Shown piece after piece: positions 1 through 37,298 of a stretch of DNA of 37,298 bases (its first letter is position 1; every line of letters begins with the position of its first letter). The notes beneath the pieces were generated by a model, which saw only the letters and a program-made list of their open reading frames with translations, was not told where the DNA came from and ran no database searches. The DNA is from a virus, in IMG/VR virus record IMGVR_UViG_3300011440_000040, positions 1 to 37,298 of that record; one strand, written 5' to 3'. The translations under genes were made by a program, and so were the position numbers.

Positions 1-1261
1 GCTGTGGCGGCGCGCCTGCCATCATAAAGAAGTTGTCGCCCAGCGGAGGCGCTTCGTCTGCGAGGCGTGCCATCAGTGGCGTCCAGTGGTCACGTACAAT
101 GCCATCCCAACTGTACTCATCGTGGATGGCCTTGCTGGTAGCAATGCGCTTCTCCATAGGCCAGTCGCCGCCGCATACCTCCCATGCTTCATAGAGGCGT
201 TGCAGCTTGTCCGTCATGTCATCCTTCGACGGCCATGCCTGGTAACGGTGCATGGGCATTAGCATCAGGTCAGCAACCTTGACTTTGTAGCCCCAGCGCA
301 CCAACTCTGGCATGGCAGAGAAGTCGGTGACGACAACGGGCGTCCCACATGCCTGCGCTTCGATAATGGGTATCCCAAAGCCTTCACTCATGCTCACCGA
401 CATCAGCACGTCAGCGGCGTTGTAAATGTACGCCAGATGTTCAGGCGGATAGCCGAGTTGATATAGGAGCGGGTGAGGAAAAATGACGCGCCCCTCAAGC
501 CCCAAAAGAGTGACAAGCTCTTCAAAGTTGACGCCGCCGTGATGCTGCGTGGGCAGGCTGTGAATGTACAGCTTGGCATCCGGCTTATCAGCGGCAAAGC
601 GTCCCCATGCTTCCAGTTGCCCCTCGAACCACTTGCGCGAGGGAAAGCCCTTGTTGGCGGCAACCATGACCGACAGATGCACGTTGCCATCCGTCTTGGT
701 CAGCCATGCCTTGAACTTACGAACGGCTTCGCGGTCGGGAATGACACGGTAGACGCTGGGTTCGATGCCGTGTGGAATGTAGACGTTCTCGAAGCCGGCG
801 GCGGTCAGGCGTTCGTGCCCCCATTTGGAATAGGTCAAAGGAAGGTACGCCCCATCCAGAGCGCGCAAATACGGTTCAGGTACTTCGTCACAATCAATCG
901 GCAACCAGGGACACCACAGCGCAGGCTTAATCTTGTTCGGAGTATCGTGCATCACCCACACATCGATCAGGGACACAACGACGTTTGCTCCAAAGTGGCC
1001 TGTGTATGCACCGATGACATCGTTGCCGTATGGGTCATTCATGCGCGGGTAGATGGTGAAGCCGTCAACGTTATGCATCCCACCCTCTAGCCCGTACCAG
1101 GCAAATTGGGCGATGTTCTGTCGCCCTTCCATACTGCCCGCTTGCCCGCCAAATTCAGGTAATTCGGCAAGGCGGGGGAGTAAACTTTTCCCCTGTACCC
1201 CGTAGCCAGACGCGGCCCAAAACGCGTTACTGGCATACAGTAATCTCAAACTTGCGCTCAT
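1..1261 (-). CDS. GT-B glycosyltransferase (family 4-like), C-terminus off the window
   Basis: About 420 codons are open from an ATG at 1261 to the left edge with no stop, so the C-terminus lies outside. An AGAGG ribosome site sits 4-5 bases before the ATG, and the gene starts just after the head-closure stop. The C-terminal half has a GT-B signature around residues 290-312, MSEGFGIPIIEAQACGTPVV, which contains the EX7E pair (E293, E301) that binds the sugar nucleotide in GT4-type enzymes. The N-terminal half carries HFGANVVVSLIDVWVMH and IPHGIE, as in other GT-B enzymes. It probably transfers a sugar from an NDP-sugar. The acceptor is unknown: a capsid or tail protein, host surface glycan or phage DNA are all possible. 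Family sure; role in the phage inferred from its place in the head-tail operon. Confidence 0.9.
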   Translation of the reverse strand, partial: MSASLRLLYASNAFWAASGYGVQGKSLLPRLAELPEFGGQAGSMEGRQNIAQFAWYGLEGGMHNVDGFTIYPRMNDPYGNDVIGAYTGHFGANVVVSLIDVWVMHDTPNKIKPALWCPWLPIDCDEVPEPYLRALDGAYLPLTYSKWGHERLTAAGFENVYIPHGIEPSVYRVIPDREAVRKFKAWLTKTDGNVHLSVMVAANKGFPSRKWFEGQLEAWGRFAADKPDAKLYIHSLPTQHHGGVNFEELVTLLGLEGRVIFPHPLLYQLGYPPEHLAYIYNAADVLMSVSMSEGFGIPIIEAQACGTPVVVTDFSAMPELVRWGYKVKVADLMLMPMHRYQAWPSKDDMTDKLQRLYEAWEVCGGDWPMEKRIATSKAIHDEYSWDGIVRDHWTPLMARLADEAPPLGDNFFMMAGAPPQ

Positions 1262-1270
1262 ATCGCCTCT

Positions 1271-1648
1271 CTATGCTCTTCGCTCTTCATTAAAAGCCTC
1301 TAATTCGCATCTCAAAGCCGTCATCCACATTTCGCTATTGTTTACCTGTGTCACCTCCCACGTGCGACTGTCGTACAACAACCTGTCTTTTGCCAGCACG
1401 TCTGTACCTTCCGGCAAAGTCCCTACCCACCGCGTGAGGCTGGTCGTCTGCGCTCCTGCGGTGATTTCCGCCTGCCCACGCCGCACGACGGGGTATATAC
1501 GCCCTATCACTGTACCGAGTGCCGTCCATGCTTCGTAGGCCATGCCTGTACCATCTGGCGTGAACGTGTAGCGTTCAATGACGACGGTGCCAGGCATGGC
1601 CTGTTCTTGCGTGTCCTGCATGAAGGCGAGTTCAGCGGCGGTGTGCAT
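1271..1648 (-). CDS. Head closure / head-tail adaptor protein
   Basis: A 125-residue protein, placed by position and pattern with phage head-closure (stopper) proteins of the SPP1 gp16 / HK97 gp7 type, which cap the connector after DNA packaging. The C-terminal half is typical: a GTDVLAKDRLLYDSRTWEV stretch (a parameter-setting beta barrel) followed by a beta strand with ALRCELEAF. I chose the ATG at 1648 because it lies two bases after the TAA of the upstream gene. An in-frame start 12 codons earlier would overlap that gene. It is followed directly by the glycosyltransferase. Fold assignment is by pattern only. Confidence 0.65.
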   Translation of the reverse strand: MHTAAELAFMQDTQEQAMPGTVVIERYTFTPDGTGMAYEAWTALGTVIGRIYPVVRRGQAEITAGAQTTSLTRWVGTLPEGTDVLAKDRLLYDSRTWEVTQVNNSEMWMTALRCELEAFNEERRA

Positions 1649-1650
1649 GG

Positions 1651-1983
1651 TTAGTCGTTTGTTGCGATCAGATATCGCCCCCAAAAGCCGACTGTGCCTG
1701 ACCCCGAAAGCGTGGCGATGATACCGCTATTCTGGGCAAGGACATAGGGAGGTACGGTAAAATCTGGGCGTGTGGTAGTCAACGCTACGGCTGGCATGGT
1801 TGCGCTGCCTAATGCCAACGTGACAGTCACCGTCCCTACTAGCGGTGACAGGTAATACTTCATGTCGTTGAGGATAATGCGCTGGTCGTTGGCTGTTGCC
1901 GCAACGACCGTACCTGTCGCAGCCAGCGCCGTGCCAATCGTCAAATAGGGACGCTGTGCGAATTGAGAGTATTTGACGGTCAT
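1651..1983 (-). CDS. Small beta-rich virion protein (unknown, possible decoration protein)
   Basis: A 110-residue protein rich in Thr, Ala, Val and Gly with alternating hydrophobic residues, suggesting an all-beta fold, and no recognised motif. AAGGAGA lies about 10 bases before the ATG. It sits between the head-tail connector and the head-closure gene, so a virion role (head decoration or head-tail joining accessory) is likely. Its style resembles the protein at 2446-2859, and both may be surface proteins of the head. No function is assigned from sequence. Confidence 0.6.
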   Translation of the reverse strand: MTVKYSQFAQRPYLTIGTALAATGTVVAATANDQRIILNDMKYYLSPLVGTVTVTLALGSATMPAVALTTTRPDFTVPPYVLAQNSGIIATLSGSGTVGFWGRYLIATND

Positions 1984-2010
1984 TGTAGACAGTCTCCTTC
2001 TGCCCCTACT

Positions 2011-2442
2011 TTACTCATAGGGGTCATTGATATTAGCAATCCACACTTCACCTAGTGCCGAAACAGGCGAGGCGTAGACGGTATGACTGCCTGCGCTGCG
2101 ACGGCTGCGCCATTTGCGCGCTTGCCGTTCGTAGTTCTCAAGCACCTCCTTCTTGTTGAAGGTCGCACCGTCTGCCGTAAAGTTGAAGTAGCCCACAAAC
2201 GCTACGGCCTTTTCGCTCCACACGTCAGCGGCGGCGTTGGCGAGGTCATAGGTTGCCGTCCAGTCTGTGTTGGCACTACCCGACGTGAGCAAAGGCCACT
2301 CGCCGCTCACGTCGGGTAGCGGGTAGCGGCTAATCGTGGTGACTAGCGCGCTATCCGAATAGGTCGCTGTGCCTGGCTCGGCAACCATGCGCCGGAAGCG
2401 TTCTAAATCTCCCGACGCTGTGCCCCCTGCGTAGCCTGGCAT
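2011..2442 (-). CDS. Head-tail connector (adaptor) protein, gp6/gp15-like
   Basis: A 143-residue protein with the layout of phage head-tail connectors that sit under the portal ring. The N-terminus has LERFRRMVAEPGTATYSD, where 'RRMxxEP...YSD' opens many such proteins. A helix follows with YDLANAAADVWSEKA, then FTADGATFNKKEVLENYE and a basic helix ARKWRSRRSA. This pattern (helix, 'W.EKA', 'F.ADG', helix) recurs in connector proteins next to the capsid gene. The start codon follows the previous stop by three bases (TGA CCC ATG). Family by pattern and position. Confidence 0.7.
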   Translation of the reverse strand: MPGYAGGTASGDLERFRRMVAEPGTATYSDSALVTTISRYPLPDVSGEWPLLTSGSANTDWTATYDLANAAADVWSEKAVAFVGYFNFTADGATFNKKEVLENYERQARKWRSRRSAGSHTVYASPVSALGEVWIANINDPYE

Positions 2443-2445
2443 GGG

Positions 2446-2859
2446 TCAACTTGTCCGGTAATAGTCCACATAGAGGATGGCGCCTAACCCTGCGGTCGAA
2501 GCGCTACCTGCCACGTTGATATAGTCGGCGCTGCCCCACAAAGCGGTAGCGGTTAATTCAGTGCCAACGGCTGTACCGCCGCCGATGTCACCTGAGTAAA
2601 CCTTGCCAGCCGCCGCCGCCATTGCAGTTGCGCCAATCAGACTCGTTGCCGCAACCGTGCCACTGGGCGCGGTGCCGACGGTCAGGTTAGCTGCTCCTGT
2701 TGAATTGGCTGTGACATAGAGGCGCACGTCACGCAAGATAAGCGGGATACCTTCGGGGTTGGGAATAGCGGCAACGCCGCCGCCCGCTGTGGCAGTACCG
2801 CCGGTGATGGTATAGGACAGGCCGCCGAGTTGCGGCGCGGTGTTCTGTGTATAGCTCAT
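2446..2859 (-). CDS. Small Gly/Ala/Thr-rich protein after the capsid gene (possible head decoration protein)
   Basis: A 137-residue protein immediately downstream of the major capsid gene, with a strong GGAGG site five bases before the ATG. It is rich in Gly, Ala and Thr, with predicted beta strands such as LILRDVRLYVTAN, and ends in AILYVDYYRTS. Position after the capsid gene and good translation signals fit a high-copy decoration protein, but no motif proves it. A second beta-rich small protein lies two genes further (1651-1983). Confidence 0.6.
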   Translation of the reverse strand: MSYTQNTAPQLGGLSYTITGGTATAGGGVAAIPNPEGIPLILRDVRLYVTANSTGAANLTVGTAPSGTVAATSLIGATAMAAAAGKVYSGDIGGGTAVGTELTATALWGSADYINVAGSASTAGLGAILYVDYYRTS

Positions 2860-2869
2860 ATGGCCTCCG

Positions 2870-3868
2870 TTATGGCACTAAGGCCGCAAAAGCCAAGCGG
2901 GTGCTTGACGACGTATTGACACGGTTAATCGGATTCGGCAAGGCAAAGCCGATACGCATCACAGCACGCAGGGCAACCATATCCTGTTGGAAGAGGTTGT
3001 ACATGATGTTGCCGCCGGCATCTTGGATGCTTGCTTCGGTGGCGATGGTAAAGGTCATGTCCTGGCGCATAGCCCAGACAAGCTTTGTCCAGTCGCCGCT
3101 GAAGAGCAGGGCTGTGGCGGCGTCAATCGAACCATCAGTGGGGAAGTAGATGGGTTCGCCGTCCAGGTTATAGCTGTTGGCGGCTTGCATGTTGGCACTA
3201 AAGATAGGAGCGCCCAGGTTCAGCGGGGTTGCTGTACCGTCGTAGACCTTTTCACGCACGCCACGCAGCTTGCCACGCATGGACAGGGCAGAGATGTGGC
3301 CGTTGACCATGTAGCCGTCACGTTCCACAAGGCTAATCACGCCGCCGTCACCAAGCAAGGTGTCGTACAAATCTTCACCCGCTGCGATTTGGGTGGAGAG
3401 ATCGACGGTCTGCGAGGCGGCAACGATGGCAGCCAGCAAGCCTGCCGCGCCCATGTTGGTTGTCCAACTGGAAGGGATGTTCGTGCCAAAGAGGACGGCG
3501 CGAATCATGGCATAGTTGATGGCGTTGACAATTTCAGGGCGTATCTCTGCCCACAGATCATAGTCCACGTCATCCAAGACGGCTTGAGGAACAGGCACAA
3601 TAACCGCTAACTCTTCGGCATCAACGTATTTGTCCGTCCAACTCACTTCGGTTGTTTGCTTGAGGCCAGTGTCGCCACTGACGAAGTAGGCGGTTGCCAA
3701 CGCGCTAAGAACAGGCAAACGACGCTGCGCCCGTGACATATCGGGCAAGCGTCGCGCCAGTTGCAAAAGCGGATTAGTGGCCGCTACGTCGGAAAGAATC
3801 TCGCTCTGCACATCCTCCGGAATGAGAGATGTCGCATCGGTGCGATTCGTGATGCTGTTATATGGCAT
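2870..3868 (-). CDS. Major capsid protein (HK97 fold)
   Basis: A 332-residue protein, typical length for HK97-fold capsid proteins without a fused delta domain; here a separate scaffold gene precedes it. Features: an N-arm with SLIPEDVQSEILSDVAATN; then LARRLPDMSRAQRRLPVLS and the E-loop-like segment around TTEVSWTDKYVDAEELAVIV; a spine-helix region WAEIRPEIVNAINYAMIRAV; a P-domain strand region; and a C-terminal QQDMVALRAVMRIGFALPNP, which matches the closing strands of this family. AAGGAG lies about nine bases before the ATG, a strong site as expected for the most abundant virion protein. Confidence 0.9.
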   Translation of the reverse strand: MPYNSITNRTDATSLIPEDVQSEILSDVAATNPLLQLARRLPDMSRAQRRLPVLSALATAYFVSGDTGLKQTTEVSWTDKYVDAEELAVIVPVPQAVLDDVDYDLWAEIRPEIVNAINYAMIRAVLFGTNIPSSWTTNMGAAGLLAAIVAASQTVDLSTQIAAGEDLYDTLLGDGGVISLVERDGYMVNGHISALSMRGKLRGVREKVYDGTATPLNLGAPIFSANMQAANSYNLDGEPIYFPTDGSIDAATALLFSGDWTKLVWAMRQDMTFTIATEASIQDAGGNIMYNLFQQDMVALRAVMRIGFALPNPINRVNTSSSTRLAFAALVP

Positions 3869-3879
3869 TTATAAACTCC

Positions 3880-4395
3880 TTAGCCGCGCCCGGCGGCTGC
3901 TCGTATCCATTCATTCATTCCCGCCTTCTGTGCAGGCGGCGAACCGTTACCGCTGCCCGCATTGCCTGGCGGTACTTTGCGTCCAAACAGTTCCGGCGCT
4001 GCCGCCTTAATCGCTGTCCAGTCCGGCTCTCCCGAACGCTTGAACAGGTTGTCGGCACTTGCTACCAGGAACGCAGCTTTAACGTTGGTGCAGCCAATCT
4101 CCGGCTTAATCGCATCTTCGTAAAAGGCTGCTCGCTGCTCGGCTTGCTCAAGACGCGTGGATGTCTCACCCAATGCCTTCTCAAGTTCGCTGCCCTTCTC
4201 GGCTTTGGACTGTGCATCCTTTAATTGCTTGGCAAAGTCCTTGCGCTGGTCGCGCTCTGTTTGCAATGCGCTGTGCAGTCCAGATGTCTTGCCTTCGTAG
4301 CCCTTCTTCACATGCTCCGGCTGCTCGCCTAGCCATGTGTCGAAGTCAAAGGCATCAGGTGTATCGTTGGTTGGTGCTGGGTCTTGGTCTGGCAT
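3880..4395 (-). CDS. Capsid scaffolding protein
   Basis: A 171-residue, highly charged protein directly upstream of the capsid gene. The N-terminus is acidic (DPAPTNDTPDAFDFDTWL). The middle, about residues 35-95, is a Lys/Glu/Gln-rich coiled coil (TERDQRKDFAKQLKDAQSK and following). The C-terminus is basic-hydrophobic with GMNEWIRAAAGRG, the type of tail that binds capsid protein during procapsid assembly. GAGAGG lies about nine bases before the ATG. The gene begins just after the terminator-like hairpin at 4433-4478. Confidence 0.85.
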   Translation of the reverse strand: MPDQDPAPTNDTPDAFDFDTWLGEQPEHVKKGYEGKTSGLHSALQTERDQRKDFAKQLKDAQSKAEKGSELEKALGETSTRLEQAEQRAAFYEDAIKPEIGCTNVKAAFLVASADNLFKRSGEPDWTAIKAAAPELFGRKVPPGNAGSGNGSPPAQKAGMNEWIRAAAGRG

Positions 4396-4432
4396 GTTCG
4401 GTAGCCTCTCGCTACTGATGGCATCTCGCCGT

Positions 4433-4478
4433 GAAATAAAACAGACGCAGGATAGCTGTTACGCTACCTGCGTCTGTT
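4433..4478 (-). terminator. Intrinsic terminator-like hairpin before the scaffold-capsid genes
   Basis: Read on the minus strand, ACAGACGCAGG with TAGC, a short loop, GCTA, then CCTGCGTCTGT form a stem of about 15 pairs with one mismatch/bulge. It is followed by TTTTATTT, a normal intrinsic terminator layout. It lies in the 127-base gap between the 65-residue gene and scaffold, inside an otherwise unbroken structural operon. It may act as a partial terminator, an antitermination point or an mRNA processing/stability hairpin. No clear promoter is seen after it. Confidence 0.75.
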
Positions 4479-4522
4479 CTGCGCCTTAACTTGCGCTAAT
4501 AGTATTTAATTGAAAATAGCGG

Positions 4523-4720
4523 TCAGGATGAAGTTGCCGCCTGTTTCGCCTCTTTTTGCCGCTGCTTCTCGGCAATGACAGTCAGGTCGTACTCCGTTAC
4601 GCCGCCATCCCTAGATATGAATCGCATGACATTGCGCTTGGGGTCGTAGAGTGCGCCTAAATGCCCGTCTGCCTTGAGCAAGCGCACGAAACCTTGATTC
4701 ATACTATCATTCTTTGGCAT
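4523..4720 (-). CDS. Small hypothetical protein between MuF and scaffold
   Basis: A 65-residue protein with a purine-rich GAGGGG site about 11 bases before the ATG. It contains ALYDPKRNVMRFISRDGGVTE and a Lys/Gln/Glu-rich C-terminal helix. Not recognised. Small proteins of this size between minor head and scaffold genes are common in siphoviruses. It ends just upstream of the terminator-like hairpin. Confidence 0.6.
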   Translation of the reverse strand: MPKNDSMNQGFVRLLKADGHLGALYDPKRNVMRFISRDGGVTEYDLTVIAEKQRQKEAKQAATSS

Positions 4721-4736
4721 GGCTGTAAATACCCCT

Positions 4737-5723
4737 CTAACTCAGCAGTTCTTGCAGCGGCGTCACCTTCAAACTATCGCCCCATGTCGCGTTGGGCACG
4801 ACTGTCACCAACTCATTTAACTCGATATCGCCATTCTGCCAACGGTAGTAACGTTCCTTGCCCAGGATGTCCTTTTGCGTGGCGGCATCCTGTTCCTCTA
4901 ACCATTCCGGCCCCTGCTTCCATGTCACGGCAGGCGCACCTTCGACGGCGGGGATCATGGCGCAGCGTCCCTGTGGATGTTCAGGCATCACTTCGTCAAG
5001 TTCGTAGAACGTGCCATCATCCATGAGGCAAGCCGCGCATACCCTATTGTCGTGTGTCGCCAGGCGACGATAGCCGCGCACAACCTGGCTTGTGCGATAG
5101 CTTTCCAGGCTTGCGCTTCGATAGACACGCAGCTGCTCAGTCCTCGCAATTACCATCATTCTGTCAAGACTGCCCTGTGCGCCCTGCGCCATCATCTTGG
5201 CTGTCTTGCGTGGGTTGTAGCCCAAAGCCACGCCGTTGATAAGTTCCTGTGTCATCCCCTGAGCGGATGCAGGCCACGATGCGACAAGTAAGTTGCGTAG
5301 AGGCGAACCATCGCCAGACATGCCCACGAGATGCTGAACGGCTTCAATGGGTAGACGGTTAAAGCCGCCTGTTACGCCCTGCACCTTGATAGCTGATTCG
5401 GCATGGTTGATACCCATGCGTGCGAGTTGTCGCTGTCTATCTTCGATGGTGCGCTCGGCATAGTCCGTGTATGTCTCCAACTCGTCTGTCAGTTGCCCCA
5501 ACAGTTCACGGTAGCGAACTTGGTTGAAGAGCAAGTCTTGTGTCACCGTGCCACCGTCGCGCTTGATGCCGTCCATCTCATAGGCCAAAGCCGTCACCTC
5601 ACCTGACAAGCGGCGCTCCACCGCAAGCCAACGTTGCGCCATTGCTTCCATCTGCGCCTGCTCACCGCGCAGGAGGTCAGCCTTGAAGGAGCGAGTTAAC
5701 AGGACTACTTGGCTGTCCGCCAT
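4737..5723 (-). CDS. Minor head protein, Mu F / SPP1 gp7 family
   Basis: A 328-residue protein with the family's C-terminal signature, about residues 190-265: MVIARTEQLRVYRSAS, then RRLATHDNRVCAACLMDDG and PEHPQGRCAMIP. These Cys and His residues are the conserved metal-binding-like set of Mu F-like proteins. The N-terminal half is helical. In SPP1 the gp7 protein binds the portal and affects DNA ejection. The ATG overlaps the portal stop (TAATG), so the two are translationally coupled. Confidence 0.9.
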   Translation of the reverse strand: MADSQVVLLTRSFKADLLRGEQAQMEAMAQRWLAVERRLSGEVTALAYEMDGIKRDGGTVTQDLLFNQVRYRELLGQLTDELETYTDYAERTIEDRQRQLARMGINHAESAIKVQGVTGGFNRLPIEAVQHLVGMSGDGSPLRNLLVASWPASAQGMTQELINGVALGYNPRKTAKMMAQGAQGSLDRMMVIARTEQLRVYRSASLESYRTSQVVRGYRRLATHDNRVCAACLMDDGTFYELDEVMPEHPQGRCAMIPAVEGAPAVTWKQGPEWLEEQDAATQKDILGKERYYRWQNGDIELNELVTVVPNATWGDSLKVTPLQELLS

Positions 5724-7144
5724 TAGGCGCTATTCCTCGTCCCACGTGGCGGCTGCCCATTTTGTTGTGCACCGTTGCCGTTATTATTGCCGTTCTGCGC
5801 AAAGCTGCTTGCCCGCTGCTCCATGACCTGTGCCATACGTTCCGTCTGTTGGTCAGCCTGTTCTGTGCGTGCGTCTTCCAGGTCGGCAAGCTCCTGCTCG
5901 CTGTATCCCTCTTGTTCCATCTGCCACATTAACGGGATGCCCGCCGCTACTGACTCTTTGCGGATGAGACTTTGCGTGTAGGGCTGTACGGTTTCGGGCT
6001 TGTCAAAGATAGGCACGATGGCGTTGTCGTCTATCTCGCCTGCGCCTGCCAGGCGCAGCATGAAGGCGGCAAGTTCGCTCCATGTTGCCGTAAACCTGTC
6101 AATGTACTTTTGCGCCTTGTGGTTTAATGGCGCTTCCATTGCGATCAGCGCCTCACCGCTTGGATCGCCGCCCTGCCCGTAAAAGTAGTGTTTGGGCGTG
6201 CGACTGATAATGGCGATGTCAACGGTAAATTTGTCAATGGCCTTGATGTAGTTGTCGAGAGGCGTGATGTCAAACTCGCCTACGCTCGTTGCCTGATCTT
6301 CCCCGTCGCCGGCGGGAATGTCCCAAATGCCGTTAGGCGAATTCTTCAGTTTGCTGGTGTCGGCATTGCTAATCACCCAACGCTGCTTGAACGCACCAAA
6401 CTCGGCAGTTACCATCATGTCGGCTACCAGTTTGTTGACAGCATCCTGCGGCTCAATGACATTCTGTAACTCGCTGCCGATGCGTCTGCGGTCGCGGCGA
6501 AAGTGAAAGACAGGAACCGTTGCGTGCGGGTTAACCTCGCTGGTTGGCTCATCAAAGGACTTGCCGCTTGTCACTTCGTTGTAGGATGATGCCATGCCTC
6601 TTGTGTAAGACTGTACAGGCCGTTTGGACTTGTAATACTCAAAGCGGTCGGGATAGTAGAGTGTCAGGTTGCGATAGCCTTCGTCATCTATCCACCACTT
6701 ACAGGCAAAACGCTTCTTGCGCGGGCTGTTCGACTCGTAGAAGAGATGCACGGTGCGCGGGTCGTTGTAGTAGGCTTCGACCTCGCCGCTTTCCTCATCT
6801 GTCCACACAATCATGTAGGACTCGCCTGCCACCAACGCGGCAAGGTGACAATCGTCAGCCTCTAGCAACAAGTCGGATGAGGATAGCAGCATGTCAAGTT
6901 GCTTAGTGGCGGCATCGTCGTCAGCTACGGTAATGCGCCGCAACTGGATGCGCTCATGCACACTGTCCACCACCACCGCGCACCAGTTCTCGGTAAAGCG
7001 TGCGTTGCGCCCCTTAAAGACTTCCTTCAGCCTATCGTTCGAGTAGACAAGGGGCTGGCGGCCTTCATAGTAAGCAAAGAAGGTGTTGTAATACTGCGTC
7101 TTGGCGAGTAGTGTCGCCACAGCCAACTCAAGGTCAGTTATCAT
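5723..7144 (-). CDS. Portal protein, SPP1 gp6-like
   Basis: A 473-residue protein of the SPP1 gp6-like portal family, which forms the dodecameric ring at one capsid vertex through which DNA enters and leaves. Family features: N-terminal YEGRQPLVYSNDRLKEVF; a clip/wing region with HATVPVFHFRRDRR; LQNVIEPQDAVNKLVADMM; and the C-terminal stem/crown helices after KHYFYGQGGDPSGEALIAME. The C-terminus is a Gln/Asn-rich tail. Its ATG overlaps the large terminase stop (ATGA). Confidence 0.92.
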   Translation of the reverse strand: MITDLELAVATLLAKTQYYNTFFAYYEGRQPLVYSNDRLKEVFKGRNARFTENWCAVVVDSVHERIQLRRITVADDDAATKQLDMLLSSSDLLLEADDCHLAALVAGESYMIVWTDEESGEVEAYYNDPRTVHLFYESNSPRKKRFACKWWIDDEGYRNLTLYYPDRFEYYKSKRPVQSYTRGMASSYNEVTSGKSFDEPTSEVNPHATVPVFHFRRDRRRIGSELQNVIEPQDAVNKLVADMMVTAEFGAFKQRWVISNADTSKLKNSPNGIWDIPAGDGEDQATSVGEFDITPLDNYIKAIDKFTVDIAIISRTPKHYFYGQGGDPSGEALIAMEAPLNHKAQKYIDRFTATWSELAAFMLRLAGAGEIDDNAIVPIFDKPETVQPYTQSLIRKESVAAGIPLMWQMEQEGYSEQELADLEDARTEQADQQTERMAQVMEQRASSFAQNGNNNGNGAQQNGQPPRGTRNSA

Positions 7145-8499
7145 CCGTTGTGGCTCCCTGCTACTTTGCGCTCACGCGCCAATGTCAGCTTGTTGAACGC
7201 CAAGCTGCTTGTATCCACCTGATCGTCATGCGTACCGTAAGGGAAACTGGCAAGCTCATTGAGATAAGCAAAGTTCCACGCACCCTTAACCAGCTTGACG
7301 TTCTCGGCTCCGCATTGTGCAGCATAGGGCTGCGCGCGTGTCGTTTTGTCGCCCGTAGATCGTTCGGCCTTGACCACATGCCCCGCCAACGCGCGTATGG
7401 TAATCCTAGCGACCTGCTTGCCGCTACTGCCTGGCTCTTGCTCAAACCAACTGGTCACATCGCCATAGCGCGCCGCATCCATTTCGGTCACTTGCTTGAT
7501 AATCTTATCGCATTGCAAATCGTCCCATTGGCCGCGCACAACATCTTCCACGAAGTAACCACCTTGCTTGTCTTTCGCCATTAGTAAACCAACAGTGTAA
7601 TCGCCTGCACCCTCTGTGCCTGCCCTGTCCCACGCACGCACGCGTTGTGCGTCACGCGGCGCAGCACTCACAATCTCAAACCATTGCCGCTTAAACATGC
7701 CGCCTTCTGGCGGAGCGGGGCGCTGCTGATAGAGCGAATAATAACTGTGTCCTAGCACGCGCTTAATGCCGTTGAGCGCCGTTAAGTCGTAGCGGTCTGG
7801 GCAGAGTGCCGCGCCAACTTCTCTGCCCAACGGGTCGTTTTCTTCGGCCTCGGCTGGTAAGCTAATCACCGTCCATTGATCGGCGTCATCACTTGCCAAA
7901 ATGCGCCCTGCTAAATCATCCTCATGCCAGCGTGTCATGATCAGAATCACAGTGGCGTCAGGCTCAAGGCGTGTATATAAATCGTCCGTATACCATTGCC
8001 ATACCTTCTCGCGATAGGTTTCGCTATTAGCCTCTTCGCGGTTCTTTACGGGGTCGTCAATGATGATGAGATGCCCACCCTGTCCCGTGATACCAGCCCC
8101 CACACCCACCGCCCGATACGTGCCGCCGCCTACTGTTTCCCACTCTTCAACTGCCTTGCGTTCGCGGTCTAGTTCAAAGCGTTCTTTGGCAATGCGCCGG
8201 CTCTTACGACTAAAACGGTTGGCAAGTGTTTGGCTGTATGCACCCACCACCACGCGCAATGACGGTTCCTGCTCCATGCGCCAGACGGGATAACGTACCG
8301 TAACCATTTCGGACTTGCCGTGTCGCGGCGGCACAAAAAGCATAAGCCGCCGAATCTCGCCACTCGTGACACGCTCAAGCGTCTCTTGGATGTGGCGCAA
8401 ATATGCCCAGTCCCAGGTTAGTTCAGGCGAGACATCTTGGAGCCATTTGCCGAAACTATCCTGAATCGCCGCCTGTGTCGCCGCTTGGAAGTGCTTCAA
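7141..8499 (-). CDS. terL: Terminase large subunit (ATPase-nuclease)
   Basis: The DNA-packaging motor and headful/site nuclease. Walker A is VPPRHGKSEM; Walker B is HLIIIDDPVKN; a coupling-motif-like segment follows at TVILIMTRWHEDDL. The RNase H-like nuclease domain includes RVRAWDRAGTEGAGDYT, VEDVVRGQWDD and the C-terminal YGTHDDQVDTSS with the last acidic residues. The start is uncertain. A TTG at 8499 leaves a 44-base overlap with the small subunit. Longer in-frame starts (TTG 8604, ATG 8592) would overlap it by about 140 bases, and their extra residues look unlike TerL. Function is certain. Confidence 0.92.
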   Translation of the reverse strand: MKHFQAATQAAIQDSFGKWLQDVSPELTWDWAYLRHIQETLERVTSGEIRRLMLFVPPRHGKSEMVTVRYPVWRMEQEPSLRVVVGAYSQTLANRFSRKSRRIAKERFELDRERKAVEEWETVGGGTYRAVGVGAGITGQGGHLIIIDDPVKNREEANSETYREKVWQWYTDDLYTRLEPDATVILIMTRWHEDDLAGRILASDDADQWTVISLPAEAEENDPLGREVGAALCPDRYDLTALNGIKRVLGHSYYSLYQQRPAPPEGGMFKRQWFEIVSAAPRDAQRVRAWDRAGTEGAGDYTVGLLMAKDKQGGYFVEDVVRGQWDDLQCDKIIKQVTEMDAARYGDVTSWFEQEPGSSGKQVARITIRALAGHVVKAERSTGDKTTRAQPYAAQCGAENVKLVKGAWNFAYLNELASFPYGTHDDQVDTSSLAFNKLTLARERKVAGSHNG

Positions 8500-8830
8500 G
8501 TACCCGCATGTTCTTATCCTTGATGACGCCGTAGAGAACAGCGAGTTCGGAAGCCCTTTGCCTTCGTAGCCATTTTTCGTCTGTAAATACATTTTGCATC
8601 GCAATCAAAGTCTCAAGTTCGGCCTCAACATTGTCGATAATTAGTTCGCCAATGCGTTCGCGTTTTTCGGTTGATACAGTATGGTTCCGCTGCAAGTTTC
8701 TTGACCAAGACGCAACCGTACCCCTCGGTATCTTGTATTCTTTGGCAACGTGGTTGATAGATTGCCCTGCTAGGAGCGCAGCCATTACAGATGCTTTAGT
8801 CGCTTCGTCGTATTCCTGACGCTCTGCCAT
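8456..8830 (-). CDS. terS: Terminase small subunit
   Basis: A 124-residue protein just before the large subunit. The N-terminus is a helix-turn-helix (residues about 12-45, with AGQSINHVAKEYKIPRGTVA) that would recognise the packaging site. The middle is helical and likely mediates ring assembly, and a short Gly-rich tail follows. Its ATG overlaps the stop of the lipoprotein gene (TAATG). Position and HTH make the call strong. Confidence 0.85.
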   Translation of the reverse strand: MAERQEYDEATKASVMAALLAGQSINHVAKEYKIPRGTVASWSRNLQRNHTVSTEKRERIGELIIDNVEAELETLIAMQNVFTDEKWLRRQRASELAVLYGVIKDKNMRVLEALPSGDTGGDSG

Positions 8831-9045
8831 TACATATCACTCCACTTAACATCAGGGTTGCATCGCCAACTGTTCACAGGAAAGCACCAATGGATGCGTG
8901 GCCTGTCAGGAACAGCGTAGAAGTTGCAGCCGCTTAGTACAATCATAAGTACCACCATTGCCGCCAAAACAATGCGCTTGACGACCTGATACGCCAGCCA
9001 TGCCAGAACCACCGCAAACAGGGCGACAATGGCAAGGCGAATCAT
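8830..9045 (-). CDS. Small membrane/lipoprotein at the end of the lysis cassette
   Basis: A 71-residue protein with an N-terminal hydrophobic segment (residues 3-19), a KR pair, and a second hydrophobic run ending in a lipobox-like LSGC (Cys40). A polar tail with two more Cys follows. The ATG overlaps the endolysin stop (ATGA). Place and lipobox recall outer-membrane spanin subunits (Rz1), but the double hydrophobic start is atypical and no partner is adjacent. It could also be a small lysis accessory protein. Confidence 0.65.
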   Translation of the reverse strand: MIRLAIVALFAVVLAWLAYQVVKRIVLAAMVVLMIVLSGCNFYAVPDRPRIHWCFPVNSWRCNPDVKWSDM

Positions 9046-10424
9046 TTGCTCATTTCCTCTAGCAGATCACCCGTACGGTTTACCCACCCTGCGCCAAACA
9101 CATTCCAGTTATCCAGCTTGGTGTAGGTATGCAAACGTTTGGCGGCAAAAGCATAGGGGTTAACTCCTACCTCTTGCTGCCATCGCTGCGCTGTACCTAC
9201 GCCATGCAAAACGGCGGTATCAAAGACAAGCAAAGAGGCAGGCCAGGGCAACTCATTTGCCCCGCTGCGCTGCCAATAGTCGCTACGGTAAATATCTTTT
9301 GCTTGCTCCCTTGTCAAGTTGCGAATATCAAGGTTAGGGTAGCTTGCCGCGCTAATTCCGAAATTTGTCCCCTTGAGTTCGCCTTGCCCCTTGCGTCCAC
9401 CCGTCCAGTTGCCATGATCTTCGGGGTTCAGCGACAGCCCACCTTCCCACCTCAATAGCCACTCGATTGCACGCGGGAAGTTATCGCCCACCGGTGCGGG
9501 TTCCGGCTTCGTGCCTGTACCGATGCTGGGTAAGTGCGTCTCGATAGGTGGGACACTTGCTTGCTTAACATGCTGCCAATCATAGACTTCAAGCGCATCA
9601 CGAATCGGGCGCACATCGAAACTATCCCAGGGATGCGAAAAGTCATATGTAAATACCTGATAGCTGTGGATGCGTGGGTCATTGATACCCATAATGAACT
9701 CATCCAGCCAGCGGCAATAGTCAGGTGGATTCATTGTGCGTAAGTAGCCATCATGTGCGCCGCCTGTGGTCACATGCTCGTCAGACCCACACTCGCCTAT
9801 CACCCACTCAACATCTTGCCAAGTGCAAGCGCGCAAACGGTCATAATGGCCCGGCACGCATGGCTGTGTGCTACTGCCATAGATGTGAGCAACGGCGATA
9901 TGATGGCCCCTGACAATAGCCTGGTGCGAACCCTCAAAGACGGTGTAGTCAGCCTGTGTGTTGCCTGTGCCGTCAACGGTACGAGGATGGCCCGTGCTGA
10001 AGTTAAATGCGCCACCCCGTAAACCATGCACCCTTAATGTGTCGAGGAAGGCGGTAGTGTATTTATCAATGGCGGCACGGTCGCCATTTGTGGCGTCAGG
10101 CTCGTTGATTCCGAGGAAGAAGGTGCGGTTGGTGGGCGTGTGAACATTGCCGCTTGTCACCTTTGCCGCCCACTCATTCGCATGGCGTGTGCCTGTTCCA
10201 ACAGGGTCAGCCCACATATCAGACTTTTGCTCTGACATTGGATGGTCACGCGCCAGGATGTAGGCGTCTTGGGGCAATACCGCCAGCAAGTCACGGCAGG
10301 CGTCACGGTTGCTCCAGTGCCACTCAAAAAGTTTGACGCTTGGGTATCGCATCCGTCCGACGTGCGAATAGTCGCGCCCATCTGGGTGCGTGCGAATCCA
10401 GTGTTGACCTAACAGGCTAGTCAT
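9042..10424 (-). CDS. Endolysin: clan-A-like glycoside hydrolase domain plus GH108-like muramidase domain
   Basis: A 460-residue protein from the ATG at 10424, whose A overlaps the stop of the upstream membrane gene (ATGA); an in-frame upstream extension overlaps that gene and is rejected. Residues about 1-285 look like a TIM-barrel hydrolase, with GINEPD (E108, candidate acid/base) and VIGECGSDE (E211, candidate nucleophile). A Pro-rich linker follows. Residues about 315-460 resemble GH108 lysozymes, with LLRWEGGLSLNPED (E327 in the EGG motif), then GTNFGIS and FDTAVLHGVGTAQRW. The second domain should cut peptidoglycan; the substrate of the first is unknown. No signal peptide, so holin-dependent export is expected. 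Confidence 0.85.
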   Translation of the reverse strand: MTSLLGQHWIRTHPDGRDYSHVGRMRYPSVKLFEWHWSNRDACRDLLAVLPQDAYILARDHPMSEQKSDMWADPVGTGTRHANEWAAKVTSGNVHTPTNRTFFLGINEPDATNGDRAAIDKYTTAFLDTLRVHGLRGGAFNFSTGHPRTVDGTGNTQADYTVFEGSHQAIVRGHHIAVAHIYGSSTQPCVPGHYDRLRACTWQDVEWVIGECGSDEHVTTGGAHDGYLRTMNPPDYCRWLDEFIMGINDPRIHSYQVFTYDFSHPWDSFDVRPIRDALEVYDWQHVKQASVPPIETHLPSIGTGTKPEPAPVGDNFPRAIEWLLRWEGGLSLNPEDHGNWTGGRKGQGELKGTNFGISAASYPNLDIRNLTREQAKDIYRSDYWQRSGANELPWPASLLVFDTAVLHGVGTAQRWQQEVGVNPYAFAAKRLHTYTKLDNWNVFGAGWVNRTGDLLEEMSK

Positions 10425-10591
10425 AGCGTGAGCAGCCCAAAACGCTGAACAAGATATACAAGGAGGAGGAGTGCTACCAGGACAATGATCACCGTCCTCA
10501 CCGGCTGCGGCATCGGAATTTGGCCTAATATCCAAAAAAGCAGGTAGACCACAAGGCACAGGACAATCACCCAGATGAGAAGTTCTAGCAT
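10421..10591 (-). CDS. Small two-helix membrane protein (possible holin/lysis accessory)
   Basis: A 56-residue protein read directly from the sequence, starting at the ATG at 10591 three bases after the stop of the holin-like gene and ending in ATGA overlap with the endolysin. It has two hydrophobic helices, LIWVIVLCLVVYLLFWIL and VIIVLVALLLLVYLV, joined by a Pro-rich turn (IPMPQPVR). This hairpin plan is common among tiny phage membrane proteins beside endolysins. Function as holin or anti-holin is inferred from place and topology. Confidence 0.75.
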   Translation of the reverse strand: MLELLIWVIVLCLVVYLLFWILGQIPMPQPVRTVIIVLVALLLLVYLVQRFGLLTL

Positions 10592-10594
10592 GGT

Positions 10595-10858
10595 TTAATC
10601 CTTTGGCGCTGACGCCGAACGTGTACTACCACTCGCACGCACCAAAGTCTCGCCGTCTTTGGTGGTAGGATTTTCCAGGCTGGTTACTTTGGGCGAGGTG
10701 ACGAAAGCAACGGCAATGGGTGAAACGACCGCCACAAAGCCCATAATGGCAGTAGATTGCTGCTCGGTCAGCGGTACACCAAAGGCGACGAGCAAGGTAA
10801 TCAAGGCCGCGACGATGGCGCTGACAGTGGCAGCCGACCACACAGGCGAGTTACTCAT
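10595..10858 (-). CDS. Holin-like membrane protein
   Basis: An 87-residue protein with two predicted transmembrane helices (about residues 8-27 and 36-54) joined by GVPLTEQQ, then a polar, charged tail. The plan and the turn 'FGVPLT.(E/D)Q' match small holin-like proteins found before endolysins. It sits between the membrane-anchored beta protein (TAA then ATG, adjacent) and the 56-residue membrane protein. It is the best holin candidate of the cassette, though no function test is possible from sequence. Confidence 0.75.
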   Translation of the reverse strand: MSNSPVWSAATVSAIVAALITLLVAFGVPLTEQQSTAIMGFVAVVSPIAVAFVTSPKVTSLENPTTKDGETLVRASGSTRSASAPKD

Positions 10859-11323
10859 TTATTGGCATCCTTCTATAATTTCAAAATCACGCACAATAAA
10901 GGCCGTCTTTTGTATTCCCTCCACATTGCGCGCCGCAAAGACACGTGTATATTTGCCGGGCGGCAAGTCGGGAACCGTCCAGAGAAGTTGTTGGACAAAC
11001 TTGGCGGGTATCGGGTGCAGAATGTCAGTCCATGCGCGCTGCGTGCCGATTAGGTTGGCGTGCGTTTGCTGGTCAAGCGTACTGACATAATAGAACATGA
11101 CAATGGATCGAGTGATAGCAATCTCGTTATTGATAGGTACTTGTTCACCGGCGCAAAAGACGCCCAACGGGTCAGGGTCTAGGCTGGTAATAGTAAGCGG
11201 CGGGTTATTGAAGAAGGTATCAAAGACGATAGTAGCCAGTACAATAAGTCCTACCGTTAACAAGGCGGTCAGGGCCATGTAGACAACGCCCCTCCCTACT
11301 GCACCCTGCGTGAACTGTGGCAT
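10859..11323 (-). CDS. Membrane-anchored protein with extracytoplasmic beta-sandwich-like domain
   Basis: A 154-residue protein with one N-terminal transmembrane helix (about residues 12-34, VVYMALTALLTVGLIVLATI) and then about 115 polar residues with beta pattern. These include LDPDPLGVFCAGEQVPI and TVPDLPPGKYTRVFAARN, the latter typical of Ig-like or Ig-related strands ('lpPG.Y'). Two or three Cys may form a disulfide outside. The start lies three bases after the CHAT protease stop (TAA CCC ATG), so the pair is co-translated. It is not a recognised lysis protein. It may be the sensor, target or partner of the protease; that is inference. Confidence 0.7.
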   Translation of the reverse strand: MPQFTQGAVGRGVVYMALTALLTVGLIVLATIVFDTFFNNPPLTITSLDPDPLGVFCAGEQVPINNEIAITRSIVMFYYVSTLDQQTHANLIGTQRAWTDILHPIPAKFVQQLLWTVPDLPPGKYTRVFAARNVEGIQKTAFIVRDFEIIEGCQ

Positions 11324-11326
11324 GGG

Positions 11327-12121
11327 TTAGACTCCGGCCCCCTGGAAAAAGACGACAATCGCCAACGCAACCAGGGCAATGGAGACAACCACAGTCAGAT
11401 ACATCACCCAACGGCGATTAAACCGTTGTCCATCCTCTACCTTTTGCAAGCGTACCGACATCGCTCGTACCTCGTCCACTACTTCCTTGTTGGAGTCAAC
11501 CAAGCCCTTGAGTCGCAATCTCGGATCACCATTCACCAACGCATCCAGACGTTCTACAACTTCATTTAAGCGCGCCTCTGACCCTGCTTCGCTTGTGGCC
11601 TTCGGATTGTTGTACGGGGGCATCACAGACCCTTTCGCACCGAAAAAGGTATAGGTCGAGTTCTGCCCCGGCTTGGCAAGTTCATAAGCATCATGGAAGT
11701 CATGCCCGTTGGCTATCTGCTTGGCGAATACGGCTCCCGTGACAAAGGCTTGTCTGTCGGGTATGGCTCTCAGCGTGCAGACAAGATTGCCGCGCAACTC
11801 TTCAAAAATAGCCTTAGCGATAGGGTAGCTTGCACAGGTATTGAGTACGGTTAGCTTCGTGCCTGCGCTGCGGATGAGTGTCGTCAGTTCAGAAGCGTTG
11901 ACAACGCCATCTTGCAGGTAGATACCCCTCTCATCCCCATGCGAACAAATCCAAACGATGTCCCACCCCTCGCCCGTCATGTCCAACATGCCGTGCAGCG
12001 TTGCCCGTTTGCCCTGTAACAGCCGCCCCTCCAACGCATTGACAACTGACATCACTTCATCGCTGGCATAGGGTAGGTCAGGGTTGTTCGGAGCAATAAC
12101 TAGACACCTGTAACTAGCCAT
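11327..12121 (-). CDS. CHAT-domain (caspase-like) cysteine protease with coiled coil and C-terminal membrane anchor
   Basis: A 264-residue protein. Residues 1-160 fit a minimal CHAT/caspase-fold protease: VWICSHGDERGIYL holds the catalytic His (H61, 'SHG'); LTVLNTCAS holds the catalytic Cys (C96) at the end of a beta strand; then VFAKQIANGHDFHDAYELA, the usual closing helices. Residues about 183-235 are a coiled coil with ALVNGDPRLRLKGLVD, and 239-259 a transmembrane helix after RRW. This tail resembles XhlA-like accessory proteins found beside holins. The catalytic domain should face the cytoplasm. I chose ATG 12121 because of a TGGAG site five bases before it and because the longer start would place a terminator hairpin in the coding region. 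Substrate and role unknown. Confidence 0.85.
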   Translation of the reverse strand: MASYRCLVIAPNNPDLPYASDEVMSVVNALEGRLLQGKRATLHGMLDMTGEGWDIVWICSHGDERGIYLQDGVVNASELTTLIRSAGTKLTVLNTCASYPIAKAIFEELRGNLVCTLRAIPDRQAFVTGAVFAKQIANGHDFHDAYELAKPGQNSTYTFFGAKGSVMPPYNNPKATSEAGSEARLNEVVERLDALVNGDPRLRLKGLVDSNKEVVDEVRAMSVRLQKVEDGQRFNRRWVMYLTVVVSIALVALAIVVFFQGAGV

Positions 12122-12134
12122 GTTGCTCCAGGGC

Positions 12135-12182
12135 AAATAAAAAGGGCAGCGCAGACACTCTTTCGAGTAATCCACGCTGCCC
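12135..12182 (-). terminator. Intrinsic terminator directly upstream of the CHAT gene
   Basis: On the minus strand GGGCAGCG, an inner hairpin ACTC-GAAA-GAGT, and CGCTGCCC are followed by TTTTTATTT: a full intrinsic terminator. It ends 13 bases before the CHAT start codon, leaving no room for a promoter between. Lysis and structural genes therefore depend on read-through or antitermination, unless another promoter overlaps the hairpin. Confidence 0.85.
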
Positions 12183-12304
12183 ATAGCAGTTCTTGTGGTG
12201 CGGTAGCGGCCTATGCCGCCCGATTCAATTAGGTGCGGGAAAGTTGGTTGTACCAGGGTCGTTAGCAGTGATAACCTGACACATTCGGCCCGTTACGGTG
12301 TACT

Positions 12305-12502
12305 CTACACCTTTTCAGGTGAAATATCAATAGTTTGCAAAGCCGCCACGTCCACCAGTATCTTTTCGCCCTTATAGAAAACCTCAATGATGGTCGTGCC
12401 ACGCAGACAGCGCACATTGGTTCGTCTACCTTCTTGGTCTAGAACAAACTCCCATTGTGGGCTGTGTTCGCTCGGTACGGTAATCTGCGTGGTCTTTTTC
12501 AT
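12305..12502 (-). CDS. Small hypothetical protein
   Basis: A 65-residue protein whose ATG overlaps the preceding stop (ATGA). It reads as beta-rich, with WEFVLDQEGRRTNVRCL and IEVFYKGEKILVDV. No family recognised. It is the last gene before the terminator. The 120 bases that follow hold a possible 19-codon reading frame and a small GC hairpin (GCGGC-ATAG-GCCGC), but nothing else I can support. Confidence 0.6.
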   Translation of the reverse strand: MKKTTQITVPSEHSPQWEFVLDQEGRRTNVRCLRGTTIIEVFYKGEKILVDVAALQTIDISPEKV

Positions 12503-13284
12503 GCTACGCAGCCCGTTGTCGCCCTGGCTGTCGCATCTTCAACCCCCGCCGCCTCGGCTAAACCTTCCCACGAGAGACCAAGCCGCTGCATGTGCGCGCC
12601 CGCCGTTGCCCAATTGCCAGGCCGCGCCGCATCGAAGGTGGCGATGCTGGGCATGACCTCCGTGCCCATCGCAAGCCGCTTCAGCTCGGCAATGACAACC
12701 TGAAGGGTCGGCAACGTATTGCCCTTGCGTCCCGCGCTTGTGGCCTGCTCATAGCCCATCTTGCGCTTGCGCTTGAGAGAATCCAGTTGAGCGCGGCGGG
12801 CATCCGTCATGCCCTTCTTGGGCTTGCGTGTGTCGTCGAAGTCATCGTCGAGATCGTCATCGTCGTCCAGCATATCCACCTCCTCCAACGTGCGCGGCTT
12901 GTTGAGAATAGCCACCAGGTTGCCATTGCTGCCGGCAGCAAGCGCGTTCGCAACCTTGTCACGCGCAATGTCGGGGTCAGGTAGGCGGCTGGTGCTGATG
13001 GATGGCGTGGCAATCGCCTCATCCATATCGGCCCATAGTTGCTTCATGGGGTCATCCCATTGCTCGCGCCCCTTGTCGTCTGCGTCCTGGTGGCGGACAA
13101 CGAGTTCGCGCAGGCTCTCACGAACAGCAGCCGCCTCCTGCTCGTCTCGCTGCTCTTCAATCACGTCATACACCAGGCGCACCAAGCCCAACGTCATCTT
13201 GGGCAAATAGTCTCCCAGCTTAAATTCATCCAGTCGCCCATTGATGCGCTGGGTCAGGTCTGCAAGTTCGCTGCTAGTTAGCAT
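12499..13284 (-). CDS. Protein with acidic linker and C-terminal homing-endonuclease-associated-repeat-like motif
   Basis: A 261-residue protein from the ATG at 13284, which overlaps the previous stop (TAATG) and has GGGAGA about nine bases before it. The N-terminal half is helical and charged. An acidic run (about residues 138-151, DMLDDDDDLDDDFDD) precedes a very basic stretch (KRKRKM). The last about 55 residues, with VMPSIATFDAARPGNW and GLSWEGLAEAAGV, resemble the short HNH-associated DNA-binding repeat found in phage proteins. No nuclease motif is present. Possibly a DNA-binding replication or regulatory protein; low certainty. Confidence 0.6.
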   Translation of the reverse strand: MLTSSELADLTQRINGRLDEFKLGDYLPKMTLGLVRLVYDVIEEQRDEQEAAAVRESLRELVVRHQDADDKGREQWDDPMKQLWADMDEAIATPSISTSRLPDPDIARDKVANALAAGSNGNLVAILNKPRTLEEVDMLDDDDDLDDDFDDTRKPKKGMTDARRAQLDSLKRKRKMGYEQATSAGRKGNTLPTLQVVIAELKRLAMGTEVMPSIATFDAARPGNWATAGAHMQRLGLSWEGLAEAAGVEDATARATTGCVA

Positions 13285-13637
13285 TATGGTAGTTTCTCCC
13301 TTTGTAAATTCATACCCTGCCACGCCGCCACATACAGCATGGACGAGGCCTGCACAGCCTTGTTATACGAATACCCTGACGCCAACCATGCCCGTTCTTT
13401 CTCCAACCGTGCCAGGTCGTCACATAGCGTTGTAGCCTCGCAAATGAGTTCACTGTTTGACGTTTGTAGCTTTTCCACCAGGCGCACGGCGTCATCAAGG
13501 GTGGCACGCAGTTCTAGGCAGTCGTCGAGTAGTTTTGCGTTGGCAAATTCCAGGTTGGTTGCCCTGTCATTGTGGTAAGTGGCGCACGCGTACAGGGCGA
13601 CGGCGCATAGGGCGCTAAATACGGCGAGGGTGCTCAT
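13284..13637 (-). CDS. Small protein with N-terminal hydrophobic segment and coiled coil
   Basis: A 117-residue protein. The ATG at 13637 has AAGGAGG seven bases before it and overlaps the previous stop (ATGA). Residues 2-20 are hydrophobic (STLAVFSALCAVALYACAT), a membrane anchor or lipobox-like signal; about residues 30-85 are a coiled coil (LELRATLDDAVRLVEKLQ and on). Topology is like an inner-membrane spanin (Rz), but it lies outside the lysis cassette, so I leave it unnamed. Confidence 0.65.
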   Translation of the reverse strand: MSTLAVFSALCAVALYACATYHNDRATNLEFANAKLLDDCLELRATLDDAVRLVEKLQTSNSELICEATTLCDDLARLEKERAWLASGYSYNKAVQASSMLYVAAWQGMNLQREKLP

Positions 13638-13996
13638 GGTTTGCCTCCTTCGTCTGTGACGGGCCGTAGGCCATGCGCTTCCACCCATGCCCTTGCGTTG
13701 GCACTCTCAGCGGTTCTGCCACCAAACGCCGTATCCAATTCGTCCAAAGCTTCAATGAGTTCGGCGTAGATGGCAGGCGGGATAAGTGGCACAGGCGTGA
13801 CAGGCTGTGCTACTACCGCGCCTGCGCCTTTTTCCAGTTGCAACAAGGCAGCCTCGGCAAGTTCGCGTGTGGCGTAAGATTCGTAGCGTCGCCAGCGTGC
13901 GCCGTGCCGGTTCTGCTTGCAATCCACCTCACGGCTGTTGTAGGGATTCAACCTAAACACGAGTGTTGAGTCTTGGCGCATGATTTCGATGGTCAT
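13634..13996 (-). CDS. Hypothetical protein
   Basis: About 120 residues from the ATG at 13996, just after the stop of the Pol X-like gene. The N-terminal part has strand-like FRLNPYNSREVD and a basic RHGARWRRYESYATRELAEAA, which reads like a small DNA- or RNA-contacting alpha/beta unit. A Pro-rich linker and a helical C-terminus follow. Not recognised. A second ATG five codons later is also possible. Confidence 0.55.
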   Translation of the reverse strand: MTIEIMRQDSTLVFRLNPYNSREVDCKQNRHGARWRRYESYATRELAEAALLQLEKGAGAVVAQPVTPVPLIPPAIYAELIEALDELDTAFGGRTAESANARAWVEAHGLRPVTDEGGKP

Positions 13997-14006
13997 GATG
14001 TTGGCT

Positions 14007-14546
14007 CTATCTCTCTTTCGGCGGCACAAAGCTCATGCCCCAAATGCGGAAAATGTCTTCTTCCTCGTGCGTATCCAGCAGCACACCGTCGCAGCTTACG
14101 CGCGCCTCACTTATCTCAAGACCCTGAGGCTTGTATCCCCCATAGGCTCTGGAAGTGACCATTGCCTTGCTAAACTCTGCGCTGCCCGTTCGCACCATGA
14201 AGTTGTAGCCCCATGTGGCGGGGTCAGGTTGCAGAAACAAGTCAACCTTGAACGTCCAGCCTGGTTGCCACTCAAACGAAAATGACTTGTACTTCTGCCC
14301 GTTCTTGTGAAGTTCAATGGGCCACGTTGCAAGTAAATCATCCACTTCGCTTGTGTCCATCGGTTCACCAATCAAGTTGGTGTGCAGCTTCGGAATTGCC
14401 ACCAATTCAATGTCACCTACTAGGTCCTTTTTGCGGCGCAGGCTGCCGGCGATCTCGATACGGTGGCAAGCGGACGATAGGGCACCTGCTAGATGCGTGG
14501 CGACTATATTGACTTGAGCGTAGGGGCGTTTCTTTGTATCGCTCAC
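14007..14546 (-). CDS. Pol X / nucleotidyltransferase-fold protein
   Basis: A 179-residue protein starting at a GTG at 14546 that overlaps the previous stop (GTGA), with AAGGAG eight bases before it. It holds the nucleotidyltransferase core of the DNA polymerase beta class: IEIAGSLRRKKDLVGDIELV, with GS at 34-35, metal ligands D45 and E47 in DIE, and a third acid D102 in FKVDLFL. The later GYNFMVRTGSAEFSKAM and YGGYKPQGLE match the region where Pol X enzymes bind the nucleotide. No helix-hairpin-helix N-terminus, so it is a minimal form. It may fill DNA gaps or add nucleotides; substrate unknown. Confidence 0.8.
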   Translation of the reverse strand: MSDTKKRPYAQVNIVATHLAGALSSACHRIEIAGSLRRKKDLVGDIELVAIPKLHTNLIGEPMDTSEVDDLLATWPIELHKNGQKYKSFSFEWQPGWTFKVDLFLQPDPATWGYNFMVRTGSAEFSKAMVTSRAYGGYKPQGLEISEARVSCDGVLLDTHEEEDIFRIWGMSFVPPKER

Positions 14547-14746
14547 GCCGTCGGCTCCTTGTCCGCTAGGTCGTATCGATCGCGCCCGTGGCAATGCTCG
14601 CAATCAGAGCGCTTGCAGATATGCAATGTGTGACTGGAGGCACGACAGCAGCACTTTTTGCCGCACGGTGCTTTGGCATGACACGCCCCAACAAGATATA
14701 TTTTTTGGCTGGCGCTGGCGGTGTAGAGCACGGGTGTTTCGGTCAC
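14543..14746 (-). CDS. Small Cys/His-rich protein (likely zinc-binding)
   Basis: A 67-residue protein from a GTG at 14746 overlapping the previous stop (GTGA) with an upstream purine-rich site. It has nine Cys and five His, in CHAKAPCGKKCCCRASSHT and CKRSDCEHCHGRD, a pattern that suggests one or two zinc sites. Family unknown. It lies between the TubC-N-like and Pol X-like genes, so a nucleic-acid role is possible. An upstream ATG start would overlap the preceding gene by 55 bases and is less likely. Confidence 0.6.
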   Translation of the reverse strand: MTETPVLYTASASQKIYLVGACHAKAPCGKKCCCRASSHTLHICKRSDCEHCHGRDRYDLADKEPTA

Positions 14747-15096
14747 AACTTTGTTTCCCCTTTCCTTATCTTGTGGTTCACGATTTCGATAAGCCACCCA
14801 CCATTAACGGGGGTGCCGCGCAGGGAGAGACCCATTACCTCTGCGATATAGATGGCTTCCTTGAGTTCGTCCAACTTAATAAGCCGGTAAAAATAAGCTT
14901 GCAATTGTTCCGGCACTTCCGGCGATAAGAGTTCAATCAGATGCTCGGAGCGCTTTATGATTTCTTCTTGCAGCACCGGCGTCATAATGCCCTGCGTATC
15001 TCTGACCTTTAGCTGCCCATCTGCAACTTTGAGCTTGAGTCCGATCCGCAGCATGTTGGCGTAGAAGATGCGGATTGGGGTTCCGTGTTCGATCAT
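14743..15096 (-). CDS. TubC N-terminal-like small protein
   Basis: A 117-residue protein whose ATG overlaps the CoiA-like stop (ATGA). Residues about 13-55 have the plan of the TubC N-terminal docking domain: ANMLRIGLKLKVADGQLKVRD, then MTPVLQEEIIKRSEHLIELL ('GI.L....G.L.V....L...L...I...K..L..LL'). Stand-alone copies occur in phages and plasmids next to replication genes, where the role is not known. The C-terminus is helical with IAEVMGLSLRGTPVNGGW. Confidence 0.65.
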   Translation of the reverse strand: MIEHGTPIRIFYANMLRIGLKLKVADGQLKVRDTQGIMTPVLQEEIIKRSEHLIELLSPEVPEQLQAYFYRLIKLDELKEAIYIAEVMGLSLRGTPVNGGWLIEIVNHKIRKGETKL

Positions 15097-15692
15097 GATT
15101 GACCTTGATACTTCTTGTTAAAATCCTTTCGCAATATAGGTATGCCCCCCCCCCCGCCACAGGGTGATCCGCCATACAACTTGTGCAATTCCAGCAACCA
15201 GTATCCATCTAGGTCTAAATAGACCGACTTCTTAGCGGCCAGCAATGATTTGCGTGGATGTTTCCAGCGAAAGGTTACGTGTGTCCCCTGATCGGCAAGC
15301 AGGAAACGGTCATTCAGGTAGGCATCTTGAATATCGAACACCCAAACCATTTGCCCGTAGAACTTTTCTCGCTCTTGGATTTCTTCCGGAGAAATGGCGC
15401 TATGCTGAAGCTCAATCACTACCCCATACGCGGTCACGGCGTCGGCGCGATGTCGTTGACCACGCTTTTCGATAGTGACCTCGACATCGTTAAACAGCGA
15501 CTTCCATTCACGATGCCAAAGTGTTTCGGGTTCAAACCATAGATCGCAGTCGGCCCTGGCCTGGTGCGCCCAATGCCAAACGACAACCTTTCCGCATTTG
15601 GCGATTACGGTTTCTCCGCAAGTTGGGCACAAGGCGGTCATTCCTGGCATCGCTTCAATTTTTCGCCCATTTATGTTTAGCCCGTACTGCAT
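15093..15692 (-). CDS. CoiA-like putative nuclease with a zinc-ribbon start
   Basis: A 199-residue protein; GGAG lies seven bases before the ATG. The N-terminus has ALCPTCGETV and WHWAHQARADCD, the metal-binding opening of competence CoiA-like proteins. Residues about 85-115 read HRADAVTAYGVVIELQHS, a D...ExQ nuclease core of the PD-(D/E)XK type, followed by SPEEIQEREKFY as in CoiA. The last 25 residues follow a run of 11 Gs in the coding strand (15145-15155), so the C-terminus would change with any slip there. Function in the phage (DNA repair, recombination or attack on foreign DNA) unknown. Confidence 0.75.
   Translation of the reverse strand: MQYGLNINGRKIEAMPGMTALCPTCGETVIAKCGKVVVWHWAHQARADCDLWFEPETLWHREWKSLFNDVEVTIEKRGQRHRADAVTAYGVVIELQHSAISPEEIQEREKFYGQMVWVFDIQDAYLNDRFLLADQGTHVTFRWKHPRKSLLAAKKSVYLDLDGYWLLELHKLYGGSPCGGGGGIPILRKDFNKKYQGQS
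15145..15155. repeat. Homopolymer of 11 C (G on the coding strand) inside the CoiA-like gene
   Basis: An uninterrupted run of 11 C on the plus strand within codons for a Gly-rich stretch. Such tracts are prone to slippage, and a one-base change would alter the last 17 or so residues and the coupling to the next gene. It may be a phase-variable tract or an assembly length error. Confidence 0.9.
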
Positions 15693-15714
15693 ATTGATCT
15701 CCAGATTGGTCTAT

Positions 15715-15911
15715 GTACGGTTTTGTGTAGGGTTTAGTCGAGTGTGTATGGTTGTGTATGGTTTTGCCATTGTTGTATATATGAAAATAATGATGAATTT
15801 TATAAGATTTGATGTCCCGCAATAATCTATATATAGATACAATGGTAAAACCATACACAACGGTGCAAACCATACACAACACACGAGTGTATGGTTTGCG
15901 AAACCCTACAC
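15715..15911. repeat. Array of GTGTATGGTTT repeats in inverted arrangement around an AT-rich core (candidate replication origin)
   Basis: Copies of GTGTA(T/G)GGTTT occur at 15725 and, ten bases apart, at 15744 and 15754, with a weaker one at 15715. On the right, inverted copies start at 15847, 15867 and 15901, and a direct copy at 15887. The two inner blocks extend into a long inverted repeat: GTGTATGGTTTT, then CCATTGT and TATATAT on the left (15754-15782), mirrored at 15829-15858. Between them is a 46-base AT-rich stretch. The array lies between the primase-helicase stop and the CoiA-like gene. Iterons with an unwinding core fit an origin; a regulatory operator array is the alternative. Confidence 0.8.
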
Positions 15912-18215
15912 GGTTTCTAGCAAAGTAAAGCGATAAACATAGCCGGAACCCTTACGCTCCTTCTTAACATTCAGCCGCGTAAGTTCTCGCCCGAAATTGG
16001 TACTGTTCAATTCATGATGGCCGGAACGGGTACACCACAGCGCGTAATTTTGAAATGCGGATGTCGCTTGCGTGCCGCCGCCCGCCTCCGTGCGCTCTTT
16101 CAGCCATTGCGCTACGGGATTGCTTTCCATGCGGAACTCATCTTTGGCGGCGTTGATCGCGGCAGCTTCGCTGAATTGTCCTTGTCGTCGCAAGCGCAAT
16201 AGGCCTTCCATTGCCCAATTGAGGATGCCGGGAAGCTCCTCGCACAAGGCGACGATCAGATGAATGTCTTTTTCAGCGTCCTTAAAAACACGGTGAAAAG
16301 GAATGAGTTTTAGGCGGCGATACAATGCATTGGAGGTGTCTTTGACATTTGGCTTATCATTCATGGCCCACCAAATTTTGGCGGTACTCTTGAATGGGAA
16401 CGGCTTACCGTAGATAGCGCGCGCCATGATAGTTTCGCCAGAGACGATGCGCTTGATATAGCCTTCCGCCATATTGCCGCCGCGCTCGGACTCGGTAGAG
16501 AATACAATGCGCTTGCCCGGTAGTTCAGCCAGATCATAGTTGCCTGCCATGCCGATTGTTTGGAAGTCCATGCCAACCGCAAGTGGCCCCAGCAGCTTGC
16601 TCAAGATTGTAATCATGACCGTCTTGCCGTTGCCACCCTCCCCGGCCAGCCAGACCATCGCTTCTCGGTTGGTTTCCTGTGTCAAGCTGTAACCAACTAA
16701 CTCTTGAAGGATGGAAGCAAGATCGTCATCGGGTGCCTTGCCATCCTCTTTGACAAGCACCTCGCTGATAAACTTCTTAAAGCGTGGGCACGTTGCGTAG
16801 TAGTCATACTCGTAGGAGAGGCAATAACTAAGGAGATCGTCGCGCTCGTGGTCACGCAAAAGCATAGTGTCTAGGTCAAATGTACCATTCTTGAGATTTA
16901 GCAAATTGCCGCCATCTAGCTCCGCCCCTGCTCGCGCTCGCCTTGCTTGCGCCATACCTTCAACACTGACGACGCGGGAACGAGAACGTTTGGTAGCTGA
17001 TACATAGGCTTGAAATGCTTTTGCCTTGTCGTCATCGCCTTCCTTGCGCGCCTTTGCCGTGGCTTCCCGTGCCTGCTGGTTCATGGCCCGAAACATCACT
17101 TGCAGTTGGTCTTGCACGCCAAGCATTTCGTCGCGCTGCCAAAAGGAGCCACTCCATTGATACCAAGCCTGATGACCCGTAACAAAAAGCCAGTCATTAG
17201 CGAACCAATCAAGCCATGCGTCAAGTAACCCCCCGTCCTCTGGGTTATAGTCAAAGACTTTTGGGGCCGATATTTCTGCCGGCTCACCGGCGCCATTGCG
17301 AAATATCAGCTTCGGTTGTTCCGGCACATGGCGCGGTTCCTTTTTCCCCCCACTTAGCCCGCTCCGCAACGTATCTCGTATCTCGCGTTCGCCTAGCCCT
17401 ATCGCCATTGCAACTGTCTCTAACTTCTGGGATACTTCGTATTCATCCAACAGGCCAGCCGCTACCAGTTGCCCCAAGCTAAAGGCGCTGCGATTCAACT
17501 GCTCATTACGCCCACCCTCTGACGTGCGCGCTAGCGCATCCAGCTCCTTATCAAGCGCCACCCGTGCATAACGATCCTTGCTATCGCCATTACTATGATG
17601 ACCATTGGTGTAGGGCGCAGCTGGTGGCGGCGCAGCTGGGCGATCCTGTTTTGGCTTCAGCATTTCAAGCACACGGTCCGGCAGCGGCTGCGGTATCACC
17701 TCGTCGGGACGATCCAGCCACCGGTAGTGGCCCACAAAGCCATCCTCCACCCGCTTCTTGAGCGCATCATCCCCGCGATAGATAACGGTGGACGGAGCCA
17801 GCAGGATGTAACCATTGGCACGCACATCAATGCCTGGTGGCAGGCTGCCGGGGCTGTTGCTCAACTTCACATCAGGCGGCATCATGTAGATGAAATGCAC
17901 ACCGTTGGCCGCCGTACTTTGGGAGGCAGTAGGGAACTCTGCGCGCAGGTTGGCGATCAACGCCTCGCTGTCTTCGTCGTAGTGGGACGGGTCGCCATCT
18001 AAGGCAATCACCCCGGACTTGTCACAGGCCAGCCCGATGTTGGCGTCAGGCCATTTGTCCCACCAGGCCTCTATGGTGTCACGGTCAATCGAACCGTCCT
18101 GAAAACCATGCGGCGTCAACGGCTGCTTGCCATTGGGCAGCACGGGGAACACGTACCAGTTATATTTGGCGTACCAGAGAGCGGCGGCTTTTGGATTTAT
18201 TTTCTTGGCGGGCAT
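15906..18215 (-). CDS. Bifunctional primase-polymerase with SF3 (D5-type) helicase
   Basis: A 769-residue replication protein from the ATG at 18215, with GAGG six to seven bases before it; an ATG four codons earlier is possible. Residues about 10-180 are an archaeo-eukaryotic type prim-pol domain with PVLPNGKQPLTPHG and the catalytic acids in VIALDGD. A Pro-rich linker follows (about 190-215). Residues from about 335 form the D5-type N-terminal region with LLNLKNGTFDLDT, then the helicase: Walker A WLAGEGGNGKTVM, then IVFSTESERGGN (Walker B region) and KIWWAMNDKPNVKDTS (sensor region). It should unwind and prime at the phage origin. Confidence 0.92.
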   Translation of the reverse strand: MPAKKINPKAAALWYAKYNWYVFPVLPNGKQPLTPHGFQDGSIDRDTIEAWWDKWPDANIGLACDKSGVIALDGDPSHYDEDSEALIANLRAEFPTASQSTAANGVHFIYMMPPDVKLSNSPGSLPPGIDVRANGYILLAPSTVIYRGDDALKKRVEDGFVGHYRWLDRPDEVIPQPLPDRVLEMLKPKQDRPAAPPPAAPYTNGHHSNGDSKDRYARVALDKELDALARTSEGGRNEQLNRSAFSLGQLVAAGLLDEYEVSQKLETVAMAIGLGEREIRDTLRSGLSGGKKEPRHVPEQPKLIFRNGAGEPAEISAPKVFDYNPEDGGLLDAWLDWFANDWLFVTGHQAWYQWSGSFWQRDEMLGVQDQLQVMFRAMNQQAREATAKARKEGDDDKAKAFQAYVSATKRSRSRVVSVEGMAQARRARAGAELDGGNLLNLKNGTFDLDTMLLRDHERDDLLSYCLSYEYDYYATCPRFKKFISEVLVKEDGKAPDDDLASILQELVGYSLTQETNREAMVWLAGEGGNGKTVMITILSKLLGPLAVGMDFQTIGMAGNYDLAELPGKRIVFSTESERGGNMAEGYIKRIVSGETIMARAIYGKPFPFKSTAKIWWAMNDKPNVKDTSNALYRRLKLIPFHRVFKDAEKDIHLIVALCEELPGILNWAMEGLLRLRRQGQFSEAAAINAAKDEFRMESNPVAQWLKERTEAGGGTQATSAFQNYALWCTRSGHHELNSTNFGRELTRLNVKKERKGSGYVYRFTLLETV

Positions 18216-18232
18216 AGAGGACCTCATGCAAA

Positions 18233-18266
18233 TAGGGGCACGCGCCCAAATAGACGCGTGCCCCTA
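18233..18266. other. 12-bp perfect hairpin before the primase gene
   Basis: TAGGGGCACGCG pairs with CGCGTGCCCCTA across a 10-base loop, in the 44-base gap between the SSB-like gene and primase. On the minus strand it is followed only by TTTGC, so it is a weak terminator at best. It may tune read-through or mRNA stability between the abundant SSB-like protein and the helicase. Confidence 0.65.
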
Positions 18267-18271
18267 CTGGA

Positions 18272-18688
18272 TTAGTTGAAAGGATGGCCGCTGCTGTCGT
18301 CGTCGTCATCATCATCGCCACCACCGGCGAAGACCACTTCAGGCTTTAGCTTGGCAGCTTCCGACTTTGCCTTCTTGGGCGGTGCACCCACAGCAACTCC
18401 CGGCATCGTCTTGCCCTGATACTGCACATCCACCTGGTAGAGCGAAACCTTCTTGCCGATCCACTCGTCGGTATCCTCGCCCAGCAGCTCCACCAGCTTC
18501 TTGATGCGCGTCTTGTTGAGCGTCAGCTTTTGCTCAAGCTCTAGAAACGACAAGACCGGCACGGTATCGCCAGAAGGGAAATTGACCTCTTCCGCTGTCT
18601 TGATGGTGACAACCGTGCGCTCGCCCTCTTCCAAATCCTCACCCTTCAAAAAAGGATTCTTTGTGTACTTCTCGGTATCAAACGCCAT
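18272..18688 (-). CDS. SSB-like phage replication protein with acidic tail
   Basis: A 138-residue protein, with GGAG eight bases before the ATG. The body has NPFLKGEDLEEGERTVVTI, PVLSFLELEQKLTLNKTRI and DTDEWIGKKVSLYQVDVQYQ. This pattern is shared by a family of small proteins in phage replication modules that look like OB-fold proteins. A run of Asp (DDDDDDD) near the C-terminus, before SSGHPFN, resembles the acidic tail used by single-strand binding proteins to recruit partners. It lies just before the primase-helicase. The single-strand binding role is inferred. Confidence 0.6.
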   Translation of the reverse strand: MAFDTEKYTKNPFLKGEDLEEGERTVVTIKTAEEVNFPSGDTVPVLSFLELEQKLTLNKTRIKKLVELLGEDTDEWIGKKVSLYQVDVQYQGKTMPGVAVGAPPKKAKSEAAKLKPEVVFAGGGDDDDDDDSSGHPFN

Positions 18689-18767
18689 TGTGAATCTCCT
18701 GTACTTGATAGTGGCTTGCCATGTGGCTTGCCTGGTTATGTATGTGAACGCCCGTTGGCGTATTCAC

Positions 18768-18983
18768 CTAAAGAACTTCCACTCCCCCCAGATCGCCCAT
18801 CTGCCGAAGCTGGTCATAGTCATCCGTCAGCGCACCGAAGCCTTTGGCCTGCAACTCCGCCTCGTTGAGTGCCGCTTCGACGCGCGCAAGTTCGTTCTTC
18901 TGGCGTGTGGTCGGCTTGGTCAGCAAGGAAAGCGAGTGCCATCGTCGCAGCGTCTTGCGGTATTGTTCGTCGCCTACTCTCAT
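18768..18983 (-). CDS. Small helical hypothetical protein
   Basis: A 71-residue protein from the ATG at 18983, with AAAGG about eight bases before it; a GTG ten codons upstream is an alternative. It is mostly helical and charged: MRVGDEQYRKTLRRWHSLSL, then KNELARVEAALNEAELQAKG and YDQLRQMGDLGG. Possibly a small DNA-associated or regulatory protein; not recognised. Confidence 0.55.
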   Translation of the reverse strand: MRVGDEQYRKTLRRWHSLSLLTKPTTRQKNELARVEAALNEAELQAKGFGALTDDYDQLRQMGDLGGVEVL

Positions 18984-19008
18984 GTGTTGTGCCTTTCGAA
19001 GCTTCCCC

Positions 19009-19043
19009 CCCACAACCGGCGGGGTCTAGTCGCCGGTTGTGGG
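19009..19043. other. 13-bp perfect GC-rich hairpin
   Basis: CCCACAACCGGCG pairs with CGCCGGTTGTGGG across a nine-base loop, upstream of the 71-residue gene. No T-run follows on either strand, so it is not a standard terminator. The 143 bases to its right, up to 19186, hold only a doubtful 27-codon frame on the minus strand. Confidence 0.65.
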
Positions 19044-19186
19044 CCAATACAAGGAGAAACCTACCCGCTATCCAACTTGTCTGAGTCGAACCAACCAAGA
19101 TGGATGTACCGCCGAAAGGATATATGGACGGCTATGCCTCCCATGCCCGCCCTCGGCTGCTATGCGGTGCGGCGGATGTTATCTAT

Positions 19187-19378
19187 TTAGGGTATATAGT
19201 TGGCGCTGACAGCCGCGTGCCCTGTGATGCTTGCCAGGATGAGGGCAACGATTAGCAAGCTGCCTACCAGTATTTGCAAGCAATCGCGCCCCTCTTCAGC
19301 CATTTGTGCTTCCATTGTCGGTGGCTTCGTTACGTCTTGGGGCTGGTTGTCTACGTGACTCCAGTGATCGTTGCTCAT
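19187..19378 (-). CDS. Small protein with C-terminal membrane helix
   Basis: A 63-residue protein whose ATG overlaps the preceding stop (ATGA). The N-terminal half is polar. Residues about 35-53 are hydrophobic (LQILVGSLLIVALILASIT), a single membrane helix. Part of a run of coupled small early genes. Function unknown; such small membrane proteins are sometimes superinfection-exclusion factors, but nothing here shows that. Confidence 0.55.
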   Translation of the reverse strand: MSNDHWSHVDNQPQDVTKPPTMEAQMAEEGRDCLQILVGSLLIVALILASITGHAAVSANYIP

Positions 19379-19581
19379 GCTCGCCTCGCCTCGTTCAGTG
19401 CCGTGATTGCCTTGTCTCGTTTTGCCTCGATACTCTTGTTGATCCTTGCCACTCCTACGCGATCACCGGCTCTGTTGGCTTGCTCCAGTTCCAATTGCAG
19501 GAAGCGAATGTCCAGCAACAAAGCGACGGCATCCAGGCGCAAGGCTTCAACATGATCCGGCCAACGTTTACGCTCTGTCAT
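19375..19581 (-). CDS. Small helical protein
   Basis: A 68-residue protein from the ATG at 19581, inside the end of the preceding gene (14-base overlap). It is highly helical, with VEALRLDAVALLLDIRFLQL and a charged end KSIEAKRDKAITALNEARR; a coiled-coil dimer is likely. An earlier in-frame start would overlap the previous gene by over 100 bases and gives Arg/Trp-rich nonsense-like sequence. Not recognised. Confidence 0.55.
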   Translation of the reverse strand: MTERKRWPDHVEALRLDAVALLLDIRFLQLELEQANRAGDRVGVARINKSIEAKRDKAITALNEARRA

Positions 19582-19900
19582 GGCTGGCGACGCTGTAATG
19601 CGCCAAGTCCTTCTCCTCCAGCTTTGCCCGCAGAACCTTCTCGCGCTCGCTGCTCTCCAACATGGCGGCAATTGCGCCACCTACCATGATGGGGAAGCAA
19701 CAAATGAAAAACCACACGGTAAGCTCGGCAAACAGGTCAATACTTTGCTTCGACCATGCGTACCCGGCGATGACGATCAGGAAGCCGATGGCTCCGAGTA
19801 CCGGCCTACCCGCCGGTGTCTCCGTCAACTTTTTGCCATATCCGAAACTGATAAGCCCTGCGAAGATGACAGCTACGAAAAAACTGATAGCAAGTTCCAC
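19568..19900 (-). CDS. Small integral membrane protein
   Basis: A 110-residue protein starting at GTG 19900, with AAGGAGG seven bases before it. It has three hydrophobic segments: about residues 3-19; 33-48 (VLGAIGFLIVIAGYAW); and 60-83 (LTVWFFICCFPIMVGGAIAA). A charged helix follows (ESSEREKVLRAKLEEKD). It lies in the early leftward operon after the HNH gene. Function unknown. Confidence 0.6.
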   Translation of the reverse strand: MELAISFFVAVIFAGLISFGYGKKLTETPAGRPVLGAIGFLIVIAGYAWSKQSIDLFAELTVWFFICCFPIMVGGAIAAMLESSEREKVLRAKLEEKDLAHYSVASHDRA

Positions 19901-19948
19901 GAGATTCCTCCTTGTAAGGACAAGATGAATGAAGGGGTGATATTTTGG

Positions 19949-20500
19949 TTACAGATGGTTCGTGATGCGCTTGGGTGTCTTTGCGGCGGTGATTCCCGCC
20001 AGGTAGAGGTGCTTATGCGACGGGAAATTCAGGTAGGCGAATTCACCCCATGCAGCGAAGGCGGCGGCGTCGTAGGCAAGGCCGGCATCTTCTTGGGTGC
20101 TGAAGACTCCTATGTGCTTGCGAACACCGTTCACGCAAATTCCAGCGCGCCACTTGTCGGCGCACTTGTATGCGTAAACGCCCTTAAAATGACTCTTGCC
20201 CTGTTGCACATAGCCATTAGCGGTGTTCTGGCTGCGCGTGGCAATCCTCAAATTCTCTCGCCGGTTGTCGAGCAGAACGTGATTGATGTGGTCAACATCA
20301 AGACCCTTTGGCGCGTCCATGATGAAACGATGAAGAAGCACCTTCTTGGTGCGGTGCTCCCCATCTTCCCCAAGAATCCTGCGCTTGCCTACGGCATAGC
20401 CGTTGTTGTCAAGACACCACTTGTACTGGCCGATCCATTCGTAGTCCTCATCGCTAACAAGGGTCACCGCGCCGCGCGTAAGGGGAATAGAGACGGCCAT
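19949..20500 (-). CDS. HNH homing endonuclease with AP2 DNA-binding domain
   Basis: A 183-residue protein. The ATG overlaps the XRE regulator stop (TGATG). Residues about 55-85 are the HNH core: LLHRFIMDAPKGLDVDHINH then NRRENLRIAT, with H57, D70-H71 and N83. Residues about 104-160 are an AP2/ERF-type domain: HFKGVYAYKCADKWRAGI, then KHIGVFSTQEDAGLAYDAAA and AYLNF. This HNH-AP2 fusion is a common free-standing phage homing endonuclease, so it may be selfish and not needed by the phage. Confidence 0.9.
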   Translation of the reverse strand: MAVSIPLTRGAVTLVSDEDYEWIGQYKWCLDNNGYAVGKRRILGEDGEHRTKKVLLHRFIMDAPKGLDVDHINHVLLDNRRENLRIATRSQNTANGYVQQGKSHFKGVYAYKCADKWRAGICVNGVRKHIGVFSTQEDAGLAYDAAAFAAWGEFAYLNFPSHKHLYLAGITAAKTPKRITNHL

Positions 20501-20721
20501 CAGGCAACCTCTTTTGTCACAAGGTCAACCTTGTCAATCAATTCGCTGGTTTCCATGCCAAAAAAACTAGCCATGTCGCGCAGCAAGGGGACAGAAGGCA
20601 GGTTGTTGCCACTCTCGATTTGGGAAATGGTCGTTTGCCAAACGCCGAGCGCATCCCCTAAGTCTTTTTGGCTCATGCCGTTCTTACTGCGTAGCTCGCG
20701 GATACGTTCGCCAAGCATCAT
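20500..20721 (-). CDS. Small XRE-family regulator (Cro-like)
   Basis: A 73-residue protein that is almost only a helix-turn-helix: IRELRSKNGMSQKDLGDALG, then WQTTISQIESGNNLPS. GGAGGTG lies four bases before the ATG at 20721; a second ATG follows at once. It is the first gene of the long leftward unit and is read from the consensus promoter at 20769-20797, as Cro is in lambdoid phages. The divergent repressor at 20883 is the likely opponent. Confidence 0.85.
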   Translation of the reverse strand: MMLGERIRELRSKNGMSQKDLGDALGVWQTTISQIESGNNLPSVPLLRDMASFFGMETSELIDKVDLVTKEVA

Positions 20722-20755
20722 TGAACACCTCCGTTGTTTCAGAATAACAAAACAG

Positions 20756-20810
20756 AACACTGAAATTGATTATAGCGACTGCCCACAGGATTGTCAACAA
20801 CCAAAATGTT
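20756..20810 (-). promoter_or_regulatory. Consensus sigma-70 promoter for the leftward unit, with operator-like elements
   Basis: On the minus strand TTGACA (20797-20792), 17 bases, then TATAAT (20774-20769): a perfect match to the sigma-70 consensus. A 19-base element AACATTTTGGTTGTTGACA (20810-20792) overlaps the -35. A 13-base element AACACTGAAATTG (plus-strand sense, 20756-20768) touches the -10. Both recur at the promoter at 22.8 kb. Such overlap suggests repressor operators. Confidence 0.9.
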
Positions 20811-20832
20811 TATTCTTGGCAAAATGGCGCAA

Positions 20833-20855
20833 TTATAACGATATTAATGTTATAA
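20833..20855. promoter_or_regulatory. Palindromic operator candidate before the repressor gene
   Basis: TTATAAC, nine bases, GTTATAA is a perfect 7-bp inverted repeat, 28 bases before the repressor ATG. A weaker repeat, TTATAACAC with GGTGATAA, overlaps its right side. It lies where the rightward promoter for the repressor should be (a poor TTGGCA / GATATT pair is visible), so autoregulation is likely. Confidence 0.6.
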
Positions 20856-20882
20856 CACTCCTAATGGTGATAAGGTGGAGTT

Positions 20883-21341
20883 ATGAACAATACTGGCCCA
20901 AGAAGTGATAGAAGTCATCGGGGAATAGAGGCGTTTAGGGAGAGATTGAAGGAGTTGCGAAACGAACGCGGTGTCAGCCAGCAGGAGTTAGCAAATAGGG
21001 TCAAGGAGTATTTGGGAGAAGAGGGGCAAGCCTATCAGTCGTATATAGGCAATATGGAAGATTCAAAGAAGAGCGCGCTGCCATCCGTGCAGGCGCTCCG
21101 CGCGATTGCAGTAATACTGGAAACCAATACCGATTACTTGCTTGGGCTTACCACTGACAGCAGACCCACAGGTGACGTGGATGATCAGGTTGTGGTCGTG
21201 GTGGAAGACCCCGATGAGCGCAGGATTGTACAAGAAGTAGCCGAGGCATTGGCGCGTGCGAACAAGGACGAAAGGCTGTATGTGGCGGGACTGGTGCGAA
21301 AGCTATTGCCGAAGAAACCACGCATCATTGGAGACGAATGA
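20883..21341 (+). CDS. XRE-family phage repressor (CI-like)
   Basis: A 152-residue protein; AAGGTGGAG stands before the ATG. The N-terminal part (about residues 18-88) is an XRE helix-turn-helix domain: FRERLKELRNERGVSQQELA, with YQSYIGNMEDSKKSALPS as recognition region and LRAIAVILETNTDYLLGL closing it. The C-terminal part is acidic then helical and lacks the Ser-Lys peptidase of LexA/CI proteins, so induction by RecA-linked self-cleavage is not expected. It is divergent from the Cro-like gene and upstream of integrase, as a lysogeny repressor would be. Confidence 0.85.
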   Translation: MNNTGPRSDRSHRGIEAFRERLKELRNERGVSQQELANRVKEYLGEEGQAYQSYIGNMEDSKKSALPSVQALRAIAVILETNTDYLLGLTTDSRPTGDVDDQVVVVVEDPDERRIVQEVAEALARANKDERLYVAGLVRKLLPKKPRIIGDE

Positions 21342-21460
21342 AAAAACAAACAATACCCCCTGGTTGGATCGTAAGTTTGTGGCGCTTGCTGTGGCTGCAT
21401 AAGCAAGAGAAACGCATCTGGGTATGCCAGCAGGAAGATGGCGAATACCGAGTTTTGTAG
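21338..21460 (+). CDS. 40-residue protein coupled to the repressor
   Basis: Read directly: the ATG at 21338 overlaps the repressor stop (ATGA) and the frame runs to TAG at 21458-21460. It encodes a basic, Trp-rich peptide, with PPGWIVSLWRLLWLHKQEK and a C-terminal CQQEDGEYRVL. No family recognised. The ATGA overlap is the only support for translation. It might modulate the repressor, but that is speculation. Confidence 0.5.
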   Translation: MKKQTIPPGWIVSLWRLLWLHKQEKRIWVCQQEDGEYRVL

Positions 21461-21570
21461 AAGGCAATAGCGAACTTCAATGCACATCATTTGCTCGTAT
21501 TGGCATGTCAACCATAGGCAACATTTTGGGGATGATGTGATCATGTGCTAGTGTATGGGTATTACATTGT

Positions 21571-21642
21571 CGGGGCGTAGCGCAGCTTGGCAGCGCGCGT
21601 CGTTCGGGACGACGAGGTCGGAGGTTGGACTCCCACTCCACT
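21571..21642 (+). other. tRNA-Pro(CGG)-like segment with degraded 3' part: candidate attP
   Basis: From 21571 the sequence follows a tRNA-Pro: acceptor 5' strand CGGGGCG, TA, D-stem GCGC/GCGC with GG in the loop, and a perfect 5-bp anticodon stem CGTCG/CGACG with loop TTCGGGA (anticodon CGG, G37). The variable loop AGGTC follows. The T-loop is TTGGACT in place of TTCGANT, and the T-stem and 3' acceptor do not pair. It lies 110 bases before the integrase start. Best read as the attP core carrying part of a host tRNA-Pro gene. A decayed phage tRNA is the alternative. Confidence 0.6.
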
Positions 21643-21751
21643 AACCTCAAGACACATCGTTACACCTCTCCACACCGGCATCCACCCCACACATCCTCAT
21701 TTTGTTGTCTCTGGCTTGATAACTTCAGTACACATCAACCGGAGAAACCCT

Positions 21752-22672
21752 ATGAAATTATCCCAAATGATTGATGGTTTTTTTGTTGTGCGTCGCAATC
21801 GGTACAGCGAACAGATGCGCGGCTCGTTTCGGCATTGCTTTAATCGCTTCTCTCGCTTCTTTGAAGAAGATGTAGAGTTCGCCTCTATAACCTCGCAAGA
21901 CATCAAGCGGTATGTCGTGCTTCTCGAATCCGATGGCCTCAAGGATCGTTCCATCAATGACTATCTTGTGCGGCTTACGGCGCTTTGGTCGTTCGCACAA
22001 GATGAGTTCAAATTGCCGAATATCATTCGAGAGGTCGAGAAGCGCAATTACTCCGAGCGGGAAATTGTGCCGTTTACGCAAGAAGAGGTAAAGGCCATTC
22101 TAAACGCGTCAGAATGGATGATGGCATGGAACACTCAAAAGGGGAAGGAGGTGCGCGCGAAACGTCCCACTTGGCGGCGTGATGTTGCAATTCTCATGGT
22201 ATTGGTGGATGTAGGCTTGCGTGCCACTGAACTGTGTAAGCTAACGGTGGGAGATTATCACAGCGAAACGGGGCGACTGTTAGTGCGCTTCGGCAAAGGC
22301 AACAAGCAGCGCACTGTCTTCTTGGGAACTGCCGCCCAGCGCGTTCTGTGGCGATACATGATGAGCCGTGATCGCATCAAGCCAGCCGACCCTCTCTTTA
22401 TCACCCGCGAAAACAAAAGCCTTATCCGCACCTACTTGGCACACATGATTACTCGCCTCGGCAACAATGCCAAAGTGCCGAACGCCCATGCCCACCGTTT
22501 TCGCCACACCTTTGCGATCCAGTATCTTCGCAATGGCGGCAACATCTTTGAGCTTCAACGTATTTTGGGCCACGAAGAGCTTGATACGGTGAAAATCTAC
22601 CTTCAATATGCCGAGGTGGACATAGAGCGCGCGCAGAGGGCGAATAGCCCCGCTGACAACTGGCGACTCTGA
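21752..22672 (+). CDS. int: Tyrosine recombinase / phage integrase
   Basis: A 306-residue protein from the ATG at 21752, with GGAG seven bases before it; longer in-frame starts run back through the tRNA-like segment and are rejected. The N-terminal part (to about 100) is the SAM-like core-binding domain. The catalytic part has R157 (LVDVGLRATELCKL), K in GKGNKQR, H248 and R251 (HAHRFRHTFAIQYLRNGG), H274 (RILGHEELDT) and nucleophile Y283. It should recombine attP with a host site, probably tRNA-Pro. Confidence 0.93.
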   Translation: MKLSQMIDGFFVVRRNRYSEQMRGSFRHCFNRFSRFFEEDVEFASITSQDIKRYVVLLESDGLKDRSINDYLVRLTALWSFAQDEFKLPNIIREVEKRNYSEREIVPFTQEEVKAILNASEWMMAWNTQKGKEVRAKRPTWRRDVAILMVLVDVGLRATELCKLTVGDYHSETGRLLVRFGKGNKQRTVFLGTAAQRVLWRYMMSRDRIKPADPLFITRENKSLIRTYLAHMITRLGNNAKVPNAHAHRFRHTFAIQYLRNGGNIFELQRILGHEELDTVKIYLQYAEVDIERAQRANSPADNWRL

Positions 22673-22692
22673 AAGACCCTGGCCGCCAACTA

Positions 22693-22718
22693 AGCCCGCC
22701 CTAACCGGCGGGCTTTTT
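22693..22718 (+). terminator. Intrinsic terminator after the integrase gene
   Basis: AGCCCGCC, six-base loop, GGCGGGCT, then TTTTT: an 8-bp GC-rich stem with T-run, 21 bases after the integrase stop. It separates the lysogeny transcript from the promoter at 22.8 kb. Confidence 0.92.
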
Positions 22719-22786
22719 ATTTCTCCGTACCAGTCACAACCAACGCCAGAAAAAAACAATTAAATAGTTCTGTTACGGTGATAAAT

Positions 22787-22841
22787 AACATTTTGGTTGT
22801 TGACAGGTGGGGCAAACCATGATAAAATAACACTGAAGTTG
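22787..22841 (+). promoter_or_regulatory. Strong sigma-70 promoter for the rightward genes, with the same operator-like elements as the leftward promoter
   Basis: TTGACA (22800-22805), 17 bases, TAAAAT (22823-22828). The 19 bases AACATTTTGGTTGTTGACA at 22787-22805 are identical to those at the leftward promoter and overlap the -35 in the same register. AACACTGAAGTTG (22829-22841) follows the -10, in opposite orientation relative to transcription compared with the leftward copy. It should drive the genes from 22938 on. Confidence 0.9.
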
Positions 22842-22937
22842 TTGTCCTGGGACGAAATAAAAAAAACGGGCCAGCATCTTGCGCTAACAAGAGCCAGCCC
22901 ACATCAACCACTAGACACCCAAAGGATACCACCACAA

Positions 22938-23201
22938 ATGAGACAGCACCAAAGAAGAAACACCTACGACACAGAACGGGCCAACGCAGCTGCCACCCGC
23001 AAGGCACAAGCGACACCCTTCGTCGCCACGCCCTACGAGCCTGAAACGCTGGCTGTTCTGGCAATGTACCACCAACTGCGTGCAGACGCCTACCAAGCCA
23101 AGCGCTACCCGCTGCCAAGTCGCAATGACTTTGTGCAGCGTGTGGATGGCAAGCTGGTGGCAACAGAGTACGCCTTGAGCTTGATGGCGGTGACAGCATG
23201 A
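22938..23201 (+). CDS. Small hypothetical protein, first gene of the rightward unit
   Basis: An 87-residue protein from the ATG at 22938, AAAGGA lying 11 bases before it; earlier in-frame starts fall within the promoter and leader. The N-terminus is very basic and polar (MRQHQRRNTYDTERANAAAT). The remainder has TPYEPETLAVLAMYHQLRAD and FVQRVDGKLVATEYALSLM, probably helical. Not recognised. It is coupled to the next gene by ATGA. Confidence 0.6.
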   Translation: MRQHQRRNTYDTERANAAATRKAQATPFVATPYEPETLAVLAMYHQLRADAYQAKRYPLPSRNDFVQRVDGKLVATEYALSLMAVTA

Positions 23202-23443
23202 CTACCGCACAGATCATCGCCGTAGGCCACGTTGCTGGGGGCGAGGTGCATTGGCGCATCGCCCCCCTCGTTACCGTTACTGACGCCGACATCGAAGCGC
23301 TGATCGACGAGGTGTACGCCAAGCCAGCATTGGGGATAGAGGACAGCGCGGGACTATTTGACATAATTGACTACGATGGCGAGCTAGAGGATCAGATCGA
23401 AGGCCGGTTGGATGAGGATTTTTGGGCGAGAGGGGGATGGTAA
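23198..23443 (+). CDS. Small acidic hypothetical protein
   Basis: An 81-residue acidic protein. The ATG overlaps the preceding stop (ATGA), and the stop overlaps the Rad52-like start (TAATG). It contains VTVTDADIEALIDEVYAKPA and DIIDYDGELEDQIEGRLDED. Charge and position before an annealing protein would suit a DNA-mimic or recombination accessory protein, but no motif supports a specific role. Confidence 0.6.
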   Translation: MTTAQIIAVGHVAGGEVHWRIAPLVTVTDADIEALIDEVYAKPALGIEDSAGLFDIIDYDGELEDQIEGRLDEDFWARGGW

Positions 23444-23961
23444 TGGACGAATTGCAAAAGCAGTTGAGTGTACCGTTTGCGCCAGGCGCAATCACTTGGA
23501 AGCCTGGCGCCACCAAAGAGAACAAATGCATGGCGCTCGCCTACGCGGATCTGCGTGCCTACCAAGACCGGCTGGACGAACTTTGCGGCATGGAGTGGGG
23601 TGTCGAGTATCAGCCCTGGGGCGACGGTCGCATCATTGCCCGCCTCACGATCGGCGGCGTCACCCGCGCCAGCACCGGCGAGATGAATAGCCAAGAGGAA
23701 AGCGCCGGTAATGGTGGCACGGTCGCCGAGGCGCAGGCGTTCAAGCGTGCAGCTGCTATGTTCGGGTTGGGGCGTTACCTCTATGAGTTGCCGAGCCTTT
23801 GGGTAGAGTATGACGCCCAAAAGAAACGCATCACAGAGGCTGGCCAGGCTGAACTCGACAGTCGCTATAAGGCATGGTACGCCAAGAGGATGGCCGCCAC
23901 CGCTAAGGTCGAGACTATGCAAGACGCCAGTTCCAACGGTCACATGAAAGTCGCCGCATAA
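23443..23961 (+). CDS. Rad52/Rad22-type single-strand annealing protein
   Basis: A 172-residue protein from the ATG at 23443, overlapping the previous stop (TAATG) with AGGGGGATGG just upstream. It has the Rad52 N-terminal domain pattern: YADLRAYQDRLDELCGMEWG, then GRIIARLTIGGVTRASTGE, and GGTVAEAQAFKRAAAMFG followed by LGRYLYELP. This is the conserved ring-forming DNA-binding core shared by phage and eukaryotic Rad52. It anneals single strands in phage recombination and repair. Expression from the operator-bearing promoter at 22.8 kb suggests it is on in lytic growth. Confidence 0.92.
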   Translation: MDELQKQLSVPFAPGAITWKPGATKENKCMALAYADLRAYQDRLDELCGMEWGVEYQPWGDGRIIARLTIGGVTRASTGEMNSQEESAGNGGTVAEAQAFKRAAAMFGLGRYLYELPSLWVEYDAQKKRITEAGQAELDSRYKAWYAKRMAATAKVETMQDASSNGHMKVAA

Positions 23962-24029
23962 TCAACCCCAGAGCTTGGCTCCGCCGCTTGACGTGATTCG
24001 CCCGCTCGACTATGATCCAGTAAACAAAT

Positions 24030-24064
24030 AGCCTTTGCCTGTACTCGACACACAGGCAAAGGCT
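24030..24064. other. 13-bp perfect hairpin after the Rad52 gene
   Basis: AGCCTTTGCCTGT pairs with ACAGGCAAAGGCT across nine bases. On the plus strand no T-run follows; on the minus strand ATTTGTTT does, so it could stop leftward transcripts. It lies in a 326-base gap between the Rad52-like and methyltransferase genes that also holds the terminator at 24129. I see no further gene in the gap. Confidence 0.7.
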
Positions 24065-24128
24065 GATGTCATTCGCTGTGGGCGCAGCGTTGACCGTGGA
24101 TACATTATATCATCCTCGCAACTAGCGC

Positions 24129-24160
24129 ACCCTTCGGCGATCTGCCGCAAGGGTTTTTTT
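24129..24160 (+). terminator. Intrinsic terminator of the Rad52 transcript
   Basis: ACCCTT and CGGC pair with GCCG and AAGGGT (one bulged C on the 3' side), followed by TTTTTTT. A strong terminator 168 bases after the Rad52-like stop. The methyltransferase beyond it therefore needs its own promoter, which I cannot place with confidence. Confidence 0.88.
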
Positions 24161-24287
24161 GCTTTTCGTGCTTGGCCCCTAGATTTATCGATGGGGAGAA
24201 GTAGGTTGGCAGGGCCAACATGAAAACTCTACGATGGATGAATCAGTGAGGCCCTCCATAGCTACCAGCCCAAACAAAGAGGTTGCC

Positions 24288-25943
24288 ATGCCCCCCAAGA
24301 GAAATACTCTCTATTACGGCGACAATCTGCCGATCCTACGGCAGCACATTCCAGACAACTCTGTCGATCTAGTCTATCTTGACCCACCCTTCAACTCCAA
24401 CCGCAGCTACAACGTGCTTTTCAAGGATGAAGGCGGCGCTGACTCCGAGGCCCAGGTACAGGCTTTTGTTGATACCTGGCACTGGAACGAAGCGGCGGCG
24501 GAGCAGTACAACCAGCTTGTGACTGGCCCCCATGTTGAGATGGGCCAGTTGATCGTCGCCCTGCGTGACTTCATCGGTGAGAACCAGATGATGGCCTACT
24601 TGGTGATGATGGCGTCGCGGTTGGTGGAGCTGCACCGCGTGCTAAAGCCCACAGGAAGCCTCTATCTGCATTGCGACCCCACAGCCAGCCACTACTTGAA
24701 GATCGTGCTGGACATCATCTTTGGGCCGGAGAACTTCCGCAACGAAATCGTTTGGAAGCGCACATCAGCACACGCTAATGTGAAGCAGAAATACGGCGTA
24801 GTTCACGATCTGCTCTTGTTCTACTCGGGGTCTGCACATTACACCTGGAATCAGATATACGAGCCATATGATGAGGAATACATCAACACGTTCTTTGATC
24901 AACGAGATGAAACCGGACGGCTCTATGCAAGGCGTGATTTGACGGCTTCAATGCAGCGAGCTTCATCCGGACAAATCTATACTTGGAAAGGCGTTACCCC
25001 TCCGCCCAGCAGATGTTGGGCTATGACCAAAGAGCGAATGGACGAATTAGATACATCTGGGCGCATCCACTGGCCAAAAAAAGAGGGTGGAATGCCGCGC
25101 TTGAAAATGTACCCCGAAGATTTGCCAGGAATCCCCTTGCAGGACATTTGGCTTGATATTTCTGTTATGCATAATTTGTCTGCCGAACGCTTGGGCTATC
25201 CTACCCAAAAGCCCCTCGCTCTCTTGGAGCGCATTCTGGCGGCGTCAAGCAATCCGGGTGACGTCGTGCTTGACCCCTTCTGTGGCTGTGGGACGACTAT
25301 CGCCGCTGCACAGCGCATGGGCCGACAGTGGATCGGCATTGACGTGACCCACCTGTCAATTGCTCTGCAAAAATATAGGCTGGCCGACGCCTTCGGCCTG
25401 GTGGCAGGAACGAACTATGACGTGGTCGGGGAACCTGCCGATCTGGACTCTGCCCAACAACTGGCCGAAGAGAATCCCTACCAATTTCAGTGGTGGGCGC
25501 TGTCGCTGATTCGGGCGCGTCCCCTGGGCGCAGATGCCGGCAGTAAGACGGGCAAGAAGGGTGCAGATCGGGGCATTGATGGCGTAATCAGCTTTGTTGA
25601 CGATGCCACTGGCAGACCCAGGCGGGCGCTGGTGCAAGTCAAGGGTGGCAAGGTCAGCAGCCGAGACATTCGCGACCTTGTAGGGACGGTCAACCGAGAG
25701 AAGGCGGCAATGGGCATCTTTGTCACGATGGAGCCAGCATCGCGCCCAATGGTCACAGAAGCGGGGAGCGCGGGACACTACCATTCTCCTGGCTGGAATC
25801 AGCGTTACCCAACAATCCAAATTCTGACCATCGAAGAATTGCTGGACGGCAAGACGGTCAATATGCCGCCGACATCGATCACCTTCGCCAAAGCAGAGAG
25901 CGACCGCACGGCCAGCGATGGTCAGTTAAAATTGAACTTCTAA
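24288..25943 (+). CDS. DNA methyltransferase fused to an Mrr-like nuclease domain
   Basis: A 551-residue protein from the ATG at 24288, with AGAGG five to six bases before it; an ATG at 24234 gives 18 more residues. Motif IV is [10 protein letters not shown] (D32-F35), followed by the target recognition region and then motif [10 protein letters not shown] (329-337). This order places it with the beta class of N4-C/N6-A amino-methyltransferases. The C-terminal 150 residues look like an Mrr-type endonuclease: [13 protein letters not shown], then [20 protein letters not shown], a D...QxK core (D431, Q450, K452). It may be a one-protein restriction-modification enzyme or a methylase with a regulatory nuclease domain. 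The upstream terminator marks it as a separate (moron-like) unit. Confidence 0.9.
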
Positions 25944-25984
25944 GCTAATTCCCCCCCCACCAGCCCAAAGGAGCTTCCCCCTAA

Positions 25985-27088
25985 ATGAACCGGCTCGCTT
26001 TCTTCCTGATCATCGCCTTACTCGTCGCCGCCAGCGTGGGAATCGTCCACGCTGATACAACCTATATCCCCACCGCGCGTAATGGCATCGCCCGCGCTGG
26101 CACGCCAACCAGCACCGTGACCGCTACGTCAACCGGCCAGGGTAATGGCGAAACGCAGACGCCCACCAGCACGCCCACCAGCACCGGCACCAACACCGCC
26201 ACGCCTACGGCGACGGAGACCAGTTGGATTGTTCCTGGCGACACCAGCACGCCAACACAAACACCGACTATCACCCCAACCCCAACCGCGACCGACGAGC
26301 AAACCGGCGCCCCCTGTTCATGCGCGGCTGACACCCTCAACTGTTCGGACTTCGGCACGCAGCCCGAAGCCCAAGCCTGTATGAACTATTGTGTCAACCA
26401 GGGACAAGGCGATATTCATGGGCTAGACGGAAACGATAATGATGGGCTGGCCTGTGAGAGCTTGCCGGGCGGGGCCGGGGAGATCACCGTGTTGGATAAT
26501 CACTTGGCCTATACGAACAGCACCGAAAGCCTTTATATCGTGGGAGAGGTGCAAAACAATACGGATGATCGAGCGCGGTTCACCAAGATCGCGGTGAATC
26601 TTTTCACTGCGCAAGGCCAGTTGGTTGACACGGAATACACCTATACCCCTCTTGATTATCTGCCTGTTGGGGCAACAACCTGCTTTAAGATTATCTTCTT
26701 CTCGGAGGCACCCAGCTACTCTTATTACACGTTTGAAACCGATTACTCTGCTACAAGTGCAGCGTCACTCCCGATAGCGCTACTTGGGCATAGCGGCTCA
26801 TATCACGCCACTATTGAAGATTGGTATGAGGTAGTTGGGCAGGCGCGCAATGATAGCGATGTCAATGCTGAATTTGTAACCATTACCGGCACACTCTATC
26901 GGAGCAATGGACAGGTTTTAGATTGTGACTTCACCTATACAAATGCTGATGTGTTGACGCCTGACCAAGTGAGTACCTGGGAGATACTCTTTTTACATGC
27001 GCCCGAAGGCTTAGTTAGCAGTTACAAGGTGGAGGCCCAGGGAAGGGAAGAGACACCCTCTTTCACCGGCTTTAGGGTGATTCGCTGA
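25985..27088 (+). CDS. Secreted protein: signal peptide, Thr/Pro-rich linker, excalibur-like motif, two FxLYD-like domains
   Basis: A 367-residue protein. Residues 1-23 are a signal peptide ending in HA-D. About residues 38-105 are a Thr/Pro/Ser linker of the kind seen in cell-surface proteins of Chloroflexota. About residues 109-160 carry six Cys and a calcium-binding excalibur-like HGLDGNDNDGLACE. Then two beta domains of FxLYD type: one with NHLAYTNSTESLYIVGEVQN, the other with YEVVGQARNDSDVNAEFVTI. It has no place in a virion or replication module and is probably a lysogenic conversion gene acting outside the cell. Substrate unknown. Confidence 0.8.
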   Translation: MNRLAFFLIIALLVAASVGIVHADTTYIPTARNGIARAGTPTSTVTATSTGQGNGETQTPTSTPTSTGTNTATPTATETSWIVPGDTSTPTQTPTITPTPTATDEQTGAPCSCAADTLNCSDFGTQPEAQACMNYCVNQGQGDIHGLDGNDNDGLACESLPGGAGEITVLDNHLAYTNSTESLYIVGEVQNNTDDRARFTKIAVNLFTAQGQLVDTEYTYTPLDYLPVGATTCFKIIFFSEAPSYSYYTFETDYSATSAASLPIALLGHSGSYHATIEDWYEVVGQARNDSDVNAEFVTITGTLYRSNGQVLDCDFTYTNADVLTPDQVSTWEILFLHAPEGLVSSYKVEAQGREETPSFTGFRVIR

Positions 27089-27110
27089 CCGCCATGCTAA
27101 AATAGGGACC

Positions 27111-27308
27111 ATGTATCTCGACGCTTGGCTGACCTATTACCGCAGTCTGCCCGGCCACACCATCGCCGTCGAAGAGGATGGCAGCGAGTACGCCTGGATG
27201 GTCTATGATGAGGCTGGCGAGCTAGTAGATTGGTGGTGGCTGTATGAGGCGAATGAGACGCGGGAAATTGGCGACGATGGGCGACCGAAAAGGGAGGCTG
27301 GGAAATGA
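27111..27308 (+). CDS. Small Trp/Tyr-rich acidic protein
   Basis: A 65-residue protein with AGGGA just before the ATG, 22 bases after the secreted protein. It contains WLTYYRSLPGHTIAVEEDGS and ELVDWWWLYEANETRE. It is coupled to the next gene by ATGA overlap, which supports it as real. Not recognised. Confidence 0.5.
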   Translation: MYLDAWLTYYRSLPGHTIAVEEDGSEYAWMVYDEAGELVDWWWLYEANETREIGDDGRPKREAGK

Positions 27309-27448
27309 TCGGCGATGTCTTGTACAACACGGTGATGTTCTTGCGATCCCTTCTGCCGCGCAGGTGGCGCAGATGGTTAGGTCACAAGACGGGTGTCGGC
27401 TTTTCGCCATCGCGGGCATGGGCTGGCTTTGACCCCTATGATTGGTAA
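27305..27448 (+). CDS. 47-residue basic protein at the end of the rightward arm
   Basis: Read directly: the ATG at 27305 overlaps the preceding stop (ATGA); the stop is TAA at 27446-27448. It has a hydrophobic-basic start, DVLYNTVMFLRSLLPRRWRRWLG, and ends in WAGFDPYDW. It may be amphipathic and membrane-associated. It is the last rightward gene; the late operon ends 31 bases further on the other strand. Confidence 0.45.
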   Translation: MIGDVLYNTVMFLRSLLPRRWRRWLGHKTGVGFSPSRAWAGFDPYDW

Positions 27449-27478
27449 GTGGCGATGCTCTCCACTGTGTTATTTATC

Positions 27479-27733
27479 CTAATAGTCGTGACGATGTAGG
27501 TCAAGCATGTTTTGCGGAAAGCCATTGTTGGATGCCAGGAACGTGTTGAGGTCGTTGAAGAACTGGATAATCTGCCCTGTCTCCGCCGCCATCTCCGCCA
27601 TCCCCAACGCGCCGCCCTCTACCTCAAACTTGCGACTGTATGAATCCGCATCATCAGCCGCTTGCGCCAGCTTCGTCATAATGTCGCGGCCTAGATTGTA
27701 AAAACGGTTGGCTTCCTCTGCTGTCATTGCCAT
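27479..27733 (-). CDS. Small helical protein ending the late operon
   Basis: An 84-residue protein; GGGGAG seven bases before the ATG. It is helical and acidic, with NRFYNLGRDIMTKLAQAADD and ETGQIIQFFNDLNTFLA. It follows the fibre gene by 12 bases. Tail-fibre accessory or assembly proteins often sit here, but no motif supports that. Confidence 0.55.
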   Translation of the reverse strand: MAMTAEEANRFYNLGRDIMTKLAQAADDADSYSRKFEVEGGALGMAEMAAETGQIIQFFNDLNTFLASNNGFPQNMLDLHRHDY

Positions 27734-27745
27734 GATATATCTCCC

Positions 27746-29191
27746 CTAGAACCACATAAGCTCTATTGCAATTGTATAAGTCAACGAACCCGCCGTTCGC
27801 CTCACGTCCACGCTGCCATCACTGTTGACACGCAGATTGAGCGTGTTACCGCCGCTGTCGTAAATGTTCAGGCTGCTATTGTTGGCGATGGCATTACCGG
27901 TGGCGGCGATAGAACCGGTGGACGGCTTGACAAGTACCGTGAAGTAAATGCCAAGCGTGGCATCGCCTGTGCCATTGGCGACAATCGTCTGCGCGCTGCC
28001 ATCTATGGCGGTCTTGGTAACAAACATCCAGCCGCCTGTGCCATCGTGGACGTGCATCTTGCCCTGCGGCGAACTCGTGCCGATACCCACACGCCCTGTG
28101 GCTTCTTTGACAACAAGTAGGGCTGCAACGGTCTTGTCAAATACCGCCCAATAATCAACGGCATCGCTAGCAAATTGGACACCCTCTAGCATGGCTTGTC
28201 CGCTGCCGCCGTTAGCCTTAAAACTGGCTAGAATCTTGCCACTGTAACTTGTCGTTGGCGCTTGCAACGTCAAACTTTGTCCGTACTGGTCAACACCCGT
28301 AAACACAACCGCGCCTACCGTAGACGACATATCAATGGCACTTGTCAGCATATCGAACTTGGCGCGCGCAGTACCCGTTTGACCTAGTATAAAGACCCCG
28401 CCATCTTTGATGGCCGCCGCAAGCGCTCCACCATCGTACCACTGTTGGATGTCGCCTGTGCCGTCCTGTTGTGTTCTAAGCGCGGCCTGGTCATCACTGG
28501 CATGGTCTTGCACGATAGCGACAACCGCCGCATCTGTGCTTGTGCTAGTCAGGTTGCGCGTAACAGATAATGCGCTGCCTGTGGTTGCAGTAGAGTTAAA
28601 GGCATTGTTGGCCGTCCATGTGTTCGCCGTTGCCAGCAAGCCATAAAGCGTGTCAAAATAAGTCTTTAGATAAGCCTTTAGGTTTGTGCCTGTCACCCTC
28701 TTGGCAACATCGGAGGCGGCGCTGTCGGTAATCACAAAGCTATCGGCGTCAACAGGCGGATTCTTGGCGGAGTAGGAGCCAAGCAAAGCACTGTAAAGCG
28801 TATCAAAATAGGTCTTGAGAAACGCTTTTAAATTGGTGAAAGTCACCCGCTTAATAACATTACTTGCCGCCGAGTCCACAATGGGGAAGCTGTCCGCATC
28901 TATGGGTGGATTCTTGCTGGAGGCGGCAGCGTTGACTGCGCCGACATTGCCAGCATCCGTCACGTCGGCTGCCGTTTCGATGCCTGCCAGTTTGGTGAGT
29001 TCCGCAGCCGTCGCAAACTTGTTCGTGGTGGCACTATCGTCTATATCGTCAGCGTCAAGCACAACAACGCCTGTATCGCCGTTGACGCTAGTTACCGCAC
29101 CACCACCGCTGCCATGTTCAAGCCGCTGCAAAGCGTACACTTGACGGCGCAAGTCATCTAATTGTATAAGCAGGTCGTTTAATTGGCTCAC
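27746..29191 (-). CDS. Tail fibre / receptor-binding protein
   Basis: A 481-residue protein from a GTG at 29191 that overlaps the hub stop (GTGA). The N-terminus is a short coiled coil (residues 3-25). It is followed by VTSVNGDTGVVVLDADDI, a linker found at the start of many phage fibres. Two 50-residue repeats follow (see the repeat entry). The C-terminal 290 residues are Gly/Thr/Ala/Ser-rich beta sequence with GRVGIGTSSPQGKMHV, a common fibre motif ('GIGT.SP..kLhV'). It should form a trimer and bind the host. No peptidase-type chaperone (S74) end is seen. Confidence 0.85.
   Translation of the reverse strand: MSQLNDLLIQLDDLRRQVYALQRLEHGSGGGAVTSVNGDTGVVVLDADDIDDSATTNKFATAAELTKLAGIETAADVTDAGNVGAVNAAASSKNPPIDADSFPIVDSAASNVIKRVTFTNLKAFLKTYFDTLYSALLGSYSAKNPPVDADSFVITDSAASDVAKRVTGTNLKAYLKTYFDTLYGLLATANTWTANNAFNSTATTGSALSVTRNLTSTSTDAAVVAIVQDHASDDQAALRTQQDGTGDIQQWYDGGALAAAIKDGGVFILGQTGTARAKFDMLTSAIDMSSTVGAVVFTGVDQYGQSLTLQAPTTSYSGKILASFKANGGSGQAMLEGVQFASDAVDYWAVFDKTVAALLVVKEATGRVGIGTSSPQGKMHVHDGTGGWMFVTKTAIDGSAQTIVANGTGDATLGIYFTVLVKPSTGSIAATGNAIANNSSLNIYDSGGNTLNLRVNSDGSVDVRRTAGSLTYTIAIELMWF
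28622..28921 (-). repeat. Two tandem 50-residue (150-base) repeats in the fibre gene
   Basis: Residues 91-140 and 141-190 share KNPPxDADSFxIxDSAAS, then KRVTxTNLKAxLKTYFDTLY, at exactly 50-residue spacing. It is an internal duplication of a shaft module. Fibre length could vary by recombination between the copies. Confidence 0.9.
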
Positions 29192-30300
29192 GTTATATTA
29201 GCCGTTTCAATCTGGATACTCTCCGGCATCTCGTCACTCGGCACATAACTGACATCTACCGTCACGATTTGCTTGGTGGCGCTAATGTCAATAAACTTGC
29301 CCGTCACCAGGTCGCCATGAAAATAGTGAACACCGTACAGGCTGCCCGGCGTTTGGATCACATCCCACGTCAACTCATCTTTGGCGCGTAGCTCGTCCAG
29401 ACGCACGTCACCCGCTGCGTTGTAGCCGTCTGTCGTGCTGTATTGCCTGGCGTCGTGAAAGACTACCTTGCTGTTGTAGGTGGCGTTGTAGTTGGCCCCC
29501 GTCCTCACCTCGAAGTCACGCGAGCTATCCTCGCCCTGCCCGCCCACGACCGCTACCGTCTTTTCATTCAAGCGATTACGCCGCAAGACAGGATTGCTCA
29601 TGTTGCCGAAATTAAGGGCAAAGATCACCGTTGCGCTTCTATCTGTGCCAAGATACTGCGCGGTGCGAAATTGCCACGCCTGCGCCCCCGTGCGTGTCAG
29701 GTAGAAGTCTCTGTCACCAATGCGCGCCACTTCCTGCAAGGCATCCAGCAAGTTCGTATGGGCGCAAGCAAAGGTCAGCGTCGTGCCGCCCGCTCCGTCT
29801 GCCGCTACCGTGATATTAGCCAGGTCGGTGGTACGGATGCGCCCGTTGCCTGTGGTGGCCGAGGCGGTGACAGCGTTATAGGTGACAAGCGTCTTGAGGA
29901 TAGTCTCGGCGGGGTCACTGGTGAAGATGCTGCGGTCGGCGGTATTGGCAGGCCATGACACGCTTTCACGCGCCAGGAAATCCATTTGCCCAGGACACTC
30001 GGCTCTAAAGACAATGTTGCCGTCATCATCTGCGCTGCGTACCTCGTCCACAAACAAGGCTTCAAAGTCAGCGTAGGCGGTCACGCTGTTGGCTGTGTCC
30101 CAACGCCATACCTCTATCTGCGCGTCACGCTCAAGGTCGGCAATCGCTTCGTGTTCGCCGTCCAAGTCGAAGTAGAGTAGCCCTACGTCATTCAACTCTT
30201 TCTTGTACCATAGCTGACGAAAGCCGCCCTCCTGCCCTGTCAGGACACGCAAGATAGCGCCTGCTCTCGACTTGATGACAATTGCGTAGTCTGCTGCCAT
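29188..30300 (-). CDS. Tail hub / baseplate protein (ReqiPepy6 Gp37-like)
   Basis: A 370-residue protein downstream of the Dit-like genes. It matches the siphovirus Gp37-like / gp27-type hub family: an N-terminal barrel-like region with KSRAGAILRVLTGQEGG and LYFDLDGEHEAIADLERD; a middle with DPAETILKTLV and AHTNLLDALQEVARIGDRD; and a C-terminal barrel GVHYFHGDLVTGKFIDI. It should connect the tail tube with the fibre and open for DNA exit. Confidence 0.8.
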   Translation of the reverse strand: MAADYAIVIKSRAGAILRVLTGQEGGFRQLWYKKELNDVGLLYFDLDGEHEAIADLERDAQIEVWRWDTANSVTAYADFEALFVDEVRSADDDGNIVFRAECPGQMDFLARESVSWPANTADRSIFTSDPAETILKTLVTYNAVTASATTGNGRIRTTDLANITVAADGAGGTTLTFACAHTNLLDALQEVARIGDRDFYLTRTGAQAWQFRTAQYLGTDRSATVIFALNFGNMSNPVLRRNRLNEKTVAVVGGQGEDSSRDFEVRTGANYNATYNSKVVFHDARQYSTTDGYNAAGDVRLDELRAKDELTWDVIQTPGSLYGVHYFHGDLVTGKFIDISATKQIVTVDVSYVPSDEMPESIQIETANIT

Positions 30301-30309
30301 TAGAACGCC

Positions 30310-31692
30310 CTAGAAGCTCAAATACTGGTTATAGTGTTCGATGGTGACTTCTGACGTTGCCGTCGTTGCCGTACCCGCCACCGAAATGACATTCGTACCG
30401 CCTGCCGCGATGGGTGCAGGCTGCAAGAAGAAGTTAGCCAGCGCAACCGGCGAGGACACTTCGCTTAACTTACTGACGCCGTTGATGTCGAAGATTTGCT
30501 TGTTGCCGTCGCGCAGGTCAATGGTGTAAATGTCGGCGCTGCCGATGGCGATTGTACCAAGACTGAATGACGCGCCCGTTGTCGAGTTGGTAATGGTGAT
30601 ATTACTTAGCGGCCCTGTCAGTCTGATCACAGGGTAAGCGGGGATGTCGCCCGCGTTAACGGCGTTAATTGTTGTACTATAAAAGCCCGCCGTCCCTCCT
30701 GACATATAAGCATCGAGCGCGGTACGCTGGCCGGCGCTAAAACTGATGTTGTAAAAAGCGTATTTTTCCAGATCGTTTGCCCAGTAGGTTGATGGCGTGT
30801 TCAAATAATCAGAACGAAATACCTTTGTGCCAGGGGTTGACATAGTTCTGGCAGAACTGAAACTATAAACACTGGTTGTTCCTCGATAGAATGAGCCGCC
30901 GAATCCTCCGTCATAGTTATCAAAATAGTTGTGTGTACCAGCCGCCATAATCGTGGAGCCCATGTTCTCGGCCCCAAATAGATTAAACATGGCGTATGAT
31001 GTGCCATTCACGCCGAAGGCAATTATCTGACTAAAAACATCTCTTGCGTAATAAACGTATTTTGTGCCGCTAAGGGTTTCTTTTGCCGAGCGAAACGCCA
31101 TCGTCCAAGCAGTAGCACCAAATGAGCCGGTATACGACCATGCCTGCCCCTGGGTTGGTAAAGTCCCTGACATCAAAACGTTGGAGCTACTGATAAGCCC
31201 CCCCGCCAACCACCACGAAACCGAGCCATCGGCTCCTGAATAACTGGCCCGCGCCACTGTCTCATCCACCCACAACGGACTTGCCGCCCGCAGCATCACC
31301 CTAGCACGATGCAAATGCCCTGGATAGTGTTCGGGTATCAGCGAAATGTCTATGTCGCCCACAGGCATACAGGTCAAGCGGCGTATCACGCCATCATCAC
31401 GCGTGGCATAGAGAAAAACGCTTTCCTCTTTGGGCGCAAAGAAGTCTGTCAAGGTTTGGCGATAGGTGTCAAGCAATGAAGCTGTGGAGGCGTGAAACAG
31501 CATGTTCAGCGTCAACGTGCGCGCGCCTACGCGATAGCCCAAGTCGGTCGCACCATGCTGTAACGGCCCGCTTTGCGATAGGCGGTTGACGGGTGGATTG
31601 CTGGCCTCCTCCAACGTTTCAAACTTGAAGGGCGCGCCGTCGTTTAGTTGGAGTGTTTCATTGTTGCAGCTTGCGTAAAGCGTAAAGGCCAT
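30310..31692 (-). CDS. Distal tail (Dit)-like protein, second copy, with inserted domain
   Basis: A 460-residue protein overlapping the stop of its paralogue (TAATG). The N-terminal about 140 residues are Dit-like: LGYRVGARTLTLNMLF, LLDTYRQTLTDFFAP and PEHYPGHLHRARVMLRAASP. A central 200-residue insert, opening with WWLAGGLISSSN, looks like a lectin/LamG-type beta sandwich (GTLPTQGQAWSYTGSF). The C-terminal 110 residues return to the tail domain: IPAYPVIRLTGPLSNITI and the DLRDGNKQIFD strand. Its insert is clearly more AT-rich than the rest. Such 'evolved Dit' proteins often bind cell-surface sugars. Confidence 0.85.
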   Translation of the reverse strand: MAFTLYASCNNETLQLNDGAPFKFETLEEASNPPVNRLSQSGPLQHGATDLGYRVGARTLTLNMLFHASTASLLDTYRQTLTDFFAPKEESVFLYATRDDGVIRRLTCMPVGDIDISLIPEHYPGHLHRARVMLRAASPLWVDETVARASYSGADGSVSWWLAGGLISSSNVLMSGTLPTQGQAWSYTGSFGATAWTMAFRSAKETLSGTKYVYYARDVFSQIIAFGVNGTSYAMFNLFGAENMGSTIMAAGTHNYFDNYDGGFGGSFYRGTTSVYSFSSARTMSTPGTKVFRSDYLNTPSTYWANDLEKYAFYNISFSAGQRTALDAYMSGGTAGFYSTTINAVNAGDIPAYPVIRLTGPLSNITITNSTTGASFSLGTIAIGSADIYTIDLRDGNKQIFDINGVSKLSEVSSPVALANFFLQPAPIAAGGTNVISVAGTATTATSEVTIEHYNQYLSF

Positions 31693-33092
31693 TAGAAGCT
31701 CGTGTACCTGTTATAGTAGGCCACTGAAAAGCGCGTGGCTGTCCCCATCGCTGTACCGTCCAGAAACAATACATTCGTGCCGCCTGTCGTGGGCGCAAGA
31801 TGGAAGGTCGCCACGTCCGAATCCTCCGTCAGTTGATAACGCCTGCTCACCGTTCCATCCAGGACAGTCTTATAGCCGTAGCGCGTGTCAATCATGTAGG
31901 TCGTGCCTGCGCCGATGGTGATTGTGCCAAAGTCCAGCGTTTCGCCTGTTGTCAGGTTGGTGATACTTGGGTTGGTCGCCGGGCCTGTTAGGGAAATTAT
32001 TGGGTATTCCGGCAGATTGCCAACATAGGAGATGGCTAGATACTGCGTATCTGTATTGCCAGCGGGAATGTTCATAAATTCATTTAGCGCGGCGATCTGA
32101 GAGGTATCGAGAGCCGGTACATAAACGGCATACTTTTCTAAGGCTTCCGACCATCGTGAGCCAACGCTATTGGTAGCGTCCGAACGCCATCGCCGCGCCG
32201 TACCCTCTATTGACATCGAAACGGCAGAATAAACACTATCGGGGAGAGCTGTACCGTCAATATAGCCCCTTGTGTAAGTGGTTCCGAGCGTGCTAAAAAT
32301 GTAATTGCTGGTTCCGCTTGGCATACTAAAGTTGCGCCCACCAGAATTGTTTGGGTTTCCGTAGCCATAAACGGCAGAAACCGTAAAATATGTATGGATA
32401 CTAACCGAAGGGTCGCCATCGCCATCGCCTGCGAAGAAGGCAAACTTTCCTGCACTTAGGGACTCTTGCCCCGACCGAATAGCAATAGTGTATGCACCAG
32501 GTGAAGCCGTCGAATCAGGCGTTCCCGTATACGTCCACACTTGCCCCTGTGTCGGTGCTGTGCCGTATTCAACCACCTGAGCCGTGCCAATCGCGCCGCC
32601 CGCCAACCACCACGTCGCACCAACAAATGATGTACCTAGCACCGTCACGCTGCCCTGCGTGGGGTTGTACCATGCCGGGTCAGCAGCGCGTAGGGTGACA
32701 GTCGCCTCATGGTAATGGCCGGGACGATGTTCTGGATTCAGGTTGAGTTTGATGTCGCCAACGGTGTAACAGTCAATTTGGCGCACCGCCGCGTTGTCAC
32801 CCGTGTAGCGCAACTGGATGGGCGTGCTTGGTAACGGCTTGAAAAAACTTGTGAAAGTCTGGCGATAGCCGTCCAACAGGATGTCACTCGTTGCCCGTAT
32901 GCCGATCGTCAATTCAATGGTACGCGGCGCAAGCCGATAGCCTAAGTCGGTGTCGCCATCCTGCGCCGGCCCGCGCGATGTCACACGGCGCACCGCTGCG
33001 CTGCTCATGCCACGCGCCGACACAAGCGAGTAAGGGTTGCCGCCATACAAGGTGAGACTACTGCTGCCCACCGTTGCCGTCAGGTTAGCCAT
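31692..33092 (-). CDS. Distal tail (Dit)-like protein, first copy, with inserted domain
   Basis: A 466-residue paralogue of the next gene; its start overlaps the tape measure stop (TAATG). The same plan is seen: N-terminal LGYRLAPRTIELTIGI, LLDGYRQTFTSFFKP and PEHRPGHYHEATVTLRAADP; an insert opening with WWLAGGAIGTAQ and GTAPTQGQVWTYTG; and a C-terminal LPEYPIISLTGPATNPSI with DTRYGYKTVLD. Flanks are well conserved between the copies while the inserts diverge. The two may stack as separate hexamer rings, or form a mixed ring at the tail tip. Confidence 0.85.
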   Translation of the reverse strand: MANLTATVGSSSLTLYGGNPYSLVSARGMSSAAVRRVTSRGPAQDGDTDLGYRLAPRTIELTIGIRATSDILLDGYRQTFTSFFKPLPSTPIQLRYTGDNAAVRQIDCYTVGDIKLNLNPEHRPGHYHEATVTLRAADPAWYNPTQGSVTVLGTSFVGATWWLAGGAIGTAQVVEYGTAPTQGQVWTYTGTPDSTASPGAYTIAIRSGQESLSAGKFAFFAGDGDGDPSVSIHTYFTVSAVYGYGNPNNSGGRNFSMPSGTSNYIFSTLGTTYTRGYIDGTALPDSVYSAVSMSIEGTARRWRSDATNSVGSRWSEALEKYAVYVPALDTSQIAALNEFMNIPAGNTDTQYLAISYVGNLPEYPIISLTGPATNPSITNLTTGETLDFGTITIGAGTTYMIDTRYGYKTVLDGTVSRRYQLTEDSDVATFHLAPTTGGTNVLFLDGTAMGTATRFSVAYYNRYTSF

Positions 33093-35602
33093 TAGGGACG
33101 CACCGACGCAAAGCGTCCGTCAGCCGCGATGCCGCTACCGCCGCTCACCGTCACGTTGATAGGATTGCCGCGCCGCAGTTCGTTCAGAATGGCTTGCAGT
33201 AGGGTAAGCACCGCCGAGTCTTGCCCTAGCGATGAATTTGCGCCCGCCACAGCAGGACGCCCCACTGTTGCCGCTGACGGTATCGGTGCGCCAACGTCGA
33301 AGTTGGGGTCAAGTCCCAATCTGGCAAGTTGGTCGGCTCTGGTTTCTGCGGCGATAGAAGCTATTCCACTCATGGCCTCTTCTACCATCGGTAGCGCGCT
33401 CTTTGCGCCGATGGCAAAGCCTTCCATCGTCCACATACCGTATCGTTCCATCAACTTCGACGGCGAACCTATTTCCATCTTGACATCTACCGTCTTGGGA
33501 ACATCATTGCTCCAAATGTCATCCCACCAAATTCTGAATTTGCGCCAAATTTCTTGTGCGCCATCCCAAAGACCCTGAATAATTTCCTTGCCTTTTTGCA
33601 CCCAGGGTAAATCATTAAACCAATCAACCCACTCCTGTATTTCTCGCCTAATAATTCTTATGCCACTCTCAAATGTATCAATCCACCCGTTTATGAACGA
33701 TTGTATACGGAGGAGAATGTTGTAGCGCAGGAAATTAACGTGATACTCGATGTCATCCAGCCACCCGTTAACAATGTGCATCACTTCGCGCACGCCGTTA
33801 TCCCAAAGAGTCTCGACTTCTCGCCACATGATGCCAAAGGCTTCTTGTGGCTTCTTTCTGATGTAGTCAAAGGTCTTGCCCCAATCGCCCTTCCAAATGC
33901 CCGAATAGGTCTTGAACCATTCGGTAAAGCCCATGAAGAAGTCGCCCGCAATGTCACGGATGCCTAAGAAGTTCTTTTCCCATGCGTAGCGCAAGGCAGC
34001 CACAGCCGCCACAATTGCGCCCACAGTGACGATGATCGGCGTAAGGAAACCAATGGTAGCCGTCAGCGCACCCCACAGCGCAGGCAGCGTCAGGACGGCC
34101 AGGGCAACGAGTACATCCTTCCAACTTACAAAGTCGTCTATGGCATCGGTAATAGGCTTGACGAGCAACTTGATAGCAGCGGTAATGTCCAGGAAGCCCT
34201 TCCATAGTGGCGGGACAACGCGTGTCACCCACTCCGACCCTTTGGCAATGATGTCTGCTATCTTTCCTGCCAAGTTACCAAAGAAATCAATCGCCGCTGG
34301 CCCATGTGTGGTAGCCAACTCCGTGAACTTGTCAACGAGTGGACGCAAGACAGGCAAGAACTTTTGGCCGATGCTGATTTGCAGCGTCTCCATGACGCCT
34401 TTTGCGATTTCCATGCTGCCCGCAAAGGTATCCATGCGCTCGGCGGCAATGTCCGTCGCGTTAGCCTTTTTAATCTCTGCGTCCATCGCCGTAACGCCTT
34501 CCGCGCCCGCCTTCATCAAGCCGATAGCGGTACGCGCCGCATCATTGCCGAAGATGGTAGATGCCGCGTCAAGGCGTTTTTCCTCACTTAGTCCGCCAAG
34601 TGCGTTTTGCAGAAGCTCGGCAATCTCCGCTGCGCTCTTCATATTGCCGTTGTTATCAAAGAAGGCGTTGCTGCCCGTTTGAAGCGTTGCCGATAATGCT
34701 TGTTGCTCTTCCTGTAACTCTCGCAAGCGGTCGCCAAAGTTCTTGGCGGTCGGGTCCAGGTCGTGTATGCGCTCCTGTATCTTGCCAATCTTTTCTTGCG
34801 TGTCCTCAAACTCTTTGCCCGTCAACCCCGTATATAGCCCCAAGTCTCGCATGACGCCAGCGGCTTCAACGGACTTAGGTATCAAAGTTGTCAAGAATGT
34901 TTTGAGACTTGTTCCCGCATCTGACCCCGACGAGAAATTGGCGGCGGTCACGCCCAGGATGGCGTTGAAATCGTCAAACTCTACGCCCACAGAACCCGCC
35001 ATGCCGCCCGCTTGCGATATGGCAAGGGCAGCGTCGTTAAAAGCAAACTTGCTGGCAATGGTCAAGCCTGTCACCTGGTCAACAATGCGCCCGCTTTCCT
35101 CGGCGGTAATGTTGAACTGTGACATAATATCTGTAATCAGGGAGGCGGCATCACCCATATCGCCACCTGTGGCGTTGGCAAGCAGCACAGTGGCTTCGGA
35201 TGCGCCGCCCATAATTTGCTCTAAAGTCATGCCCGCTGTACCGAGTGCCATAATTGCTTCGCTGGCTTCGGTGGCGGACACTTTTAGGTCAGGGTCAAGC
35301 CCCAAGTCCATGATGTGATCTTGCAGCTTGGCGGCTTCTTCACCTGATAGCCCCATGACGGCACTAATATCTGTGACACCTTGCTCAAATTCGGCAGCGG
35401 CGCTGACAGCGCTACCGATGGCAGCGGTAAAGGCAGCGATAGCCGCGACGCCAACGGCAAATGCGCCTACTAGCGCCTTGCCCATAGCCGCGCTGGTTTT
35501 GTCCATTGCCGACATATCAGACTTAACAGATTTTAACCCTTTTGTCAGGCCATCTGTATCTGCGTCAATTTTTGCGTAGAGTTGCGCGATCTGTTCGGCC
35601 AA
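33092..35602 (-). CDS. Tail tape measure protein
   Basis: An 836-residue protein starting at a TTG at 35602, with GGGGGGTG five to six bases before it. The N-terminal 350 residues are the TP901-type core: AEFEQGVTDISAVMGLSGEE, ATEASEAIMALGTAGMTLEQ, and GVTAANFSSGSDAGTSLKTF. A helical middle follows, then hydrophobic stretches (about residues 470-550) that may enter the host membrane, and Trp-rich amphipathic repeats (IIQGLWDGAQEIWRKF). Using the usual 0.15 nm per residue, the tail would be about 125 nm long (inference). Confidence 0.92.
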   Translation of the reverse strand: MAEQIAQLYAKIDADTDGLTKGLKSVKSDMSAMDKTSAAMGKALVGAFAVGVAAIAAFTAAIGSAVSAAAEFEQGVTDISAVMGLSGEEAAKLQDHIMDLGLDPDLKVSATEASEAIMALGTAGMTLEQIMGGASEATVLLANATGGDMGDAASLITDIMSQFNITAEESGRIVDQVTGLTIASKFAFNDAALAISQAGGMAGSVGVEFDDFNAILGVTAANFSSGSDAGTSLKTFLTTLIPKSVEAAGVMRDLGLYTGLTGKEFEDTQEKIGKIQERIHDLDPTAKNFGDRLRELQEEQQALSATLQTGSNAFFDNNGNMKSAAEIAELLQNALGGLSEEKRLDAASTIFGNDAARTAIGLMKAGAEGVTAMDAEIKKANATDIAAERMDTFAGSMEIAKGVMETLQISIGQKFLPVLRPLVDKFTELATTHGPAAIDFFGNLAGKIADIIAKGSEWVTRVVPPLWKGFLDITAAIKLLVKPITDAIDDFVSWKDVLVALAVLTLPALWGALTATIGFLTPIIVTVGAIVAAVAALRYAWEKNFLGIRDIAGDFFMGFTEWFKTYSGIWKGDWGKTFDYIRKKPQEAFGIMWREVETLWDNGVREVMHIVNGWLDDIEYHVNFLRYNILLRIQSFINGWIDTFESGIRIIRREIQEWVDWFNDLPWVQKGKEIIQGLWDGAQEIWRKFRIWWDDIWSNDVPKTVDVKMEIGSPSKLMERYGMWTMEGFAIGAKSALPMVEEAMSGIASIAAETRADQLARLGLDPNFDVGAPIPSAATVGRPAVAGANSSLGQDSAVLTLLQAILNELRRGNPINVTVSGGSGIAADGRFASVRP

Positions 35603-35758
35603 ATTTCACCCCCCAACAAAAAAGCACAAGGGACACAATTCCTACGCCTCTACTTGCGCTCACAATGGTTTATGCTATGCTATTCGCATTTATTACACGT
35701 CTTAGCCATCCTCTTCCCACGCAAGCCCGAATTAGTCGTCACGTATAGCCTAACCTAG

Positions 35759-36294
35759 CTATTTCTTCTTGCCCTTTTGCTGGCTGAAGTAATGCTGTGC
35801 TTTGCTGTACTGGCTTTGCAACGCCCATTCAATGTTGAGTAGTGGCCCGTCATGTCCTGTTAGGTACTTGTAGACGGTCATGCCCATCTCGTTCGCCTTT
35901 GCAAACAGGTGATAATTGTTTGTAGGCGCAAGGCTGGCTGTACCGTCCCCTATCAGGCTGACGAACCACCACCAACTGCCAAAGGGCCGTTACTGTCCCC
36001 GCCAAGCCCACTCATCTCCAACACACGCTTGGCGATGGCTGTGATCGGCCCAGGTCTTGCCGCCCGCAACTGCTCCAACTGTTCGTCATTCAACTTCGGC
36101 TCCACCAGCCCCAACTTGGCTGACTGAAAGGTCATCTCAAAGTTGTTGCCGTCAAACTCCTTATTAATGCGTGCGACCTCGGCATAGGTCAAGGATCGTA
36201 TCTTGACCACAAGCCCCTCTACCTCGAACAGTTCAGGCTCGCCCGTCAATCCTGCAATAAAGTCTACCGCACTCGTCACTGTCTTTGCGCTCAT
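35759..36294 (-). CDS. Tail assembly chaperone fusion (gpG-gpT type) made by -1 frameshift
   Basis: The zero frame ends at TGA 35953-35955. A -1 shift at CCCTTTG (35986-35980, codons CCT TTG in frame) continues as FGSWWWFVSLIGDG, then NNYHLFAKANEMGMTVYKYL and LLNIEWALQSQYSKAQHYFS, stopping at TAG 35761-35759. Fusion length is 178 residues. The -1 frame has no start of its own near its beginning, reads as good protein and fills the gap before the tape measure gene, as in lambda gpGT. The fusion and short forms coat the tape measure protein during tail assembly. Confidence 0.85.
35953..36294 (-). CDS. Tail assembly chaperone, short form (gpG type)
   Basis: The unshifted 113-residue product. 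It contains AKTVTSAVDFIAGLTGEPEL, VKIRSLTYAEVARINKEFDG and LNDEQLEQLRAARPGPITAI. A 'SLTYAEVA.I' opening and helical body are usual for short tail chaperones between tube and tape measure genes. It ends in a Gly/Ser-rich tail right after the slippery site. Confidence 0.85.
   Translation of the reverse strand: MSAKTVTSAVDFIAGLTGEPELFEVEGLVVKIRSLTYAEVARINKEFDGNNFEMTFQSAKLGLVEPKLNDEQLEQLRAARPGPITAIAKRVLEMSGLGGDSNGPLAVGGGSSA
35980..35986 (-). promoter_or_regulatory. Programmed -1 frameshift slippery heptamer C CCT TTG
   Basis: CCCTTTG on the minus strand, in frame as GGC CCT TTG, fits X XXY YYZ. Re-pairing one base back gives CCC TTT and enters the frame with the gpT-like sequence. The zero-frame stop lies nine codons on, giving the usual short overlap. 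Confidence 0.85.
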
Positions 36295-36348
36295 ACCCTG
36301 CTAACACCTTTCATCGTGTCCCTTGCGCCTACATTGCCTCTAGATGGC

Positions 36349-36750
36349 CTATGTGTACGTGATTGGCCCTGTGCCTTGCAACTCATAGCCTGTGCCCCAC
36401 ACGCCATCGTAGGCGAGTTCCGGCGCGTGTCCTGTGATGAGCGCGCTACCCTGGTAGTAGTTCGTGCCTGCGGCAAAGCGGTAAGCCAGGGCCGCGCTGC
36501 CTCCCAGGATTTGCGATCTCACAAACGTCTGCCCTGCATTGTTGATGTCGTTGTGCAACTGAAACGAACCCGTCCAGTTGCCCAGACCATTGATGAAGTA
36601 GCGCCACTCGTCGCCCATCGCCGTGATTTCAGGCGTGTCGCGACCCACATCAATTGACCATTGGTGTACTGCGTTTACTACGGTTGTGCCTCCGCTGATA
36701 TAGGAGACACTTCCCGCTGTGCCCGATACAGGTGTAGCTGGAAAAGCCAT
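36349..36750 (-). CDS. Major tail (tube) protein
   Basis: A 133-residue protein between tail terminator and tail chaperone genes, the standard place of the tube protein. It is beta-rich, with GSVSYISGGTTVVNAVHQWS, 'DTPEITAMGDEWRYFINGL' and WTGSFQLHNDINNAGQTF. The pattern 'W.....R....T..GD.WR....G...WTG.F' is shared by short siphovirus tube proteins. It forms the hexameric rings of the tail. Confidence 0.85.
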   Translation of the reverse strand: MAFPATPVSGTAGSVSYISGGTTVVNAVHQWSIDVGRDTPEITAMGDEWRYFINGLGNWTGSFQLHNDINNAGQTFVRSQILGGSAALAYRFAAGTNYYQGSALITGHAPELAYDGVWGTGYELQGTGPITYT

Positions 36751-36762
36751 GTCATACCTCCG

Positions 36763-37209
36763 TTATGGTGAAACCCTCACAATATCAATCCTGAAGATAC
36801 CGCCGCTGTTCCAATAGTTCTTGGTATCTAGGTACTCAATAGGACTCATGCGCCGGCAGCGCATCGTGGCAAAGCCTGTCACCGTCAAGGCCGCATCCTG
36901 CAAACGTCCATGCGCTGTCTCGTATATCTGCCGCGCCTGGATGGGATACTGGCGGTCACTCACCACCCGCACCGCTATATCCATAGACAACGAGTGCCAG
37001 TCATCTCGAAAAGCATAGTCATCGTTGGCGACCATCATCTGATAAATAATGTAAGGTGGCGCAGTCGGTCGGTCTTGCGGCGCACGCGTGTCCCATACGC
37101 CTACCGTGCCTGTCGTCAAGGCCGTGCCGCTGGTGACATAGGTATACGTTGCCGTGCCACCGATACGGCTGTATATGGCGCTACCTACCAGCGTCAGGTT
37201 ATCTGCCAT
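36763..37209 (-). CDS. Tail terminator / tail completion protein (DUF3168-like)
   Basis: A 148-residue protein. Typical features: GSAIYSRIGG near the start, VWDTRAPQDRPTAPPYIIYQ with 'AP.Ppyiiyq', DIAVRVVSDRQYPIQARQIY, then YETAHGRLQDAALTVTGF and MRCRRMSPIEY. These match tail terminators that stop tube growth and join the tail to the head. Its start is 10 bases from the gp10-like stop. Confidence 0.8.
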   Translation of the reverse strand: MADNLTLVGSAIYSRIGGTATYTYVTSGTALTTGTVGVWDTRAPQDRPTAPPYIIYQMMVANDDYAFRDDWHSLSMDIAVRVVSDRQYPIQARQIYETAHGRLQDAALTVTGFATMRCRRMSPIEYLDTKNYWNSGGIFRIDIVRVSP

Positions 37210-37298
37210 TGCGTACCGCCTTGCCTAACTCATCCTTAAACTTCTTTTCCATGCCACGCACCGCCTTGAGTAGATAGGGACGCCCCGGCATGTTGCCA
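37199..37298 (-). CDS. C-terminus of an HK97 gp10-like tail completion protein (start outside the window)
   Basis: Only the last 32 or so residues are here: GNMPGRPYLLKAVRGMEKKF, then KDELGKAVRNGR and TAA at 37199-37201. 'PGRPYL..A......' near the end is the usual close of HK97 gp10-like proteins, which lie just before the tail terminator in siphovirus operons. The upstream part must lie beyond the right edge. Confidence 0.65.
   Translation of the reverse strand, partial: GNMPGRPYLLKAVRGMEKKFKDELGKAVRNGR

Follow-up and report, generated by a model that had tools for sequence, protein, structure and literature searches.

Membrane-anchored CHAT proteases encoded in late gene runs of uncultured phages

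A CHAT gene ahead of the lysis genes

The stretch of DNA analysed here (the window, 37,298 bases) makes up an entire IMG/VR record and belongs to a siphovirus-type tailed phage, with genes for terminase, portal, major capsid, tape measure and Dit-like proteins. On its minus strand, a gene coding for a CHAT domain, a linker and a transmembrane (TM) helix opens a tight run, in which it is followed by genes for a 154-aa protein, a holin-like protein, a 56-aa protein and an endolysin, with gaps of 3, 0, 3 and -3 nt between successive genes (Table 1). The small and large terminase genes lie downstream of this run. Ahead of the CHAT gene is a gap of 183 nt, in which no convincing sigma-70 promoter or terminator was found. 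The initial annotation had proposed a phage-encoded, membrane-anchored CHAT protease that opens a lysis cassette, and homology, predicted fold, TM helix and gene order in the window all agree with this description.

The boundaries and strand first given for the gene were correct. The full open reading frame runs from 12184 to 11327 on the minus strand, and the ATG at 12121, yielding a 264-aa product, is the better start because a GGAG box precedes it by 5 nt and homologues start at the same residue. For the endolysin, the translation points to 10424 as the probable start, rather than a GTG at 10559. The 154-aa protein (the partner) matched no family in Pfam, PHROG or the PDB, and no gasdermin or other pore family was recognised with Pfam among the neighbours of the CHAT gene. 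As a side observation, the 71-aa protein with an LSGC box, encoded between the endolysin and the small terminase, could be a spanin-like lysis component.

Table 1. Coordinates of the CHAT gene, its domains and the neighbouring features in the window
Feature	Coordinates	Strand	Basis
Gap ahead of the CHAT gene, 183 nt	12122..12304	.	
CHAT-linker-TM gene, 264 aa, dyad H61/C96	11327..12121	-	homology, model fold, hydropathy
CHAT catalytic domain (predicted), residues 1-160	11642..12121	-	AF2 model
Long C-terminal helix (predicted), residues 209-259: helical linker and TM helix, TM peak at residue 239	11345..11497	-	AF2 model, hydropathy
Partner, 154 aa, N-terminal TM helix and predicted outside domain, VPDLPPGxY motif	10859..11323	-	
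Holin-like protein of 87 aa with two hydrophobic stretches	10595..10858	-	phrog_9752 holin, E 6.7e-6; homologue in L096
56-aa protein with two hydrophobic stretches, overlapping the start of the endolysin	10421..10591	-	sequence
Endolysin, GH108 C-terminal domain	9042..10424	-	PF05838, E 1.8e-19; phrog_315 endolysin
71-aa membrane/lipoprotein-like protein, LSGC box	8830..9045	-	sequence

Homology, predicted fold and anchor of the window protein

The SHG histidine and NTC cysteine from which a CHAT fold had been proposed are both present, His61 within SHGDERG and Cys96 within LNTCAS. Against the Pfam CHAT family (PF12770), the protein scored 23.2 bits (E 5.5e-5), just below the curated cut-off of 24 bits. 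An independent profile was made from seven CHAT domains of plasmid-borne cellular proteins, with the window protein excluded. Run against 726 ORFs of the window, this profile matched the CHAT ORF only (59.3 bits, E 1.5e-17), and the highest score that 5000 shuffles of the protein reached against it was 6.8 bits. A plasmid search with the window protein itself retrieved cellular CHAT proteins (best E 5e-5). In the joint alignment of the window protein and the cellular CHATs, H61, N94, C96 and A125 are invariant, and H61, N94 and C96 thus align with invariant positions of the cellular family.

Structure was examined on an AlphaFold2 (AF2) model computed with nine phage homologues as input, the single-sequence model being poor (pLDDT 48). 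Residues 1-150 form a block with a pLDDT of 78-93. The strand order of the model is that of caspases, with His61 placed after the strand 55-59 and Cys96 after the strand 90-94, so that the dyad comes in the order His then Cys at the ends of two central strands. Among solved structures, Foldseek ranked the SAVED-CHAT protein 8tl0 first (E 3.6e-10), then legumain and caspases. VIA gave the same picture, with a Z of 19.7 against 8tl0 (rmsd 2.2 A over 167 residues, 20% identity), a Z of 14.6 for caspase-7, and caspase-7 and legumain, at a Z of about 14, well below 8tl0. A profile derived from the phage proteins alone also matched 8tl0 (E 5.8e-6). The caspase fold anticipated for the N-terminal part is therefore what the model predicts, in the form of a caspase-like alpha/beta fold. 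We conclude from homology, dyad and modelled fold that the window protein belongs to the CHAT family and is, by the same token, a putative protease.

The single C-terminal TM helix is marked by a hydropathy peak of 2.86 at residue 239, and the basic RFNRRW stretch preceding it suggests that the protease domain faces the cytoplasm. A coiled coil followed by a TM helix had been described for this end of the protein. The TM helix stood up to analysis and the model has one long helix across residues 209-259, but the coiled coil itself is no more than plausible, as the pLDDT of the linker is about 38-71. Matches of the linker to SNARE and other coiled-coil proteins were read as composition matches and discarded. 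XhlA and XhlB are a lysis pair of Bacillus prophages in which a helical protein with a C-terminal TM segment is encoded beside the holin. The likeness to XhlA that had been pointed out holds for the helix-TM layout, but not at the profile level, where no XhlA match was obtained in Pfam or PHROGs at E values up to 1; moreover, a protease domain is fused in front only in the phage CHAT protein. No standalone homologue of the linker-TM part was found in a search of phages.

A rare family in two genomic settings

Scans of viral and genome collections with the window protein as single query gave no relatives. An alignment of the window protein with two cellular CHATs retrieved a full-length homologue in contig L096, 46% identical with linker and TM segment included. 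Scanning of 87 fetched loci yielded a second one (L032, 24% identity to the window protein), and a DNA pattern written for D-h-h-W-x3-HGD-x2-G pointed to six further phage contigs, which were then confirmed. The fusion is thus conserved, as the proposal in the initial annotation required, in eight other uncultured phage contigs (L096, L106, L032, L098, L099, L102, L103 and L104). All nine proteins begin with a CHAT domain, which a helical linker joins to one or two TM segments at the C-terminus, and the equivalents of H61 and C96 are retained in every one of them, at identities to the window protein of 23-46%. Individually, 8 of the 9 match Pfam CHAT, with a best E of 2.1e-9. Among five closer members, dN/dS ranges from 0.09 to 0.23, and the protein is therefore under purifying selection.

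These observations bear on the idea that the CHAT domain is a catalytically dead scaffold, acting by binding only. The L032 protein retains both His and Cys, but the Asn two positions ahead of the Cys is gone and there is an insertion beside the His, so that at least one member may be weak. With the dyad invariant at such low identities and under purifying selection, we regard a dead scaffold as highly improbable for the family. Separately, L032 also carries (7978-12642, plus strand) a 1554-aa portal/minor-head ORF whose translation, read by eye, seems to contain two intein (Hint-type) insertions.

The family is rare. In 50,697 annotated phage records no CHAT fusion was found, tblastn giving chance-level matches only; one match, H1 in an Erwinia phage, was without CHAT motifs on inspection. 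A search of genome contigs with a two-sequence alignment had no match, and hence found no cellular or prophage copy, and a plasmid search with a head-operon member had none either. The gene was present in 1 of 80 loci related by their large terminase (TerL), a count to be read with the extent of these loci, many of which are truncated (at least 4.5 kb upstream in 32 and at least 8 kb downstream in 37). In BFVD, an unannotated viral protein of 264 aa, A0A1P8DJ94, matched the model in Foldseek (E 1.7e-16), and is probably a protein of the same architecture deposited without being recognised.

The genes are found in two main settings. In three phages (the window, L096 and L119, the latter being the record of L106), the CHAT gene is contiguous with holin and endolysin genes, and L096 and L119 have the same order of CHAT, TM and ectodomain partner, holin-like protein and endolysin. 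The only genes detectably shared between these two and the window are those for CHAT and partner, with the holin in addition in L096. The partners form a family with the VPDLPPGxY motif (7860-8372 in L096, 10563-11072 in L119), and among the fetched loci their homologues occurred only directly downstream of lysis-located CHAT genes. As the order of the cassette is repeated in otherwise unrelated phages, CHAT and partner look like a unit moving with the holin slot. The C-terminal catalytic domains of the endolysins differ, being GH108 in the window, M23 and SLT in L096 (8635-10899) and M23 in L119 (11500-13554).

Five family members lie elsewhere, in the head gene region. The layout beside holin genes, which the initial annotation had suggested looking for in other phages, thus recurs in L096 and L119, but not in these five. 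Three loci, L116, L118 and L120, come from phages genuinely related to that of the window (54-58% identity in the major capsid and 45-46% in the portal). There, the CHAT gene immediately follows the counterpart of the head-connector gene of the window, between the head-connector and head-closure genes, and in L116 its start codon touches the end of the head-connector homologue. In L032, the genes just ahead of CHAT encode the large terminase and a TM protein of 88 aa. In the tree, the three lysis-located CHATs cluster (support 80/73), and the head-located ones cluster separately (99/98). CHAT kinship therefore tracks genomic place and partner, not phage backbone. We conclude that these proteins are a real and new family of membrane-anchored phage CHAT proteases, encoded in late gene runs.

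Possible roles of the anchored protease

Three known systems help to frame the function, at most by analogy. The closest in structure, SAVED-CHAT (8tl0), is a type III CRISPR/CBASS effector which works in a proteolytic cascade (PMC11229360). It shares with the window protein the caspase-like CHAT domain, with His and Cys at corresponding positions, but it is host-encoded and senses cyclic nucleotides through its SAVED domain, whereas the window protein has no SAVED domain, ends in a TM segment and belongs to phage late operons. Csx29 (TPR-CHAT, in Craspase) is a CHAT protease that cleaves Csx30 in a regulated manner (PMC10028731). The phage proteins differ from it in having neither TPR repeats nor a CRISPR effector, and in being membrane-anchored and phage-encoded. 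Finally, caspase-like proteases activate bacterial gasdermin pores, and in gasdermin operons the gene for the caspase-like or CHAT protease adjoins genes for membrane-permeabilising proteins (PMC9612521). In the phage cassette, the neighbours are instead a holin-like protein and an endolysin, and cleavage of a pore protein would be an extrapolation from the bacterial case.

Because three phages that are otherwise unrelated have CHAT and partner ahead of a holin-like gene and an endolysin, a membrane-bound protease switch tied to lysis or exit appears to us the likeliest role, and we propose it tentatively. The protease, tethered by its C-terminal TM helix and facing the cytoplasm, would be produced alongside the phage late genes. 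The partner would act with it as a membrane switch, either reporting the state outside the membrane or keeping the protease off. Once released, the protease might cut a protein in or bound to the membrane, most likely a component of the lysis machinery (holin or lysis inhibitor), and this cleavage would help to set or trigger host lysis. A role in head maturation was set aside because of the membrane anchor.

A more specific version can be entertained with considerable doubt. Some phages might possess a caspase-like switch dedicated to timing or triggering lysis, in which the cytoplasm-facing, tail-anchored CHAT, paired with its envelope-facing partner, cleaves the holin or a lysis inhibitor, as a viral counterpart of the caspase-gasdermin pathway, carried by a cassette that is mobile between unrelated phages. 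We know of no other protease-gated holin. Literature searches combining holin, lysis cassette and caspase found nothing, and none, in a search that left preprints and most subscription journals aside, found a paper on a phage CHAT or caspase protease in a lysis cassette.

The rarity of the gene counts against a lysis switch. Members in the head region mean that the function cannot depend on lysis neighbours, and two other readings have to be weighed here. In one, the anchored CHAT is an accessory, moron-like weapon against competitors. It would sense a superinfecting phage or a membrane disturbance, through the ectodomain partner where there is one, and kill or shut down the cell, or block the intruder. 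This would fit the fact that most CHAT proteases are effectors of immunity or cell death (PMC11229360, PMC9612521), the rarity of the gene and its different places in related phages, as is the case for accessory genes, and a partner predicted from its TM peak to face outside. Nevertheless, the CHAT genes are embedded in late operons, with start and stop codons overlapping or nearly touching those of neighbouring late genes (junctions of about -4 to +3 nt), and are not isolated genes with signals of their own, and the lack of a convincing promoter ahead of the gene in the window goes in the same direction. We consider a weapon of this kind unlikely.

The other reading is host takeover or counter-defence, where a membrane protease would cut envelope, division or immune proteins of the host, or poison host CHAT assemblies by mixing with them, and so maintain a productive host into late infection. 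Such a role would need no lysis genes nearby, so that the head-operon members fit too, and the fold is closest to that of the immune, filament-forming SAVED-CHAT. Yet takeover leaves unexplained why the pair of CHAT and partner should recur in front of holin-like and endolysin genes in three phages with no other kinship, and on balance it seems to us improbable.

In prokaryotes, work on CHAT and caspase-like proteases has concentrated on their part in host immunity and cell death. A conserved, anchored phage family in late gene runs suggests that phages turn the same enzyme to their own ends. If the anchored protease did control lysis, this mode of regulation would be, as far as we know, undescribed, and it would link viral exit with caspase-driven pore formation.

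Two further genes of the window deserve mention, irrespective of the CHAT family. One (24234-25943, plus strand, opposite to the late genes) codes for a 569-aa DNA adenine methyltransferase with strong matches to type II/III methyltransferases. The product of the other (25985-27088, plus strand) is 367 aa long, has an FxLYD domain and matches the PADLOC model PD-T4-6 weakly (E 0.001).
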